Source: Pararhodobacter oceanensis (lineage in GTDB: Bacteria > Pseudomonadota > Alphaproteobacteria > Rhodobacterales > Rhodobacteraceae). Taken from it: a stretch of DNA of 64,000 nucleotides. The stretch lies in contig NZ_QDKM01000004.1 in assembly GCF_003076755.1 (NCBI RefSeq), positions 248,001 to 312,000 on the forward strand. The letters run 5' to 3'. The notes below the pieces were generated by a model. The model did not search any database, was not told where the DNA came from, and was given only the letters and a program-made list of their open reading frames with translations. Below, piece by piece: positions 1-64,000 of the stretch; position 1 is the stretch's first letter; the number at the start of each line of letters is the position of its first letter. Made by a program: the position numbers and the translations under genes.

Positions 1-12
1 TCGCGATACTTG

Positions 13-1320
13 CTAGCTATCACTCACCAATAGCGTTTCGAACTGGCGCTTCTGGCGTGGCGACCACGAGAGCGTCAGGGTGATACCTTCGCCAGCCGTT
101 TCCTCTGACAAAACAATGCCTTCTTCATAGGCCCAAGCCCGCGCGCGGCCCTGTTCATGGCCCAAGTCGACGCTTTCGACCCAGCGCACCTCGCCGAGTG
201 CGGTGCCCACGGCATCGATCAGATCCTCAAACCCGCGTCCGGTCAGCGCCGAGGCCGCAACCACGGTCTCGCGCCGGTCGGCAATATTCAGATGCGGATC
301 ATCTGCCGGCAGCAGGTCGATTTTATTCCAGACCTCCAGCTTTGGCACCTCGGGATTGACCCCGAGATCTGCCAGAATCGTCTCGACATCATGCGCCTGT
401 GCCTCGGTTTCGGGGTGGGCAATGTCGCGCACATGCAGGATCAGATCCGCCTCGAGCACCTCTTCGAGCGTAGCGCGGAAGGCGGCGATCAATTGCGTCG
501 GCAGATTGGAGATAAACCCCACCGTGTCCGACAAGATCACCTGCAAACCGCCCGGCAGCGTGACCGCGCGCATGGTCGGGTCCAGCGTGGCAAAGAGCAT
601 GTCCTTGACCATCACCTCGGCGCCGGTCAAACGGTTGAAAAGTGTGGATTTTCCGGCGTTGGTATAGCCGACGAGTGCGACCACCGGATAGGGAATGCGG
701 CGCCGCGCAGCGCGGTGCAATTCGCGGGTCTGGGCGACTTTTTCCAACTGTTTGCGCAGCCGCACCACCTGCACGTCAATCGCGCGCCGGTCCGCCTCAA
801 GCTGGGTTTCCCCCGGCCCGCCGACAAAACCAAAGCCACCGCGCTGGCGTTCCAGATGGGTCCAGGCCCGCACCAACCGTGTGCGTTGATAGCTCAACGC
901 CGCAAGTTCGACCTGCAACACGCCCTCACGGGTGCGCGCGCGATCGGCGAAAATCTCTAGGATGAGACCGGTGCGATCCAGCACTTTGATGTCCCAAGCG
1001 GTCTCGAGATTGCGTTGCTGCACTGGTGACAAAGGGCCGTCGACGAGCACGAGATCAACCTCGTCCGCCTCGATCAAACCCTTGATTTCATCCACTTTTC
1101 CCGAACCGAACAACATCGCCGGAAGGGCCCGCGGCAAGCGCACAACCATTGATCCGACGACCTCGATCCCCGGCAGCGCCATCGCCAGCGAGAGCGCCTC
1201 ATTCAATGCGGTATTGGCGTCGCGGGCGTGATGTGCACCGCGGATATCGGGATGCAGGACCAGCGCGCGCTGCTCACGCGTGCCGCCGCTGCCACCGAGT
1301 TCAGACACCTCGATCGTCAC
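13..1320 (-). CDS. hflX: GTPase HflX
   Basis: Ribosome-associated GTPase of the Obg-HflX superfamily; in other bacteria it binds the 50S subunit and rescues or splits stalled ribosomes under stress. The 435-residue protein has the N-terminal HflX domain with the glycine-rich stretch GGFGFVGGPGETQLE near residues 161-175. The G domain follows, with G1 GYTNAGKST (218-226), G3 DTVGF (265-269) and G4 NKID (332-335). The start is a GTG at 1320, 21 bases after the hfq stop, so it is probably co-transcribed and translated with hfq, the classical hfq-hflX arrangement. The gene ends 12 bases from the window edge and is complete. Confidence 0.95.
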   Translation of the reverse strand: MTIEVSELGGSGGTREQRALVLHPDIRGAHHARDANTALNEALSLAMALPGIEVVGSMVVRLPRALPAMLFGSGKVDEIKGLIEADEVDLVLVDGPLSPVQQRNLETAWDIKVLDRTGLILEIFADRARTREGVLQVELAALSYQRTRLVRAWTHLERQRGGFGFVGGPGETQLEADRRAIDVQVVRLRKQLEKVAQTRELHRAARRRIPYPVVALVGYTNAGKSTLFNRLTGAEVMVKDMLFATLDPTMRAVTLPGGLQVILSDTVGFISNLPTQLIAAFRATLEEVLEADLILHVRDIAHPETEAQAHDVETILADLGVNPEVPKLEVWNKIDLLPADDPHLNIADRRETVVAASALTGRGFEDLIDAVGTALGEVRWVESVDLGHEQGRARAWAYEEGIVLSEETAGEGITLTLSWSPRQKRQFETLLVSDS

Positions 1321-1341
1321 CGGCGCAAACCCGAAACCGCG

Positions 1342-1575
1342 TTACTCTTCGCCATTATACAATGAGATCGGCTGGCCCGGCATGATCGTCGAGATCGCGT
1401 GTTTATAGACCAGCTGGCTTTGACCTTCGCGGCGCAGCAGCACGCAGAAATTGTCAAACCAAGTGATCACGCCCAAGAGTTTCACGCCATTGATCAGAAA
1501 AATCGTCACCGGAACCTTGTTCTTGCGCACATGGTTCAGGAATGCGTCCTGCAGGTTTTGCTTGTCCACGGCCAT
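1342..1575 (-). CDS. hfq: RNA chaperone Hfq
   Basis: Sm-like hexameric RNA chaperone that pairs small RNAs with mRNAs. The 77 residues are typical of short alphaproteobacterial Hfq and lack the long C-terminal tail of E. coli. Sm1 contains [12 protein letters not shown] and the Sm2 signature YKHAIST is present near residue 58. An AAGG ribosome binding site lies 7-8 bases before the ATG. It leads the hfq-hflX pair; the 189-base gap to trkH should hold its promoter, but I saw no convincing -35/-10 pair there. Confidence 0.97.
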
Positions 1576-1764
1576 TTTCTTTACCTTTTTTTATTGGCCC
1601 GCGCGGCTTTGCGCCGTCGCAGATCCTCCCGTTATCTGTTGAGTATGAAGCGCCACCCGTTAAGTTTCCAGACCAAAATACCAGCATTTCAGGCGGATAG
1701 CGGCGCTCATGACCTCATCTCGTTCAATGTCAGAGCCTCCCTTAGTCGAAATTTTATCAAATGG

Positions 1765-3252
1765 CTACTGCCGTCCCAGGAAAAGCGCCAGAAAAACCAG
1801 AATTTCCAATCGCCCCAGCACCATCGACAGTGCCAGAATCGCCCGCGCGGGGTCGCTGACCAAGGTCCAATAGAGCGGTGCCTGCCCCGCGACGCTGACC
1901 AGAGGGCCGGTGTTTGACAGGCTGGAGACGGCGAAAATCAGGCTGGTCTCAAGGCTCATGCCGCTGAGCAGCAAGAGCGCCACCACGACAATCGCGGTCA
2001 GCGCGAAAACCATGGCAAAGAGCCAGGCAGATCGCGCGCCGACGGTGACCAGAAACCGGTCATATTCATTGGCGCCGGGCACCATGGAGGGATAGATCAT
2101 CCGCTCGGATTCGGCCTTGCCCAACCGCATCAACGCATAGACCCGCAGCAACTTAATCCCGCCCGCGGTGGTCGCGACGCCGCCGCCCAACAGGGTTAAC
2201 CCCATCAACACAAGGCCCGGCGGCGTCAGCCCCGACCAGACGCGGCTGGCGATCCAGTCCTGACTGACCAAACCGGTGGTGGTCAGAAACGACAGGCTGG
2301 TAAAAGCTGCACCCCATGCCGCGCGGCCCATGGCGGGCAGGTTTTCGCCCTCGCGGACCTCGAAGGCTCCGGCCCAATGGCGGGCCAGCACGAACAGCGA
2401 CACCAAGCCGATGATCAAACCCGCGGTCAGCAGTTCGGGGTCTTGCAAAACGGGGCGCGGGCGCCCGCCCCGACCCGGCAGAAACCTGCGGCTGAGCGCG
2501 ATGACCATGAAGGCAAAAAGCAGGAATTCCGCGGCCAGCCCGACCCCGCCCAGAGATTCGCGCGGCAGGATGCCCGAGGTCGAAAGCACCGCCATCGCCT
2601 GCATCAGCGCGTCAAATCCGGGCACGCCGGTAAAGGTTAACAGCACCCAGAGCGCCACGGTTAACCCAAAATAGACCGGAAAGATGGTCGCCGCATGGGC
2701 GCGCAGCCGTCCGCCCGGTGCCGCGCTGGCCCAGCCGGCGGATTCGGCGGTGCCATGCTCGCGGCGGATCAATTCAAACCCGCCCAATTGCAGCGGCGCC
2801 AACAGCGCGGTGGCGGCGGCCAATATGAACAATCCGCCCAGCCAGCCCGCCATGCCGCGCCATAAATGCAGCGCGGGCGGGATCCGGCGAGGCAATTCGA
2901 TCAGGCTGGCGCCGGTGGTGGTAAAGCTCGAGATCATCTCGAACCAAGCATCGACAAAGCGCAATTGTGGCAGCGCCTCGGCCAGCGGCAGCGCCATGGC
3001 GGCGGGGATGACCAGATAGATCAAGGTTAACAGGGGGAACAATCCCGAGCTGCGTCCGAGCCGTGTTTGCCCGTTCAACGCGATGCCCAGAAACGCCGCC
3101 AAGAGCATGCAGAGCGAGGCGGAATAGAGGAACACGCGCCCGACATAGGCCTGTTGGTCCAGAAACGCCTTGATCGAGGGCACCAGCATCAGCGCCCCTG
3201 TCGCGCCGATCAATACGACCAAGAGGGGCACTCTGGGCAGACGGGGCTGCAT
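1765..3252 (-). CDS. trkH: TrkH family potassium uptake protein
   Basis: Inner-membrane K+ translocating subunit that works with the cytoplasmic NAD-binding TrkA encoded just upstream. The protein is strongly hydrophobic, about 495 residues. The four selectivity-filter half-loops can be read as TTTGAS, STSGIL, TTTGLV and SNTGPL, each following a pore helix. The ATG at 3252 (MQPRLPRVP) is chosen because it lies one base after the trkA stop. A longer in-frame reading to 3318 would run into trkA and adds a charged, Cys-rich tail that does not look like TrkH. Confidence 0.92.
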   Translation of the reverse strand: MQPRLPRVPLLVVLIGATGALMLVPSIKAFLDQQAYVGRVFLYSASLCMLLAAFLGIALNGQTRLGRSSGLFPLLTLIYLVIPAAMALPLAEALPQLRFVDAWFEMISSFTTTGASLIELPRRIPPALHLWRGMAGWLGGLFILAAATALLAPLQLGGFELIRREHGTAESAGWASAAPGGRLRAHAATIFPVYFGLTVALWVLLTFTGVPGFDALMQAMAVLSTSGILPRESLGGVGLAAEFLLFAFMVIALSRRFLPGRGGRPRPVLQDPELLTAGLIIGLVSLFVLARHWAGAFEVREGENLPAMGRAAWGAAFTSLSFLTTTGLVSQDWIASRVWSGLTPPGLVLMGLTLLGGGVATTAGGIKLLRVYALMRLGKAESERMIYPSMVPGANEYDRFLVTVGARSAWLFAMVFALTAIVVVALLLLSGMSLETSLIFAVSSLSNTGPLVSVAGQAPLYWTLVSDPARAILALSMVLGRLEILVFLALFLGRQ

Positions 3253-3253
3253 G

Positions 3254-4630
3254 TCAGAAATACTCCACCGCGACCTGCAGCAGCCGTTCGATTTCCGGCA
3301 CGTCCTTGCTAAGCGCAAAGATCACCAGATGGTCGCCCTCTTCCAATTCGGTGGAGCCGGTGGGTTTGACGAACACGCCGCGCTTGCGCACCGCGCCGAC
3401 CAAAGCGCCCTCAGGAAAGCCGATATTGCTGATCGCGCGTCCGGCGAGGGGCGAGGTCGAGAGCACCTGCGCTTCGATCACCTCGGCCTCACCGTCGCCA
3501 ATTGTGTAGATCGAGCGCACCCGCCCGTGGCGCACATGGCGCAGGATCGACGACACCGTGGTGGCGCGCGGATTGATATGCGCGTCAATGCCAAGGTGAT
3601 CAAGGAGCGGCACCAGCGAGGGGTCATTGACCAAGGCTATCGAGATTTTGCAGCCCAGAGCCTTGGCGCGCACGGCCGTCAACAGGTTGGTTTTGTCGTC
3701 ATCGGTCACCGCCAGAACAGCGTCGGCGCGGGCGATACCAGCCTCGGCCAATAGGTCGCTGTCCATCCCGTCACCGTGCAACACAATCGTGCGCTCCAAC
3801 AGATCGGCGGCGGTTTCGGCGCGGGTGCGGTCGCGTTCGATCACTTTGACGCGGACCCGCTCGGGCTGGTTTTCCAGCGCCCGCGCCACGGTGAGACCGA
3901 CATTGCCGGCGCCGATCACCACCACGCGTTCCTGTTTGGCCAAAGGCTTGCCGAAAATCGCCAAGGTGCGGCCCAGATCCGAGGTTTCCGAGACGACATA
4001 GATCTGGTCGCCCTCGAACAGTTGGTCCCCGGGATCAGGCGAGAAGAGTTTGCCGCCACGGCGCACGCCGACGACGATGGCCTTGAGGCTGGAAAACAGC
4101 TCGGTCAATTGCCGCAGCGGGGTGTTGAGCACCGGACAATCGGCATCCAGCGATATCCCCGCCAGCCGCACACTGCCGTCGAGAAAATCCTGCACATCGA
4201 AGGTCGAGGGCGCAGCAAAGCGGCGCAGCGCGGCGCGGGCGACCTCATGTTCAGGGTTAATCACCACATCGACCGGCATATGCTCACGGCCGAATAATTC
4301 GCGAAATTCGGGGTCCAGATAGGCCTGCGCGCGCAGTCGTGCGATCTTGCGGGTAACGTCAAACACCGAATGGGCCACCTGACAGGTGACCATATTGACC
4401 TCATCCGAATGGGTCGCGGCGATGATCATATCCGCCTCGGCCGCGCCCGCTTCGGCCAGCACATTGGGGTGCGAGGCAAAGCCGACCACGCCCTGCACTT
4501 CCAGCGCATCAGTAGCGCGGCGGACCAGCACGGGATTGTTATCAACAATGGCTACATCGTTGGATTCGCCGGACAATTGCCGCGCAATCTGCCAACCGAC
4601 CTGCCCTGCACCGCAAATGATGATTTTCAT
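3254..4630 (-). CDS. trkA: Trk potassium transport regulator TrkA
   Basis: Peripheral regulatory subunit of the Trk K+ uptake system. The 458 residues hold two tandem RCK units, each an N-terminal Rossmann domain followed by a TrkA-C domain. The nucleotide-binding loops are GAGQVGWQIA at the extreme N-terminus and GAGNVGLTVA near residue 240. The start ATG opens directly on MKIIICGAGQVG, as usual for the family. It is followed one base later by trkH and preceded 36 bases upstream by ntrX, so the ntr and trk genes may form one transcript, an order common in Rhodobacterales. Confidence 0.95.
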   Translation of the reverse strand: MKIIICGAGQVGWQIARQLSGESNDVAIVDNNPVLVRRATDALEVQGVVGFASHPNVLAEAGAAEADMIIAATHSDEVNMVTCQVAHSVFDVTRKIARLRAQAYLDPEFRELFGREHMPVDVVINPEHEVARAALRRFAAPSTFDVQDFLDGSVRLAGISLDADCPVLNTPLRQLTELFSSLKAIVVGVRRGGKLFSPDPGDQLFEGDQIYVVSETSDLGRTLAIFGKPLAKQERVVVIGAGNVGLTVARALENQPERVRVKVIERDRTRAETAADLLERTIVLHGDGMDSDLLAEAGIARADAVLAVTDDDKTNLLTAVRAKALGCKISIALVNDPSLVPLLDHLGIDAHINPRATTVSSILRHVRHGRVRSIYTIGDGEAEVIEAQVLSTSPLAGRAISNIGFPEGALVGAVRKRGVFVKPTGSTELEEGDHLVIFALSKDVPEIERLLQVAVEYF

Positions 4631-4666
4631 GGATTTGCCCTTGAGATTGCTACCGGGCGCCGCGCG

Positions 4667-6061
4667 TTAACTGTCGTCACGATTGCCCCGACCACCCGAA
4701 AGCGCCGCTGTATTCACGCCCAGAGACTTCAGCTTACGGTGAAGCGCCGAGCGTTCCATACCGACAAATGTCGCGGTGCGCGAGATATTGCCGCCAAAGC
4801 GGTTGATCTGGGTTAACAGATACTCGCGTTCAAACAACTCCCGTGCCTCACGCAGCGGCAGCGTCGCCAGCCCGCCGGCCAGAACCACGCGCCCGTCCTC
4901 GGAGTCGCCCGCCTGATCGGCAATCAATTCGCGCGCCTCAATCGGGCCCTGACTGTCGCCGAGAATCAGCGCCCGTTCGATCACATTGCGCAACTGCCGG
5001 ATATTGCCCGGCCAGTTCATTGATTGCAGCTGCGCCTCGGCTTCTTGCGACAGGTCGCGTTTGGTAAGCCCTTGGGTTTGATGCAAAAGTTCGATGAAAT
5101 GCCGCGCCAAAAGCGGGATATCATCGCGCCGTTCGGCCAGTGACGGCACCGCGATCGGCACCACATTGAGCCGGTCATAAAGCTCTTGCCGGAAGGTGCC
5201 AGCGCTAATTTCCGCCCGCAGATCGCGGGTCGTCGAGGAGATCACCCGCAGATCCACCTTGACCTTATCGGCACCGTCAACGCGGGTGAAGGTTTGATCG
5301 ACCAGCACCCGCAGGATTTTTGACTGCGTTCCCAAGGGCATATCGGCAACTTCATCGAGGTAAAGAATGCCGCCGTCGGCCTCTTCCAGCAACCCGGGGA
5401 TCACCCCGCGTGCGCCGCTTTCCTGCCCGAAGAGCACCTGTTCCATCTTTTCGGGCTCAATGGCGGCGCAGGAGACGGTGACAAATGGCGCGCTGGCGCG
5501 GTTGGATTGCGCATGAATAAAGCGCGCCGCCACCTCTTTGCCGCTGCCCGAGGGACCGGCCAGCATCACCCGCCCGTTCGAGCGCGTGACCTTGCCCAAT
5601 TGCGAGCGCAGCAGTTTCATCACCTGACTTTGGCCGATCATTTCCGCCGGACCCGAGTCGCGTTTGCGCAGCGTCGAATTCTCACGCCGCAGCCGCGAGG
5701 CCTCCATCGCGCGCCCGATCACCACCAGTAACTGGTCGATATTAAAGGGCTTTTCGATGAAATCATAGGCCCCCTTCTTGATCGCGGCGACGGCGATTTC
5801 GACGTTGCCATGGCCCGAAATGATCACCACCGGCACATCGGGGTATTCGCGTTTGGTCGCCATCAGAATGCCGATCCCGTCCATCTGGCTGTCCTTGAGC
5901 CAGAGATCGAGGATCATCAGCATCGGCGGCTCAGCAGCGACGGCGGCCATCGCTTCGTCGGAATTCTGCGCCAGCCGCGTCGAATAGCCCTCATCGCGCA
6001 GGATTTCCGAGATCAGCTCCCGAATGTCACGCTCGTCATCAACAATTAGAATATCGCTCAT
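4667..6061 (-). CDS. ntrX: Nitrogen assimilation response regulator NtrX
   Basis: Response regulator partner of NtrY. Receiver domain at residues 1-120, with the acidic pocket DDE at the start and the phospho-acceptor Asp in LMILDLW (about residue 53). A central AAA+ domain has Walker A GPSGSGKE and Walker B ILYLDEVADM, and a C-terminal Fis-type helix-turn-helix ends the protein. The sigma-54 contact loop GAFTGA is replaced by a segment reading ESGARGVIPG, so activation of sigma-54 polymerase is unlikely. The start overlaps the ntrY stop by four bases (ATGA), implying translational coupling. Confidence 0.93.
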   Translation of the reverse strand: MSDILIVDDERDIRELISEILRDEGYSTRLAQNSDEAMAAVAAEPPMLMILDLWLKDSQMDGIGILMATKREYPDVPVVIISGHGNVEIAVAAIKKGAYDFIEKPFNIDQLLVVIGRAMEASRLRRENSTLRKRDSGPAEMIGQSQVMKLLRSQLGKVTRSNGRVMLAGPSGSGKEVAARFIHAQSNRASAPFVTVSCAAIEPEKMEQVLFGQESGARGVIPGLLEEADGGILYLDEVADMPLGTQSKILRVLVDQTFTRVDGADKVKVDLRVISSTTRDLRAEISAGTFRQELYDRLNVVPIAVPSLAERRDDIPLLARHFIELLHQTQGLTKRDLSQEAEAQLQSMNWPGNIRQLRNVIERALILGDSQGPIEARELIADQAGDSEDGRVVLAGGLATLPLREARELFEREYLLTQINRFGGNISRTATFVGMERSALHRKLKSLGVNTAALSGGRGNRDDS

Positions 6062-8358
6062 GCCTGTTGCCCGTTCTCCGTGCGGCCCCCGCGCGATGTG
6101 CGCAAGATTGGAAGCCGGATTTCAGCCATCGCACCGTGATGCGCGCAGCCTTCCATAATCGGCGCGTCACGCAAATCCAGCGTGCCGCCGTGTTCCTCAA
6201 TAATTTTCTTAACGATGGGCAGGCCCAGACCAGTGCCCTTTTCGCGCGTCGTCACATAGGGTTCAAACAGCCGCGCACGGTCTTCCGGCAGGCCGATACC
6301 ATTGTCGGCAATGGTGATCGAAGCGCGCTCATCATCCAGTGTCATCGCCACCGAAACACGCGGTTGATAGCCCACGGGGGCGCGACCCGCCTCGATCAGG
6401 CCTTCGGTGGCTTCGCCGGCGTTTTTCAACAAATTGGTCAGCGCCTGCGATATCATTGTCGAGTCGATCTCGAGTGTCAGCGGCACCTCGGGCAGCACGG
6501 CGTCGAATTGCACCGCCTCTTGCCCCGCCTCTTGCAAGACCAGCGCATCGCGCAGGATTTCCACCAGATCGACCGGGCGCCGGTCGGGTTCAGGCATCCG
6601 TGCAAAGCGCGAAAACTCGTCAACAATGCGTCGTAGGTCATTGGTTTGGCGGACAATTACATCGGTGAGGGTCTGCAGGGACTGGGCCTCATCCTCGGGC
6701 AATTGGCGACCGAATTTGCGCTTAATCCGATCCGCAGACAGCTGGATCGGGGTCAGCGGGTTCTTGATTTCATGGGCAATCCGCCGCGCCACATCGCCCC
6801 AGGCCGCCATCCGCTGCGCCGAAACCAGATCGGTCACATCGTCAAAAGCGACCACATAGCCCTCAAGCAGCCCCGCCGAGGTGCGTCGTTCCGACAGCCG
6901 CACCAGCAGGGTTTCCAGACGTCCATTGCGGCTGATGCGCACCTCGTCCTGCACCCGTCCGCTGATCATCCTGCCGTCGCTGTTTTGCAACCGTTGCAAG
7001 AGCGGCGCGAACTCGGGCACAACGCTGGACAGATCTTGCTGCGCGGCGTCGAGCGAGTCGATTTTAACCAACATTTCGGCAGCACGGTTAACGAAAGCCA
7101 CCCGCCCATCTTCATCCAGCCCGATCACACCGGCGCTCACCGATCCCAACACGGAATCGAACAGCCGTCGGCGCTCTTCGATCTGGCGGGTGTTGCCCAG
7201 AAGCGTCTCGCGCTGGCCCTTGAGTTGCCGCGTCATCTGGTTGAACACGCGGCCCATCGTGGCAATTTCATCATCGCCGGTTTCCTCGACGATCTGCACA
7301 TCCAGATCGCCCTGACCGACCCGCTCGGCGGCCTCGGCCAGACGCCCCACTGGCCGCGAGAGCCCTTCGGCAAACCACATGCCCAGCCAGACCGCGGCGA
7401 GGATTAGGATGATCGCAAAGGCAAGATACAGCAGCCCGAAATTGAACAGGACTTTGCCACGCTCGGTCTCAAGCTGGTTGTATAGCTGGATGGTCTGCTG
7501 CGTATCATCCAGCAGGCTGAGGATCTCACCGTCAACCGCGCGCGCGATATACAACAGCCGGTCGCCATAGCCATCCAGAGGCACCAGCGCGCGGAACTCG
7601 CCATTCGGCCAATCCTTGGCCAGCGCGATCTCACCGGATAGCGCAAGCTCTAGATCCTCGGGCGAAGGGGCAACGAAATCAAAGAGGTATGAGCGTTCTC
7701 CGCGCACACGCAGGGTTCCATCGGCATCGACGACAAAGGCCGCGCGCAGCCCGCGCTGGATACCCGCCTGTGCTTGGCCGAGGATTTGCCGGATCTCGCC
7801 ATCGGAGAGAAACACATTGCTGCGACGCGCCCGCTCCAGCGTTTCGGCAACGATCCGACCGTCGGTCACGAGGCTGCGCACCTGTTCATCCTGATAGGCT
7901 TCGGCGGCGGCGAGCGAGCTGCCAACCACATTGCGCACGCGCTCGGAAAACCAGCCTTCGAGGCCGATATTGATCGTGATCACCGCGAAAACCGCCACCG
8001 TAATAGCCGGCAAAAGCGCGATCACCGCGAATAATGCCGAGAGCCGCAGATGGAGTTTCGACCCCGCCGACTTTGAACGCCGCGCCGCGACCATCCGCGC
8101 AATTCTAGCCATGACCAGCGCGGCCACGACCATAATATAGACCAGATCGACCAGCAAAACGAGGCGCAGCGACGGCAGGTTGCTCATCCCCGCGATCGGG
8201 CCAAGCACCAAGGCCGTGGCCAGAACCAGCACCGGCGCGAGCACCACCAAAAGTAGCGTCAACAACGCCTGAAACCGCCGTTGCGCAGGGTTTCTGCGCC
8301 GCAACAACGGATCGGGCCGCGCGGAAACCGTTAACTCGGGACTGGGGCGTTCATTCAT
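6058..8358 (-). CDS. ntrY: Nitrogen regulation sensor histidine kinase NtrY
   Basis: Membrane sensor kinase. About four hydrophobic segments are visible: three within the first 150 residues and one near residue 310, flanking a periplasmic region. HAMP (RPVGRLAEAAERV), PAS, HisKA with the phosphorylated His in [12 protein letters not shown], and a HATPase_c domain with the N box and GTGLGLPI G box follow. The ATG at 8358 (MNERPSPE) is preferred, giving 766 residues; a start at 8427 is possible but adds a non-conserved basic stretch. It is separated from ntrC by 111 bases, so ntrYX may have its own promoter. Confidence 0.9.
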   Translation of the reverse strand: MNERPSPELTVSARPDPLLRRRNPAQRRFQALLTLLLVVLAPVLVLATALVLGPIAGMSNLPSLRLVLLVDLVYIMVVAALVMARIARMVAARRSKSAGSKLHLRLSALFAVIALLPAITVAVFAVITINIGLEGWFSERVRNVVGSSLAAAEAYQDEQVRSLVTDGRIVAETLERARRSNVFLSDGEIRQILGQAQAGIQRGLRAAFVVDADGTLRVRGERSYLFDFVAPSPEDLELALSGEIALAKDWPNGEFRALVPLDGYGDRLLYIARAVDGEILSLLDDTQQTIQLYNQLETERGKVLFNFGLLYLAFAIILILAAVWLGMWFAEGLSRPVGRLAEAAERVGQGDLDVQIVEETGDDEIATMGRVFNQMTRQLKGQRETLLGNTRQIEERRRLFDSVLGSVSAGVIGLDEDGRVAFVNRAAEMLVKIDSLDAAQQDLSSVVPEFAPLLQRLQNSDGRMISGRVQDEVRISRNGRLETLLVRLSERRTSAGLLEGYVVAFDDVTDLVSAQRMAAWGDVARRIAHEIKNPLTPIQLSADRIKRKFGRQLPEDEAQSLQTLTDVIVRQTNDLRRIVDEFSRFARMPEPDRRPVDLVEILRDALVLQEAGQEAVQFDAVLPEVPLTLEIDSTMISQALTNLLKNAGEATEGLIEAGRAPVGYQPRVSVAMTLDDERASITIADNGIGLPEDRARLFEPYVTTREKGTGLGLPIVKKIIEEHGGTLDLRDAPIMEGCAHHGAMAEIRLPILRTSRGGRTENGQQA

Positions 8359-8469
8359 CGTTAAACAGATAAAATCGCAAAAACGACGGGTCGGGACATG
8401 GCGGTAACGGGCCTGATATAAGGTCAAGTCGCAGGGGGTGAGACAATTGCGCCACGCCCTGTTGCCAAT

Positions 8470-9864
8470 CTACATCAATTTGCGACGGCGTGTCACGCTA
8501 ATATCCAGCTCATTGGTCTTTTTGCGCAAAGTATTTCGGTTAATTCCCAGCAGTTCCGCGCAGCGCAACTGATTGCCGCCGCTATATTCCAGCGCAATGT
8601 CCAATAGGGGCGCCTCGACCTCGCGCATGATGCGTTGGTAAACGCCGGACGGCGGCAGCTCATCGCCGTGCAATTCGAAATACCGGCGCACATGGCGGGC
8701 GACGGATTCGGCCAATGTTCCGCCGTCATTGCCATGCGTCGGCGCCGCGCCGGTCGAGGCCGCGCCGAGCACCGCTTCGACCTCGGCCGCGGCGATCTCG
8801 GGGTCATGGCCGGTGATCATCAATCGCTGCACCATATGCTCGAGTTGCCGCACATTTCCGGGCCAATTGTAGCGCCGGATCACCTCGAGCGCGGCGTCGG
8901 ACATATGTCGACCGCTGCCGGTTTCGCGCGTGGTGCGAGCCAGAAAATGCTGCGTTAACAGAGGGATATCATCGAGACGCTCACGCAAAGGCGGCACCGT
9001 AAGGGTCACGCCGCTGATCCGGAAATAGAGATCATGGCGGAAGTTGCCGCTCTCGAAGGTGCGGGTGAGCGTCTCGTCGGCGATGGCGATGATCCGCGGC
9101 CCATCCTCGGGCGCGGCGTCGAGCAAACGCACCAGCCGCGCCTGCGCATCGCCGTCCAGATCGCCCAGCCCGTCAATCACCAGAGAGCCGCCGCGGGCTT
9201 GGGTCAACAGCGCGCGCCCGTCGCCGCCGCCGGCGGGATCCATGGTTAAATCCTGCGCCGAGACGACCAGAAACGGCTGTGCGCTGCGGTCGGAAAATTC
9301 ATGCAAGGCGCCTGCGATTAGCGATTTACCGGTGCCGGATTCTCCAATGATCAGAACCGGTAACGCGGTGTTCATCACCTGCGCGACCAGCCGGTAGAGC
9401 GCCTGCATCGAGGGCGTGCGCCCGACCAGAGGCAGGTCTTGTCCGGCCTGCACGACACCCTCGCTGCCCGCCTGCGGGGGGCTGATCCGGCGTCCGCGCC
9501 GCGCGCTGGTTAACCCTTTTTCTACCCGTGCCAGCAGGTCCGGCAGATCAAAAGGCTTGGGCAGATAATCCCAAGCGTCCGCCTCGGTCGCCTGTATAGC
9601 GGTCATGATCGTGTTTTGCGCCGAGATGATGATCACCGGAAGACCGGGGCGTAACACCTTGATTTTCGGCAAGGTTTCCAGACCGTTCCCATCCGGCATC
9701 ATCACATCGCTGATCACCAGATCGCCCTTGCCCTCTTCGACCCAGCGCAGCAGCGTGGTCAGGCTGGCGGTGGCGTGGACGCGGCATCCGGCGCGGGTCA
9801 AAGCCTGTGTCAAAACCGTCCGGATCGTCCGGTCGTCGTCTGCAATCAGGACCGTTCCATCCAT
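8470..9864 (-). CDS. ntrC: Nitrogen regulation protein NR(I), NtrC
   Basis: Response regulator of the NtrBC nitrogen system. Receiver domain with the acceptor Asp in [13 protein letters not shown], an AAA+ domain with Walker A GESGTGKS, and a C-terminal Fis HTH ([18 protein letters not shown]). Two departures from standard enhancer-binding proteins are visible. The GAFTGA loop is absent, with a short [11 protein letters not shown] in that region. The Walker B motif reads [10 protein letters not shown], so the usual Glu after Asp is Gly. Rhodobacter capsulatus NtrC is known to lack GAFTGA and to activate the sigma-70 polymerase; the same is inferred here. Start and ntrB stop share one base (TGATG). 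Confidence 0.93.
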
Positions 9865-11036
9865 CAGTCTGCCTTTCGCGTATCAGGGCGTTTAGGGGAT
9901 TTGCCGGTCGGGGCCATCGGCAGGGACAGGCGAAACACCGTGTGACCGGGGTGCGAGTCAACCTCGATCCAACCGTCATGGGCGGCGATGATCTTGGAAA
10001 CCAGCGCAAGCCCCAGACCGGTGCCATTCTCGCGCCCCGAGATGAAGGGATCAAAGACGTTTTCCGCGATATGTTGAGGCAGTCCGGGCCCGTCATCCGC
10101 CACCTCGACATGCAGCGGCAGCGCCAGCGCATGCCCGTCGCGCCCATGCACTTGCAGGCCGCGCTCAAAGAAGCTGCGCAAGCGGATGGTGCCCCCCTCG
10201 CCCTGCGCCTCGGAGGCGTTTTTCAAAAGGTTTAGAATGACTTGCAACAGTTGATCGGGATCGGCAAGAACCTCGGGCAAGGAGGGGTCATAGTCGGTCA
10301 GGATCTGCATATGCGCGCCGAAACCCACCTTGGCCGAGCGGCGCGCGCGTTCGAGCACATCATGCAGATTGACTGCCAGCCGCTGTGGCGGGCGTTGGTC
10401 GCCAAAGGTTTCCACCTGGGTCAGTAGCGCCACGATCCGCCGCGTTTCCTCGACGATCAGATCGGTGAGTTCGCGGTCTTCGCCGCTGAGCCCCATTGAT
10501 AAAAGCTGCGCCGCGCCGGTGATCCCCGCGAGCGGATTTTTAATCTCATGGGCTAACATTTGCGACATACCAATCGCCGAGTTCGCCGCCGCATTGACCC
10601 GCCGCTGCCCGCCGATCCGGCCCACATGCTGGTGCGGCGCGATCAGCATCAGAACGCCTTCCGCGGGCTCTTCCAGACTTGCCAATTGCAGATTGCAATA
10701 GATCGGGGGCTGCCCGCTGGCGGCGATCTCGACATCGCGGATGATCACCGGCGATTGCGTGCGCCGCGCGCGGTCCACCGCGCTGTGATTTGCCGCATCG
10801 AGGGTCAGGACATCGAACACCGGCAGACCGCAGACCACCGCCGCGGAGGTCGCGATGAAATCCTCGGCGGCGGGGTTGCAGCTGTGCAGGATATCAACGC
10901 TGTCGCGGCGGGAAATGACAAATGCGGGAAGCGGCAGCGCCGACCAGATTGCGCCGGTGTTCGCACTGGCATTCGGGCCAGAATTGGACCCCTTGTTGGA
11001 TCCGGTATCGGGGCGGGAAAGCGCCGCGTTGCTCAC
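9864..11036 (-). CDS. ntrB: Nitrogen regulation histidine kinase NtrB
   Basis: Cytoplasmic PAS-HisKA-HATPase kinase that phosphorylates NtrC and is controlled by PII in relatives. The HisKA motif [11 protein letters not shown] and the ATP-binding motifs NLLKNASEA and [12 protein letters not shown] are present, and there is no membrane segment. The start is set at a GTG (11036) overlapping the dusB stop as GTGA, giving 390 residues. The reading frame stays open further upstream, but that part lies over dusB in another frame and has no PAS-like content. An Asn/Ser/Gly-rich stretch near residues 11-25 precedes the PAS domain. Confidence 0.92.
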
Positions 11037-12022
11037 GCCGCGTTCCGTTGCGGTGAGAGCGCGGCGGGCAGCATTGCGAGCACCCGCTCGGCAGATTTCT
11101 CGCGCATCAACATGGCGCGCAAATCGGCGGGGCCATGGGCGGCATCTATATACCAGCCCAGATGCTTGCGGGCCACGCGCAGGCCCAACTCCGGCCCGTA
11201 AAACTCTAATATCATTCGGTAATGTTCGGCCACCAGATCCGCCAGCGCCGCGCCAGACGGGACTTCCGGCGCCTGCGATCCATAGAGCTCTGCCGCGATT
11301 TGCGCCAGCAACCAAGGCCGCCCCTGCGCCCCGCGCCCGACCATCACACCGGCGGCGCCCGACAGCGCCAAGGCCTGCCGCGCGCTGATCGCATCGGTGA
11401 TATCGCCATTCGCGATCACCGGCACCGAGACCGCCTCGACCACCGGTTTGATCGCCCGCCAATCCGCCGCGCCCTGGTAGAATTGCGCGCGTGTGCGGCC
11501 GTGAATGGTGAACATCTTGATGCCGGCGGATTCGGCGCGTCGGGCAATCAGTGGCGCGTTCAACAGCTCCGCGTCCCAGCCCAAACGCATCTTTAGTGTC
11601 ACCGGCACATCGACCGCCGCGACCACCGCATCGACCAATCGCAGCGCCAGATCGGGATCGCGCATCAGGGCCGAGCCCGAGGCGCCGCCGACGACTTTTT
11701 TCGCCGGACAGCCCATATTGATATCGACCATCGGCGCGCCTTGGTCCTGCGCGATCCGTGCAGCCTGCGCCATCAAATCGGGGTCGCGACCGGCGATCTG
11801 CACCGAGGTTGCGGCGAAATCCCCGATCTCGGCGCGGGCCTGACTGGCGGTTCTGCGGGTCGGACGCGCGGTCACGATCTCGCCCGAGGCGATCATCTCG
11901 CTGACCAAAAGCCCTGCGCCAAACCGCCCCACCACCTGCCGGAAGGGCAAATCAGTGATGCCCGACATCGGGGCCAAAGCCACCGGCGTCGCAAGCGGAA
12001 TGGGAAAGATTTTGCGCGTCAT
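11033..12022 (-). CDS. dusB: tRNA-dihydrouridine synthase DusB (NifR3)
   Basis: FMN enzyme that reduces uridine to dihydrouridine in tRNA. The TIM-barrel start ATPVALAPMSGITDLPFR, the catalytic Cys in DINMGCPAKKVVGG and the FMN-binding GRGAQGRPWL are all visible. The ATG at 12022 (MTRKIFPIPLA) gives 329 residues, the usual size; an upstream in-frame ATG would add about 44 residues without family resemblance. It is the first gene of the dusB-ntrB-ntrC operon, the nifR3-ntrBC arrangement known from Rhodobacter, and is coupled to ntrB by a GTGA overlap. Confidence 0.94.
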   Translation of the reverse strand: MTRKIFPIPLATPVALAPMSGITDLPFRQVVGRFGAGLLVSEMIASGEIVTARPTRRTASQARAEIGDFAATSVQIAGRDPDLMAQAARIAQDQGAPMVDINMGCPAKKVVGGASGSALMRDPDLALRLVDAVVAAVDVPVTLKMRLGWDAELLNAPLIARRAESAGIKMFTIHGRTRAQFYQGAADWRAIKPVVEAVSVPVIANGDITDAISARQALALSGAAGVMVGRGAQGRPWLLAQIAAELYGSQAPEVPSGAALADLVAEHYRMILEFYGPELGLRVARKHLGWYIDAAHGPADLRAMLMREKSAERVLAMLPAALSPQRNAA

Positions 12023-12210
12023 GGCGCCCGTCTTATCCTGCGTTTTGACAGGGTGCAAAGCCATGGATAGGCATTTTGCCCGATTTTTCACCTTTCGCCC
12101 AATGTTTGGGCAGAAACGCGCCGAGGCCGCGCGTAAATTGGGCATTCCGCACAAAAGCGCCCTGCCCCTTGGTCTTGCGGCGCTGCCCCGCTTCGCCTAC
12201 TCCCGAGGGC

Positions 12211-13398
12211 ATGAGGAACGCCGAAAACACCGCTGTTGTCATCGTCGCCGCTGGACGCGGGTCGCGCATGGGCGGCGGCATGCCCAAACAGTGGCGACAG
12301 CTCGCCGGTAAGCCGGTGATCGCACATACAGTGGCGGCGTTTCAAGACGCGGGCTTCGCGCGTATTTGTCTGGTGATCCACCCCGAGGATGCAGGATTGG
12401 CGGCGGGTTTGCCGGTCAGCCTTGTCCATGGCGGTGCGACGCGCAGTGACAGCGTGCGCGCGGCGCTGGAACATCTGGCACAAGACCCGCCCGCGCGGGT
12501 GTTGATCCATGACGCGGCGCGCCCCTTGGTCCCGCGTGCGGTGATCGCCGAGGTGATGGAAGCACTCGATACGCAGAGCGCCGCCGCCCCTGCCTTACCA
12601 GTCACCGATGCGCTCTGGCGCGGTGGCGACGGTGTGGTGATGGGCACGCAGGCTCGTGATGGGCTGTTTCGGGCGCAAACCCCGCAGGGGTTTCGCTTTG
12701 CTGCGATCCTTAGCGCGCACCGTGCCTTGAAGCATGATGCCGCCGATGATGTGGAGGTGATCCGCGCTGCCGGTGAGGAGGTGTGGATAACTCAGGGCAG
12801 TGACGAGAATCTGAAACTCACCTATCCCATTGATTTTACACGTGCAGAGCGGATACTTTCGGAACGTCAGACAATTAAAGGCCAGACATTTAGCGGCCAA
12901 GCACTTGAAGGTTCAAAGATGGACATAAGACTCGGCAATGGATTTGACGTCCATGCGTTTACCGAAGGCGATCATCTGTGGCTTTGCGGTCACAAAATCG
13001 CCCATGAGCGCGGGCTTTTGGGGCATTCGGATGCGGATGTCGGCATGCATGCGCTGACCGATGCGATTTATGGCGCGCTGGCGCAGGGCGATATCGGACG
13101 ACATTTCCCGCCGTCCGACCCGCAGTGGAAGGGTGCCGCCAGCCATATTTTCCTGCGACACGCGGTGGAATTGGCTGCGGAAATGGGCTACCGGATTGCC
13201 AATATCGATGTCACGCTGATCTGCGAGCGGCCCAAGATCACCCCCCATGCCGATGCGATGCGCGCGGCGCTTGGCGAGATTATGGGGCTGGAGATTGAGC
13301 GGATTTCGGTCAAAGCTTCGACCTCGGAACGGCTGGGATTCACCGGCCGTGAAGAGGGAATTGCAGCCATTACCAGCGCGACATTGGTGAAACCATGA
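12211..13398 (+). CDS. ispDF: Bifunctional IspD/IspF isoprenoid enzyme
   Basis: Fusion of 2-C-methyl-D-erythritol 4-phosphate cytidylyltransferase and 2-C-methyl-D-erythritol 2,4-cyclodiphosphate synthase of the MEP pathway. Residues 1-225 carry the IspD nucleotide-binding motif [14 protein letters not shown] and PKQW. Residues from about 236 carry IspF, with the metal ligands in DVHAF and GHSDADV and the end motif [10 protein letters not shown]. The fusion is common in Alphaproteobacteria. The ATG at 12211 gives 395 residues and fits the IspD N-terminus; more upstream in-frame codons look non-coding. It is divergent from dusB and leads a coupled run with pgpA and pncC. Confidence 0.95.
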
Positions 13399-13895
13399 CT
13401 TTAACCCGACTGATTGCCACAGGTTTCGGCCTTGGATTGCTGCGTCCGGCGCCCGGCACTTGGGGCTCGGCTGGCGCCTTGGCTGCGGGGCTGGCCATCG
13501 ACTATTATCTGGGCTTCTGGGCCTTGGTGGTGGCTACGATTTTAGCGACCATCGTCGGCTTTTGGGTTTGCGCCGATGAGCTGCGCGACCGGCCCGGGGC
13601 CGACCCCTCCGAGATCGTTATCGACGAGATCGCCGGTCAATGGCTGGCGCTCTTGTTCCCCGCTTTCGCCTTTTGGCGCATGGGGTTAGAGGATTGGGCC
13701 ATTGCCGCCTACCCCGGCTGGATCGCGGCGTTCATCTTCTTTCGGGTGTTCGACATCTGGAAACCCTGGCTGGTCGGACGCGCGGACCGGCGCGGCGATC
13801 CGGCGGGGGTGATGCTGGATGACCTCTGGGCCGGTGCTTTCGCCGGTATCGCGGTGATCCTTGTCGCTGGCGTCGCGCATGGGGTGCTGATGTGA
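13395..13895 (+). CDS. pgpA: Phosphatidylglycerophosphatase A
   Basis: Membrane phosphatase that converts phosphatidylglycerophosphate to phosphatidylglycerol. It has 166 residues with the PgpA features GTWGSAGAL near the N-terminus and the acidic motif [10 protein letters not shown], followed by hydrophobic segments and the C-terminal DIWKPW. The start overlaps the ispDF stop by ATGA, so translation is probably coupled. Confidence 0.93.
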
Positions 13896-14365
13896 GCGCC
13901 CTGCCCGCGCAGGTCTTGGATAAGGCGCGGGTGGCAGGCGTGAAAATCGCCACCGCCGAAAGCTGCACCGGCGGGATGGTGGCGGCGGCGCTGACAGAGA
14001 TTGCCGGATCGTCGGATGTATTCGAGCGCGGCTTTGTGACCTATTCCAACGCCTCGAAGATGCAGATGCTTGGCGTCACACCCGCCGCGTTAACCGAGTT
14101 CGGCGCGGTCAGCGAAGAGGTCGCGCGGCAGATGGCCGAGGGGGCGTTGCGACAGTCAGAGGCCCAGCTAGCAGTGTCGATCACCGGCATTGCCGGGCCC
14201 GGCGGCTCGGAGTTCAAGCCTGAGGGCCGCGTGTGTTTCGGGCTTGCGCGCCAGGGCCAGACACCCCGCGTGGAAACCGTGGAATTCGGCGCGCTGGGGC
14301 GTGACAAGGTGCGTCAACGCGCCATGGAGCACGCGCTTTCGCTGCTGCTTTCAGGGATTAACTAA
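13892..14365 (+). CDS. pncC: CinA-type nicotinamide-nucleotide amidohydrolase
   Basis: Short CinA family protein consisting only of the C-terminal amidohydrolase domain, which deamidates nicotinamide mononucleotide in pyridine nucleotide salvage. Motifs are TAESCTGGMVAAALT, YSNASKMQMLGV and SITGIAGPGG. The 157-residue length equals the isolated PncC form. A GTG start at 13892 overlaps the pgpA stop by four bases. The gene is convergent with the RatA-like gene; the 21-base gap between them contains no clear terminator. Confidence 0.92.
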   Translation: MSALPAQVLDKARVAGVKIATAESCTGGMVAAALTEIAGSSDVFERGFVTYSNASKMQMLGVTPAALTEFGAVSEEVARQMAEGALRQSEAQLAVSITGIAGPGGSEFKPEGRVCFGLARQGQTPRVETVEFGALGRDKVRQRAMEHALSLLLSGIN

Positions 14366-14386
14366 CCCCCGCAACCCGTTGCAATA

Positions 14387-14842
14387 TCAGCCATAAAGCT
14401 GCTTGGCGCGTTTCTCGAAGGCGCTGACCACGCGGCGCATGGCCTCATCGAAAACCACGCCGATGATCTTTTGCAAGACCGCGTTGCGGAACTCGAAATC
14501 AACCTCGAATTCGACCCGACAGCCGCCCGCATCCGGCGCCATCTGCCAATGGGAATGCAGGTATTTGAACGGCCCGTCCAGATAGTCGGTCTCGATCCGC
14601 TGCGCCTCGGGCAGCAGCACCACGCGGGAGCCGAATTTCTCGCGGAACACTTTGAACGAGATCACCAGATCAGCCTTCATCACCTCGGCCCCCGCGCCGC
14701 GATCGGGCACGGCACGGCGCGAGCGGATCCGCGCGGCGGCGGTCCACGGAAGAAATTCGGGATAGCGTGCGACATCCGCCACCAGATCGTAAATCTGCTG
14801 CGGCGAATAGGGCAAAACGCGGTTTTCACTGTGTCTGGGCAT
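14387..14842 (-). CDS. RatA/Coq10 family polyketide-cyclase fold protein
   Basis: START/SRPBCC-fold protein of the RatA-Coq10 family. The 151 residues open with PYSPQQIYDLVADVARYPEF and PW, the family signature, and end in an amphipathic helix (RRVVSAFEKRAKQLYG). Members bind hydrophobic ligands. In yeast and human Coq10 helps ubiquinone function, and in E. coli RatA was reported to block 70S assembly; the sequence does not tell which applies. The ATG at 14842 matches the family start, while an extension to 14947 adds a Cys/Trp-rich tail without homology. Divergent from hpt by 106 bases. Confidence 0.85.
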   Translation of the reverse strand: MPRHSENRVLPYSPQQIYDLVADVARYPEFLPWTAAARIRSRRAVPDRGAGAEVMKADLVISFKVFREKFGSRVVLLPEAQRIETDYLDGPFKYLHSHWQMAPDAGGCRVEFEVDFEFRNAVLQKIIGVVFDEAMRRVVSAFEKRAKQLYG

Positions 14843-14948
14843 CCAGCACCTCTGGCAACTCGCTGCGTCTTTTCCTAGAGTAAGCGCGTAAAGACAACCC
14901 CATCTACGGATCAGAAATGCTCCGTAACACCCCAAAGAGCCGGACATT

Positions 14949-15485
14949 ATGACGCAACAGCCCTATGTGATCGACCAGATGATTTCTGCCAAGCAAATCG
15001 CGGCGCGGGTCGAATCGCTGGCCGAAGAAATCGCCACCGCATTTGCCGATACCGAAAAGCTGATCGTGGTCGGGCTGATGCGCGGCTCCTTCGTCTTTAT
15101 CGCCGATCTGGTGCGCGAGATTGATCTGCCGATAGAGGTCGATTTCATGGAGGCGTCCTCTTACGGGGACACGATGGAATCGAGCCGCGAAGTGCGCATT
15201 CTCAAAGACTTACGCGGCGAGATTGCCGGGCGTGATGTGCTGGTGGTCGAGGATATTGTCGACACCGGTTTCACCCTGCACCACGTCAAGAACCTGCTGC
15301 TCAGCCGCGCGCCGAAACGGCTGGAGGTCTGCGCGATGCTGGACAAACCGACCCGCCGCGAGGTGGATATCCGCGCGACATGGACCGGCTTTGAAATCCC
15401 TGATGAGTTTGTCGTCGGCTACGGCATCGATTTTGCGCAGCGCAACCGCAACCTGCCGTTTATCGGCAAGGTGCGGTTTACCTAA
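14949..15485 (+). CDS. hpt: Hypoxanthine phosphoribosyltransferase
   Basis: Purine salvage enzyme joining hypoxanthine or guanine with PRPP. It is 178 residues with a type I phosphoribosyltransferase fold. The PRPP-binding loop reads [14 protein letters not shown] (residues about 98-111). The flexible-loop SSYGD and the purine-contact segment [11 protein letters not shown] are also present. It is monocistronic; the divergent partner is the RatA-like gene and the downstream methyltransferase gene converges on it 17 bases away. Confidence 0.93.
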
Positions 15486-15502
15486 GCGGCTGTATTTCGG
15501 CG

Positions 15503-16201
15503 TTAATTTCGGCGTAGATGCAACATCGGCATGTCGCGGATCATCACCGGCCCCACAGCCCCGCACCAACCGGATTTGGCAGCGCAGCGGCGGATCTCCT
15601 CTTGCAGCGGCGCGGGGTCGCCCCAGGTCGCATAGAGCTTGAAGTCGGTGTTGACGATCGGCTTGAGCCCCTCGTTCAACACCGCCTCCCAGACCGCGGC
15701 GCCGGTGCCCATGGTGTTGGCCTTGCGGTAATCGTCGAACACCACGACGCCGTTTTCGCGCAGCATGACACGGGCCGAGGCGGTGTCCTCGCGCACCAGA
15801 TCATAGGTGTGACCGGCGTCGATATGCACAAAACGCGCGGTTTCGGGGGCGACATGGCGGGTGACCTCACCGGTCGGCGCGCGGACAATACGCGGCAATT
15901 CTTTGTGGAACGCCAGATAGTTACGCTCGAATTCGGCCTGGGTCAGCGATTGGGTTTTGAAAAACCGCTTTTCACCCTCATCGGCGGCCTCGGAGGTGGT
16001 GATATCGTCAAACAGGTCGCAAGCGGTAAACACCTCGCCCGCGCGCAGAAAATTGCCCATCACGATGGCGCTTTTGCCTTTGAAAACACCGAGTTCGACC
16101 AGTCCGCCCTCGGGCTCGCTGCGGTTTTGAAACCCGAGAATCCAGGTAAAAGCCGCTTGGTCGATGGGCATAAACCAACCGGGGACATCATCAAAATTCA
16201 T
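15503..16201 (-). CDS. Class I SAM-dependent methyltransferase
   Basis: A 232-residue Rossmann-type protein of the Methyltransf_24 kind. The SAM-binding loop LVELGVFKGKSAIVMG (motif I) is near residue 33, the acidic CDLFDD follows as motif II, and the HIDAGHTYDLV and VVFDDY motifs occupy the positions of motif IV/post-IV. Proteins of this type are often sugar or small-molecule methyltransferases located near glycan genes, but the substrate is unknown. It stands alone, on the opposite strand to its neighbours, with 241 bases to the divergent gene at 16443. Confidence 0.75.
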   Translation of the reverse strand: MNFDDVPGWFMPIDQAAFTWILGFQNRSEPEGGLVELGVFKGKSAIVMGNFLRAGEVFTACDLFDDITTSEAADEGEKRFFKTQSLTQAEFERNYLAFHKELPRIVRAPTGEVTRHVAPETARFVHIDAGHTYDLVREDTASARVMLRENGVVVFDDYRKANTMGTGAAVWEAVLNEGLKPIVNTDFKLYATWGDPAPLQEEIRRCAAKSGWCGAVGPVMIRDMPMLHLRRN

Positions 16202-16442
16202 CGGGTGCTCCGCATTCTGGCATGTAGGGTTGCAAGGACGCTACGAGCGGGCGCTGCATCGGACAAGTGTGAATGCGTGATTGTTGACGAAATGAGAACA
16301 ATCCAACAGCATCGTTTCCAAATTCGCGCTCGGTTTCATAGGTTTGCCATGCTGTTCCCTGTTTCCCGACACAGTGAATCGGTATAAATTCAATTCATCC
16401 ATCCGATCCGTAGCATTACAGCCAAAGCGGCGCAGAGGGCTC

Positions 16443-17414
16443 ATGACCGACGACACAATCGAGATGTTCGACGCTGGCGAGGCCGAAACCGATGCCGATT
16501 GGTTGGCGATCATGGATGAAATCGGCGAGGAAGCCGGTTATTTCGAGCCTTTAGGCAAGAAGCATTCGGCGTTTTTCTCGGATCTGGGCACGGTGTTGTT
16601 GGTCAGTTTTGAAACCCTGCCCGGTGTGCGTGGCGCAGGCGGTGCGCAGATGCCCTTGGGCTATCAGATTGCCGCGCCGCGCGGTTGGTCCTCGCTCAGC
16701 ATCGTCGCGCATGAGCCGACATGGTACCGCGATAACCATGTTTTCGGCTTTTTCGACCGGCTGATTGACGATGCGTTTTTTGAAGATTTCGACCGGGTGG
16801 TGTTTTACGGCGCGGGCATGGGCGGTTACGGCGCGGCGGCGTTTTCGGTGGCGGCGCCCGGCTGCACGGTTCTGGCGCTGGCCCCACAGGCGACGCTGGA
16901 CACCGACAAGGCCGAATGGGACCGCCGGTTCCTGCGCGCGCGGCGGCTCAATTTCACCGATCGCTTTGGATTTGCGCCGGATATGACCGATGGCTGTGAC
17001 AAGGTGTTCATCGTCTATGATCCGATCCAGCAGGTAGATGCGGTGCATGCAGCGATGTTTCGCGGGCCGCAGATTGTCAAACTGCGCGCCCGTCATATTG
17101 GCCGTGATCCGCAAGCAGAACTGGCGCGAATCAATGTGTTACGGCAATTGATCGATGCCGCCTGTGCAGGCACATTGAACGCAGACCGCTTTTACCGGCT
17201 GTGGCGAGCACGGCGGCAGCATCCGCAATTTCTCGGACGGTTGGTCGGGCGTATCCAGTCGCAAGAGCGGCCCAAACGCTTGGTGCAGGCCCTGCGCGCG
17301 GCATTGGAGCAGGTCGATCATCCGCAACTGCGCGGTGCTTTGGCCAAAGCCGAGGCGGCGCTGGAGAAATCCCAGGCCCGTCAGCCGGCGGGCGATGAAA
17401 CGCCGCTCAGCTGA
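16443..17414 (+). CDS. Uncharacterised alpha/beta-fold protein
   Basis: No named family recognised with confidence. The 323-residue protein has a nucleophile-elbow-like turn GAGMGGYGAAAFS near residues 120-132, preceded by a hydrophobic beta strand (DRVVFYG) as in alpha/beta hydrolases, but Gly replaces the usual Ser inside G-x-S-x-G. The N-terminus is acidic, and the C-terminal 100 residues are rich in Arg, Gln and Ala helices. Relatives in this order have been annotated as phosphoadenosine phosphosulfate reductase, which this sequence does not support. Start at 16443 has an AGAGGG site 7 bases upstream. The gene lies 39 bases before pyrC. Confidence 0.6.
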   Translation: MTDDTIEMFDAGEAETDADWLAIMDEIGEEAGYFEPLGKKHSAFFSDLGTVLLVSFETLPGVRGAGGAQMPLGYQIAAPRGWSSLSIVAHEPTWYRDNHVFGFFDRLIDDAFFEDFDRVVFYGAGMGGYGAAAFSVAAPGCTVLALAPQATLDTDKAEWDRRFLRARRLNFTDRFGFAPDMTDGCDKVFIVYDPIQQVDAVHAAMFRGPQIVKLRARHIGRDPQAELARINVLRQLIDAACAGTLNADRFYRLWRARRQHPQFLGRLVGRIQSQERPKRLVQALRAALEQVDHPQLRGALAKAEAALEKSQARQPAGDETPLS

Positions 17415-17453
17415 CCTCTTTTCCTTTGCGGAATTGCAGGTTATGGCAGGGGC

Positions 17454-18494
17454 ATGAGCCGCACCCTGACCCTGACCCGCCCCGATGATTTTCACCTTCA
17501 CCTGCGTGATGGCGCGATGCTGCAAGGCATTGTCGGTGAATCCGCCCGCGATTTCGCGCGCGCGATCATCATGCCCAATCTGGTGCCGCCGGTGGTTACT
17601 GGCGCGCAGGCACAGGCCTACCGTGAGCGCATCATGGCCGCCCTGCCCGGCACGGATTTCACGCCCTTAATGACGCTCTATCTGACCGAGGCCACCGAGG
17701 CTGCGGATCTGCTGGCGGCGCATCGCGCGGGGCTCATCCATGCGGTGAAGCTCTATCCGGCGGGGGCGACGACCAATTCCGATTCGGGGGTGCGCGACTT
17801 TGACAAGGCGCGGCCGGTACTCGAGGCGATGGCCGAGGCCGGTGTGCCGCTCTGTGTGCACGGTGAGGTTACCGATGCGGAGGTCGATATTTTCGACCGC
17901 GAGGCGGTGTTTATCGACCGTGTTCTCGATCCGATTCGCCGTGCCACGCCTGGGCTGAAGGTGATCATGGAGCATGTGACGACCAAGGATGCGGTCGATT
18001 ACGTGCGCAGCGCCGAGAGCGGTCTGGCGGCGACGATCACCACCCATCACCTGATCATCAACCGCAACCATATCCTCGTCGGCGGTATCAAACCGCATTA
18101 CTACTGCCTGCCGGTCGCCAAGCGCGAGAGCCACCGGTTGGCGCTCTTGGAGGCGGCGACCTCGGGCGATAAGCGGTTCTTTCTGGGCACCGATAGTGCC
18201 CCGCATGCGGATGATGCCAAGGAAAACGCCTGCGGGTGCGCGGGGTGTTTCACCGCCACGCATACGATGCCGCTACTGGCGCAAGTCTTTGACGCGGCGG
18301 GGAAACTTGACCGGCTGGATGCCTTCACCGGCCATTTCGGCGCCGATTTCTACGGGTTGCCGCGCAACAGCGGGACGCTGACCCTTGAGCGCAGCGAGAC
18401 GCCGGTGCGGTTTGCCGAGAAGATCGACACAGGCGCCGGTCCGGTGACCCTGTTTGATCCCGGATTTGACCTGCATTGGCGGGTTAAGCCCTAA
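17454..18494 (+). CDS. pyrC: Dihydroorotase
   Basis: Zinc amidohydrolase closing the dihydroorotate ring in pyrimidine synthesis. It has 346 residues, the size of class II (PyrC) enzymes. Metal-binding HLHLRDG is at residues 13-19, and the carboxylated Lys is in [13 protein letters not shown]. Further ligands lie in CVHGEV and MEHVTTKDA, and the catalytic Asp is in LGTDSAPH. The stop codon overlaps the stop of the opposite-strand pilin-like gene. Confidence 0.95.
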
Positions 18495-18703
18495 GGCGCG
18501 TAGCCGACCCCTTCGATCTCGACGACATCAACCTCGGTGAGCGCCCCCTCGACCGAGGTGCCGACGCTGGACACGCTGCTGGTCATCGCCGCCATCATCA
18601 CCAGCGCCAGACCAATCGACGCGGCGGTCAGCACCACCCAATCGACAGTCACCGCGCCCTCCTCGCCCAGCAGCAGGCGCCGCAATCCCGCGCATTTTAA
18701 CAC
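18491..18703 (-). CDS. Small Flp-pilin-like membrane peptide
   Basis: A short protein with one hydrophobic helix, resembling the Flp/type IVb pilin N-terminus. The sequence around [15 protein letters not shown] parallels the Flp processing site, in which cleavage follows Gly and position +5 is Glu; here +5 is Asp and +6 is Trp. A GTG at 18703 with an AAGGG site upstream gives 70 residues. An ATG at 18760 is an alternative. No tad/cpa secretion genes occur in the window, so it is an orphan. Convergent with pyrC, sharing bases of the two stop codons (CTAA). Confidence 0.6.
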
Positions 18704-18895
18704 AATCCTACCCCTTACCCTCGCCTGATTGGCGTCACACCTGCTTTGAGAAGCGGGCATAAATATGCGCGCAAAGAGACAATATTCGGTTAACTCGCGC
18801 CGGATAGGGCCACTGCGCTGCGGGCTGGCAGGGAATTTCTTATTGATTTCATGGCTCAACTGCACTGAGGTGATGAAAAACCGCAGGCGAGGATC

Positions 18896-20857
18896 ATGGA
18901 AATTACCGAAAACGACGCGCTTGTCATCCCGCTGCCCGATGGCACGCGGCTTTCGGCGCGGCTCTGGCGGCCTTCATCCGGCGCGCCGGTGCCCGCCATT
19001 TTGGAATATATTCCCTACCGCAAGCGCGACAACACGCTGCCCCGCGACGAGGCAATCCATCCGTGGATGGCGGCGCAGGGCTATGCCTGTCTGCGGGTTG
19101 ATATTCGCGGTGCAGGCGACAGCGAGGGCGTTTTTGAGGATGAATATTCCGAGCAGGAGTTGCGCGACGCCTGCGATGTGATTGCATGGATCGCGGCGCA
19201 AGACTGGTGCGATGGCGCGGTCGGCATGATGGGTAAAAGCTGGGGCGCATTCAACTGCTTGCAGACCGCCGCGCGCAATCCACCGGCGCTGAAAGCGGTG
19301 ATCAAAGTCTGCGGCACGGTCGATAGGTTTAACGACGATATCCACTATAAGGGTGGCTGTCTGCTCGGTGAAAATTTCGGCTGGGCGACGCTGATGATGA
19401 GCTATAACGCCCGCCCTACCGACCCTTTGCTGCGCGAGGACTGGCGCGAGGATCTCCGGCAACGCATTGAAACCATGCCGTTTTTGGCCGAGATCTGGAC
19501 CGGACACCAAAGCCGCGATGACTATTGGAAACATGGCTCGGTCTGCGAGGATTACGTGGCGATCAATGCTGCGGTGCTGAGTATCGGCGGTTGGAACGAC
19601 AACTATATGAACGCCCCCGCCGCGCTGGTGAAAAACGCCAGAATGGCCAAGGCGATTGTCGGGCCGTGGGTGCATCAATACCCGCATATGGCAGTGCCCG
19701 CGCCGCGGATCGACTTTCTGAATGAGATGAAAAACTGGTGGGATCGTTGGCTCAAAGGCATCAAGAATGGCGCCGAGGATCTGCCCGATTACCGCGTTTA
19801 TATGCTTGATAGCGAGCCGCCGAATGCCTGCGCGGCAAGTCGCAAGGGTCGGTGGCTGGCGGAGAGCTATCCCTCGCCGCGCGTCAGTGAGACCGCGCTG
19901 CGACTGGGCGCGGATGGCCGATTGGGCGGCGCTTGGGGTGTCGAGCGGGTGATCGCCACGCCGCAGACTTTGGGCGCCAATTCCGCCGAGTTCTACCCGA
20001 TGGGGCTGGCGGGCGAGATGGCGGGGGATCAAAGCGCGGATGACGCGCGTTCTGTCTGTTTCGAGATGGATTGCCCTGACGGCTTGGCGCTGATGGGGGC
20101 CGCGGAACTGGACCTGCAACTGACGCCGGATGCCACGCATGGTCTTGTTGTTGCACGGATTTGCGACGTGGCGCCGGATGGAAGCTCGGTGCGAATCGCG
20201 CATGGTGTGTTGAATTTGCACCACCGGATGGACCCGCCCGAGCCGCTGACGCCGGGTGAAACCTATGATGTCACCCTCACATTGGACCAGATGGCCTATC
20301 GTTTGGCGCCCGGGCATCGGCTGCGGTTGGCGCTGTCGAACAGCTATTGGCCGTTCATCTGGCCCTCGCCCGAATCGGTCTCATTGCGGCTGAGTGGTGG
20401 TGAATTGCGGCTGCCGGTGCATTCGGATGAGGCGCCGCTTTACCATTTCGACGACGCGCCGCCCCTGCCCGATCCCAGCCTTACCACAATCACCGCGCCC
20501 TTTGACCGGCGCGAGCGGCGCATTGATATGATCAGCGGTGCGGAACAGATGATTGTCACTGCGGATATGGGCCGAATGGTCAATCCGGCGCATGGGCTCG
20601 AGACCCATTCCGCGCTGCAAGAGGTCTGGTCGATCCATCCAGACGACCCGTTTTGCGCCTCTTGCACGATCACTTGGGATCAGGAATTTCGCCGCGGCGA
20701 TTGGTCGGTGGTAACCCATGTAAGCGCGACGCAAACCGGTGACCGCGACAATCTGACGATCGCCGGAGAGCTAATCGCGACACTCACCGAGGCACAAACG
20801 ACACCCGAAGTCATCAAGAGAAACTTCATTGCGCATGTTGCGCGCAAACACGTCTGA
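18896..20857 (+). CDS. CocE/NonD family (X-Pro dipeptidyl-peptidase S15-like) hydrolase
   Basis: Alpha/beta hydrolase of 653 residues with the S15/CocE architecture. The catalytic domain holds the nucleophile in GKSWGAF (about residue 117), Asp in GGWNDNY and His in PWVHQYPH. A C-terminal galactose-binding-like beta domain starts near residue 370. The N-terminus has no signal peptide, so it probably acts in the cytoplasm on imported peptides, esters or amides. It lies 140 bases upstream of a peptide-type ABC importer in the same direction, which suggests a shared substrate. An inverted repeat ACTCGC/GCGAGT follows the stop codon. Confidence 0.85.
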   Translation: MEITENDALVIPLPDGTRLSARLWRPSSGAPVPAILEYIPYRKRDNTLPRDEAIHPWMAAQGYACLRVDIRGAGDSEGVFEDEYSEQELRDACDVIAWIAAQDWCDGAVGMMGKSWGAFNCLQTAARNPPALKAVIKVCGTVDRFNDDIHYKGGCLLGENFGWATLMMSYNARPTDPLLREDWREDLRQRIETMPFLAEIWTGHQSRDDYWKHGSVCEDYVAINAAVLSIGGWNDNYMNAPAALVKNARMAKAIVGPWVHQYPHMAVPAPRIDFLNEMKNWWDRWLKGIKNGAEDLPDYRVYMLDSEPPNACAASRKGRWLAESYPSPRVSETALRLGADGRLGGAWGVERVIATPQTLGANSAEFYPMGLAGEMAGDQSADDARSVCFEMDCPDGLALMGAAELDLQLTPDATHGLVVARICDVAPDGSSVRIAHGVLNLHHRMDPPEPLTPGETYDVTLTLDQMAYRLAPGHRLRLALSNSYWPFIWPSPESVSLRLSGGELRLPVHSDEAPLYHFDDAPPLPDPSLTTITAPFDRRERRIDMISGAEQMIVTADMGRMVNPAHGLETHSALQEVWSIHPDDPFCASCTITWDQEFRRGDWSVVTHVSATQTGDRDNLTIAGELIATLTEAQTTPEVIKRNFIAHVARKHV

Positions 20858-20997
20858 TTGTTACACTCGCTTAAATGATTAAACCGGCGAGTCGATTCAC
20901 CCTGTGTGACTGAGTCGGCGGTCAACAATAACAGGGGCCTATCCAAGGGTTCCGCCAAACGCACCCCAAGGAGAGGGGCGTCTTCAGGGAGAGACCG

Positions 20998-22584
20998 ATG
21001 AACGATGAATTCCAATATCTTTTGAACCGAACCGCGCGTGGCAAACTCGATCGCCGCAGCTTTATGGGCCGCGCGGCGGCTCTGGGTGTGGCCGGTGCAA
21101 CCGCTGGAAGCCTGCTCGGCTCGGCCGCTTTGGCGCAGGGGCCGCGTCGTGGTGGCACGCTGACCATGGGGATGCAGGGCGGCGAAAGCACCAACAGCCT
21201 TGATCCCGCCGCCGCGCAAAGCCAGGTGCCCTTTGCCTATCTGAAAATCATGGGCGAGCCGCTAATCAATATCGACGACAACGGTAACCTCGAAGGCCGG
21301 GTCGCCGAAGAATTCGAAGCCTCGGCGGATGCGATGACCTGGCGGTTCAAAATCCGCAGCGGCATCACCTTTCACAACGGCCAGCCGCTGACCGCCGAAG
21401 ACTGTGCGCAGACCCTGCGCCGCCATTCGGATGAGGACTCGCAGTCGGGTGCTCTGGGCATCATGCGCGGCATCAGCAATATTTCGACGGATGGCGATAC
21501 GCTGATCCTCGAAACCTCGACGCCGAATGCCGACCTGCCTTATCTGCTGTCGGATTATCACCTGATGATGCAGCCCAATGGCGGGTTTGACGATCCCACC
21601 GCGGGGATTTTCTCGGGCCCTTATAAGATCGTTGATAACGAGCCGGGCGTGCGCCACACCTTCGAGCGGTTCGAGGAGTATTGGGACAGCTCGATGGGCC
21701 ATTTCAACGCCATCGAACTTCTGGTGATCAACGATGCAACGGCGCGGAACTCGGCGCTGCAGTCGGGTCAGGTGCAACTGGTCAACCGCGTGCCGCCGAC
21801 CGTGGCGGGCCTCTTGGGCCGTGCGCCCGGGATCAGCATCCAGACCACCGCCGGTCGCGGGCATTATGTGTTCATCATGCATTGCAACACCGCGCCCTTT
21901 GACAACATGGATCTGCGTCTGGCGCTGAAACATGCGATCAACCGCGAGGATATGCTCGACCGGATTCTGCGCGGATATGGATCGCTGGGCAACGACATGC
22001 CGATCAACGCCTCTTATCCGCTGTTCGACAACACCATCGAGCAGCGCACCTATGATCCCGATCAGGCGCGGTTCTATTTTGAGCGCTCGGGCCATTCGGG
22101 GCCGATTGACCTGCGCACCGCGGATGGCGCCTTTGCCGGTGCGGTTGAGGCCGCGCAATTGTTCCAGGAAAGCGCCGCCGCTGCGGGTATCGAGTTGAAC
22201 ATCATCCGCGAGCCCAACGACGGCTATTGGTCGGAAGTCTGGAATACCGAGCCTTTCTGCGCCTCTTATTGGGGCGGGCGTCCGGTGCAGGACCAGATGT
22301 ATTCGACGGCCTATGTTTCGGATGCCGACTGGAACGACACGCGGTTCTTTAACGAGCGTTTCGACAGTCTGCTCTATGAAGCCCGTGGCGAGCTGGACCT
22401 GACCCGCCGCAAGGAACTCTATAGCGAGATGGGCCGGATCGTGCGTGACGAAGGCGGGTTGATCAACCCGATGTTCAACGACTTCATCGATGCGCATAAC
22501 GACCAGATCACCGGCTGGGTGTCGAACCCGAATCTGGAGCTGATGGACGGGCTCGCGCCGTCCAAGATGTGGTCGACGGAATAA
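20998..22584 (+). CDS. ABC transporter substrate-binding protein, family 5
   Basis: Periplasmic peptide/nickel/opine type binding protein of 528 residues. The N-terminus carries a twin-arginine motif DRRSFMGRAAALGVAG followed by a hydrophobic stretch and a likely cleavage after ALAQ, so export by Tat is inferred. The mature part shows family 5 landmarks such as GGTLTMGMQGG, the YDPDQARFYFE segment and the C-terminal helical end. It is the first gene of a complete importer with the next three genes, with an AGGGAGAG ribosome site before the ATG. Confidence 0.9.
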   Translation: MNDEFQYLLNRTARGKLDRRSFMGRAAALGVAGATAGSLLGSAALAQGPRRGGTLTMGMQGGESTNSLDPAAAQSQVPFAYLKIMGEPLINIDDNGNLEGRVAEEFEASADAMTWRFKIRSGITFHNGQPLTAEDCAQTLRRHSDEDSQSGALGIMRGISNISTDGDTLILETSTPNADLPYLLSDYHLMMQPNGGFDDPTAGIFSGPYKIVDNEPGVRHTFERFEEYWDSSMGHFNAIELLVINDATARNSALQSGQVQLVNRVPPTVAGLLGRAPGISIQTTAGRGHYVFIMHCNTAPFDNMDLRLALKHAINREDMLDRILRGYGSLGNDMPINASYPLFDNTIEQRTYDPDQARFYFERSGHSGPIDLRTADGAFAGAVEAAQLFQESAAAAGIELNIIREPNDGYWSEVWNTEPFCASYWGGRPVQDQMYSTAYVSDADWNDTRFFNERFDSLLYEARGELDLTRRKELYSEMGRIVRDEGGLINPMFNDFIDAHNDQITGWVSNPNLELMDGLAPSKMWSTE

Positions 22585-22591
22585 TCCGCCG

Positions 22592-23548
22592 ATGCACCCG
22601 ATTGTAAAACTGGTGACCCAGCGCTTGGCGCTGGGGCTCCTCCTCCTTTTCGCAGCCTCGGTGTTGATCTTTCTCGGCACCCAGATCCTGCCCGGAGATG
22701 TCGCGCAGGCCATTCTCGGCCAGAGCGCAACCCCCGAAGCACTGGCCAATATGCGGGCCGAGATGGGCCTCGACAGGCCCGCCATCACACGTTATTTCGA
22801 GTGGCTTTTCAATGCCTTGCAAGGCGACCTTGGCACCGCTTTATCGAATGGCCGCGACATCACCGAGTCGATTGCCTCGCGGCTGACAAACACGCTGTTC
22901 CTGGCTTCCGTGGCCGCCGTTGTCTCGGTGCCGCTGGCGATTTTCCTTGGTCTTTTTGCAGTGCGGTTTCGCGATCGCTGGCCCGACCGGCTGATCTCCG
23001 CGATCACCCTGACTTCGATCTCGCTGCCGGAATTTCTGCTCGGCTACATCATGATGTATGTCTTTGCGGTCAAGCTCTCGTGGTTTCCCTCGGTCTCGAC
23101 GATCAACGATTCCATGAGCTTTTTAGAGAAGCTGAACGCCGTCGCCCTGCCCGCTTTGGTGCTCACTTTGGTGGTGCTGGCGCATATGATGCGGATGACC
23201 CGCGCGGCGATCCTCAATGTGATGCAATCAGCCTATATCGAGACCGCCGAGCTCAAAGGTCTGCGCCGGTTCAACGTCATCGCGCGCCATGCAATGCCCA
23301 ATTCCATCGCCCCGATTGTCAATGTTGTGATGCTCAATCTCGCCTATCTGGTGGTCGGCGTCGTGGTGATTGAAGTGGTCTTTGTCTATCCCGGCATGGG
23401 GCAATATCTGGTTGATCACGTGTCGAAACGCGATGTGCCGGTGGTGCAGGCCTGCGGGTTGATCTTTGCCACCATCTATATCGGCCTGAATCTGGTCGCG
23501 GATGTGGTCTCTATTCTGTCAAATCCAAGATTGAGGCATCCGAAATGA
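22592..23548 (+). CDS. ABC transporter permease (DppB type)
   Basis: Inner-membrane permease of 318 residues with about six hydrophobic helices. The N-terminal MHPIVKLVTQRLALGLLLL region is typical of DppB/OppB proteins. The cytoplasmic EAA loop reads TAELKGLRRFNVIARHAMPN. It starts 7 bases after the binding-protein gene and overlaps the next permease gene by four bases (ATGA). Confidence 0.92.
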   Translation: MHPIVKLVTQRLALGLLLLFAASVLIFLGTQILPGDVAQAILGQSATPEALANMRAEMGLDRPAITRYFEWLFNALQGDLGTALSNGRDITESIASRLTNTLFLASVAAVVSVPLAIFLGLFAVRFRDRWPDRLISAITLTSISLPEFLLGYIMMYVFAVKLSWFPSVSTINDSMSFLEKLNAVALPALVLTLVVLAHMMRMTRAAILNVMQSAYIETAELKGLRRFNVIARHAMPNSIAPIVNVVMLNLAYLVVGVVVIEVVFVYPGMGQYLVDHVSKRDVPVVQACGLIFATIYIGLNLVADVVSILSNPRLRHPK

Positions 23549-24363
23549 AGGGTATCCCGCTCGCTGCCCTTCTCGGGCTGATCATCACCATCCTGTTCTT
23601 TTTGATGGCGATTTTCGCACCACTCATCGCGCCTTATGGCATGTCGGAAACCGTTGGCGACGTCTGGGAGCCGTCTTCGTCGCAGTTCTGGCTGGGCACC
23701 GATAATATCGGTCGCGACCTGCTGACGCGGATGATTTATGGCGGCCGCACGACGATCTTTGTGGCCTCGCTTGCGACCATCCTGTCCTTCACCTTGGGCG
23801 CGGTTCTGGGCTTTACCGCGGCGGTTTACGGCGGGTTGGTCGATCAGGTGATGTCGCGCACCAATGACTTGGTGATGTCGATCCCGACGCTGATCTTCGC
23901 GCTGGTGGTGCTCTCGGTGATGCCGGTGACCCTGCCGGTCCTGATCCTAGTCATGGGCCTGTTGGACAGCACCCGCGTGTTCCGCCTGTCGCGGGCGGTG
24001 GCCGTCGATATCAACGTGATGGATTTCGTCGAGGCGGCGCGTCTGCGCGGCGAGGGCCAGCGCTGGGTGATTTTCCGCGAGATCCTGCCCAACGCGCTGT
24101 CGCCCTTGGTCGCTGAACTGGGCCTGCGGTTCATCTTCGCCATTCTCTTCATCTCGACCCTGTCGTTTCTGGGTCTGGGTATCCAACCGCCGGGCGCCGA
24201 TTGGGGCGGCATCGTGAAAGAGAACCGCGAGGGCATCGTTTACGGGATTTCCGCCGCGCTCTATCCGGCGGTGGCGATTGTCACGCTGGCGATCTCGGTC
24301 AATCTGGTGGCGGATTGGGCGCTCAACCGCACAACCAGCCTGAAAGGAGGCCGTGGTGGCTGA
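23545..24363 (+). CDS. ABC transporter permease (DppC type)
   Basis: Second permease subunit, 272 residues, with the DppC-like segment WLGTDNIGRDLLTRMIYGGR after the first helix and the EAA loop EAARLRGEGQRWVIFREILPN. Its end overlaps the start of the ATPase gene. Together with the preceding permease it should form the heterodimeric channel of the peptide-type importer. Confidence 0.92.
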   Translation: MKGIPLAALLGLIITILFFLMAIFAPLIAPYGMSETVGDVWEPSSSQFWLGTDNIGRDLLTRMIYGGRTTIFVASLATILSFTLGAVLGFTAAVYGGLVDQVMSRTNDLVMSIPTLIFALVVLSVMPVTLPVLILVMGLLDSTRVFRLSRAVAVDINVMDFVEAARLRGEGQRWVIFREILPNALSPLVAELGLRFIFAILFISTLSFLGLGIQPPGADWGGIVKENREGIVYGISAALYPAVAIVTLAISVNLVADWALNRTTSLKGGRGG

Positions 24364-25993
24364 GGCTCTGTTAGAAATCAACAACTTACGCATCGAAGCC
24401 ACGGTCTACGCGCCGGGTGAAAAGCCGCGCAATGCGGTGATTGTCGATGACGTCTCGCTGCGGTTGGAACCGGGCAAGGTGATGGGGTTGATCGGCGAAT
24501 CCGGCGCGGGGAAATCCACCATCGGGCTGGCGGCACTGGCCTATGGGCGTGGCGGCATCCGGTTAAGCGGCGGTAAAATCATGCTCAACGGGCGTGAAAT
24601 CCGCCGCGCCAGTTCCACCGAATTGCGCGGGTTGCGGGGGCGTGAGGTCACTTATGTCGCGCAATCCGCCGCGGCGGCGTTCAATCCGGCGAAACGGCTG
24701 ATGGAGCAGGTGATCGAGGCCACGCTCAAGCACAATCTGATGCCCAAAACCGAGGCTGAGGCGCGCGCTGTCGAGTTGTTCCGAACCCTCTCGCTGCCCG
24801 AGCCCGAGAGCTTCGGCCAGCGTTACCCGCATCAGGTCTCGGGCGGGCAATTGCAGCGCGCGATGACCGCGATGGCGCTCTGTCCGAAACCTGATCTGGT
24901 GATCTTTGACGAGCCGACGACAGCGCTGGATGTGACCACCCAGATCGACGTGCTGGCGGCGATCAAAACCGCGATTGCCACCTCGGGCGTGGCGGCGCTT
25001 TATATCACCCATGATCTGGCGGTGGTGGCACAGGTGTCCGACGAGATCATGGTGCTGCGCGGCGGGCAATTGGTCGAACATGGCACGGTGCAGCAGATCA
25101 TCGAAGAACCGCGCGAAGACTACACCCGCGCGCTGGTCTCGGTGCATAAGATCGACCACCGTGAAAAGCTGCCCGAGGGCGAGCCGATCCTGCGCGCCGA
25201 GGGGATCACCGCGCGGTATGGCGCGATGAATGAGGATGTGCTGAGCGATGTCTCGGTTGATCTTTATGCCGGTCAGACGCTGGCGCTGGTTGGCGAATCC
25301 GGCTCGGGCAAATCGACCATGGCGCGGGTGATCACCGGCCTGTTGCCGCCGCGCGAAGGCACGCTGGTGTTTGACGGCAATCCCTTGCCCGGTGCGCTCA
25401 AGGACCGCTCGCGTGAGGAATTGCGGCAGTTGCAGATGATCTACCAGATGGCGGATGTGGCGATGAATCCGCGGCAGACCATCGCCACGATCATCGGGCG
25501 GCCACTGGAGTTCTATTTCAACATGCGCGGGCGCGAACGCGATGCGCGGGTGCAGGAACTCTTGGACGCGATTGAATTGGGCGAAGGCTATGCCGACCGC
25601 TATCCGGCCGAACTATCGGGCGGGCAAAAACAGCGCGTCTGCATTGCCCGCGCGCTGGCCGCCAAGCCGAAGCTGATCATCTGCGACGAGGTGACCTCGG
25701 CGCTCGATCCCTTGGTCGCGGACGGCATTCTCAAGCTGCTGCTCAATCTGCAAAAACGCGAAGGCGTGGCCTATCTGTTCATCACCCATGACATTGCCAC
25801 GGTGCGCGCGATCGCGGATTCGATTGCGGTGATGTATCAAGGCCGTGTGCAGCGGTATGGCACCAAGACCGAGGTTCTGACGCCGCCATTTGACGATTAC
25901 ACCGATCTGTTGCTGTCCTCGGTGCCGGAAATGGAGCTGGGCTGGCTGGAGCGGGTGCTGGAGCATCGCCGGATGGAAAGCGCGGGCAACTGA
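24353..25993 (+). CDS. ABC transporter ATP-binding protein, fused DppD-DppF type
   Basis: Two complete ATPase domains in one chain of 546 residues. The first has Walker A GESGAGKST, signature VSGGQLQRA and Walker B LVIFDEPTTALD. The second, from about residue 280, has GESGSGKST, LSGGQKQRV and LIICDEVTSALD. The fusion replaces the separate D and F subunits. Two consecutive GTG codons (24353 and 24356) could start it; an AAAGGAGG site at 24343-24350 fits the second better. This is the last gene of the importer operon. Confidence 0.92.
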   Translation: MVAEALLEINNLRIEATVYAPGEKPRNAVIVDDVSLRLEPGKVMGLIGESGAGKSTIGLAALAYGRGGIRLSGGKIMLNGREIRRASSTELRGLRGREVTYVAQSAAAAFNPAKRLMEQVIEATLKHNLMPKTEAEARAVELFRTLSLPEPESFGQRYPHQVSGGQLQRAMTAMALCPKPDLVIFDEPTTALDVTTQIDVLAAIKTAIATSGVAALYITHDLAVVAQVSDEIMVLRGGQLVEHGTVQQIIEEPREDYTRALVSVHKIDHREKLPEGEPILRAEGITARYGAMNEDVLSDVSVDLYAGQTLALVGESGSGKSTMARVITGLLPPREGTLVFDGNPLPGALKDRSREELRQLQMIYQMADVAMNPRQTIATIIGRPLEFYFNMRGRERDARVQELLDAIELGEGYADRYPAELSGGQKQRVCIARALAAKPKLIICDEVTSALDPLVADGILKLLLNLQKREGVAYLFITHDIATVRAIADSIAVMYQGRVQRYGTKTEVLTPPFDDYTDLLLSSVPEMELGWLERVLEHRRMESAGN

Positions 25994-26100
25994 ACTTGCC
26001 GCTATGCCACTGACCTTGGCTGCGTGCGGCGCATTGCACCGCGCGCGGCCTCGGGCTATGCACGGGGCGAAACAATTTGGCGCAGACACCCGAGGTTCCC

Positions 26101-26736
26101 ATGTCCGAGCAAGCCGATCCCAAAGAGCGCCCGCAACTCTATCTGATTACCCCGCCCGCCTTTGATCCGGCGGAATTCGCTCCGCGTCTGGCCCATGTGC
26201 TTGACGGGATCGAGATCGCCTGTCTGCGGCTCACCCTGTCCGCGACGGACGAAGACCTGATTTCGCGTGCCGCCGATGCGCTGCGGACGGTGGCGCATGA
26301 GCGCGATATCCCGCTGGTCATCGAGCATCACGCGCTGCTGGCCGAGCGTCTGGGGCTGGACGGTGTGCATCTGCCCGAGGGCCAGCGCGGGGTGCGCAAA
26401 TTGCGCGACGAGTTGGGCGCGGATGCGATCATCGGCGCGGCCTGTGGCAATTCGCGCCATGATGGGCTGAACGCCGCCGAAGCGGGCGCCGATTACGTCA
26501 GCTTTGCGCCGATCGGTGACAGCCCCTTGGGCAGCGGCGAGCGCGCCGAGCATGATCTCTTTGCCTGGTGGTCCGAGGTGATCGAAGTGCCGGTCGTCGC
26601 CGAAGGCGCGCTGACCGCGGAATTGGTCGAGAAATTCGCGCCGGTCACCGATTTCTTTGCCATCGGGGCCGAGATTTGGGACAATGACGACCCGCTCGCG
26701 GCGCTCAAAACGCTGGTTGCGCCGCTCGACGGGTAA
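26101..26736 (+). CDS. ThiE/TenI-like thiamine phosphate synthase family protein
   Basis: TIM-barrel protein of 211 residues resembling thiamine phosphate synthase. The order of segments fits: YLITPPAF at the first strand, LDGVHLPEGQ at the substrate loop, GAACGNSRHDGLNAAEAGADYVSF, and VVAEGALT near the end. However, the family loop that binds diphosphate (G-P-x-F-x-T-x-T-K) is not present and is replaced by APIGDSPLGSGE. It may be a diverged or regulatory member, and activity is uncertain. The ATG at 26101 is preferred over a TTG 24 bases upstream. Convergent with olsA, with no gap. Confidence 0.7.
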   Translation: MSEQADPKERPQLYLITPPAFDPAEFAPRLAHVLDGIEIACLRLTLSATDEDLISRAADALRTVAHERDIPLVIEHHALLAERLGLDGVHLPEGQRGVRKLRDELGADAIIGAACGNSRHDGLNAAEAGADYVSFAPIGDSPLGSGERAEHDLFAWWSEVIEVPVVAEGALTAELVEKFAPVTDFFAIGAEIWDNDDPLAALKTLVAPLDG

Positions 26737-27630
26737 TCACGCCTGCCTCATCACGCCCTCGGGGAGGCGCTGCGCCAGTTCCGCGCGCAGCGTGTCGCCG
26801 CAATGGCGGGCCAGAACCTTGCGATTGGCGAAATCCTTGACCGCGACCGGTTGGTGAAACACCAGTTCCACCCGCCCCTGCCGCACCCGCGAGAGGATAC
26901 GCAACGCGTGGGTCATCAACGGCAATTCCCCCCACCAGCCATAGAACCGCGCGTCCTGTCCGCGCGGCGCGATATAGGCGATGGTCACCGGCTGCACGCT
27001 GAGAATATCCTCCAGCCCATGGGTGAAAAACGCGGCGAATAGCGTCGGTTTGAACGGCAATATCCGCACGCCGTCGGAACTGGTGCCCTCGGGGAAAAAG
27101 CACAGATGATGACCGGCGCGCAGCCGCGCTTCGAAGATTTCCTTTTGCAACCGCGCATCGCGGGCGTCGCGGTTGATGAACACCGTCCCCGTCGCCTTGG
27201 CCAGAACGCCGATGCCCGGCCAGCCCGCGACCTCGGATTTCGACACGAAGTAAATCCTCCGCGCCGCGTTCATCACAAAGATATCCAGCCAGCTTGAGTG
27301 ATTGGCGACCACCGCCCCGCGTGCCTGCATCGCGCGGCCGGTGACATGCAGGCGCAGGCCCAACAAGAACAGGGTGCCCTTGCAGACGCCTTGGGTGACA
27401 AAGGGCGTGATCGGGCGGCGCAAGCCGAAAAGCGGGCGCTCGATCAGCCGCAGGGTCAAATGCAGCGCCAGACCGGTAGCGATGAACAGAATGATGACCG
27501 GAAACCGCCACGCCGCCATCAACCAACCGAGCGCACCAATGCGCAGATCGGGCGCCTCACCCTCGGGCGAAACCCAAGTGGGATCAGCGCGCCTCTGGCT
27601 TTCTCGGGGTTTTTCGGGTGTAGAAGTCAA
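26737..27630 (-). CDS. olsA: Lyso-ornithine lipid O-acyltransferase (PlsC type)
   Basis: 1-acyl-glycerol-3-phosphate acyltransferase-like enzyme of 297 residues. The acyltransferase H-x4-D motif is in NHSSWLD and the substrate motif is FPEGTSSDG, with two N-terminal hydrophobic segments. Because it directly follows olsB and overlaps it by 47 bases, the role as OlsA, adding the second acyl chain in ornithine lipid synthesis, is inferred from context. A general PlsC role in phosphatidic acid synthesis cannot be excluded. Confidence 0.82.
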   Translation of the reverse strand: MTSTPEKPRESQRRADPTWVSPEGEAPDLRIGALGWLMAAWRFPVIILFIATGLALHLTLRLIERPLFGLRRPITPFVTQGVCKGTLFLLGLRLHVTGRAMQARGAVVANHSSWLDIFVMNAARRIYFVSKSEVAGWPGIGVLAKATGTVFINRDARDARLQKEIFEARLRAGHHLCFFPEGTSSDGVRILPFKPTLFAAFFTHGLEDILSVQPVTIAYIAPRGQDARFYGWWGELPLMTHALRILSRVRQGRVELVFHQPVAVKDFANRKVLARHCGDTLRAELAQRLPEGVMRQA

Positions 27631-28402
27631 CGGCTCGCTCTGACATGGCCGAGGTGTCCATGATCAGACACACATCGGTGGTGTTGAAATCGTGGTCGAT
27701 AAAGGCGCCCTCACCGACAAAACCGCCAAGCCGCAGATAGGCGCGGATCAACGGCGGGATGGTGGCCAAGGCTTCGCTACGGGGAATGCCGGCGGTTGGC
27801 AACATCTCCATAGGCTGCGCATGGGCGGGCCAGGCCGTCACCCGCAACTCGGGCGGCGCAAGGTGATGCGCATGCAACCACGAGAGCGCCAGCGCGTGTT
27901 GCCGCGCATCGGTGCCATGAAAGGAGGCGACGCCGAACATGATCTCAATCTCGCGGGCCTGCACGTAATCGGCGAGCCCGTTCCACAGATGCAGCATCGC
28001 CGCGCCGCGCCGGTGGTCGGGATGCACGCAGGACCGGCCCAGTTCCACAAGGCGGCGCCCCGTCGCGCGCAGTTTGCTCAGGTCATATTCGGCATCGGAA
28101 TAGAACCGCCCGAGTTCCGCCGCGCGGGTGTCAGGCAGCAACCGGTAGACGCCGATCACATGCGACAGGCTCTGCGGATCAATCGACGGATCGACCAGCA
28201 CCAGATGATCGAAATAGGGATCCAGTGCGTCGCTTTCCAGCCGATTTTCATGATCAACACTCAGGCCCTTGGCGCCCAGTTCAGCGACGAACACCTCATA
28301 GCGCAAACGCTGCGCCGCCTTGAGATCCAAAGCGCCATCGGCCAGCCGCACCACATAGCTGGCGGCCTTGGGTCGGCTGTCTTCACGCTCTGAAATCATC
28401 AT
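27584..28402 (-). CDS. olsB: L-ornithine N(alpha)-acyltransferase OlsB
   Basis: GNAT-fold enzyme that N-acylates ornithine with 3-hydroxy fatty acids from acyl carrier protein, the first step of ornithine lipid synthesis. The 272 residues show the OlsB/hemolysin-like segments AQRLRYEVFVAELGA, DHENRLESDALDPYFDHLV, and ELGRSCVHPDHRRGAAMLHLW. Two adjacent ATG codons exist (28402 and 28399). It is downstream of DUF3553 with a 108-base gap and is translated into the olsA start region. Ornithine lipids often replace phospholipids in phosphate-poor water. Confidence 0.88.
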   Translation of the reverse strand: MMISEREDSRPKAASYVVRLADGALDLKAAQRLRYEVFVAELGAKGLSVDHENRLESDALDPYFDHLVLVDPSIDPQSLSHVIGVYRLLPDTRAAELGRFYSDAEYDLSKLRATGRRLVELGRSCVHPDHRRGAAMLHLWNGLADYVQAREIEIMFGVASFHGTDARQHALALSWLHAHHLAPPELRVTAWPAHAQPMEMLPTAGIPRSEALATIPPLIRAYLRLGGFVGEGAFIDHDFNTTDVCLIMDTSAMSERAVDFYTRKTPRKPEAR

Positions 28403-28510
28403 CTCTGCCTTGTCCTGCCGCACTCCTAGGCCGCGCCGCGCCAAGGTGCAATATCCCCGCTGGTTGACTCGCGCGAGAGTTGCGCCTTAGGTTGCCCATC
28501 CCCGCCGGTC

Positions 28511-28684
28511 TCAGGCTTTTACCACCCATTCAAGTTGGATCACCCGTGTATCAACCACCACTTTGCCCGCCTCTTCGAAATTCACCGTCACACGGCTGCC
28601 GATCGCGGATTGCACCTGTCCCAAGCCCCAATCGGGTTGCTGCGGGTGGCGCACAAACATGCCCGGTTCATAGAGTAGCGACAT
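28511..28684 (-). CDS. DUF3553 domain protein
   Basis: Small acidic-to-neutral protein of 57 residues: it opens MSLLYEPGMFVRHPQQPDWGL and continues with GQVQSAIGSRVTVNFEEAGK, the compact DUF3553 pattern with a KOW/CarD-like beta fold. Function unknown. The start is set at the ATG 28684; a reading frame to 28858 continues over chpT on the other strand and is not believed. Only 25 bases separate its start codon from that of chpT, so its promoter must lie inside the chpT coding region or overlap it. Confidence 0.75.
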   Translation of the reverse strand: MSLLYEPGMFVRHPQQPDWGLGQVQSAIGSRVTVNFEEAGKVVVDTRVIQLEWVVKA

Positions 28685-28709
28685 CGCGGCATCCTTTTGG
28701 GGCGCGGCC

Positions 28710-29273
28710 ATGAGCGATAGCGATCTCTCGGCGCTGATCGGCTCGCGGCTGTGCCATGATCTGGTCAGCCCTCTGGGGGCCATCGGCAACGGTGTGGAGC
28801 TTTTGCAGATGATGCAGCCGCCCAGTGCAGAACTGGACCTCGTGAGCGATGCCGTCAAGATGGCACAGGCGCGCGTGCGGCTGTTCCGGCTGGCCTTTGG
28901 CAGTGCATCCGCGGATCAGATGGTGACCGCGGCGGAACTGGTCAACGGGTTGAGCGCGCTGGACTCCGGCGGGCGGATTGCGTTGACCTGCGACGTATCT
29001 GCCTCGGTCTCGCGCCCCGCGGCCCGCCGTTTGGCGCTGGCGGCAATGTGCGCCGAGACCGCTTTGGCATGGGGCGGCAAGATTACCGTGAGCGACGACA
29101 CGGTGACCGCGGGGGCCGAGCGGCTGAAACTGGATACCGAGCTTTGGCAGCCGATGGTCGAGGGCGCGCAGATCGCTGCGCCCTCCTCGGCCAATGTGCA
29201 TTTCGCCCTGCTCGCAGCCAGCGGTCCCTTGCGGGTTGTGACCAGCGAGACCGAGGTGCAGATCGGTATCTGA
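28710..29273 (+). CDS. chpT: Histidine phosphotransferase ChpT
   Basis: Dimeric histidine phosphotransferase that relays phosphate from CckA to CtrA and CpdR in Alphaproteobacteria. The 187 residues carry the pseudo-DHp helix with the phosphorylated His in LCHDLVSPLGAIGNGVELL, followed by a degenerate ATPase-like domain without an N or G box. The gene has no coupled neighbour; in Rhodobacterales the CckA-ChpT-CtrA pathway governs motility and gene transfer agent production. Convergent with proA, 6 bases apart. Confidence 0.88.
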   Translation: MSDSDLSALIGSRLCHDLVSPLGAIGNGVELLQMMQPPSAELDLVSDAVKMAQARVRLFRLAFGSASADQMVTAAELVNGLSALDSGGRIALTCDVSASVSRPAARRLALAAMCAETALAWGGKITVSDDTVTAGAERLKLDTELWQPMVEGAQIAAPSSANVHFALLAASGPLRVVTSETEVQIGI

Positions 29274-29279
29274 GCGCCT

Positions 29280-30542
29280 CTAGGCCCGTGTGGTGCCGTC
29301 GCCTTCGACCAGATACTTGAAGCTGGTCAATTGCTCGGCCCCCACCGGCCCACGCGCATGCATCTTGCCGGTGGCGATGCCGATCTCGGCGCCCATGCCG
29401 AATTCGCCACCATCGGCAAATTGCGTCGAGGCGTTATGCATCACAATGGCGCTGTCGACGCGGTTGAAAAACACCTGCGCGGTTGTGGGGTTTTCGGTGA
29501 GGATCGACTCGGTGTGCTGGCTGCCGAATGCGCGGATATGGGCGATGGCGCCTTCGACCCCGTCGACCAATTTGGCGGCGATGATCGAGTCGAGAAACTC
29601 GCGCCCGAAGTCCTCAGGCGTCGCCGCCACCGTGCCGGCGATCTGCAAGAGTTCCCCCTCAGTGCGCACTTCGACACCGGCCTTCAGCAGATCCTCGATC
29701 AGCACCCCGCCATGAGCATCGTAGAATTTGCGGTCGATCAACAGGCATTCCGCAGCGCCGCAAATGCCGGTGCGCCGGGTTTTGGCGTTCATCACAACTT
29801 TGCGCGCCTTTTCCAGATCCGCGTCACCATCGGCGTAGACGTGGCAAATGCCCTCAAGATGGGCGAAGACCGGCACGCGGGCCTCGGCCTGCACCAGCCC
29901 GACCAATCCCTTGCCACCGCGCGGCACGATCACGTCGATATATTCCACCATCCGCAGCATCTCGGCCACCGCGGCGCGGTCGCGGGTCGGCACCATTTGG
30001 ATTGCCGCCTCGGGCAGACCTGTGGCGCGCAATCCTTCAACCATACAGCGGTGCAGCGCCGCCGAGGAATGGTAGCTTTCCGAGCCGCCGCGCAGGATCA
30101 CCGCATTGCCGGATTTCAAACACAACGCGGCGGCGTCGGCGGTGACATTCGGGCGGCTTTCATAGATCACGCCAACGACGCCCAAAGGCGTGCGCACGCG
30201 GCGGATATGCAGGCCCGAGGGCATGTCCCATTCGGCAATCACCGCGCCCACAGGATCATCCTGACCCGCAATCGCGCGCAGCCCGTCAACGATGGATTGG
30301 ATGCGCGGCTCGTCAAGAACCAGCCGGTCCATCATCGCGTCTGACAGGCCCTTGCCGCGGCCAAACTCCAGATCCTCGGCGTTGGCGGCCAGAATATCGG
30401 CGCGCCCGTTCCAGACCGCATCGGCGGCGGCTGTCAGCGCTTGGGTCTTGGCTTGCGGGCTTGCAAAGGCCAGTTCCGCCGCTGCCGCACGGGCCGCTGT
30501 GCCGATCTCGCCCATCATGTTCGCAACGCCTGAACCGTCCAT
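29280..30542 (-). CDS. proA: Gamma-glutamyl phosphate reductase
   Basis: Second enzyme of proline synthesis, reducing gamma-glutamyl phosphate to glutamate semialdehyde with NADPH. The 420-residue protein has the aldehyde-dehydrogenase-like fold with [24 protein letters not shown] and the catalytic Cys region [14 protein letters not shown]. The ATG at 30542 is preceded by an AAGGAA site. It follows proB with a 25-base gap, so proB and proA are one unit, probably also transcribed with obgE upstream. Confidence 0.95.
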
Positions 30543-30567
30543 TTTGTCGTTCCTTTTCAATGCAGTC

Positions 30568-32843
<2,276 letters not shown>

Positions 32844-33404
32844 TCACCGCATGTGGCGCAGATAGGTCCAAGTGGGCACGATAATATCGCGCGAGACGGC
32901 GAAAGCCTCGGCATCGCCAATATATTCAAAACCGGCTTGGGTCAGCAACCGCGCCGAAACCGGGTTGTCCTGAAACACTTCGGCAAAGACGGTCTGGTTG
33001 TCATGCGGGTTTTCGGCCAACAGTAGACGCACCGCCTCGGAGGCAATACCGCTGTGCCAATGACCCGGCGCCACCCAATAGCCGATCTGGCTTTGCTTGC
33101 GGTCCAGCGCCTTGAGCGAGATCACCCCGAGCAGGCTGTCGCTGCCCGAGGGTGTGCCGTCGATGGCCCAGATATCCTCGACCTTATCCGGCGCATGGGC
33201 GGCCTGAATGAAGGCTTCGGCGCTGCCTTCGGGCAAAGGATGCGGAATCGAGCGCGTGCCCATGGCAACGCGGCGATCCGCAGCATGGCGGGTCAATAGC
33301 GCGGCGTCGCCCTCGACCAATGGCCGCAGCAACAGCCGTTCGGAGGCAAAAGCGCGTTGCACAAGCGACGCGGGTTTTGGGGGCTGGGCGGGCGCGAAGG
33401 TCAT
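32844..33404 (-). CDS. GNAT family N-acetyltransferase (RimJ/RimL type)
   Basis: Acetyltransferase of 186 residues opening with ASERLLLRPLVEGDAALL, a RimJ-like pattern. The acetyl-CoA-binding region is IGYWVAPGHWHSGIASEA and the C-terminal part has NPVSARLLTQAGFEYIG. The substrate is unknown. It lies between the rpmA terminator and obgE, a conserved place in Rhodobacterales. Confidence 0.83.
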   Translation of the reverse strand: MTFAPAQPPKPASLVQRAFASERLLLRPLVEGDAALLTRHAADRRVAMGTRSIPHPLPEGSAEAFIQAAHAPDKVEDIWAIDGTPSGSDSLLGVISLKALDRKQSQIGYWVAPGHWHSGIASEAVRLLLAENPHDNQTVFAEVFQDNPVSARLLTQAGFEYIGDAEAFAVSRDIIVPTWTYLRHMR

Positions 33405-33432
33405 GGCAGCTCCGGTATCAGGCTGGCGAATC

Positions 33433-33465
33433 GAGAAAGGGGCCAGCAGTTTCCTGTCTGGCCCC
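33433..33465 (-). terminator. Intrinsic terminator of rplU-rpmA
   Basis: Minus-strand hairpin with an 8-bp stem GGGGCCAG/CTGGCCCC (33458-33465 with 33439-33446) and an 11-base loop, followed by TTTCTC. It lies 29 bases after the rpmA stop and 28 bases before the GNAT start codon, so it should end the ribosomal protein transcript. Confidence 0.7.
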
Positions 33466-33494
33466 TGGTAACTGAGAATTGTGAATTCTGCGTG

Positions 33495-33764
33495 TTACTC
33501 GGCGGCCTCGGCCGCTGGAATGATCGACACAAAGCTGCGGCCCTTGAGGCCCTTTGTGAACGATACATGACCTTCGGTCAGCGCGAACAGCGTGTGGTCG
33601 CGGCCCATGCCAACACCGGCGCCCGGCCAGTGTTTGGTGCCGCGCTGGCGCACGATGATATTGCCAGCGTTAACCGACTGTCCGCCATAGATCTTGACGC
33701 CAAGACGGCGACCTGCGGAGTCGCGACCGTTGCGGGTTGAACCGCCTGCTTTTTTATGAGCCAT
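33495..33764 (-). CDS. rpmA: 50S ribosomal protein bL27
   Basis: Ribosomal protein at the peptidyl transferase centre, 89 residues, opening [16 protein letters not shown] with no N-terminal propeptide, and continuing [12 protein letters not shown] and the end [11 protein letters not shown]. Six bases separate it from rplU upstream. A clear intrinsic terminator follows. Confidence 0.98.
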
Positions 33765-33770
33765 GAGGTG

Positions 33771-34484
33771 TTACTCCTTCTCAGCGGCCAAAGTAGCGGC
33801 CTGTTCGATCCAGTTGTCACGGGTGATCCGGCCCGGGAACGACAGTTTGTCGTCCATATAGGCAACTTCGGCCTCGCCCCAAGCGGCGATCTGGTCAAAG
33901 TGGAACACGCCGTTCTCGTGCAGCAGACCTTCCAGCTTCGGGCCGACGCCGGTGATCTTTTTCAGATCATCAGCCTTGCCGTCGCGGGCTTCGGTCAGCA
34001 GGTTTGCCGGACGCTCACCAGCCGCTTCGGCAGCAGCAGGCGCCGCTTTCTTGGCAGGCTTTGCCGCAGCTTTGGCCGGTTTTGCCGCCGCTTTCGGAGC
34101 CGCAGCCGCCAGAGCCGCACCCGAGACCGAACCCGAACCGATGGCAGCTTTGACGCCGCTCGAATCGGCGCCCGAGGCCAGAATGTCGGTGATGCGGACC
34201 AGCGTCAGCTTTTGACGGTGACCTTTGGTGCGCTTCGAGCTGTGCTTACGGCGGCGCTTGACGAAATGGATGACCTTCTCGCCTTTGATCTGGTCGATCA
34301 CTTCGGCCTGCACGCCGGCGCCGTCCACCAAGGGGGCGCCAATGGTGGTGCTTTCGCCGCCAACCATCAGAATTTCGTTGAATTGCACGGTTTCGCCAGC
34401 ATCTGCTGCCAGCCGCTCGACGCGAAGAACGTCGCCCGACTGAACACGGTACTGCTTGCCACCGGTTTTGAGGACTGCAAACAT
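33771..34484 (-). CDS. rplU: 50S ribosomal protein bL21 with long C-terminal extension
   Basis: The first about 103 residues are standard bL21: MFAVLKTGGKQYRVQSGDVL, KVIHFVKRRRKHSSKR, GHRQKLTLVRITDI. The protein continues to 237 residues with an Ala/Lys/Pro-rich linker (about 125-160) and a helix-hairpin-helix-like domain. That domain contains ITGVGPKLEGLLHENGVFHFDQIAAW, broken here only for description. Similar tails occur in bL21 of Rhodobacterales and the same module occurs in other proteins of this group. The ATG at 34484 is the bL21 start; the frame remains open upstream but is not coding. Confidence 0.93.
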   Translation of the reverse strand: MFAVLKTGGKQYRVQSGDVLRVERLAADAGETVQFNEILMVGGESTTIGAPLVDGAGVQAEVIDQIKGEKVIHFVKRRRKHSSKRTKGHRQKLTLVRITDILASGADSSGVKAAIGSGSVSGAALAAAAPKAAAKPAKAAAKPAKKAAPAAAEAAGERPANLLTEARDGKADDLKKITGVGPKLEGLLHENGVFHFDQIAAWGEAEVAYMDDKLSFPGRITRDNWIEQAATLAAEKE

Positions 34485-34625
34485 CGTCCTTGTTTCCTTC
34501 GATTTGTCCGCGTCCTTCGGCCCCCGCATGGGAGTTGTGGCAAAGCCGCCTTCGAACTGCGCCCCCGGCTTGCGGAGGATGATAAAGATACGTGCCCCGG
34601 ATCGGATGATGCGGAGCACGCGTGG

Positions 34626-34655
34626 GCTTTACCGGCTTTCCGCCTGCAAAGTCAA
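34626..34655 (-). promoter_or_regulatory. Candidate rplU-rpmA promoter
   Basis: Minus-strand -35 TTGACT at 34650-34655 and weak -10 TAAAGC at 34626-34631, 18 bases apart, about 140 bases before the rplU start. A strong -35 with a poor -10 is the pattern seen at ribosomal promoters that need CarD in Rhodobacter; that reading is inference. Confidence 0.4.
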
Positions 34656-35013
34656 GCGCTGCCAAGGTGTGGGGCCGAGAAATCCACCATGGTGTTTTGC
34701 CAGCCTGCGCACAGGTATCTTGCGGCGGTCGATGCGCAAGACCAATGCCCACAAGACCAATGCCCACAGGTTCGGCGCGCGACGCCCTTGATGACGGTGT
34801 ATAGGTAGCGCCTGTATAACGCCCTAACGCCGAAAAAGCCATCCGCATCTCCCGCCAGGGTTGCGAACGACCGCCGATGCCTACCATGCGCTGCGTCCAA
34901 ACCCTATGAATTAACGCCCTAAAACCTTAACCTCTTGGTGTTTTTCAATTTACGCTTAACGGGTGCTGCGGTAACCCTGTGCGGTAGTGCCCGTTCAGCC
35001 CTAGGATCGTTTC
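34656..35013. other. Intergenic region between rplU and the glycan operon
   Basis: About 360 bases between divergent rplU and the GT2 gene, part of a 529-base gap. It is more AT-rich at the right end and contains a 15-bp direct repeat (34737-34766). No tRNA, conserved short ORF or convincing promoter for the plus-strand operon was found. An AGGA site precedes the ATG at 35014. Confidence 0.5.
34737..34766. repeat. 15-bp tandem direct repeat
   Basis: The unit CAAGACCAATGCCCA occurs exactly twice in tandem (34737-34751 and 34752-34766) in the non-coding gap upstream of the GT2 gene. A two-copy repeat may be replication slippage or a protein-binding site; nothing further can be said. Confidence 0.7.
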
Positions 35014-36549
35014 ATGCCTCAAGCCCGCGTTGGAATCGTTGTCCGCACCAAAGACCGCCCGCTGTTCGTAACGCGCGCGTTACATGCGGTGATGGCGCAG
35101 ACCGCGCGCGACTGGCAGGTGATCTTGGTTAACGACGGCGGTGATCCCGGCGCGCTGGCGCAGGCGATTGACGCGGCCGGATTGAGCCACGCCTTTGACG
35201 ACCAGCGGATGACGACGCTTAATCTGACCGCCTCGATCGGGCGTTCGGCGGCGTTCAACCGCGGCGCCGAGACCCTGCAGACCGAGATGGTCTGCTGCCT
35301 TGACGATGACGACACTTGGGAGCCGGCTTTCATCGCCGAATTGCTGCGGCTTTATGATGACACCAAACCGATGGCGCCGGATCTGGGTGGCGTCGCCTCG
35401 CTGGTCACTGCCGTGCGCGAGGATATCGTGACAGAGAAAGGGCGCGAGAGCATTGTGCGACTGGGCACCGAAGGCCTGCCCGCGGCCTTCACCAGAGAGG
35501 ATTTCTTTGTCAATCCAATCGCCTATGCGACCTACCGGCATGATCTTTACCCCGTGCAATGGATGCTGAACCGTAAGGCCGTGCTGGCCTGCGGCGGCTT
35601 TCCCGAGGCCTTCAGCGTCATGGAAGACCGCGCTTTCATGAACCGGTTTTTGCAACGCTGGCGGCTGGCGCTGCTGGATCGCCCGCTGGCCTATCATCAC
35701 CGGCGGATACAGCGCAGCGGCGACAAAGCGCAAAGCGTGGCGATGAACACTTTGGACAATCCTTCCTATGATTGGCGGCTGTTTTCGGACCTTGCCAAGA
35801 TCGAGGTGAATACGCCGCAAGACCTGACGCAGGACACCGCCCCGCTCTCGGCTATTCAGGCCGGGGATCTGATCCGCGCCAGTGCCGCGACCCTGCTCAA
35901 AGAGGTTAACGACGAGACCAGCGCGCTGTGGCACAAGATCAACGGCGAGGCGCAAAGCCTGCGCGCCAGTATCGAGGCGGTGGATGCGCGGATCGGCGAT
36001 GTCGAGCCGCGACAGGGTGCCGATGCCGTGCCAGAGGCCCGTGTCTGGTCGCTATGGGATGCGGTCGGCGGCGGCGATATCGGCTACCGGCTGGCAGTGC
36101 AAACGCCGTTTCTGACGCGGCTGGAACTCTCGGCCCCGAGCGATCAACCCGGGCTGCTGTTTCACGCTTCGACCGCGGCGCAGCGAGCGGTTTTGCAGGT
36201 GCCGCAGACCGAGGGCTTCATGGCGCTTGAACTCTCGCTGCAGGATCTGGACCCGCGCGGATTGGGGCTCAGATGCGAATTGGTGGTCTCGGGCAACGAG
36301 GGGTATCTGTTTGAAACCGCGCTTTCGGTCGCGCATCACGACCGCATCGGACGCAAATCCCACCGGTTCGAAGAGTCCCATGTCCACGCCTGCCCCGCCG
36401 GTGGCGCGGTCAAGGTCGACCGGCAGTTTCCGGCTTCATTGCTCGGCCGCTCGAAAACCGCCAAACTCTCGATTATCCTGCCGCGTCAGGCACATAACTT
36501 CCGGCTGGTCCTGCATGATCTGGTGGTCAGCCGTCTTCAGGAGGCATAA
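35014..36549 (+). CDS. GT2 glycosyltransferase with coiled-coil and C-terminal beta-rich region
   Basis: The N-terminal GT-A fold of family 2 covers residues 1-240: GIVVRTKDRP at the first strand, LVNDGG, and the metal-binding DxD in CCLDDDDTW (about residue 94). A further acidic site lies in FSVMEDRAFMNRF. Residues about 285-335 look like a coiled coil, and the last 165 residues are beta-rich without a recognised domain, possibly carbohydrate binding. First gene of a five-gene run with spacing of 6 bases or less or overlaps. Role inferred: glycosyl transfer in synthesis of a sulfated surface or extracellular glycan. Confidence 0.8.
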   Translation: MPQARVGIVVRTKDRPLFVTRALHAVMAQTARDWQVILVNDGGDPGALAQAIDAAGLSHAFDDQRMTTLNLTASIGRSAAFNRGAETLQTEMVCCLDDDDTWEPAFIAELLRLYDDTKPMAPDLGGVASLVTAVREDIVTEKGRESIVRLGTEGLPAAFTREDFFVNPIAYATYRHDLYPVQWMLNRKAVLACGGFPEAFSVMEDRAFMNRFLQRWRLALLDRPLAYHHRRIQRSGDKAQSVAMNTLDNPSYDWRLFSDLAKIEVNTPQDLTQDTAPLSAIQAGDLIRASAATLLKEVNDETSALWHKINGEAQSLRASIEAVDARIGDVEPRQGADAVPEARVWSLWDAVGGGDIGYRLAVQTPFLTRLELSAPSDQPGLLFHASTAAQRAVLQVPQTEGFMALELSLQDLDPRGLGLRCELVVSGNEGYLFETALSVAHHDRIGRKSHRFEESHVHACPAGGAVKVDRQFPASLLGRSKTAKLSIILPRQAHNFRLVLHDLVVSRLQEA

Positions 36550-36555
36550 ACGCCG

Positions 36556-37335
36556 ATGTTCGATCCCGATCCGACCGATCTTGCCGTGCGCGGAGAGCGC
36601 GGGATTGACCTGTACCTGCGGCTTGGCGATGTCGCGCAACAACGCAGCCGTTACCGCTGCATTGCCACGGTGCTGGACGAGGAGGGCAAGGAGCGGCTGG
36701 TCGATTTCGAACCGCATGCCAAACGTGATACCGCCCGCCTGTTGAGCCGCGCCCGCAACGCTATGGACGACAGGTTCATGACGCAGCCGATGGTCTTGGG
36801 CGATGCCACCAGCTGGCCCTCGGCGCGCGATGCTGCTGATCCGGTGGCGCTGTTTCTGTATCTGGATTTCTTTCGCGCCTGGCAGGTAGCCGATATGGCG
36901 CTGCAGCGGTTGATGGCGCAATTGCACGCCGATCCCGACGCCCTGCCCCATGATCCCGCGCGCATCGCCGGCAGCATCCTGCCGCTGTTCGATTTCAATC
37001 GGCTCACGGCGGGGTGTCGTCTGGCCGCGTTGATCGAGCCGGTGCTGCGCCGCCGGATTGCTGCGCCCGGGTTTCGCGACGATGGCAGCGGCAGCACCGG
37101 TTATGCGCTGCGCATGTTGGGTGACCTCTGCCTGCGGGCCGAGGATTACCCGCAAGCCCTCGCCTGTTTTGCCACCGCAACCGGCGCGGGCGACAATCCC
37201 TTCCGCCGCCGCAAAGCCATCGAGGCCGCGCATCTGGCGGGCGATGCTACGGCACTGCAGAACCACCTCGCCGCCTACCGCGGGCAATGGGATTTACCGG
37301 ATGATTTGGCCGCATACGCCGAGGCCGATGCATGA
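36556..37335 (+). CDS. Unrecognised protein of the glycan operon
   Basis: A 259-residue protein matching no family I know. It opens with an acidic MFDPDPTDLAVRGERG segment, then a predicted beta-rich part (YRCIATVLDEEGKERLVDFEP). The C-terminal half is helical with TPR-like pairs (ALRMLGDLCLRAEDYPQALACF). It sits 6 bases after the GT2 gene and its stop overlaps the first sulfotransferase start by ATGA, so it is made with them. It could be an adaptor or sugar-binding subunit; this is inference only. Confidence 0.6.
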   Translation: MFDPDPTDLAVRGERGIDLYLRLGDVAQQRSRYRCIATVLDEEGKERLVDFEPHAKRDTARLLSRARNAMDDRFMTQPMVLGDATSWPSARDAADPVALFLYLDFFRAWQVADMALQRLMAQLHADPDALPHDPARIAGSILPLFDFNRLTAGCRLAALIEPVLRRRIAAPGFRDDGSGSTGYALRMLGDLCLRAEDYPQALACFATATGAGDNPFRRRKAIEAAHLAGDATALQNHLAAYRGQWDLPDDLAAYAEADA

Positions 37336-38120
37336 GCCGTGTGAACGCCGCTGACATTCTGTGCATTGGCGCACAGCGCTCAATGACCAGTTGGTTGCAC
37401 CACGCGATGTCCGCGCATCCGGGCACTTGGGCATTCCCGAACTTCGAGCCGGTGACCTCCACCTCTAAAGAGGCGCATTACTGGGACTGGAACCTGAAGC
37501 GCGGAGATGACTGGTACCGGGTGTTAATGCGCCCCCTTAAGGACGAGTTGCAAGGCCTTGATTTCACGCCTGATTACGCATTCTTAAATACCGAGCATAT
37601 CGCCCATTGCAAGGCGCTGAACCCTGAGGCCAAGGTGATCTATATCCTGCGCGATCCCTTGGCGCGGGCGCTTTCTGCGCAGCGTATGCACAGCATGTGG
37701 GCGAGCCAGAATGCCGCCGCCGAGGACTACAAGATCACCTATGGCGACGCATTCCTGAAGAAATGTGCACAGGCGCGCATCTGGGAACACGGCGCTTATA
37801 GCGCGAACATCCGGCGTTGGCGGCGGCAATACCCTGATCTCTTGGTGCTCAATTTCGAGGATCTCGCCGCCGATCCGCTGGCGGGATTAAAGACGGTCCT
37901 GCAGCATTGCGGGCTCGGGTTCGAGGCACTTCCCACTGCCGATCAAGAGCGGATCACCAGTCGCGCCGCGCGGGTTATCTGGCAAACGCCGGCCTATGCG
38001 ATTGACGCGGATGCTTTGCATTTTCTGCACGGCGCGACATGGAATGAACGCCGCCGCACCGAGGAAGAGACCGGATTGCGCTTTGCCGAGGGCGCGGGAT
38101 TATTGGAAGGGCTGGCATGA
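37332..38120 (+). CDS. Sulfotransferase domain protein, paralog 1 (altered P-loop)
   Basis: PAPS-dependent sulfotransferase-like protein of 262 residues. The 3'-phosphate-binding segment YILRDPLARALSAQRMH is well kept (Arg and Ser present). The 5'-phosphosulfate loop reads CIGAQRSMTSWL: the usual Lys is Arg. The motif KEAHYWDWN follows. It is clearly a tandem duplicate of the next gene, with the same order of motifs throughout. It overlaps both neighbours by ATGA. Catalytic competence is uncertain because of the Lys to Arg change. Confidence 0.8.
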   Translation: MSRVNAADILCIGAQRSMTSWLHHAMSAHPGTWAFPNFEPVTSTSKEAHYWDWNLKRGDDWYRVLMRPLKDELQGLDFTPDYAFLNTEHIAHCKALNPEAKVIYILRDPLARALSAQRMHSMWASQNAAAEDYKITYGDAFLKKCAQARIWEHGAYSANIRRWRRQYPDLLVLNFEDLAADPLAGLKTVLQHCGLGFEALPTADQERITSRAARVIWQTPAYAIDADALHFLHGATWNERRRTEEETGLRFAEGAGLLEGLA

Positions 38121-38896
38121 AGAGCCGCGAGAATATCGCCGATATCCTGTGTATCGGCTGCCAGAAAGGCTCGACCAGTTGGCTGCATTCGGTGCTAAAT
38201 TGCCACCCCTCCACCTACGCGTTTCCCGATTCCGAACCGGTCACCTCGACCGACAAAGAGGCGCATTATTGGGACTGGAACGCGCAGCGCGGTGCGGATT
38301 GGTATCGGCAGTTGCTGACCCCGCAAGATCCGGCGCAGTTGTCGATGGATTTCACCCCGGAATACGCCTGTCTGACCGAGGCGCAGATTGACGATTGCAA
38401 GGCGTTGAACCCGGGCGCGAAGGTGTTTTACATCCTCCGCGATCCGCTTGCGCGGGCGGTTTCGGCGCTGCGGATGCATATGCTCTGGCATCTGGGCAAA
38501 GACCATTCGGAACCGCTGAAACTCGGCCCGCAATTCGAGGCATTCGCACAGGAGGCGCGGCTTGAGGAACACGGTGATTATCTGCGCAATGTCACCGCCT
38601 GGCGAGCGCGCTATCCTGATCTTATCTTGTTGAATTATGAGGATTTTCACACCGACCGCGCGGCCAGTATTGGGGCGGTATTTGCGCAACTCGGGCTTGA
38701 TGCGGATGAGATGGATGCGCCCCAAAGGCAGCTATTCAACGGGCTGATGACGGGCCGCGTTTGGGTGTCCGAAAAGTTCGAAATTGACCGCGCGGTGTTG
38801 ATGTTCCTGCAGGGTCTGACGTGGCAGTATCGGCAGGCGGCAGAGGATGCGCTGGGTATGCGGTTCACCGAGGGCGACCGTATGTTGGGGCGTTAA
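38117..38896 (+). CDS. Sulfotransferase domain protein, paralog 2
   Basis: PAPS-dependent sulfotransferase-like protein of 259 residues. The 5'-phosphosulfate loop CIGCQKGSTSWL keeps the Lys, and the 3'-phosphate segment is YILRDPLARAVSALRMH. EPVTSTDKEAHYWDWN is shared with paralog 1. The acceptor is probably a sugar hydroxyl, judging from the glycosyltransferase neighbours. It starts inside the paralog 1 stop (ATGA) and is followed 2 bases later by the TPR-glycosyltransferase gene. No PAPS synthesis genes are in the window. Confidence 0.83.
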   Translation: MKSRENIADILCIGCQKGSTSWLHSVLNCHPSTYAFPDSEPVTSTDKEAHYWDWNAQRGADWYRQLLTPQDPAQLSMDFTPEYACLTEAQIDDCKALNPGAKVFYILRDPLARAVSALRMHMLWHLGKDHSEPLKLGPQFEAFAQEARLEEHGDYLRNVTAWRARYPDLILLNYEDFHTDRAASIGAVFAQLGLDADEMDAPQRQLFNGLMTGRVWVSEKFEIDRAVLMFLQGLTWQYRQAAEDALGMRFTEGDRMLGR

Positions 38897-38898
38897 CC

Positions 38899-41049
38899 AT
38901 GGAGTATTCGCTGGCGCGCAGCCTGTGGTCCGGCCCGCTTTCTGCCCCGCAAGCGCCCGCGCAGGATCTGGCGGCGCGGATCGCCCAAGGGCTGGATTAT
39001 CCCGAGGCTTTGGCCGCTTTACAGGCTTTGGCGCGACATGGTTTGCCATTGGATCCCGCGCTCACGAGGGCTTTGGCGCAATGGGATTGGTCGATTGATC
39101 TGGCGCAGGTTGCCATGCAGGCCACGGTATCGGCGCGCGTCGATCCCGAGCCCGCTTTGGCCGAATTGCAGCGACGGGTGGAGGCGCAGGGCCGCCGCTT
39201 CGGGGTCTTGGCTTGGGCCCTTTGGGGGCTGGGCCGCTGCGAACAGGCGCGGGCGGTTCTGGCCGATCTTGATCCACAGTCCGATAGCTATGATGCCGAC
39301 CGGCTGGCGCGGGCGGAATTGGCAATCCTCTCCGGCGAGGCGCCGGAGCCTTTGGCCCTGCCCGGTGCTTTGCGCCTGTCGCTCTTGCATCTGTGGCGCA
39401 ACCGGGGGGCGCGGGCGCTGACCCAGCGTTACCAGACCCTGCACTTTGGGTTTTCCGCGCATCCGCCGCTTTGGGCATGGTTAATTGACGTCTTTATAAC
39501 CGAGCGCGATTTTACCCATGCGCGCCATGCGGTTGAGCGTCTGCGCGCGGCCCATCCCGAGGGGCACGCGGAGGTGGTGGCGCAGCGTATCCGGCTGGCG
39601 ATAGAGCAAAACGACCCCGCCACGGCGCGGCGGCTGTTAACCAAACATCTGCCCGCAGATACACCATGGACATGGTCGGAACGCCAGCATCTGCAGCACC
39701 TGCGCTGTCTGCTGTTGGAGGCCGCGCAAGCCCCAATCCCCGACTATGCCGCCGCCTATCAACATGCCTGTGCGGCGCAGCGGCTTTACCCCGAGAATGC
39801 GGCGTTGCGTGGGCTCTGGCTGACCCTGCGCGAGATTTGCGAAGATTGGGACGGGTTGGCGGCTGAGTTAATGTCAGACAATCGGTTTGCGCCGGATCGC
39901 GCCGCAATTCTGGCGCGGATCGGACGGCCGGACGCCGCGCTAAGGCTCACCGAAATCCCGCCGCCATTGCCGCCTGATACAGCGCTACGGTTGCGCCTGT
40001 CGCGGACGCAGTGGCACATGCGGTGCGGGGCATTGGAGGCGGCTGCGGCAGAGTTGGACCCGATGCCGCAAGACTGGCCCTTGCGCGCGGATCACGCCTA
40101 TTGGGCCGCAGAAATCGCTCTAGCCAAGCGCGATACCAAGGCCGCGCGCCGCGCGCTTTCGCCTGCATTATCAAGGCATCCGACCCGCTTGGGGCTGATC
40201 TTGTCTGCCGCGCGGATGGAGTATTTTGCCGGTGAATTCGCCGCTGCACAGGATCATTTGCAGCGTTTTCATGAGCTTAAAACCATCGAACTGGGCACGC
40301 CCCCGAAGGATGATCTGCGTGATATGATTGTGCGCGATGCTGCTGAGGCGCAGACCGAGGGGCGCGCAGCGACCAATTCGCCGGGGCTTGCCGCGCGCCA
40401 TTTTGCGTTGACCCCGCCAGATTTTATCCCGCCGCAGCAGACCCAAGTGGTCCCGCGCCAGCTCTGGCATTATTGGGAGGGGCCGCGCAGCAGCGGGGTG
40501 TCGCGCGGGATCGAGACATGGGCGCAACTGCATCAAGGTTTCGCACAACGCGTGTTCGACGCGCAGAGCGCCGCGGCATGGCTGGAGCAAAATGCACCGG
40601 ACCTCGCGCCGGTCTTTGCACGGCTCAGCCAACCGGCCTTGCGCGCCGATCTGTTTCGCGTCGCATTGATCGCGCAGGAGGGCGGGGTATTTGCCGATCT
40701 CGATGAATTCCCGCGTGCGCCGGTCACGCCTTGGCTCGCCGATGCGCGCGCGGTGATGGTGATCGAAGAGGGCCATGGCACCATCGCCAATAATTTTCTC
40801 GCCACCCTGCCCGCTCTGCCATTGTTCACCCGTTTGACCGCGCGCATCGCCAATCGGTTAACCAAGACACAGACGCCCTATGCATGGTGGGATAGCGGCC
40901 CCGCGCAGCTGACGCTTGAGGTGTTTGCCGCGCAGCAGAGCGAGACCGAGCGCGCGGGGTTGCGTTTCCTCACGCAAGCCGCGTATGAGCAGCGCATATC
41001 CACCAATCTGCCCTTTGTGCACAAGCGCAGCCCCGATCACTGGCGATAG
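38899..41049 (+). CDS. TPR protein with C-terminal GT32-like glycosyltransferase domain
   Basis: A 716-residue protein. Residues 1-500 are Ala/Leu-rich helical repeats of TPR type (for example RRFGVLAWALWGLGRCEQAR and AARRALSPALSRHPTRLGL). From about residue 515 a DxD-sugar-binding domain follows: QLWHYWEGP, RADLFRVALIAQEGGVFADLDEF with the DLD metal site, and GTIANNFLA. This resembles GT32/capsular mannosyltransferases. The ATG at 38899 is chosen because it lies 2 bases after the preceding stop. Last gene of the operon, followed by a terminator. Confidence 0.75.
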   Translation: MEYSLARSLWSGPLSAPQAPAQDLAARIAQGLDYPEALAALQALARHGLPLDPALTRALAQWDWSIDLAQVAMQATVSARVDPEPALAELQRRVEAQGRRFGVLAWALWGLGRCEQARAVLADLDPQSDSYDADRLARAELAILSGEAPEPLALPGALRLSLLHLWRNRGARALTQRYQTLHFGFSAHPPLWAWLIDVFITERDFTHARHAVERLRAAHPEGHAEVVAQRIRLAIEQNDPATARRLLTKHLPADTPWTWSERQHLQHLRCLLLEAAQAPIPDYAAAYQHACAAQRLYPENAALRGLWLTLREICEDWDGLAAELMSDNRFAPDRAAILARIGRPDAALRLTEIPPPLPPDTALRLRLSRTQWHMRCGALEAAAAELDPMPQDWPLRADHAYWAAEIALAKRDTKAARRALSPALSRHPTRLGLILSAARMEYFAGEFAAAQDHLQRFHELKTIELGTPPKDDLRDMIVRDAAEAQTEGRAATNSPGLAARHFALTPPDFIPPQQTQVVPRQLWHYWEGPRSSGVSRGIETWAQLHQGFAQRVFDAQSAAAWLEQNAPDLAPVFARLSQPALRADLFRVALIAQEGGVFADLDEFPRAPVTPWLADARAVMVIEEGHGTIANNFLATLPALPLFTRLTARIANRLTKTQTPYAWWDSGPAQLTLEVFAAQQSETERAGLRFLTQAAYEQRISTNLPFVHKRSPDHWR

Positions 41050-41081
41050 GCGCAAACCAGCGCGACCTCGCCAAACCCGCT

Positions 41082-41099
41082 GTCCACTCTGGACTTTTT
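41082..41099 (+). terminator. Candidate terminator of the glycan operon
   Basis: GTCCA (41082-41086), loop CTC, TGGAC (41090-41094) followed by TTTTT, 33 bases after the stop of the TPR-glycosyltransferase gene. The stem is short, so strength is uncertain. Confidence 0.45.
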
Positions 41100-41264
41100 G
41101 CCCCCCGCGTGGCCCAATATGACGATGACCCACCCGCTCCGCATGGCGCTTTCGACCCTGCCACCTGTGACGCCATCCGCGTGCAGGCCGCAGGTTGCCC
41201 CGGTATCTGCGGCGCGTGGGTTTTCTGCCCGCGGTCCTGTTTCTGCCGTGAGGTTTAACCTTTC

Positions 41265-42173
41265 ATGAACCCTTCTCCTGATATCCTCTGTATCGGCTCG
41301 GTCCTGTGGGACATTATCGGGCGCACCGAGATGGCGCTGGCGACGCGGCGCGATATGGGCGGGTTGATCACCCGTTTGCCCGGCGGTGTGGCGATGAATA
41401 TCGCGATGACGCTGGCGCGCTTTGGTATGGCGCCTGCGGTATTGACCGCGATTGGCGGCGATCCCGAAGGTGATGAATTGCTGCAGGCGGTGGCGCAACT
41501 TGGCGTCGACACGCGGTTCGCCCACCGTATCGCCGAGCGGCCCACCGACCGCTACATGGCGATCGAGGATGCCACCGGTCTGGTCGCGGCGATTGCCGAT
41601 GCGCATACGCTAGAGGCGGCGGGCGCCGATATCCTGCAGGCGCTGCACGACGGGCGGCTGGCCACGGCGCAGCAGCCTTGGGCGGGGCAAATCGCGCTCG
41701 ACGGCAATCTGACCGCCGAGCTGCTGGCCGAGATTGCCGGCTCGCCGATCTTCTCTGCCGCTGATCTACGCATTGCGCCCGCCAGCCCGGGCAAGGCCGA
41801 GCGGCTGCTGCCGGTGATGGCGCATCCGCGCGCGACGCTTTACGTCAACCGCCAAGAGGCCGAGCTGCTCTGCGAGACCGCATTCGACGGTAGCCGCGCC
41901 GCCGCCGAAGGTCTGGTCGCCAAAGGCGCCGCGCGCGCCTTGGTCACCGATGGCGGCACCGATGCCTCGGATGCGGCGCGCGGTGCCGAGACATTCACCC
42001 GCCCCGCGCATGTCGTGCGCCCGCGCCGTATTACCGGCGCGGGTGATACTTTTATGGCGGCGCATATTTACGCCGAAAGCCGCGGCGCAGAACGCGCTGA
42101 TGCGCTCAAACAGGCGCAAGCCGCCGCCGCTGCCTATGTTGCCTTTGCCGATGATGGCGAAAACGGAGATTAA
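41265..42173 (+). CDS. psuK: Pseudouridine kinase (PfkB family)
   Basis: Ribokinase-like enzyme of 302 residues, with the substrate-binding GGVAMNIAMTLARFG and the catalytic anion hole/base motif ITGAGDTFMAA near the C-terminus. Assignment to pseudouridine rather than another nucleoside rests on the psuG gene 2 bases downstream. Converts pseudouridine to its 5'-phosphate. A 215-base gap precedes it, with no strong promoter recognised. Confidence 0.88.
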   Translation: MNPSPDILCIGSVLWDIIGRTEMALATRRDMGGLITRLPGGVAMNIAMTLARFGMAPAVLTAIGGDPEGDELLQAVAQLGVDTRFAHRIAERPTDRYMAIEDATGLVAAIADAHTLEAAGADILQALHDGRLATAQQPWAGQIALDGNLTAELLAEIAGSPIFSAADLRIAPASPGKAERLLPVMAHPRATLYVNRQEAELLCETAFDGSRAAAEGLVAKGAARALVTDGGTDASDAARGAETFTRPAHVVRPRRITGAGDTFMAAHIYAESRGAERADALKQAQAAAAAYVAFADDGENGD

Positions 42174-42175
42174 CC

Positions 42176-43084
<909 letters not shown>

Positions 43085-43093
43085 TGGTTAATC

Positions 43094-43116
43094 AGGTGGC
43101 CCGATCCGGGCCGCCT
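43094..43116 (+). terminator. Hairpin after psuG, possible terminator
   Basis: AGGTGGCCCG (43094-43103), loop ATC, CGGGCCGCCT (43107-43116): ten pairs, one of them G-U, starting 10 bases after the psuG stop. It is not followed by a T-run, so it may stabilise the 3' end or assist termination rather than be a classical terminator. Confidence 0.4.
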
Positions 43117-43189
43117 GCCCCCCATGTAAAGCCTGCGACCTTCGCCTATTGCGCGCCGCGCCTATTCACCGGCGGCGCGCTATCGGCAC

Positions 43190-43218
43190 TTGCAAGCCTG
43201 CCGGTGGCTGCATAAATA
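43190..43218 (+). promoter_or_regulatory. Weak candidate promoter for the DUF502 gene
   Basis: TTGCAA (43190-43195) and TAAATA (43213-43218) are separated by 17 bases and end 29 bases before the ATG of the DUF502 gene. The match to sigma-70 boxes is only partial. Confidence 0.3.
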
Positions 43219-43247
43219 TCTTTGTATCCTAGTTTGGTCGCATCTCC

Positions 43248-43940
43248 ATGTCCCAGCCCCCTCGCCCGCAGCGTCGCGGTTTTCTCGCCGGTCTGCGCTC
43301 GTCGTTTCTGACCGGGCTGGTGATTGTAAGCCCTGCGGTTCTGACGATCTGGCTGATCACCACGGTGGTCGAGTTTTTCGACAGCCGCGTGCTGCCGCTG
43401 ATCCCGCAACGTATCATTCCCAGCGCCGTCACCGTGCCCGATGTGCCGGGGCTTGGTGTGGCGGTGTTTCTGATTTTCACGCTGGTAGTGGGCTGGCTGG
43501 CCAAGGGCTATATCGGCCGCAGTCTGATCCAATGGAGCGAGGATATCGTCGCGCGCATGCCGGTGGTGCGCTCGGTCTATAACGGGCTCAAACAGATCGC
43601 CGAGACGGTCTTTGCCCAAAGTAACACCTCGTTCAAAAAGGCCTGTCTGGTCGAATATCCCCGCCGCGGCATCTGGGCGATGGCCTTTATCTCGACCGAC
43701 ACGCGGGGCGAGGTTGCCAGCAAAGCGGGGAATGGCGCGGGGATGGTCTCGGTGTTTCTGCCGACGACGCCCAACCCGACCTCGGGGTTCTTGCTGTTCG
43801 TGCCGGCTGCGGATGTGATAGAACTTGATATGTCCGTTGAAGAGGCGGCGAAACTGGTGATCTCGGCCGGTCTGGTGGTCCCCGATCCCGACAATCCAGG
43901 CAAGGTCAAATCCAGCCCCCGCAAACGCGTCTCTAGCTGA
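43248..43940 (+). CDS. DUF502 family membrane protein
   Basis: A 230-residue inner-membrane protein with two hydrophobic helices near residues 20-45 and 65-90. The DUF502 segments IVARMPVVRSVYNGLKQIAETV, FKKACLVEYPRRGIWAMAFIS and LPTTPNPTSGFLLFVP follow. The biochemical function is not established. The end overlaps the end of the opposite-strand patatin gene by 8 bases. Confidence 0.88.
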   Translation: MSQPPRPQRRGFLAGLRSSFLTGLVIVSPAVLTIWLITTVVEFFDSRVLPLIPQRIIPSAVTVPDVPGLGVAVFLIFTLVVGWLAKGYIGRSLIQWSEDIVARMPVVRSVYNGLKQIAETVFAQSNTSFKKACLVEYPRRGIWAMAFISTDTRGEVASKAGNGAGMVSVFLPTTPNPTSGFLLFVPAADVIELDMSVEEAAKLVISAGLVVPDPDNPGKVKSSPRKRVSS

Positions 43941-44955
43941 ACATCTCGACCAGATCGAGGGTGCCGCGGGTGCCGATATCCGCCTCATGCTGCGCCAAAA
44001 ACCGGTCGGCGGCGCTGCGTCCGGCCTGAAACAGCGTATCAAGCAAATAGGGCGTCGGGGTCATTTTGGTGCGCGCAGAGAGCCCGCGCATCAGCGCATC
44101 ATCCGAGATCATATGCACCAGCACATCCTTCATCGTTCCCGGTGTCATCTTGCCATCAGCCAGCAGCCGTTTGACAAAGGCCACCGCGCGCAGATCGCGT
44201 AACAGCGCGGAATTAAAGCTGATTTCATTGACGCGGTTCATGATTTCAAGCGCCGATTGCGGCACCTCGGGGCGGTAAAACGGGTTGATCGAGATGATCA
44301 ATATATCATCGGGCAGCGATGGTTCATAAAGCGGATAGAGCGAGGGGTTGCCCGAATAACCGCCGTCCCAATAATGCGCATCGCCGATTTCCACCGCGCG
44401 AAACACCGTCGGCAGGCAGGCCGAGGCAAGGATCGCATCGGGCGTCACCTCGGCCTCCGAGAACACCCGCACTTTGCCCGAATGCACATTGGTCGCGGCG
44501 ACGAAGAGCTTTGGCCCCGCATCGGCACAGACCGCCGCCATATCGAGCCGGTCAACCACAGGCTGCATCGGGTTTTGCCAGAACGGCCCCCAGTCATAGG
44601 GGCTGAGCACCTGTGTCGCCAGATTGCCGGGCGAGACCGGCATCAGCGCGTCGCTGATCTGCGCGGCGACCTCGAGTGGCGGCAGGAAGGGGCGAAACCA
44701 GCCGACCGCGCGCAGATCACCGACACCGCCCAAGCCCTCCCATAGGGCGCGCAGAGCCTCCCGCGCGCCCTCGCGCCCGCCGTTCACCAAACCTGCCTTG
44801 AGCGCCGCGCCATTCAGCGCCCCCGCCGAGGTGCCGGTGATCGCGGCGATCTCCAGCGTGTCGGTTTCGAGGATACGGTCGAGCACGCCCCAAGTGAACG
44901 CGCCATGCGCGCCGCCGCCTTGCAGCGCTAGATTGATCCGTTTGGGCGCGCTCAT
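43933..44955 (-). CDS. Patatin-like phospholipase
   Basis: Serine-Asp dyad lipid hydrolase of 340 residues: anion hole QGGGAHGAFTWG, nucleophile Ser in ITGTSAGALNG, catalytic Asp in YWDGGYSGNP. No signal peptide. Placed 13 bases after bdhA on the same strand, so it is probably co-expressed; this pairing with 3-hydroxybutyrate dehydrogenase suggests a role in polyhydroxybutyrate or lipid turnover, by inference. The ATG at 44955 fits the family; the extension to 45078 is Pro/Arg-rich and lies over bdhA. Confidence 0.88.
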   Translation of the reverse strand: MSAPKRINLALQGGGAHGAFTWGVLDRILETDTLEIAAITGTSAGALNGAALKAGLVNGGREGAREALRALWEGLGGVGDLRAVGWFRPFLPPLEVAAQISDALMPVSPGNLATQVLSPYDWGPFWQNPMQPVVDRLDMAAVCADAGPKLFVAATNVHSGKVRVFSEAEVTPDAILASACLPTVFRAVEIGDAHYWDGGYSGNPSLYPLYEPSLPDDILIISINPFYRPEVPQSALEIMNRVNEISFNSALLRDLRAVAFVKRLLADGKMTPGTMKDVLVHMISDDALMRGLSARTKMTPTPYLLDTLFQAGRSAADRFLAQHEADIGTRGTLDLVEMFS

Positions 44956-44968
44956 CCGTGGGCCAATG

Positions 44969-45751
44969 TCACAGCGCGGTCCAGCCGCCGTCGACGGAAA
45001 TCGTCGTGCCGGTGATCTGGTCGGCTGCCCCCGAGCACAGGAACACGGCAATCCCGCCGACCTGTTCGGTGGTGGCAAATTCGCCCGAGGGCTGGCGCGA
45101 CAGCATCACCTCTTTGATCACCGTCTCGCGGTCCATATTATGGGTTTTCATCTGGTCAGGGATTTGCTTTTCGACAATCGGGGTCAGCACATAGCCGGGG
45201 CAGATCGCGTTGCAGGTCACGCCACTGCCTGCCGCTTCTAGCCCCGTCACTTTGGTTAACCCGACCACCCCGTGTTTCGCCGCGACATAGGCGGATTTGA
45301 ACGGCGAGGCGGTCAGACCATGGGCCGAGGCGACATTGATCACCCGCCCCCAACCGGCCTGATACATCGCTGGCAGCGCCGCCGCCGTGCAATGAAAGGC
45401 CGACGACATATTGATCGCGATGATCGCATCCCATTTCTCGGCGGGAAATTCCTCAAGCTTGGCGACATGCTGGATGCCGGCGTTGTTCACCAAGATATCG
45501 CAGCCGCCTGACTGTTCGATCAACGCGCGGCATTCATCGCCCTTGGACATATCGGCCTTGATATAGCGCACCGCGACGCCGTGGCGTTGGGCAAGTTCGG
45601 CGGCCAGCGCGTGGTCCTCGTCACGGTCAGTGAAAGAGTTCAACACCACCTCGGCCCCCGCCGCGGCCAATTCCTCGGCAATCCCCAACCCGATCCCCGA
45701 GTTCGATCCGGTGACAATGGCGCGTTTTCCGTGCAAGATTTTGGTGGTCAT
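44969..45751 (-). CDS. bdhA: 3-Hydroxybutyrate dehydrogenase
   Basis: Short-chain dehydrogenase of 260 residues oxidising D-3-hydroxybutyrate to acetoacetate. The nucleotide site VTGSNSGIGLGIAEE and NNAGIQHV, and the catalytic Ser-Tyr-Lys in NVASAHGLTASPFKSAYVAAKHG (Tyr then Lys four on), match BdhA. The C-terminal end VDGGWTAL is typical. A GAGGA site precedes the ATG. The 5' leader contains a possible small RNA or attenuator at 45814-45889. Polyhydroxybutyrate use is the usual role. Confidence 0.9.
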   Translation of the reverse strand: MTTKILHGKRAIVTGSNSGIGLGIAEELAAAGAEVVLNSFTDRDEDHALAAELAQRHGVAVRYIKADMSKGDECRALIEQSGGCDILVNNAGIQHVAKLEEFPAEKWDAIIAINMSSAFHCTAAALPAMYQAGWGRVINVASAHGLTASPFKSAYVAAKHGVVGLTKVTGLEAAGSGVTCNAICPGYVLTPIVEKQIPDQMKTHNMDRETVIKEVMLSRQPSGEFATTEQVGGIAVFLCSGAADQITGTTISVDGGWTAL

Positions 45752-45813
45752 ACGGTCCTCATCGGTGATGTTGCAACCGCAGCATACCGCGCTTGAGATC
45801 AATGACCAGAGCC

Positions 45814-45842
45814 AAAAAAAAGCGCCCGCACAAGGCGGGCGC
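45814..45842 (-). terminator. Strong intrinsic terminator
   Basis: Minus strand: GCGCCCGC (45835-45842), loop CTTGT, GCGGGCGC (45822-45829), then eight T (45814-45821). It is a textbook rho-independent terminator, yet no minus-strand gene ends before it for more than 2 kb, which is the reason for proposing a separate RNA here. Confidence 0.85.
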
Positions 45843-45889
45843 AAGTCGTTGAGGCAGGTTTCATACAGGCAAGAAACCTATCGAGCAGT
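45814..45889 (-). ncRNA. Candidate small RNA or transcriptional attenuator upstream of bdhA
   Basis: Predicted minus-strand transcript of about 76 nt. It would start at A (45889), seven bases after a sigma-70-like -10. It folds into a first hairpin with a perfect 7-bp stem AGGTTTC/GAAACCT (45873-45879 with 45856-45862, loop of 10). A 13-base single-stranded linker (GCCTCAACGACTT) follows, then a GC-rich terminator hairpin ending in T8. The transcript ends 62 bases before the bdhA ATG, so it could also be the terminated form of a bdhA leader. Not recognised as a known family. Confidence 0.6.
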
Positions 45890-45895
45890 GAGATA

Positions 45896-45924
45896 CTTAT
45901 AGCCAATCCGTTTCAGGTATCCAA
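45896..45924 (-). promoter_or_regulatory. Sigma-70-like promoter of the candidate RNA
   Basis: Minus strand: -35 TTGGAT (45919-45924), 17-base spacer, -10 TATAAG (45896-45901). The -10 matches five of six consensus bases. No other reader of this promoter is apparent except the candidate RNA and, by read-through, bdhA. Confidence 0.55.
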
Positions 45925-45999
45925 GCTAAAAGTTTGATTACGTGGACTTACCCAGCTACTTACAGCCTATCGCAGCCCGCCAGAAGGATTGTTTCCGAT

Positions 46000-47829
46000 A
46001 TGCATATAATGCGCGCCCGAGCTTTACCCACAAGCATCCTAGCGGCGGTTTTCGCGATTTTACACGCGGGATTTGCAGTGCCTGCAAGCGCGCAACCCCA
46101 GCATGGCATTTCGATGTATGGCGCGCCCGCTCTACCACCAGATTTCGTGTCTCTACCCTATGCGAACCCCGATTCGCCCTCTGGCGGGCGAATCGTTTTT
46201 GCCGAAATCGGCGGATTTGATTCGCTCAATCCCTATATTCTGCGCGGCTCGGCGCCTTGGGGCGTCAATTTGCTGACCGTCCAAAGCCTTCTGGGGCGCA
46301 GCTATGATGAGCCGTTTGCGCTCTATGGTGTGCTGGCCGAGAGCGTCGAAACCGATGAAGCGCGCAGTTTTGTCGAGTTTACCCTGCGCGAATCGGCCCG
46401 ATTCTCGGATGGCAGCCCGGTCACGGTGGCGGATGTGATGTGGTCGTTTGAGGTGATGGGCACCCAAGGCCACCCACGCTATCGCAACGCCTGGACGAAA
46501 ATTGCTACGATGCAGCAAACTGGCCCGCAGTCGCTGCGCTTCACCTTTACTGAGCCGGACCGCGAGTTGCCGTTGATCCTTGGTCTGCGCCCGATCCTGC
46601 AGCGCGCGCAATTCGACGCTGACGGGCGCGCCTTTGATCAATCGTCCCTCACGCCGCTGATCGGCTCGGGCCCCTATGTCGTCGACAGCGTCGATCCCGG
46701 CCGCTCGATCACCTTCCGCCGCACGCCGGATTGGTGGGGTGCGGATCTGCCGTTTTTCCGCGGGCAGCATAATCTCGACGAAATCCGCTATGAGTATTAC
46801 GGCGATTCCGCCGTCGCGTTTGAGGCGTTCAAAGCTGGTCTGATCAGCGTCTGGCGCGAGCCGAGCGCGGCGCGTTGGGCCGACAGCTATGATTTCCCCG
46901 CGGTCACTGACGGGCGCATTCGGCAGGTGGAAATTCCCCACCAGCGCCCCTCGGGGATGAGCGGCTTTGTGATGAACACCCGCCGCGCTCCCTTTGACGA
47001 CTGGCGGGTGCGCGATGCGCTGATCCATGCTTTCGATTTCGCCCAGATCAACGCCACGGTGAACGGCGGCGCCGAGCCACGGATAGACAGCTATTTCGGC
47101 AATTCCGATCTGGGTATGCGGGCGCAGGCCGTAGAGGGGCTGGTGCTGGATCTGTTAACCCCGTTTGCCGAAGAGTTAACGCCCGACGCGCTGCAAGCCT
47201 ATGCGCTGCCCGAGACCGGCGGACGCTCGAACCGGCGCAACCTGCGCGCGGCGATGCGGCAGCTCAACGCCGCCGGTTGGCAGGCCGACGAACGCGGAAT
47301 TATGCGCAATGGCGCGGGCGAGGCCTTCACCTTCAACATCTTGCTGCAACAGGGCTCCGCCGCCCAACAGGCGATTGCCAACAGCTATATCGAGAGCCTG
47401 CAACATCTGGGAATTACCGCCAATCTCACGGTGATCGACGCCGCCCAATATGTCGAGCGCACCAATCAATATGATTTCGACATGACCTATATGCATCGGC
47501 TGATGTCGCTCTCGCCGGGCAATGAGCAAACGCTCTATTGGAGCGCCGAGGGCGTCGAGACGCCGGGCACGCGCAATCTCGCCGGTGTCGATACGCCTGC
47601 GGTCGAAGCGATGATCACCGCGATGCTGAATGCGCGGGAGCCAGAGGCCTTCACCGCCGCCGTGCGCGCCCTTGACCGCGTGCTGATGACCGGTCGCTAC
47701 GTCATCCCGTTTTGGTATGCGCCGGTGAGCCGTTTGGCCGTGGCCGAGGGGTTGCGTTTTCCGCAGAATCTGCCCATATATGGCGACTGGACCGGCTTCT
47801 TGCCCGAGGTATGGTGGTATTCGGAATGA
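46000..47829 (+). CDS. Extracellular solute-binding protein, family 5
   Basis: Periplasmic binding protein of 609 residues. Signal peptide with hydrophobic core SILAAVFAILHAGFAV and likely cleavage after ASA. The mature part has the family 5 segments GGRIVFAEIGGFDSLNPYI and SGPYVVDSVDPGRSITFRR and a C-terminal domain like peptide or microcin C/oligopeptide binders (YejA-like). The ATG at 46000 is preferred, with AAGGA upstream. No permease or ATPase genes are adjacent: it is an orphan here. Its stop overlaps the entericidin start by ATGA. Confidence 0.85.
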   Translation: MHIMRARALPTSILAAVFAILHAGFAVPASAQPQHGISMYGAPALPPDFVSLPYANPDSPSGGRIVFAEIGGFDSLNPYILRGSAPWGVNLLTVQSLLGRSYDEPFALYGVLAESVETDEARSFVEFTLRESARFSDGSPVTVADVMWSFEVMGTQGHPRYRNAWTKIATMQQTGPQSLRFTFTEPDRELPLILGLRPILQRAQFDADGRAFDQSSLTPLIGSGPYVVDSVDPGRSITFRRTPDWWGADLPFFRGQHNLDEIRYEYYGDSAVAFEAFKAGLISVWREPSAARWADSYDFPAVTDGRIRQVEIPHQRPSGMSGFVMNTRRAPFDDWRVRDALIHAFDFAQINATVNGGAEPRIDSYFGNSDLGMRAQAVEGLVLDLLTPFAEELTPDALQAYALPETGGRSNRRNLRAAMRQLNAAGWQADERGIMRNGAGEAFTFNILLQQGSAAQQAIANSYIESLQHLGITANLTVIDAAQYVERTNQYDFDMTYMHRLMSLSPGNEQTLYWSAEGVETPGTRNLAGVDTPAVEAMITAMLNAREPEAFTAAVRALDRVLMTGRYVIPFWYAPVSRLAVAEGLRFPQNLPIYGDWTGFLPEVWWYSE

Positions 47830-47954
47830 AAATGGGCCTTTGCCTTGCACTTGCTTTAAGCGTTGTCACCCTTGCGGGATGCAACACCGTTGAAGGCGTT
47901 GGCCGCGATATTTCCGGCGGTTCCAATGTCGTGCGCGGCTGGTTCAGCCGTTAA
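47826..47954 (+). CDS. Entericidin A/B family lipoprotein
   Basis: A 42-residue lipoprotein precursor: Lys, hydrophobic core LCLALALSVVTL, lipobox LAGC and the entericidin-type mature sequence NTVEGVGRDISGGSNVV. The mature part is about 20 residues, anchored in the membrane. Entericidins were described in E. coli as an antidote/toxin pair; here only one copy occurs. The start overlaps the preceding stop (ATGA), implying coupled translation with the binding protein. Confidence 0.85.
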   Translation: MKMGLCLALALSVVTLAGCNTVEGVGRDISGGSNVVRGWFSR

Positions 47955-48046
47955 ACCGCGGGCCCTGCGCAGGTTCTATTCCGGCGGTTGGCTGTTAAGC
48001 AATTGACGCTGAATTGGTTAACCCAGACGGCACCGTTTACCCGATC

Positions 48047-48670
48047 TTAGGTAAGTGACGTGACCCAGAGGATCGTCGCATCCTCGGCGCTCAGGCTGAT
48101 CACATTATGCCCCATCGAGGCGTCATAATAGGCGCTATCGCCGCGCTTCATGTCCAAGGGCGCGTAGAACTCCGAGAACAGCCGGATTTCGCCAGTCAGC
48201 ACATATAAGAACTCTTCGCCGTCATGGCGCACCCAGCCGTCGAAATCCTCGAACGCACGGGCACGGACACGGGCGCGGTAGGGCAGCATCGCCTTTGGCG
48301 CCATGCCACCCGACAGAAGCTCATGCTCATAGGTCGTGGTCACCTGCGCCTCGCCCTCGCCACTGCGCGTCGAGGTCATCCGTCCGCCCGGCACATCGGA
48401 TTTCGGCGGGGTGAACAATTGCGGCACCGACATCCCCAGCCCCTCGGCCAGTTTCTTCAACCCGTCATAGGTCGGCGACATCTGCCCGTTCTCGATCTTG
48501 GACAGGGTCGAGCGTGCCAGCCCGGCCGCCTGCGCCGCTTGCTCGAGGGTCCAGCCCCTCTCTTTTCGCAGGCTGCGCACCCGCTCGGGCAGGTCCACCG
48601 GATCGGCCAAAGCGTCGCGCCCATCGGCACGGGCAATACGGATCAAACTGGGGGCGTAAGATGTGCTCAT
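48047..48670 (-). CDS. XRE family regulator with cupin domain
   Basis: Transcription regulator of 207 residues. N-terminal lambda-type HTH (LRKERGWTLEQAAQAAGLARSTLSKIENG) at about 30-60, C-terminal cupin_2 domain (HDGEEFLYVLTGEIRLF, RGDSAYYDASMGHNVI). Such proteins, for example PuuR-like regulators, sense small metabolites in the cupin. Divergent from the acyl-CoA ligase operon across 130 bases, so local control of it is likely. A CAAATTTG palindrome at 48707-48714 in that gap might be an operator, unproven. Confidence 0.88.
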   Translation of the reverse strand: MSTSYAPSLIRIARADGRDALADPVDLPERVRSLRKERGWTLEQAAQAAGLARSTLSKIENGQMSPTYDGLKKLAEGLGMSVPQLFTPPKSDVPGGRMTSTRSGEGEAQVTTTYEHELLSGGMAPKAMLPYRARVRARAFEDFDGWVRHDGEEFLYVLTGEIRLFSEFYAPLDMKRGDSAYYDASMGHNVISLSAEDATILWVTSLT

Positions 48671-48800
48671 AGCGTCGGGCCTTGCTGGAATGGCTGTCTC
48701 ATGCGCCAAATTTGCGCGCTTGTCGAGATGCAGGGCGGTGATTGCGCGGGCGGGGCCTCGGGCTATTGCCCTCGGCGCGTGACGGGGATAGTCAAATTTC

Positions 48801-50318
48801 ATGCACGCGTTAATCGATATCGGCCCCTTCGCGCCCTGCCCCTCGCCGTTCAATCTGGCGGAATATGTGTTGCGCGCGGGGCAAGCGCTGCCCGACAAGA
48901 TTGCCTTGCAAATCCTCAGCGTCACCGGCGCCGAACGCTGGTCTTATGCGGCGCTGATCCGCGCCATTCGCGGCACCGGCACCGGCCTGTTGCAGGCCGG
49001 ATTGACCCCAGGCGACCGGCTGTTGCTCAGGCTCGATAACACGGTGGATTTCCCGCTCGCCTTTCTCGGCGCGATTGCGGTGGGCGTGGTGCCGGTGCCG
49101 ACCTCATCGCAATTGACGCAGGCCGAGATCACCGCCATGGCCCAGCAGATCGCGCCCCAAGCGGTGATCGCCGCGCCTGACATATCGCGCCCTGATATCG
49201 CGGCGAAAGTGATCGACCTTGCGACCTTGCGCAGCTGGCGCGAATTGCCGCCCTGCGATTTTGAGATGGGCGATCCCGAGCGTCTGGCCTATCTGGTGTT
49301 CACCTCCGGCACCTCGGGCGCGCCGCGTGCGGTGATGCATGCCCATCGCGCGATTTGGGCGCGGCGGATGATGTGGCGTGACTGGTACGGGCTGACCGAG
49401 GGCGACCGGCTGCTGCATGCGGGCGCATTCAACTGGACCTATACTTTGGGCACCGGACTACTGGACCCTTGGACGCTGGGCGCCACCGCGCTGATCCCCG
49501 CCGCCGGCATCAAACCGGCGCAGCTTCCGCTCTTACTAAAACGCTTTGACGCGACGATTTTCGCAGCCGCGCCAGGGGTTTACCGGCAACTTCTGAAGTC
49601 CCCGATCCCTGCCTTGCCGCGCCTGCGTCACGGGCTCTCTGCCGGTGAGAAACTCCCCGAAGAGACCCGCGAGAAGTGGTCGGAGGCCACCGGACGAAGG
49701 GTGTTTGAATCCCTCGGCATGTCGGAAATCTCAACCTATGTCTCGGCCAGCCCCGAGCGCGCAGCGCCGCTTGGCGCCTCGGGTTTTGCCCAGACCGGAC
49801 GCCGGATCGCGGTGCTGGACGCGGCGCATCAACCGGTGGTGCGTGGCACGCCGGGGATCATGGCCATCGACGCGCGGGACCCAGGGTTGTTTCTGGGCTA
49901 TTGGAACGATGCGGCGCAAACCGAGGCGCGTTTTGCCGATGGCTGGTTCCTGACCGGCGACACGGTGTCGATGGATGACGCGGGCGCGATCACCTATCTG
50001 GGCCGCGATGACGACATGATGAACGCGGGCGGCTACCGCGTCTCGCCGCTTGAGGTCGAGCGCGTTTTTGAGGCCCTGCCACAGATCAGCGAATGCGCCG
50101 CGGTGGAATTGTCGGTCCGCGAGGGTGTCAAAGTGATCGCCCTGTTTTATGTCGCTGATGGCCCCTGCAATGAGGCCGAACTTGCAGACCACGCCGAGAC
50201 GGTTCTGGCGCGCTATAAGCAGCCGCGTCTCTATATCGCGCGCGCGGATATTCCGCGCTCGGCCAATAACAAATTGAACCGTGCCGCCCTGCGCGCGGGC
50301 TGGAAAGGATCGCAATGA
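48801..50318 (+). CDS. AMP-dependent acyl-CoA synthetase/ligase
   Basis: Adenylate-forming enzyme of 505 residues. AMP-binding P-loop YLVFTSGTSGAPRAVMH (the usual Lys of the loop is Arg), FESLGMSEIS, the hinge WFLTGDTVSMDDAG and GRDDDMMNAGGYRVSPLEVE, and the C-terminal catalytic Lys in SANNKLNRAALR. The architecture is closest to benzoate- or medium-chain acid CoA ligases; the substrate is not known. The stop overlaps the FrnE-like gene start (ATGA). Probably controlled by the divergent XRE-cupin regulator. Confidence 0.87.
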   Translation: MHALIDIGPFAPCPSPFNLAEYVLRAGQALPDKIALQILSVTGAERWSYAALIRAIRGTGTGLLQAGLTPGDRLLLRLDNTVDFPLAFLGAIAVGVVPVPTSSQLTQAEITAMAQQIAPQAVIAAPDISRPDIAAKVIDLATLRSWRELPPCDFEMGDPERLAYLVFTSGTSGAPRAVMHAHRAIWARRMMWRDWYGLTEGDRLLHAGAFNWTYTLGTGLLDPWTLGATALIPAAGIKPAQLPLLLKRFDATIFAAAPGVYRQLLKSPIPALPRLRHGLSAGEKLPEETREKWSEATGRRVFESLGMSEISTYVSASPERAAPLGASGFAQTGRRIAVLDAAHQPVVRGTPGIMAIDARDPGLFLGYWNDAAQTEARFADGWFLTGDTVSMDDAGAITYLGRDDDMMNAGGYRVSPLEVERVFEALPQISECAAVELSVREGVKVIALFYVADGPCNEAELADHAETVLARYKQPRLYIARADIPRSANNKLNRAALRAGWKGSQ

Positions 50319-50953
50319 GCACCAAACTGGACATCTTTTCCGACCCGATCTGCCCCTGGTGTTATATCGGTAAATCTCGGCTTGAAGCGGCGCTCGAGGC
50401 GCGTCCCGAGCATCCCTTTGTCATCGAATGGCATCCCTTCATGCTCAATCCGTCGATGCCGCCCGAGGGGATGGACCGGCGCGAATATCTGGAGGCCAAA
50501 TTCGGCCCGCCCGAGAGTGTGCTGAAAGCCTATATGCCGATTCAAGAGGCGGCTGATGCCGACGGGCTGCCGTTGGAACTGTCCAAGATCAGCCGCACGC
50601 CGGCGACGCTGGATGCGCATCGGCTGATCCACTGGGCGGGGCTTGAGGGACGGCAAAACGCGGTGGTTAACGCGCTGTTTCGGGCCTATTTCACCCAAGG
50701 GCAGGATATCTCGGAGCATATGGTGCTGACCGAGATCGCCGCCAAAGCCGGTTTGGACGGGGCGATGGTGGCGCAGCTTTTGGCCGGTGATAACGACAAA
50801 CAGGACATCCGCGCCCGCGATGCGGAAATCCGCGAACGCGGGATGCAGGGCGTGCCAGGGTTTATCATTGGGCGTAAATATGTCGTCAGCGGCGCCCATC
50901 CGGCAGAATTCTGGACCCAGGTCATCGACGATATCGCGGCGGCAAGCCAATGA
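50315..50953 (+). CDS. DsbA family oxidoreductase (FrnE type)
   Basis: Cytoplasmic thioredoxin-fold protein of 212 residues with redox CPWC in FSDPICPWCYIGK (residues 7-19), the conserved cis-Pro segment MQGVPGFIIG and an all-helical insertion. There is no signal peptide. FrnE-like proteins are disulfide isomerases or glutathione-linked dehalogenase/isomerase relatives. It is translationally coupled to both neighbours (ATGA at each end). Confidence 0.88.
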   Translation: MSTKLDIFSDPICPWCYIGKSRLEAALEARPEHPFVIEWHPFMLNPSMPPEGMDRREYLEAKFGPPESVLKAYMPIQEAADADGLPLELSKISRTPATLDAHRLIHWAGLEGRQNAVVNALFRAYFTQGQDISEHMVLTEIAAKAGLDGAMVAQLLAGDNDKQDIRARDAEIRERGMQGVPGFIIGRKYVVSGAHPAEFWTQVIDDIAAASQ

Positions 50954-52158
50954 AACCAATCCAAAAAATGCCCTTCGTCGAGTTCGTGATCTTCACCGCG
51001 CTGATGTTCGCGACGGTCGCCTATTCGATCGATTCCATGCTGCCGCTGCTGTCCGATATGGGGGCTGAACTTGCGCCCGATGCCGCCCATCGTGCGCAGT
51101 TTGTGATCACAAGTTTCGTCTTCGGGCTGGGCCTCGGCACGTTGATGATCGGACCAATCTCGGACGCTTTGGGGCGCAAATCGGTGATCCTCGCCGGAAT
51201 CGCGGTCTATATGGTGGCCTCGATTATCGCCGCGACCAGCGAGAATATGGGCGTTTTGCTGTTCGCGCGCTTCCTGCAGGGGCTGGGCGTCGCGGCGCCG
51301 CGCGTGGTTACCCAAGCCATGGTGCGCGACCAATACGCGGGGCGGTTGATGGCGCGGGTGATGTCCTTTGCGATGACGCTCTTTGTGCTGGTGCCCGCCG
51401 TCGCGCCCTTATTGGGCGCTACCCTCGGCCATCTGTTCGGCTGGCGGGCGATTTTCTGGAGCTTTCTGGGTTTTGGCAGCATCTGCGGGATCTGGCTTTG
51501 GCTGCGCCAACCCGAGACCTTGCCGCGCGAAAACCGCGTCTCGCTCGAGCCCGGTCCGGTCTTGCGCGCCTTTCGCGAGGTGTTCCGCAATCGTCAGGTG
51601 ATGGCCTATCTCACCGCGTTAACCTTTAGCTTCGCCTCGGTCTTTGTCTGGCTATCTTCGGTCGCGCAGATTTACGACGATGTCTATGACCGCCTGCCAG
51701 AATTCCCCTTTTGGTTCGCGTTGAGCGCGCTTTTGTCGGCGCCGGGCAGCTTTATCAACGCGCAATTGGTCATGCGTTTGGGCATGCGGCGGCTGATCGT
51801 GATCGCGCTGATCGGCCAATGCACTGTCGTCGCGACGGTGCTCGTCGGCTATGCGCTGATCGGATCGCTACCCTTCTGGCTGTTCTTTACCTTCATGTTT
51901 TTGCATTTCTTTTCAATAGGTTTGCTGTTTGGTAACCTGAATGCACTGGCCTTGGAGCCCTTGGGCCATATCGCGGGCACGGCAAGTTCGGTGATGGGTG
52001 GTATCTCGACCATGGCCTCGGCCGCCATCGCCGCGCCGATCGCCGCGCTCTACAATCAAACCGCGCTGCCGATGACCGCGGGCGTCGGGGTCTGCGCCTT
52101 TCTGGCATTCAGCGCGATGATGGTGGCGCGGCGCTGGGACGCGCCGGTTAATGCTTAA
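50950..52158 (+). CDS. MFS transporter, Bcr/CflA type
   Basis: Drug-resistance type major facilitator of 402 residues with 12 hydrophobic helices. Typical motifs: SIDSMLPLLSDMGAEL in TM1, LMIGPISDALGRKSVILAG (motif A after TM2) and QAMVRDQYAGRLMARVMS. It exports small molecules by proton antiport in relatives. As the last gene of the ligase-FrnE-MFS run it may export the acid handled by the ligase, by inference. Its stop overlaps the opposite stop of trgB by three bases. Confidence 0.88.
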   Translation: MKPIQKMPFVEFVIFTALMFATVAYSIDSMLPLLSDMGAELAPDAAHRAQFVITSFVFGLGLGTLMIGPISDALGRKSVILAGIAVYMVASIIAATSENMGVLLFARFLQGLGVAAPRVVTQAMVRDQYAGRLMARVMSFAMTLFVLVPAVAPLLGATLGHLFGWRAIFWSFLGFGSICGIWLWLRQPETLPRENRVSLEPGPVLRAFREVFRNRQVMAYLTALTFSFASVFVWLSSVAQIYDDVYDRLPEFPFWFALSALLSAPGSFINAQLVMRLGMRRLIVIALIGQCTVVATVLVGYALIGSLPFWLFFTFMFLHFFSIGLLFGNLNALALEPLGHIAGTASSVMGGISTMASAAIAAPIAALYNQTALPMTAGVGVCAFLAFSAMMVARRWDAPVNA

Positions 52159-53288
52159 CCGCGCAGCCTCTCGCGGTTCATCGCCAGCCATTGCGCGCTG
52201 ATGATCAGCGGCGCGTCCTCGATCTCGCCGCTCTCGATCAGCGCTATCAATTGCGCGAAGGGGATGACATGGGCGCGGATATCCTCGGCCTCGGCGGCGA
52301 CCCCGCCGACGCCCTCGGCGGATTGCGGCAGATCTGCCAGCGCGACATAGGAAATCAGATATTCGGTGACCGAACCGGGGCTGACGTAATAGCGCCCGAT
52401 CTGGTGCAAGTCATGCAGGGTCAGGCGGGTTTCCTCAAGCGTCTCGCGGCGCGCGGCGTCCTCTGGCGTCTCCCCCGGATCAATGCGCCCCGCAATCGGC
52501 TCAAGCAGCCACGGATTGCGGTCACCGCGCGCATAGGGACCAAAGCGGAATTGCTCGACCAGCATGACGGTATCGCGCTGCGGGTCATAGGGCAGAATGG
52601 TCACCGCATCGGCCATGATGAAACCGGCGCGGGTCACGGGGGCCGATTGGGTGCCATCAAAGCGACGGAAGCTCAGTTCGGCCTCTTCAACGCCAAAAAA
52701 CCACGTATAGGGGCGGCGCATCTCTTCGACCACCACATCTGCGGGGTCCGATTGACGGCGCAGCGTGGCAGGCGCGGGTTCAGCGATCGCGCGCTGGCGG
52801 CTGGCCGCGCGCATTTCCAGCATCCCGAAACGCGCCAAGATCGCCTCGGGCTCGGTGGTTTCCAGGAGCGCCATGACCTCGCCGGCGACATCGACGGCCA
52901 ATTGCCCCGGCCCCGCGACCCAAGTCTCTAACGACCACGCCTGCCCCGGCATCCAGAGCTCTGCGCGCGGCACATAGATGATCGCATCGACCGGACCATC
53001 GGCGGTATCCACGGTGATCTGCGTGGTGTCATAGCCGAACACCCGCTCATAGGCATCAAGCCGCGCGCGCGCCTCGGCATTCGGGCGCGCCAGTAGGCCG
53101 GTGGCCATGGCGCCCGCGCGTTCGGTGAACAGCGGGAAATCCTGCTGCGCGCCTGCATGCGTCGCGGCATGGGTGATCGCGTGATCCGTAAGGCTGGCCA
53201 CTTCGGTCGGCACCTCGCAGCCCGCGACACAGGTCAACAGCGGGGCGTGGCGCAGGGTGCCGTAAAGGAACAAAGCCTCAACGGTCAT
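52155..53288 (-). CDS. trgB: TrgB: gamma-glutamylcyclotransferase-like and Nudix fusion
   Basis: A 377-residue fusion. Residues 1-125 have the GGCT/AIG2 signature LFLYGTLRHAPLL. From about 195 there is an ADP-ribose pyrophosphatase-like Nudix domain with box G267...E273...R281 E282...E285 E286; the final Gly of the box is Arg288. The name rests on the partner trgA and on trgAB of Rhodobacter sphaeroides, where the locus contributes to tellurite resistance. Overlaps the trgA end by 11 bases. Hydrolysis of ADP-ribose-like compounds is inferred. Confidence 0.8.
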   Translation of the reverse strand: MTVEALFLYGTLRHAPLLTCVAGCEVPTEVASLTDHAITHAATHAGAQQDFPLFTERAGAMATGLLARPNAEARARLDAYERVFGYDTTQITVDTADGPVDAIIYVPRAELWMPGQAWSLETWVAGPGQLAVDVAGEVMALLETTEPEAILARFGMLEMRAASRQRAIAEPAPATLRRQSDPADVVVEEMRRPYTWFFGVEEAELSFRRFDGTQSAPVTRAGFIMADAVTILPYDPQRDTVMLVEQFRFGPYARGDRNPWLLEPIAGRIDPGETPEDAARRETLEETRLTLHDLHQIGRYYVSPGSVTEYLISYVALADLPQSAEGVGGVAAEAEDIRAHVIPFAQLIALIESGEIEDAPLIISAQWLAMNRERLRG

Positions 53289-53736
53289 GGCGGCGCGCCT
53301 CCAGCATCACCCATAGAATATGCAGGACCACGCCGATGATCGTGCCACCGGCAGCCAGTAGGATCAGGAATTCCTGCACCAAGCCGCGGCTCAACCAATC
53401 GACGACAATGCCGAAATAACCGGTGATCGCCTCGATCACCTCACCGTATTGGCGCCGATAGCCGCGTCTGAACACCTCGCCCACGGCCAGAAACATCGCC
53501 GTGGCCACCGCCGCCAGAACCACCGCCTGCCATGCGGCAAAGACCGAATGCCAGAGCGCCTTGCCGATCTGTCGGCCCAGAAACCTCCAGCCGACCAAGA
53601 AACCGACCGCCGCCGCATAGAGCGGGAAGCGGCCAAGATCGGCCTCGGGGTCATAGATCGGGGCATAGGCCTGCGCAGCGATCAGCGCGAAAACGGCCAG
53701 AAAAACAGCCGAGAGTGGCCGGATCAGGGTGAACAT
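53278..53736 (-). CDS. trgA: TrgA family membrane protein
   Basis: Inner-membrane protein of 152 residues with about four hydrophobic helices. The conserved-looking core is FPLYAAAVGFLVGWRFLGRQIGK and FRRGYRRQYGEVIEAITGYF, which fits TrgA of Rhodobacterales. It lies upstream of trgB and is translationally overlapped with it. TrgA is linked to tellurite resistance in R. sphaeroides; the mechanism is unknown. 33 bases separate it from cfa upstream. Confidence 0.8.
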   Translation of the reverse strand: MFTLIRPLSAVFLAVFALIAAQAYAPIYDPEADLGRFPLYAAAVGFLVGWRFLGRQIGKALWHSVFAAWQAVVLAAVATAMFLAVGEVFRRGYRRQYGEVIEAITGYFGIVVDWLSRGLVQEFLILLAAGGTIIGVVLHILWVMLEARRHDR

Positions 53737-53769
53737 TCGCGCTCCTAAACAACGGCGCGCCGCGCAGGA

Positions 53770-54981
53770 TCAGCCCGGGCGGCGCAGGGTGATCTGCGTC
53801 ACGTCACAGATACCCGTCTGGAACGCCGCGGCGCAAGAGGTCAGATAGAAATCCCACATCCGTTTAAAGCGCGCGTCATAGCCAAGGGCCTGAATTCGGT
53901 CCCATTTTTCGGTGAAGGTCTGATGCCAGCGGCGCAGGGTGATCGAATAACTCTCGCCAAATTCGATCGAGGACGCCAAGCCCAGACCAGCGCGCGCCGC
54001 CTCTTCGGCAAATCTGGCAGGCGAGATCAACATGCCACCGGGAAAGATGTATTTCTGAATGAAATCAACATTGCGCCGGTATTTTGCAAAACGTTCATCA
54101 GGCACGGTGATCACCTGTATCGTCGCCGACCCGCCGGACTTGAGCCTTGCATGGACCGCATCAAAATAAGCGGGCCAGTATTTCTCACCGACCGCTTCGA
54201 ACATTTCAATCGAGGCGACCCCGTCATAGGCACCGGTCTCGTCGCGGTAGTCTTGCAGTTTGATCTCGACGAGATCGGTCAACCCCGCGCGCTGCATCCG
54301 TGCGACGGCGAAATCATGCTGCGCCTGACTGATCGTCAGCCCCGTCACCCGCAGCCCGCGCTCTCCTGCCGCATATTCGGCAAACCCGCCCCAACCGCAG
54401 CCGATTTCCAGCACATGATCGCCGGGCTGCAGCCCCAGCGAATCCACCAATGCCGCGTATTTCTGTTGTTGCGCGCGTTCCAGATCCTCCTGCCCGGTTT
54501 CGAACAAAGCCGATGAATAGGTCATCGAATCGTCCAGCCATTCTGCATAGAATTCGTTACCCAAATCATAATGATAGGCGATATTCTTTTTGGCCTGACG
54601 TTTGGAATTGCCGCGCAGCCAGTGGCGCACACGCTCATAAAGCCGCACCAAAGCCACACCGGTGAAATCATCAAGCAGCGCCGGATTGTCCTTGAACACA
54701 AGATCCATCAGCGCCTGCAGGTCCGGCGTGCTCCACCAGCCGTCGATATAGGCGTCCGAGAAGCCCAGATCCCCCTCGCGCAGCAGCCGCGCGAAACTGT
54801 CGGCATTGTGGATATGGACCTCCGCCGCGTGGCCGGGCAAAGCGCCCTGCGCGCGAAACCGCCGCCCGTCGGGCATAATAATATCGAGCCGCCCGTTCGT
54901 CATGCGCTGGAGCTGCGCGAAGGCCGGTTTAAAATAACGCGGCAGATCTCCCTCGCCGCTGATGTCGGTCAAGACGTCCAT
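53770..54981 (-). CDS. cfa: Cyclopropane-fatty-acyl-phospholipid synthase family protein
   Basis: SAM-dependent enzyme of 403 residues acting on unsaturated acyl chains of phospholipids. N-terminal CFA domain, then SAM loop VLEIGCGWGGFAEYAA, IEMFEAVGEKYWPAYF and the segment NIAYHYDLGNEFYAEWLDDSMTYSSA, with its active-site Tyr and Ser. Cyclopropanation or C-methylation protects membranes in stress. It sits between phrB and trgA on the same strand, a stress-gene cluster. Confidence 0.92.
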   Translation of the reverse strand: MDVLTDISGEGDLPRYFKPAFAQLQRMTNGRLDIIMPDGRRFRAQGALPGHAAEVHIHNADSFARLLREGDLGFSDAYIDGWWSTPDLQALMDLVFKDNPALLDDFTGVALVRLYERVRHWLRGNSKRQAKKNIAYHYDLGNEFYAEWLDDSMTYSSALFETGQEDLERAQQQKYAALVDSLGLQPGDHVLEIGCGWGGFAEYAAGERGLRVTGLTISQAQHDFAVARMQRAGLTDLVEIKLQDYRDETGAYDGVASIEMFEAVGEKYWPAYFDAVHARLKSGGSATIQVITVPDERFAKYRRNVDFIQKYIFPGGMLISPARFAEEAARAGLGLASSIEFGESYSITLRRWHQTFTEKWDRIQALGYDARFKRMWDFYLTSCAAAFQTGICDVTQITLRRPG

Positions 54982-55049
54982 GTCACTCCCCTTTGACCCT
55001 GACTGCCTTGTTTACGAAAGTTTAGCCAAGGTGGATGATTGCGCAAACC

Positions 55050-56480
55050 TTAATTTTCCGCCTGCGGGCGCGCACGATGCGCCTCATAGGCGGCCAAAGC
55101 GCGCTTGCGCCCAGCCGCCAAGGTGATCATCGGCGCCGGATAGGGATCTCGCGGCGAGAGCCCCCATGAGCGCGGCGCCGCGTCAAAGAAACGCCGCGCA
55201 TCTTCGAACGGATCATCGCTAAGTTCTGCGATGAGGTTCCGGCGGTAATCTCCTGATTTATCGAACTTTTCTGCCTGCAGCGCCGGATTAAAAACACGAA
55301 AGAACGGCGAGGCATCGGGGCCACTCCCGGCCACCCATTGCCAGCCCATAGCATTCGACGCAGGATCCCAATCGATCAGACATTCCGCAAACCAGTCCAA
55401 CCCGATTTTCCAGTGCAACATCAGATGCTTGGTGAGGTAACTTGCCGTGATCATCCGCAGCCGGTTGTGCATCGTGCCGGTCACATACATCTGCCGCATT
55501 CCAGCATCTACAAAGGCCTCGCCAGTGCGCCCCCTCCGCCAAGTTTCCGCAACGTCATCATGGGTTTGCCACGCAAAGCTCTGCCATTCTGGGCGCCAGT
55601 TACGGTTCAGGATATGCGGCGTGTGATACATCAAATGATGCGCGTAATCGCGCCACGCCAGCTCTTTTCGGAAGTGAATTGCGCCGGAATGCCCCGGTTG
55701 GGTCGTCTCTAAAGCCAGCGCCGCATGCCAGATCCGCCGCGCGCTGATCTCGCCATAGGTGAGGTTTTCTGACAGGCCCGAGACCGCATTTACCATCGGA
55801 AAATCGCGCCCCTCGCGGTAGTTCTCGATACCATCGGCCAGAAACTCATCAAGCCGCATTTGCGCCGTCGCCTCGCCGATCCGCGCATAACGCGCCACCA
55901 CCGCAGCGCCCCGATCCATCGCCGCCGACAGATGCCAATCACCCAAGCGCTCACTCTCGGGCCATGTTTCCGGCGCCGCGATACGCGCGGGCGCTGGCAG
56001 CGGGCGGTCCACACCGCGTTTGTCGAGCGCCTTGAAAAACGGCGTGTAGACTTTGAAATATCCGCCCGCGCCGGTCTCGACCTGCCAAGGCTCGGCCATT
56101 GTATGGCCTTCGAAACTGCGCGCCTCATAGCCTTCGGCAGTGAGCGCGGTTTTGACCGCCGTGTCACGTGCGATTGCCTGCGGATCATAAAGCCGCGTCC
56201 ACCAGACGCCGCAAGCACCGGACTCCGTGATCAACGCGCGTAAAACGCTGAGCGCATCGCCGCGCCGCAGGGTCAGGCGGTTGCCCTGCCCTCGCAGCCG
56301 CGCATCGAAACTCTCGATCGCCTTGCCCATCCGCCAGCACGGGGCGGCGCCGAGTTCCAGCACCGCCTCGTCGCCAATCACCAGCGGGATCAATGGCCGT
56401 CCGGTCGCCGTGGCTGCCGCCAGCATCGGGTTGTCATCGAGGCGGAAATCGCGGCGGAACCAGAGGATGAGGGGCGTCAT
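55050..56480 (-). CDS. phrB: Deoxyribodipyrimidine photo-lyase
   Basis: Light-driven CPD repair enzyme of the cryptochrome/photolyase family, 476 residues. The N-terminal photolyase domain begins LILWFRRDFRLDDNPML. FAD-binding motifs are present: FRKELAWRDYAHHL, RQMYVTGTMHNRLRM, and ASYLTKHLMLHWKIGLDWF, with the lesion-contact WQWVAGSGPDASPFFR. It shows the Trp-rich electron-transfer chain. On the same strand as cfa, 68 bases upstream of it, and 16 bases downstream of the PLP-enzyme gene. Confidence 0.95.
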   Translation of the reverse strand: MTPLILWFRRDFRLDDNPMLAAATATGRPLIPLVIGDEAVLELGAAPCWRMGKAIESFDARLRGQGNRLTLRRGDALSVLRALITESGACGVWWTRLYDPQAIARDTAVKTALTAEGYEARSFEGHTMAEPWQVETGAGGYFKVYTPFFKALDKRGVDRPLPAPARIAAPETWPESERLGDWHLSAAMDRGAAVVARYARIGEATAQMRLDEFLADGIENYREGRDFPMVNAVSGLSENLTYGEISARRIWHAALALETTQPGHSGAIHFRKELAWRDYAHHLMYHTPHILNRNWRPEWQSFAWQTHDDVAETWRRGRTGEAFVDAGMRQMYVTGTMHNRLRMITASYLTKHLMLHWKIGLDWFAECLIDWDPASNAMGWQWVAGSGPDASPFFRVFNPALQAEKFDKSGDYRRNLIAELSDDPFEDARRFFDAAPRSWGLSPRDPYPAPMITLAAGRKRALAAYEAHRARPQAEN

Positions 56481-56496
56481 TTCGGCTCCGCTTTTG

Positions 56497-57720
56497 TTAC
56501 AACACCTGATCTAGCGCGGCAATCAATTGGTCAACCTCGGCGCGCGTGGTGTAATGCACAAAACTCAACCGCAGCACGCCATGATCGGCGTCGGCACCCA
56601 TCGCGCCAAGCGCCCGCAGCGCGTAGAAATCACCGCCGCCCGCCATAATCCCGTGGCGGGCAAGCGCGCGCGCAAGATCCTCGCCGCGCGCCTCGGTTTG
56701 CAGGGCCACGGTCGGCGCGCGGTTCTCGGCCTGATGGGGCCCCAGCACGCGAACCTCGTTGCGGGTGCCCAGATAATCGAGCAAAGGCTGCAGCAACGCC
56801 GTTTCATGGTCGCGCATCAACTGATGGGCAAGCGCCGCCCGCCCCTTGGCATCCAGCCCGCCACCGCCGTGATGGGCGGCGAATGCGTCGATGTAATCGG
56901 CCATCCCCGCGCAGGCCGCGATCTGCGCATGATCCGGTCCGGCGGGCGTAAACCGTTTGTAAAGAACCTCGGCGTTAAAATAATGCGCCTGATTGGGCAG
57001 CGCCATGCCAAGGTCGCGCCGGATCACCATGATGCCCTGATGCGGACCATAGGTTTTATAGGCGGAAAACAGATAGATATCGGCGCCAAGCGCGGCGACA
57101 TCGACAAACCCATGCGGCGCGTAGCTGACGCCGTCCACGCAGGTCACCGCGCCCGCCGCATGCGCCATACGGGAGATTTCAGCCACCGGATTCACTTCGC
57201 CCACCACATTCGAACAATGCGGAAAGCAGACCAGTTTGACCGGACCGCTCAGCAGCGCTTGCAGGCGTTCGAGCGGCAAATGACCGGTTGCCGGATCAAT
57301 CTGCCATTCGCGCACCTCGATGCCCGCATCGGCAAGGCGGCGCCACGGGCCGGTGTTCGCCTCATGGTCTTGGTTGGTGACAATGATCGCATCGCCCGGT
57401 TGCAAATACTGCCGGAAGGCTTGCGCCAAGACATAGGTGTTCTGCGTCGTCGACGGGCCGAAAGACAGCTCATCCGTATCGACGCCCATCATCGCCGCCA
57501 GACGGCTGCGCGCCTCGTCCATCTCGGCGCCGGCCAGTTGCGAGGCCTCATAGGGCGCATAGGGCTGCACCTTGCGCTGGTGATAATAGCGCGTCAGCCG
57601 GTCGATCACCGCACCGGCGGTATAGCTGCCGCCGGCATTTTCAAAAAACGCCTGCCCTTGCAGACTGGGTTCGGCAAAGGCGGGGAATTGGGCGCGGGTA
57701 AAATCACTATCAAGGGTCAT
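56497..57720 (-). CDS. Class V PLP-dependent enzyme, cysteine desulfurase-like
   Basis: Fold-type I PLP protein of 407 residues, resembling the cysteine-desulfurase-like family (TIGR01976 type). FENAGGSYTAGAV opens the active site and the PLP Lys is in YLFSAYKTYGPHQG, while the region where SufS has the catalytic Cys reads MAGGGDFYALRALG without Cys. Desulfurase activity is therefore doubtful; an aminotransferase or epimerase-like activity fits better. The ATG at 57720 has GGAG six bases upstream. Divergent from the GntR regulator with 80 bases between them. Confidence 0.85.
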   Translation of the reverse strand: MTLDSDFTRAQFPAFAEPSLQGQAFFENAGGSYTAGAVIDRLTRYYHQRKVQPYAPYEASQLAGAEMDEARSRLAAMMGVDTDELSFGPSTTQNTYVLAQAFRQYLQPGDAIIVTNQDHEANTGPWRRLADAGIEVREWQIDPATGHLPLERLQALLSGPVKLVCFPHCSNVVGEVNPVAEISRMAHAAGAVTCVDGVSYAPHGFVDVAALGADIYLFSAYKTYGPHQGIMVIRRDLGMALPNQAHYFNAEVLYKRFTPAGPDHAQIAACAGMADYIDAFAAHHGGGGLDAKGRAALAHQLMRDHETALLQPLLDYLGTRNEVRVLGPHQAENRAPTVALQTEARGEDLARALARHGIMAGGGDFYALRALGAMGADADHGVLRLSFVHYTTRAEVDQLIAALDQVL

Positions 57721-57800
57721 GCGAATCTCCATATCTGGCGGCAGCTTAGCCACGCGGATCGCCGCCGAACAGGGTCACAGCTCGATTGACAGGATTCCCG

Positions 57801-58700
57801 ATGTCTGACATTCTGATCGGCAATAATAATAGTGTAAAAACGCAGCAGGTTGATGGCATGAGCAGCAGCGCCCCCAGTGACGGGAAGGCGACCGACCGCG
57901 TGAGCGCGATTGCGTCGGTTCTTCAAGACAATATTCTGACCGGCCATTACGCGCCCGGTGATCGCCTGCCCTCCGAGGCGGATCTTTGCGCCTATTTCAA
58001 GGTCTCGCGCCCGACCCTGCGTGAGGCTTTGGGCCGGTTGACCGCGCGCGGGTTGATCCAAGCCAAACGCGGCGCCGGTGGCGGGGCTTTTGTCACCCAG
58101 CCTTCCGCCGATCTGGTGTCTGATCAGATTTCCGCTTTGGTCGCAATGGCCACACGGTTGGACGATTACGCCCACCGCCCGCTGTTGACCGAAACCCGCA
58201 TCCAGTTGCAAATGGGCTGCGCCGATCTCGCGATCCTGAGGCAATCCGACATCTCGGATATGCGCGCCGAGATTGACCTACAGTCCGATTTCGCCATTTC
58301 CGAGGCCGAGTTTGTCGCTTCCGTCCGGCGCATGCATCTGGCGTTGGCCAGCGCCTCGGGCAACGCCTCGATGAGCATTCTGGCGCAGGGGTTGATTGCC
58401 GCGGAATTCGCCATCACTCCCACTGAGGGCTATCCGACCCGCATCCGCGCGCGGTTTCTCTCCTATCACGTGCGCATTGCCAATGGCATCGCGGGCGCGC
58501 GCAGTGAGGATGTGCGCGGCGCCCTGACCGAACTTTGGGGGTTTGAGCAAAACCGCCATCTTGACCCCGAAGACGACCAGCCTCCTGCCGAACGCCCGCC
58601 CCGCATGCGCGATCTCAGACTGCCGCCGGTGCAGCGCCTGACCCCGTTGCAGCCCGCCGAGGATGACAGTTCTGACGGAGCCGCACCCGACGGCAGCTAA
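57801..58700 (+). CDS. GntR/FadR family transcriptional regulator
   Basis: Regulator of 299 residues. Winged HTH at about 40-105: GDRLPSEADLCAYFKVSRPTLREALGRL and GGGAFV, followed by an FCD-type all-helical ligand domain and a Pro/Asp-rich tail. FCD members respond to carboxylic acids. The ATG at 57801 (MSDILIGNNNSV) is preceded by an AGGA site. Placed between two class-V PLP genes, divergent from one and upstream of the other across ssrA; it probably controls one or both. Confidence 0.88.
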   Translation: MSDILIGNNNSVKTQQVDGMSSSAPSDGKATDRVSAIASVLQDNILTGHYAPGDRLPSEADLCAYFKVSRPTLREALGRLTARGLIQAKRGAGGGAFVTQPSADLVSDQISALVAMATRLDDYAHRPLLTETRIQLQMGCADLAILRQSDISDMRAEIDLQSDFAISEAEFVASVRRMHLALASASGNASMSILAQGLIAAEFAITPTEGYPTRIRARFLSYHVRIANGIAGARSEDVRGALTELWGFEQNRHLDPEDDQPPAERPPRMRDLRLPPVQRLTPLQPAEDDSSDGAAPDGS

Positions 58701-58746
58701 GATCCCCTGAGCCCAGAGCTTTCGCAGATATTCCGCGGCTTACCCC

Positions 58747-58775
58747 TTGAGCCTGCGCCCCCGCGGCCCTATATT
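58747..58775 (+). promoter_or_regulatory. Promoter of ssrA
   Basis: TTGAGC (58747-58752), exactly 17 bases, TATATT (58770-58775). Transcription would begin near 58782, just upstream of the tmRNA acceptor piece. Confidence 0.55.
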
Positions 58776-58781
58776 TGCCCT

Positions 58782-59093
58782 GTCGCTGGCAACAGTGACT
58801 ATGGACATAAACGCGCTCGTAATACACGGATCGGACCCGGGGGCGGTACCCGGCGGCTCCACCAATATCCTTCATTTGGGGATCATGGGGCCGAAACAGG
58901 ATCGACGAACGCTTAAAGGGGTTAGCTTTGTCTCGGTGAGGTACCACCGTTATCGGTCCGAAACGTACAGTTGCAAATGACAACCGTGCTCCGGTGGCCG
59001 TTGCTGCGTAAGCAGTAACCTAAACCGAAACTTAAGCCCTTGCGCCTAGCCGCGTAAGGCGGGGTTCGCAGGCACCTGGCAACAGAAGCCTGC
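58782..59093 (+). ncRNA. ssrA: Transfer-messenger RNA, circularly permuted two-piece form
   Basis: The acceptor piece comes first and ends CGGCTCC followed by ACCA (58861-58864). After an intervening loop the coding piece starts GGGGCCGAAACAGG at 58887. GGGGCCG pairs with CGGCTCC across seven positions, rebuilding the acceptor stem. The tag reading frame is at 58973-59011, ANDNRAPVAVAA then TAA. This permuted order is the known alphaproteobacterial form (two-piece tmRNA after removal of the loop). It rescues stalled ribosomes with SmpB, which is not in the window. The exact ends are estimated from the promoter and terminator. Confidence 0.93.
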
Positions 59094-59098
59094 ATTTT
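59068..59098 (+). terminator. Terminator of ssrA
   Basis: GCAGGC (59068-59073) and GCCTGC (59088-59093) enclose a 14-base loop and are followed by ATTTT. It closes the tmRNA transcript. Confidence 0.6.
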
Positions 59099-59282
59099 CA
59101 TTACATATCAAATACTTGCGTAGCGTTGTTAAGGTGCATATTGCGGGGTTTTCAGTGCCGCTTCGCCACGTCACCCTTGGGCGCATGGTTGACGGCTGGC
59201 CGCTTCGCCCGCATACCAAGCGGGATGTTTTGTGTCGCAAATGAGCTGCGCTGCATCGATGAAAAAATTCAGGACCCCTTTG

Positions 59283-60539
59283 ATGATCCGCGAGAATCCC
59301 GACCTGATCGCCGCCATTCGTGACCGTTTCGCCCATGTCGATAGTTGCCCGTTTCAGGGCCCCCGCGTTTTCTTTGAGAATGCCGGTGGCGCGTTGACGC
59401 TGAAATCGGTGGTCGAGACCTCGGCGACCTATGCTGCGATCCCCGACAACCAAGGCCGCGACAACCCTGCGGCGCATGCACTCATGGCGACGATTGCCAA
59501 GGCCAAGGCTGATCTCGCGCTCCTGATGAACGCGCCCTCAGGGCAGTTTTTCGCGGGGGAAAGCGGCACCGAACTGTTGTTCCGCCTGATCCGCACCGCC
59601 TGTGTCAACGCGCCCAAGGGGGGCAAAGTCATCGGATCCAGCATCGAACACCCGGCCAGCCGCAGCGCGGCGCAACGCTGGGCCGAGATCGCGGGGCTCG
59701 ACTATATCAGCGTCCCCCATGACGATTCCACCGGTCAGGTCTCGCCCGAGGCCTATGCCACTTTCATGACCCCCGATGTCGCGGTGGCAACGATCCTCCA
59801 TGCCTCGCCGGTCACCGGTATGGGCATGGATGTGGCGGGAATTGTGCAGGAAATCCGTAAGGTTGCGCCCGAGTGCATGATCATCGTTGACGGTATCCAG
59901 CACGCCGCGCATGGGCAAATCGACCTCGCGGCTTACGATGTCGATGGCTATGTGATCTCGCCCTATAAGATGTTTTCGCGCCATGGTTACGGGATTGCAT
60001 GGATCTCGGACCGGTTGACCGCACTGCCCCATGACATGCTGATGAATGCGCCTGCCACCGGCTGGGAGTTCGGCACCCGCGACACCGGTGCTTATGCCAC
60101 AGTCTCGGATGTGGTGCGCTATTTTGAATGGCTGGGCGGTGAGGTTTCGGACGTCACGGATCCGCGCGCGCGCATTGAGGCGGCGGGGCGTGCGATCCAT
60201 GATTATGAGACGCATCTGACCAACGCGATGCTGCATGGCACCGGCAACCTGCCCGGACTGGCGGAGATGGCGCATGTCACGGTGCTGGCGGGTATCGATA
60301 ATCCGGCGCGCGAGGGGCTGGTGTCAATTGCGGTGAAGGGCCATGCCTCGCCGGATGTGGTGCGCCTGCTCAACGAGAACGGCATCCGCACCCACACCCG
60401 CAAGGCCGATCACTACAGCGGCAATGTGCTCGATCCATTGGGGCTGAGCGACTGCATCCGCATCTCGTTGTGCCATTACAATACCGAAGCGGAAGTCGCG
60501 CAATTGCTCAGTGTTTTGAAGGATCTAGAGCCTGCCTGA
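59283..60539 (+). CDS. Class V PLP-dependent aminotransferase-fold enzyme
   Basis: Fold-type I PLP protein of 418 residues, with RVFFENAGGALTLKSVVE near the start, Asp in MIIVDGIQHAAHGQ and the PLP Lys in YVISPYKMFSRHGYG. As in the enzyme at 56497, the cysteine of the desulfurase loop is missing in its C-terminal domain (IRTHTRKADHYSG), so its name as a desulfurase would be misleading. The ATG at 59283 has an AGGA site. A start at 59259 or 59232 is possible, since the gene lies downstream of ssrA with 180 bases free. Confidence 0.83.
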   Translation: MIRENPDLIAAIRDRFAHVDSCPFQGPRVFFENAGGALTLKSVVETSATYAAIPDNQGRDNPAAHALMATIAKAKADLALLMNAPSGQFFAGESGTELLFRLIRTACVNAPKGGKVIGSSIEHPASRSAAQRWAEIAGLDYISVPHDDSTGQVSPEAYATFMTPDVAVATILHASPVTGMGMDVAGIVQEIRKVAPECMIIVDGIQHAAHGQIDLAAYDVDGYVISPYKMFSRHGYGIAWISDRLTALPHDMLMNAPATGWEFGTRDTGAYATVSDVVRYFEWLGGEVSDVTDPRARIEAAGRAIHDYETHLTNAMLHGTGNLPGLAEMAHVTVLAGIDNPAREGLVSIAVKGHASPDVVRLLNENGIRTHTRKADHYSGNVLDPLGLSDCIRISLCHYNTEAEVAQLLSVLKDLEPA

Positions 60540-60588
60540 AGCGCTCCGGCCCTGCGCTCTCGTGCGCATGGCCAGAGGTCTGTGCGCA

Positions 60589-62214
60589 CTATCGGTGAAA
60601 CTCGCCCATCCCATAGGGATCAAGATGTTCAATCCGCAGGCTGTTTGACCGCCCGGCCTCCGGCGCGCTGAAAGTGACCCGCGAGATCGAGCCTGCGGGC
60701 GCGTTCTCGGTGAAAGGCGCGAGGGTGAAATCATTGCCGTCCCAATGGCTTAACGGCTCGACTTGGCCATTGGGCCCGATGATCAGCGACAAGGCGCCAC
60801 CCTCCGCGATTACCTCCACCGGACCGTAATAGCTGTTCTGATAGCGACCAGCATAGGTGCTCAGGTCGTGCGGTGGCGCGGGATCGGCGGGGCGCGCTAC
60901 GCCTGCCAACTCGCCAATCGGGGCCATAAGTGTGGCCATGAGCGCGCTATACCCCGCAAACCAATCGCGGGTCGGCTGGCCGAATTGCGCCATATCGAGG
61001 AATGTCGCGCTGATTGCCTCGGCCGCACCGGTGGGCGCGGCGTTGGTCAACACGGTGATGCCCAACCCCAGCGAGGGGATCATCGAGACACTGGTGCCCG
61101 CCCCCAGCGCAAAGGCGCCGGAGTGACTTAATGCAACGCGGCCAGAGGGTTGCACGGCGGTGTTAAACCCGTATCCGTAAGCCCCTGCGCGCGCCTCCAT
61201 CTGCCGCGGCGGCGAGGAAATCATCTGTGGCGACACCGCAGGCAGCAGCGCTTCTGGACTGATCAGGCTTTCACCATTGTGGGTGCCATTGCCCAAGATC
61301 AGCACCATCCAAGCCGCCATATCGCGGGCGCTGGAACTGGCGCCACCGGCGGGTGATTGCGCGTCGGGCTGGCGCAGATCTGCCACCGCATAGCCCTCGG
61401 GCGTGGGGATATGGCTGGAGGCGCGGTTCTCACGGGCGATGAAATCGGCGTGGTGCGATGTGGTCGCCTGCATCCCCAAGGGCGCATATAGCAGCTCTTG
61501 CGACAGATCCGCCCAATCCTGCCCGGCTGCCGCTGCGGCGGCCTCGGCGGCGGCGGTCAGGCCGAAATTCGTATAGGCATAGCTGGCGCGAAACGGGCTC
61601 AGCGGCAGTTGCGACAGGCGTTCGAGCACCTCGCGGCGCTGATAGCCGATGTCTTCCAGCAGATCACCGGCGTGATCCGGCAGGCCCGAGCGATGGGCGT
61701 AGAGATCGCCGATGGTGACATGTTGCGTCACCCAATCATCCGAAAGCGCGAACCAGGGCAGGAGTTCGCGCATCGGCGTGTCCCAAGTCACCACCCCCTG
61801 CGAGACCAGACGCGCGATCACCGTGGCGCCGATGGGTTTTGACAGCGAGGCGAGCAGGAAGGCGGTGTCTGCATCGACCGCAGGATCCGCATCAACCCGC
61901 CGCTGCCCGAAGCCCCGCGCGTAAACCGTCTCGCCGTTGTGCACCACCGAGACCGCCAAGCCTGGCACGCCGCTGCGCTGCCAGATCTCGGCGATAATAT
62001 CGTCGAGCGCCGCGATGGCCTGCGCGATCTGCGCCGCGCTCACCGCCAGCGCCACATATTGATCGGGCGGGCCGACCGGCTGCGGTAGTTCCACCGGCGC
62101 TTGCGCCGCAAGCGGTGCGGCGAGGCAGAACGCAAGCGCCACCCCCGCGCCGACAGGCTTCAGGCGCAGCGACGGGTGCAACGTCGCGTCGGGTCGGGTT
62201 GGTCTCGGCATCAT
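60589..62214 (-). CDS. Serine hydrolase, beta-lactamase (class C) family, exported
   Basis: Secreted penicillin-binding-protein-fold hydrolase of 541 residues. The signal peptide has core VGAGVALAFCLAAPLAAQA. The catalytic SxxK is in LASLSKPIG, the YxN is in SYAYTNFG and the third motif is in ALSHSGAF. The C-terminal 120 residues form a beta domain like DUF3471. Members hydrolyse diverse esters, amides or peptides; resistance function should not be assumed. Convergent with the PLP enzyme gene. Confidence 0.87.
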   Translation of the reverse strand: MMPRPTRPDATLHPSLRLKPVGAGVALAFCLAAPLAAQAPVELPQPVGPPDQYVALAVSAAQIAQAIAALDDIIAEIWQRSGVPGLAVSVVHNGETVYARGFGQRRVDADPAVDADTAFLLASLSKPIGATVIARLVSQGVVTWDTPMRELLPWFALSDDWVTQHVTIGDLYAHRSGLPDHAGDLLEDIGYQRREVLERLSQLPLSPFRASYAYTNFGLTAAAEAAAAAAGQDWADLSQELLYAPLGMQATTSHHADFIARENRASSHIPTPEGYAVADLRQPDAQSPAGGASSSARDMAAWMVLILGNGTHNGESLISPEALLPAVSPQMISSPPRQMEARAGAYGYGFNTAVQPSGRVALSHSGAFALGAGTSVSMIPSLGLGITVLTNAAPTGAAEAISATFLDMAQFGQPTRDWFAGYSALMATLMAPIGELAGVARPADPAPPHDLSTYAGRYQNSYYGPVEVIAEGGALSLIIGPNGQVEPLSHWDGNDFTLAPFTENAPAGSISRVTFSAPEAGRSNSLRIEHLDPYGMGEFHR

Positions 62215-62342
62215 CGGCTCCTACTCGTTACACTTGCGCGCATCCGATGACGGCATCCGCCAGCGGTTGCGCGAGCGTAGCGCGTTGAAAGATCAGAGCA
62301 ATGGGTTTTTCCGCTCAATTTGTCGCCAGATATCGGCTAGCC

Positions 62343-62576
62343 TCAGCTCCCGGTGTCAGCCTTATCCATCAAGCCGCGAATATGGCGCGCGAACCACCAT
62401 GTCAGCGGCAGGCCCAGTATCGCCCCGAGCCAGAGCGCGGTGAGGGGTTGCATCGCCGGCAAGCCCAGCCAAGTGCCGAAGAGGCCCAGCATAAACAGGT
62501 TGATCACCGCCGCGCCCGCACCAAAGGGATATAGCACCAGCGCCAAGCGTCCGACGCCCCAGCCCTCCTGTTTCAT
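62343..62576 (-). CDS. Small two-helix membrane protein of the nor operon
   Basis: A 77-residue protein with two hydrophobic helices (VLYPFGAGAAVINLFMLGLFG and LTALWLGAILGLPLTWWF). It starts in the stop codon of the preceding gene (ATGA). It is not the NnrU family protein, which is about 190 residues. NorF of other denitrifiers has about the same size and topology, so a NorF-like accessory role is possible. A longer reading to 62648 overlaps the previous gene and is rejected. Confidence 0.6.
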   Translation of the reverse strand: MKQEGWGVGRLALVLYPFGAGAAVINLFMLGLFGTWLGLPAMQPLTALWLGAILGLPLTWWFARHIRGLMDKADTGS

Positions 62577-62767
62577 CTGCGCCGCACCAGCAGATGCACC
62601 GCAACGAGCGCCAGCACAAAGCTGACCGAGGCGGCGAAAAACCACCATTCGGCGGTGGCGGATTGCGGCTGCGGGATCGGGCGGGTGAAGCCTTGCTGCG
62701 CCAAAGCCAGCGTCGGTGCGGTCAGCATCGTAAAGAGCGCGGCAAGCGCGGTGCGGATGCGGGACAT
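62573..62767 (-). CDS. Small membrane protein after norD, NnrT-like
   Basis: A 64-residue protein. The N-terminal hydrophobic segment could be a signal peptide (cleavage after LALA), followed by QQGFTRPIPQPQSATAEWWF and a second helix to the C-terminal RRR. In Rhodobacter sphaeroides norCBQD is followed by small genes nnrT and nnrU, required for nitrite and nitric oxide reductase expression. Position and size fit NnrT, but identity is not proven. It starts 2 bases after the norD stop. Confidence 0.6.
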   Translation of the reverse strand: MSRIRTALAALFTMLTAPTLALAQQGFTRPIPQPQSATAEWWFFAASVSFVLALVAVHLLVRRR

Positions 62768-62769
62768 GG

Positions 62770-64000
62770 TTAACTCTCCTGTGTCAGGCTGCGGTAGATA
62801 TCGGGCAGAACGCGGGTCAGCCGGTCGGGGCGTGGCAACAGATGAAAGCCGCCGCGCCCGAATATCCGCGCAAACCAGTCCTGCCCGTCTTCGTCGATGA
62901 TGATGCCGTGCACGGTCTGGCCGGTGCGGCGCGCCTCGCTGACCGCCATATGGCTGTCCTCAATCCCGTGCTGGCCCTCGTAATGGTCCAGATCATTGGG
63001 CTTACCGTCGGTCAGCACGATCAACAGCTTGCGCGCGGCGCTTTCCTCGGCCAGTTGCGCGCTGACATGGCGGATCGCGGCGCCAAGACGGGTGTAATGA
63101 CCGGGTTTCAGGGCGCAGATGTTTTCGGTGACCTGCGCGCTCATCTTTTGCTCGAAACTCTTGCAGCGGGTGACAAACACGCGGTCGCGCTTGAGCGAGG
63201 AAAACCCCCAGATGCCCAGCCGGTCACCGGCCACGTCAATGCCCCCGGCCAGCGCCGCCAAAGCATCGCGTGCCACGTCAATCACGCAGGTGTCACCCAC
63301 CGCCGATTCCGTCGAGCGCGAAGTATCGGCCAGGAAGGCCACGGTCAGGTCGCGCTGGGTCTGGCGCGAGGCCAGAAATACGCGGTCATCGCAGCGCCCC
63401 GAAGCGCGCAGGTCGATATGTGCGGCAATCGCTGCGTCGAGGTCCAATTCATTGCCGTCAATCTGGCGTGGCTGCAAAATCCGGCGCGGGCGCAGGGTTT
63501 CGAACTGGCGGCGCACCTGTTCCATCCGCTTGCGGTCGGGCTTGAACGCATGATGTGGATCAGGCTCGGCCTCGACCTCGAGCACGCGGCAATGGTCTGG
63601 CATGTAACTGCGCGACCGGTGGTTCCATTCAGGATAGGTGAATTCATCGGCCAGACGCTCATGGTCGGCATCGGCAGGCGACAGATCAAGGTGCAGTCGC
63701 AGGCGCGTCGCTGCGCGGCGGTCGTTTTTCGACAGGGTGATATTGTCCTGATCCTCGGCGGCCTTTTGGGCGTTTTCCTCATCGTCATCATGGATCGAGC
63801 GGTTGAGATTCATCGATTCCACCCATGAGAGGATCGACTCAAACCGGTGCAGGATGAAGCTATCCTTGCGGTTGGCCTGCTCTTGATCCTTGCGAAACCC
63901 CTGTTTGCGCGAGGTTGTGGCCGCCGCTGCCGGAGCCTCGGGCGCGTCCTCTTGCGGCTCATCCACTGCGTCACCGGAGCCGGGCGGATGCAACGCCAGC
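62770..64000 (-). CDS. norD: Nitric oxide reductase activation protein NorD (C-terminal part)
   Basis: Partial: the frame stays open to the window edge, so the N-terminus (roughly the first third of about 620 residues) is missing. A charged linker and the segment FTYPEWNHRSRSYMPDHCRV precede a von Willebrand A domain. Its MIDAS reads FLADTSRSTE and LLIVLTDGKPND, with GDRLGIWGFSS between. NorD works with the MoxR ATPase NorQ, encoded outside, to mature the NorBC reductase. The organism is therefore likely able to reduce NO. Confidence 0.9.
   Translation of the reverse strand, partial: LALHPPGSGDAVDEPQEDAPEAPAAAATTSRKQGFRKDQEQANRKDSFILHRFESILSWVESMNLNRSIHDDDEENAQKAAEDQDNITLSKNDRRAATRLRLHLDLSPADADHERLADEFTYPEWNHRSRSYMPDHCRVLEVEAEPDPHHAFKPDRKRMEQVRRQFETLRPRRILQPRQIDGNELDLDAAIAAHIDLRASGRCDDRVFLASRQTQRDLTVAFLADTSRSTESAVGDTCVIDVARDALAALAGGIDVAGDRLGIWGFSSLKRDRVFVTRCKSFEQKMSAQVTENICALKPGHYTRLGAAIRHVSAQLAEESAARKLLIVLTDGKPNDLDHYEGQHGIEDSHMAVSEARRTGQTVHGIIIDEDGQDWFARIFGRGGFHLLPRPDRLTRVLPDIYRSLTQES

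Follow-up and report, generated by a model that had tools for sequence, protein, structure and literature searches.

A conserved five-gene operon of Pararhodobacter that very probably builds and sulfates a small sugar chain

Five neighbouring genes of Pararhodobacter oceanensis very probably direct the assembly of a small sugar chain and its sulfation, their enzymes resembling those of heparan sulfate synthesis. These genes, g1–g5, fill the plus strand of positions 35014–41049 of the window, the whole 64,000-nucleotide stretch of DNA that was analysed. They may constitute a self-contained cytoplasmic pathway which builds and sulfates a short glycan, most likely on a protein acceptor; this fuller reading is preferred tentatively, at slightly less than even confidence. 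Few bacterial sulfated glycans have been characterised (the relevant passages of a 2024 review report six genera that make sulfated polysaccharides; PMC11625862), and the operon is a small, conserved cassette, free of export genes, found in species with named strains. Judged by titles and the starts of abstracts, the open-access literature yielded no description of Pararhodobacter sulfotransferases or of such a sulfotransferase–glycosyltransferase operon.

Gene layout and conservation

The first gene, g1 (35014–36549), encodes a GT2 glycosyltransferase of 511 residues and is followed by g2 (36556–37335), which encodes a lineage-specific protein of 259 residues. Two tandem genes of the heparan sulfate sulfotransferase type come next, g3 (37332–38120; 262 residues) and g4 (38117–38896; 259 residues). 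The last gene, g5 (38899–41049), encodes an N-terminal TPR-like region and a C-terminal GT32-type domain in a protein of 716 residues, counted from the ATG at 38899, which was taken as the start, the mechanical open reading frame beginning at the GTG at 38821. A sequence-only reading of the same DNA had described this set of a GT2 enzyme, an unrecognised protein, two tandem sulfotransferases and a TPR-GT32 protein, and that description holds, with all five reading frames present. The junctions are spaced at +6 (g1/g2), −4 (g2/g3), −4 (g3/g4) and +2 bases (g4/g5), which agrees with the claim that no gap exceeds six bases. Three ATGA or near-ATGA junctions had also been counted, a somewhat overstated figure, as there are two exact ATGA overlaps, at 37332–37335 and 38117–38120, and one near case.

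The arrangement is more than chance, because relatives share the order of the genes as well as the two ATGA overlaps, and dN/dS lies between 0.14 and 0.40 in the three genome pairs tested (two pairs only for g1). Gene order is retained, as far as the contigs extend, in all 14 named loci found, and an attempt to refute the operon by a lack of co-conservation, proposed in the sequence-only reading, therefore failed. Among the 10 named loci of the Pararhodobacter type, 7 contain all five genes in complete form and 9 have the g2/g3 overlap, while the g3/g4 overlap is present in all 9 that have a complete g4. Pararhodobacter-type loci carry two sulfotransferase copies, Natronohydrobacter one. Three genus genomes (G204, G205 and G207) have no sulfotransferase match; in the genome G202, g1 and g2 were found at a contig end. 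A single operon of g1–g5 is supported. In half of the named loci (7/14) g5 is separated from the psuK orthologue by a methyltransferase-like gene.

The operon had been said to end at a hairpin with T5. A candidate terminator of five pairs followed by T5 does lie on the plus strand at 41082–41094, about 30 bases 3′ of the g5 stop codon. The claim is somewhat overstated, as the two strands of 34600–41400 hold 10 terminator-like sites against 5.8 ± 2.7 in shuffled sequence, and the hairpin is no better than chance as a terminator. A foreign origin of g3 and g4 was considered and rejected. Their overall G+C is 0.59 compared with 0.63–0.66 in g1, g2, g5 and the flanks; this is mostly explained by amino-acid composition, since their third-position G+C, computed for the window and for relatives (10 loci in all), deviates by no more than 0.03 from the range spanned by g1, g2 and g5, where it is not inside that range.

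The sulfotransferase pair

Both g3 and g4 match the Pfam families Sulfotransfer_3 and Sulfotransfer_1 (PF00685/PF13469), with E-values from 1e-16 to 6e-11. The best solved-structure match of each is heparan sulfate 3-O-sulfotransferase 3A1, and NDST is also matched; these matches are remote, the best PDB E-values being 6e-10 for g3 and 2e-9 for g4. At E up to 0.01, g3 matches 16 PDB sequences and g4 matches 20, and none of them is a tyrosylprotein sulfotransferase. It had been proposed that matches to protein or lipid sulfation families only would count against a glycan product; as the closest solved structures are heparan sulfate enzymes, sulfation of a glycan by g3 and g4 is favoured. An APS kinase-family match occurs in 17 of 18 genus genomes, P. 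oceanensis among them, although it is unspecific, being found in 11 of 14 control genomes too.

The PAPS loop reads GCQKGSTSW in g4 and GAQRSMTSW in g3, so that each has one of the two residues, Lys or Arg, which passages of the review give for this loop (PMC11625862). All 11 g3 rows carry Arg in place of Lys, together with Met at position 18, while Lys is retained in 10/10 g4 rows, 6/6 single-copy rows and 13/13 distant relatives (L005–L017). This g3-specific Arg (11/11 rows against 0/29 relatives) is a new observation, and g3 remains under purifying selection. Other motifs are shared. Glu47, in the stretch KEAHYWDW, is invariant in 27/27 rows and is the putative catalytic base; phmmer alignments pair it with a Glu in both 1T8T and 1NST. 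Arg107 and Ser115 of the RDP...S stretch are likewise invariant (27/27 rows) and, as judged from the family, probably bind the 3′-phosphate.

Apart from the question of the acceptor, g3 could be a diverged, perhaps inactive subunit which pairs with g4 and is not an independent enzyme, an interpretation considered possible but somewhat doubtful. The uniform Arg and Met18, set against Lys in all relatives compared, point towards it, as do the tandem ATGA overlap with g4 and the purifying selection on g3. On the other hand, g3 retains the Glu and the 3′-phosphate residues, and Arg at the PAPS-loop position occurs in other bacterial sulfotransferases; according to the same passages of the review, Stf0 has Arg there and NodH an RXG motif (PMC11625862). 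In addition, an account of Halobacterium describes two sulfotransferases acting on two sugars of one glycan (PMC11980604). The pair offers a natural test of the effect of a PAPS-loop Lys to Arg change in a heparan-type sulfotransferase.

Glycosyltransferases, g2 and the acceptor

The protein g1 matches Glycos_transf_2 at E 3e-14. Its PDB profile matches, which include PglI, GalT1, TagF and the chondroitin and heparosan synthases, span positions 4–124 only, and a conserved C-terminal region (about 340–505) is without any Pfam family match. In g5, Gly_transf_sug with its DXD motif is matched at residues 534–616 (E 4e-8). TPR matches of the single g5 sequence fall below the Pfam cut-off, and the g5 profile matches solved TPR proteins. 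By hydropathy, no signal or membrane segment is apparent in g1–g5, whose maxima over 19 residues are 0.73–1.16, whereas a DUF502 neighbour reaches 2.30.

For g2, Pfam gave nothing above its curated cut-off, and a weak TPR-like signal lies near residues 183–208. A relationship with the TPR part of g5 was rejected on profile comparison, with a probability of 0.5%; a phage origin was set aside, as a PHROGs search up to E 0.01 found nothing; and a RovC-like match, confined to 1 of 15 members and below cut-off, was likewise rejected. Plasmids gave no g2 match at E up to 0.01. A new observation from profile matches is that g2-like genes in two other genera adjoin either a sulfotransferase gene (L069) or a g5-like gene (L070 and L072). 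By these pairings g2 goes with both enzymes, and it is proposed that it may be a partner or adaptor of the sulfotransferase and of g5. It marks an unassigned family whose genes keep company with those for sulfotransferases and TPR-GT32 enzymes.

In the proposed pathway, the TPR region of g5 would bind the acceptor, most likely a protein, and the GT32 domain would add the first sugar. The chain would be extended by g1, after which sulfate from PAPS would be transferred by g4, with g3 acting as a second or diverged copy. The role of g2 might be to hold the enzymes to one another or to the acceptor, and the product would exit via the acceptor's own route. A more specific version, a cytoplasmic glycoprotein pathway in which the TPR-GT32 enzyme primes a protein with a short glycan that becomes heparan-like on sulfation by the tandem heparan-type pair, with the altered-loop g3 as partner subunit and g2 as an undescribed adaptor family docking both enzymes, is unlikely to hold in all its parts.

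The sequence-only reading had suggested a sulfated decoration on a protein or an envelope glycan. That reading is partly supported: the operon is co-conserved, and the closest solved structures of its sulfotransferases are glycan enzymes. Between the two acceptors, the TPR-glycosyltransferase layout and the parallel with Caulobacter FlmG speak for a protein, which g5 is favoured to prime by analogy, while a polysaccharide is possible because export genes are present elsewhere in the genome. The operon might decorate an envelope polysaccharide, LPS or exopolysaccharide, for whose polymerisation and export genes at other places would be responsible, with g1 and g5 adding side sugars that g3 and g4 sulfate; this is quite conceivable, at clearly less than even confidence. 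Poly_export is matched in all 18 genus genomes, and at three places on other contigs in that of P. oceanensis. Plasmid records matching g4 number 136, and in the two examined the match lies within an EPS-type polysaccharide locus; a distant Marinovum gene with a GT32 domain is surrounded by genes for capsule export. However, an exporter is also present in G204, G205 and G207, which have no sulfotransferase match, and inspection by eye of three neighbourhoods of the operon (Pararhodobacter, Natronohydrobacter and G037) revealed no polymerase, flippase or exporter. The absence of such genes from the operon, noted earlier, holds by Pfam for the five genes and three neighbours, and by eye for the other neighbours.

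Action of g3 and g4 on a glycolipid or small molecule (a sulfolipid, a Nod-factor-like compound or a secondary metabolite), glycosylated by g1 and g5, is improbable: bacterial precedents are NodH and Stf0, according to the review passages (PMC11625862), and weak further matches link g3 to Teg12/Teg14 and g4 to steroid and alcohol sulfotransferases, but the best matches are glycosaminoglycan enzymes and no lipid or acyl family is matched by any gene of the operon.

Flagellin, the protein acceptor that FlmG most readily suggests, is not supported. Its scores seemed to be split by operon presence, but G202, one of the low scorers, carries g1 and g2, and no linkage or co-variation of the operon with flagellin was found. 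G204 and G207 have flagellin yet no sulfotransferase, and of the operon carriers G599 and G601, assemblies of unstated completeness, the former has a sub-cut-off flagellin match and the latter none. The P. oceanensis flagellin has 275 residues, compared with about 418–426 in four other genus carriers examined.

Comparison with known systems

A Wzx/Wzy or ABC-type capsule or EPS locus contains a polymerase, flippase or exporter, none of which is found in the operon. The two EPS-type plasmid loci, of Sinorhizobium medicae (CP140910) and Phaeobacter porticola (NZ_CP016365), encode sulfotransferases that share 29% and 27% identity with g4. An O-antigen ligase gene is present in both, along with further polysaccharide genes, with a sugar transferase and export and Wzz-domain proteins in one and a tyrosine autokinase in the other; the operon has none of these.

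Caulobacter FlmG, as passages of its report describe it, consists of an N-terminal TPR part, which binds flagellin that is glycosylated in the cytoplasm, and a C-terminal glycosyltransferase (PMC7591256). This layout, with the TPR region ahead of the glycosyltransferase domain in a single alphaproteobacterial protein, is also that of g5, which is cytoplasmic by hydropathy only. The catalytic part differs, being GT-B in FlmG and of the GT32 type with DXD (Gly_transf_sug) in g5, and those passages mention no sulfotransferase whereas the operon has two. In Halobacterium salinarum, Agl30/Agl31 (VNG1056C/VNG1057C; PMC11980604) are described as a pair of sulfotransferases serving a single short glycan linked to protein, a likeness by description to an archaeal N-glycosylation system.

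The closest enzymes remain the heparan 3-O-sulfotransferases and NDST (1T8T and 1NST). The 3′-phosphate stretch and the E-x-H/E-x-Q stretch of g3 and g4 align with both structures, whereas the PAPS loop of g4 aligns with 1T8T and that of g3 with 1NST. In contrast to these enzymes, g3 and g4 are bacterial and show no apparent signal or anchor in the membrane, the PAPS-loop Lys is replaced by Arg in g3, and the operon encoding them has no known heparosan backbone gene.

The operon and its distribution

Five genes on the plus strand at 35014–41049 of the window encode a GT2 glycosyltransferase (g1), a 259-residue protein (g2), two tandem sulfotransferases (g3 and g4) and a TPR-GT32 protein (g5, ATG at 38899). 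Their positions, proposed in a sequence-only reading, were confirmed by an ORF check; the hairpin with which that reading ended the operon, located at 41082–41094, belongs to a class of sites no more frequent than expected by chance. The junctions measure +6 (g1/g2), −4 (g2/g3), −4 (g3/g4) and +2 (g4/g5) bases. Pfam assigns g1 to GT2, g3 and g4 to Sulfotransfer_3/Sulfotransfer_1, and g5 to Gly_transf_sug with sub-threshold TPRs; g2 reaches the cut-off of no Pfam family, and nothing was found for it in NCBIfam (E up to 1), PHROGs (E up to 0.01) or PDB (E up to 1). Over the five genes dN/dS ranges from 0.14 to 0.40 (three genome pairs; g1 in two pairs only). The source genome comprises 4.08 Mb in 32 contigs.

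Relatives were sought in a species-genome collection by one scan with g3 as single query, which detects close relatives only. The nearest match outside the window was an unclassified Rhodobacteraceae MAG (67%), followed by Pararhodobacter-type genomes (58–65%). The scan yielded 14 loci in records labelled Pararhodobacter, Natronohydrobacter, Rhodobacter sp. and unclassified Rhodobacteraceae/Proteobacteria, against which the five proteins were compared by tblastn. All five genes are complete and in the same order in seven of the ten Pararhodobacter-type loci (L047–L051, L053, L055), the remaining three (L046, L052, L054) being truncated by a contig end. The 4-base g2/g3 overlap recurs in 9/10 of these loci, and the 4-base g3/g4 overlap in all nine with a complete g4. 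The four Natronohydrobacter loci (L056–L059), and genome G037 of another genus, carry g1-g2-sulfotransferase-g5 with a single sulfotransferase and different neighbours.

Two further genes were recognised by eye, each in seven of the 14 loci. A SAM-dependent methyltransferase-like gene lies between g5 and psuK (L046 5802–6443; L047 13653–14276; L049 13677–14303; also L048, L050, L051, L055); the g5-psuK gap of the window is 215 bases and holds no match to it. A trypsin-like protease gene, apparently secreted, diverges from g1 (L049 6222–7532 minus; also L048, L050, L051, L052, L054, L055), and has no match in the window. Elsewhere in the window, ribosomal protein L21 (33771–34484 minus) has a long C-terminal extension with a sub-threshold helix-hairpin-helix match. 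Two genes of similar look, at 56497–57753 (minus) and 59232–60539, each contain an FFENAGG stretch and flank a gene resembling a GntR-type regulator at 57786–58700 (all by eye).

Within the genus (18 genomes) a sulfotransferase is found in 14; a fifteenth genome, G202, holds g1 and g2 where a contig breaks off. Genomes G204, G205 and G207 lack a sulfotransferase match, and the stretches fetched beside rplU contain none of the five genes; other genes adjoin rplU in G204 and G207, and a contig end in G205. By eye, these neighbours include flhA-like genes in G207 and G204 and a fliR-like gene in G207 (L139 4414–7289; L140 5823–7904). At family level, with one genome per genus, a sulfotransferase match at E up to 1e-10 occurs in 15/198 genomes, reaching 47% identity or better only in the source genome, G001 and G037 (the other 12, 28–35%). 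The g2 profile matches at least 5/198 family genomes, the G017 match spanning only 37 positions, and at least 1/385 class genomes, the source genome. These distributions are lower bounds, since at most 13 (family) and 6 (class) candidates per genome were scored; the family g2 search overlooked a second g2-like gene in G001, which a profile scan of locus ORFs did find. Even as a lower bound, the range of the gene set looks narrow. There is good support for a real, lineage-restricted operon whose products build a glycan and sulfate it, and we consider this reading probable.

The sulfotransferases and g2

The best solved relatives of g3 and g4 are heparan sulfate 3-O-sulfotransferases, and the NDST sulfotransferase domain was matched too. 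In a tree of 27 sulfotransferases from these gene sets and three outgroups, three groups were recovered: g3 (11 rows, 100/99), g4 (10 rows, 97/100) and single-copy (6 rows, 60/86). Their branching order is unsettled: a duplication confined to Pararhodobacter would fit, and so would an earlier one followed by loss of one copy in other lineages.

In the alignment, PAPS-loop residue 16 stands opposite a Lys of the NDST loop which, on our reading, would be K614; the cryo-EM structure of NDST1 shows K614–T618 in contact with PAP (PMC10864358). Residue 16 is Lys in all g4 (10/10) and single-copy (6/6) rows and in 13/13 distant sulfotransferases (L005–L017), and Arg in all 11 g3 rows, which also share Met at residue 18. 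Whether g3 is a diverged, perhaps inactive subunit pairing with g4 is a separate question, compatible with any acceptor; we consider it possible but less likely than not. Glu47 and Arg107/Ser115 are invariant in all 27 rows, and g3 dN/dS (0.19–0.21, three genome pairs) is similar to that of g4 (0.14–0.24). Stf0 has Arg at the place of the PAPS-loop Lys and NodH an RXG motif (PMC11625862), and on that account Arg16 is compatible with an active or an inactive enzyme.

For g2, the best evidence of a role is its pairing with neighbours. Neither of two places fetched from G001 holds the full gene set. In one (L069) a g2-like gene (8034–8807) is followed five bases later by a sulfotransferase (8813–9613) with 47–50% identity to g3/g4; in the other (L070) a g2-like gene (8505–9236 minus) lies directly upstream of a g5-like ORF (6332–8725 minus), the two overlapping because the start of the latter is not fixed. 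In G030 (L072) a g2-like gene shares 4 bases with a gene whose product matches the N-terminal and middle part of the g5 profile and leaves the contig before the expected GT32 domain start. The profile, built from 16 g2 rows excluding these three proteins, gave E-values of 3e-7 (L069, the weakest), 4e-16 (L070) and 2e-45 (L072) in a small ORF set, and genome-wide 6e-11 (L070) and 9e-44 (L072). g2 thus goes with either enzyme.

The acceptor

The TPR and glycosyltransferase layout of g5 recalls Caulobacter FlmG, whose catalytic part is GT-B; its TPR part binds flagellin and its GT-B part modifies flagellin in the cytoplasm (PMC7591256). Flagellin was therefore examined as acceptor. It is present in 16/18 genus genomes, G204 and G207 among them, and missing from G205 and G209, both incomplete. 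Eight further or repeated genomes gave a match in seven, over cut-off in six; among operon carriers the match is weak in G599 and absent in G601, possibly identical with the G209 assembly. The flagellin of the source genome is short, and inspection of the flagellin loci by eye revealed no glycosylation gene. These results speak neither for nor against flagellin as the acceptor. By hydropathy window, rather than a dedicated predictor, g1–g5 lack any hydrophobic stretch of the kind expected of a signal or membrane anchor. Our first choice, tentatively held, is a protein acceptor that g5 primes.

The g5 profile matches 22/198 family genomes at E up to 1e-10, including the source genome, G037 and G001; most of the others match over the catalytic part only. 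The distant relatives have varied gene surroundings. Ten of their loci (proteins of 753–1010 residues) were fetched, and in three a TPR-sulfotransferase gene (Pfam) lies near the g5-like gene (L096 10322–14801; L101 91–7963; L102 196–4694), possibly a second sulfation system. L096 and L101 also encode Hint_2-domain proteins (Pfam) and tail-collar-type proteins (by Pfam in L096, BLAST cluster in L101). On an Aureimonas plasmid a distant g5 relative has a GT2 gene and one with a Hint domain beside it. Taken together, these surroundings point to no single acceptor.

An envelope polysaccharide as acceptor is a serious, if somewhat less favoured, possibility. A distant g5 relative on a Marinovum plasmid lies among capsule export genes, and Poly_export is found in 18/18 genus genomes; in the source genome its three places are all on contigs other than that of the window. 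A lipid or small molecule acceptor is improbable. As to sulfate supply, an APS kinase-family match is present in 17/18 genus genomes, the source genome included (G203 at 25 bits only; none in G202), and is unspecific because 11/14 control genomes are also positive.

A search of open-access literature found no description of this enzyme combination. The enzyme families themselves are known; the combination includes one protein without a family and one diverged sulfotransferase copy.
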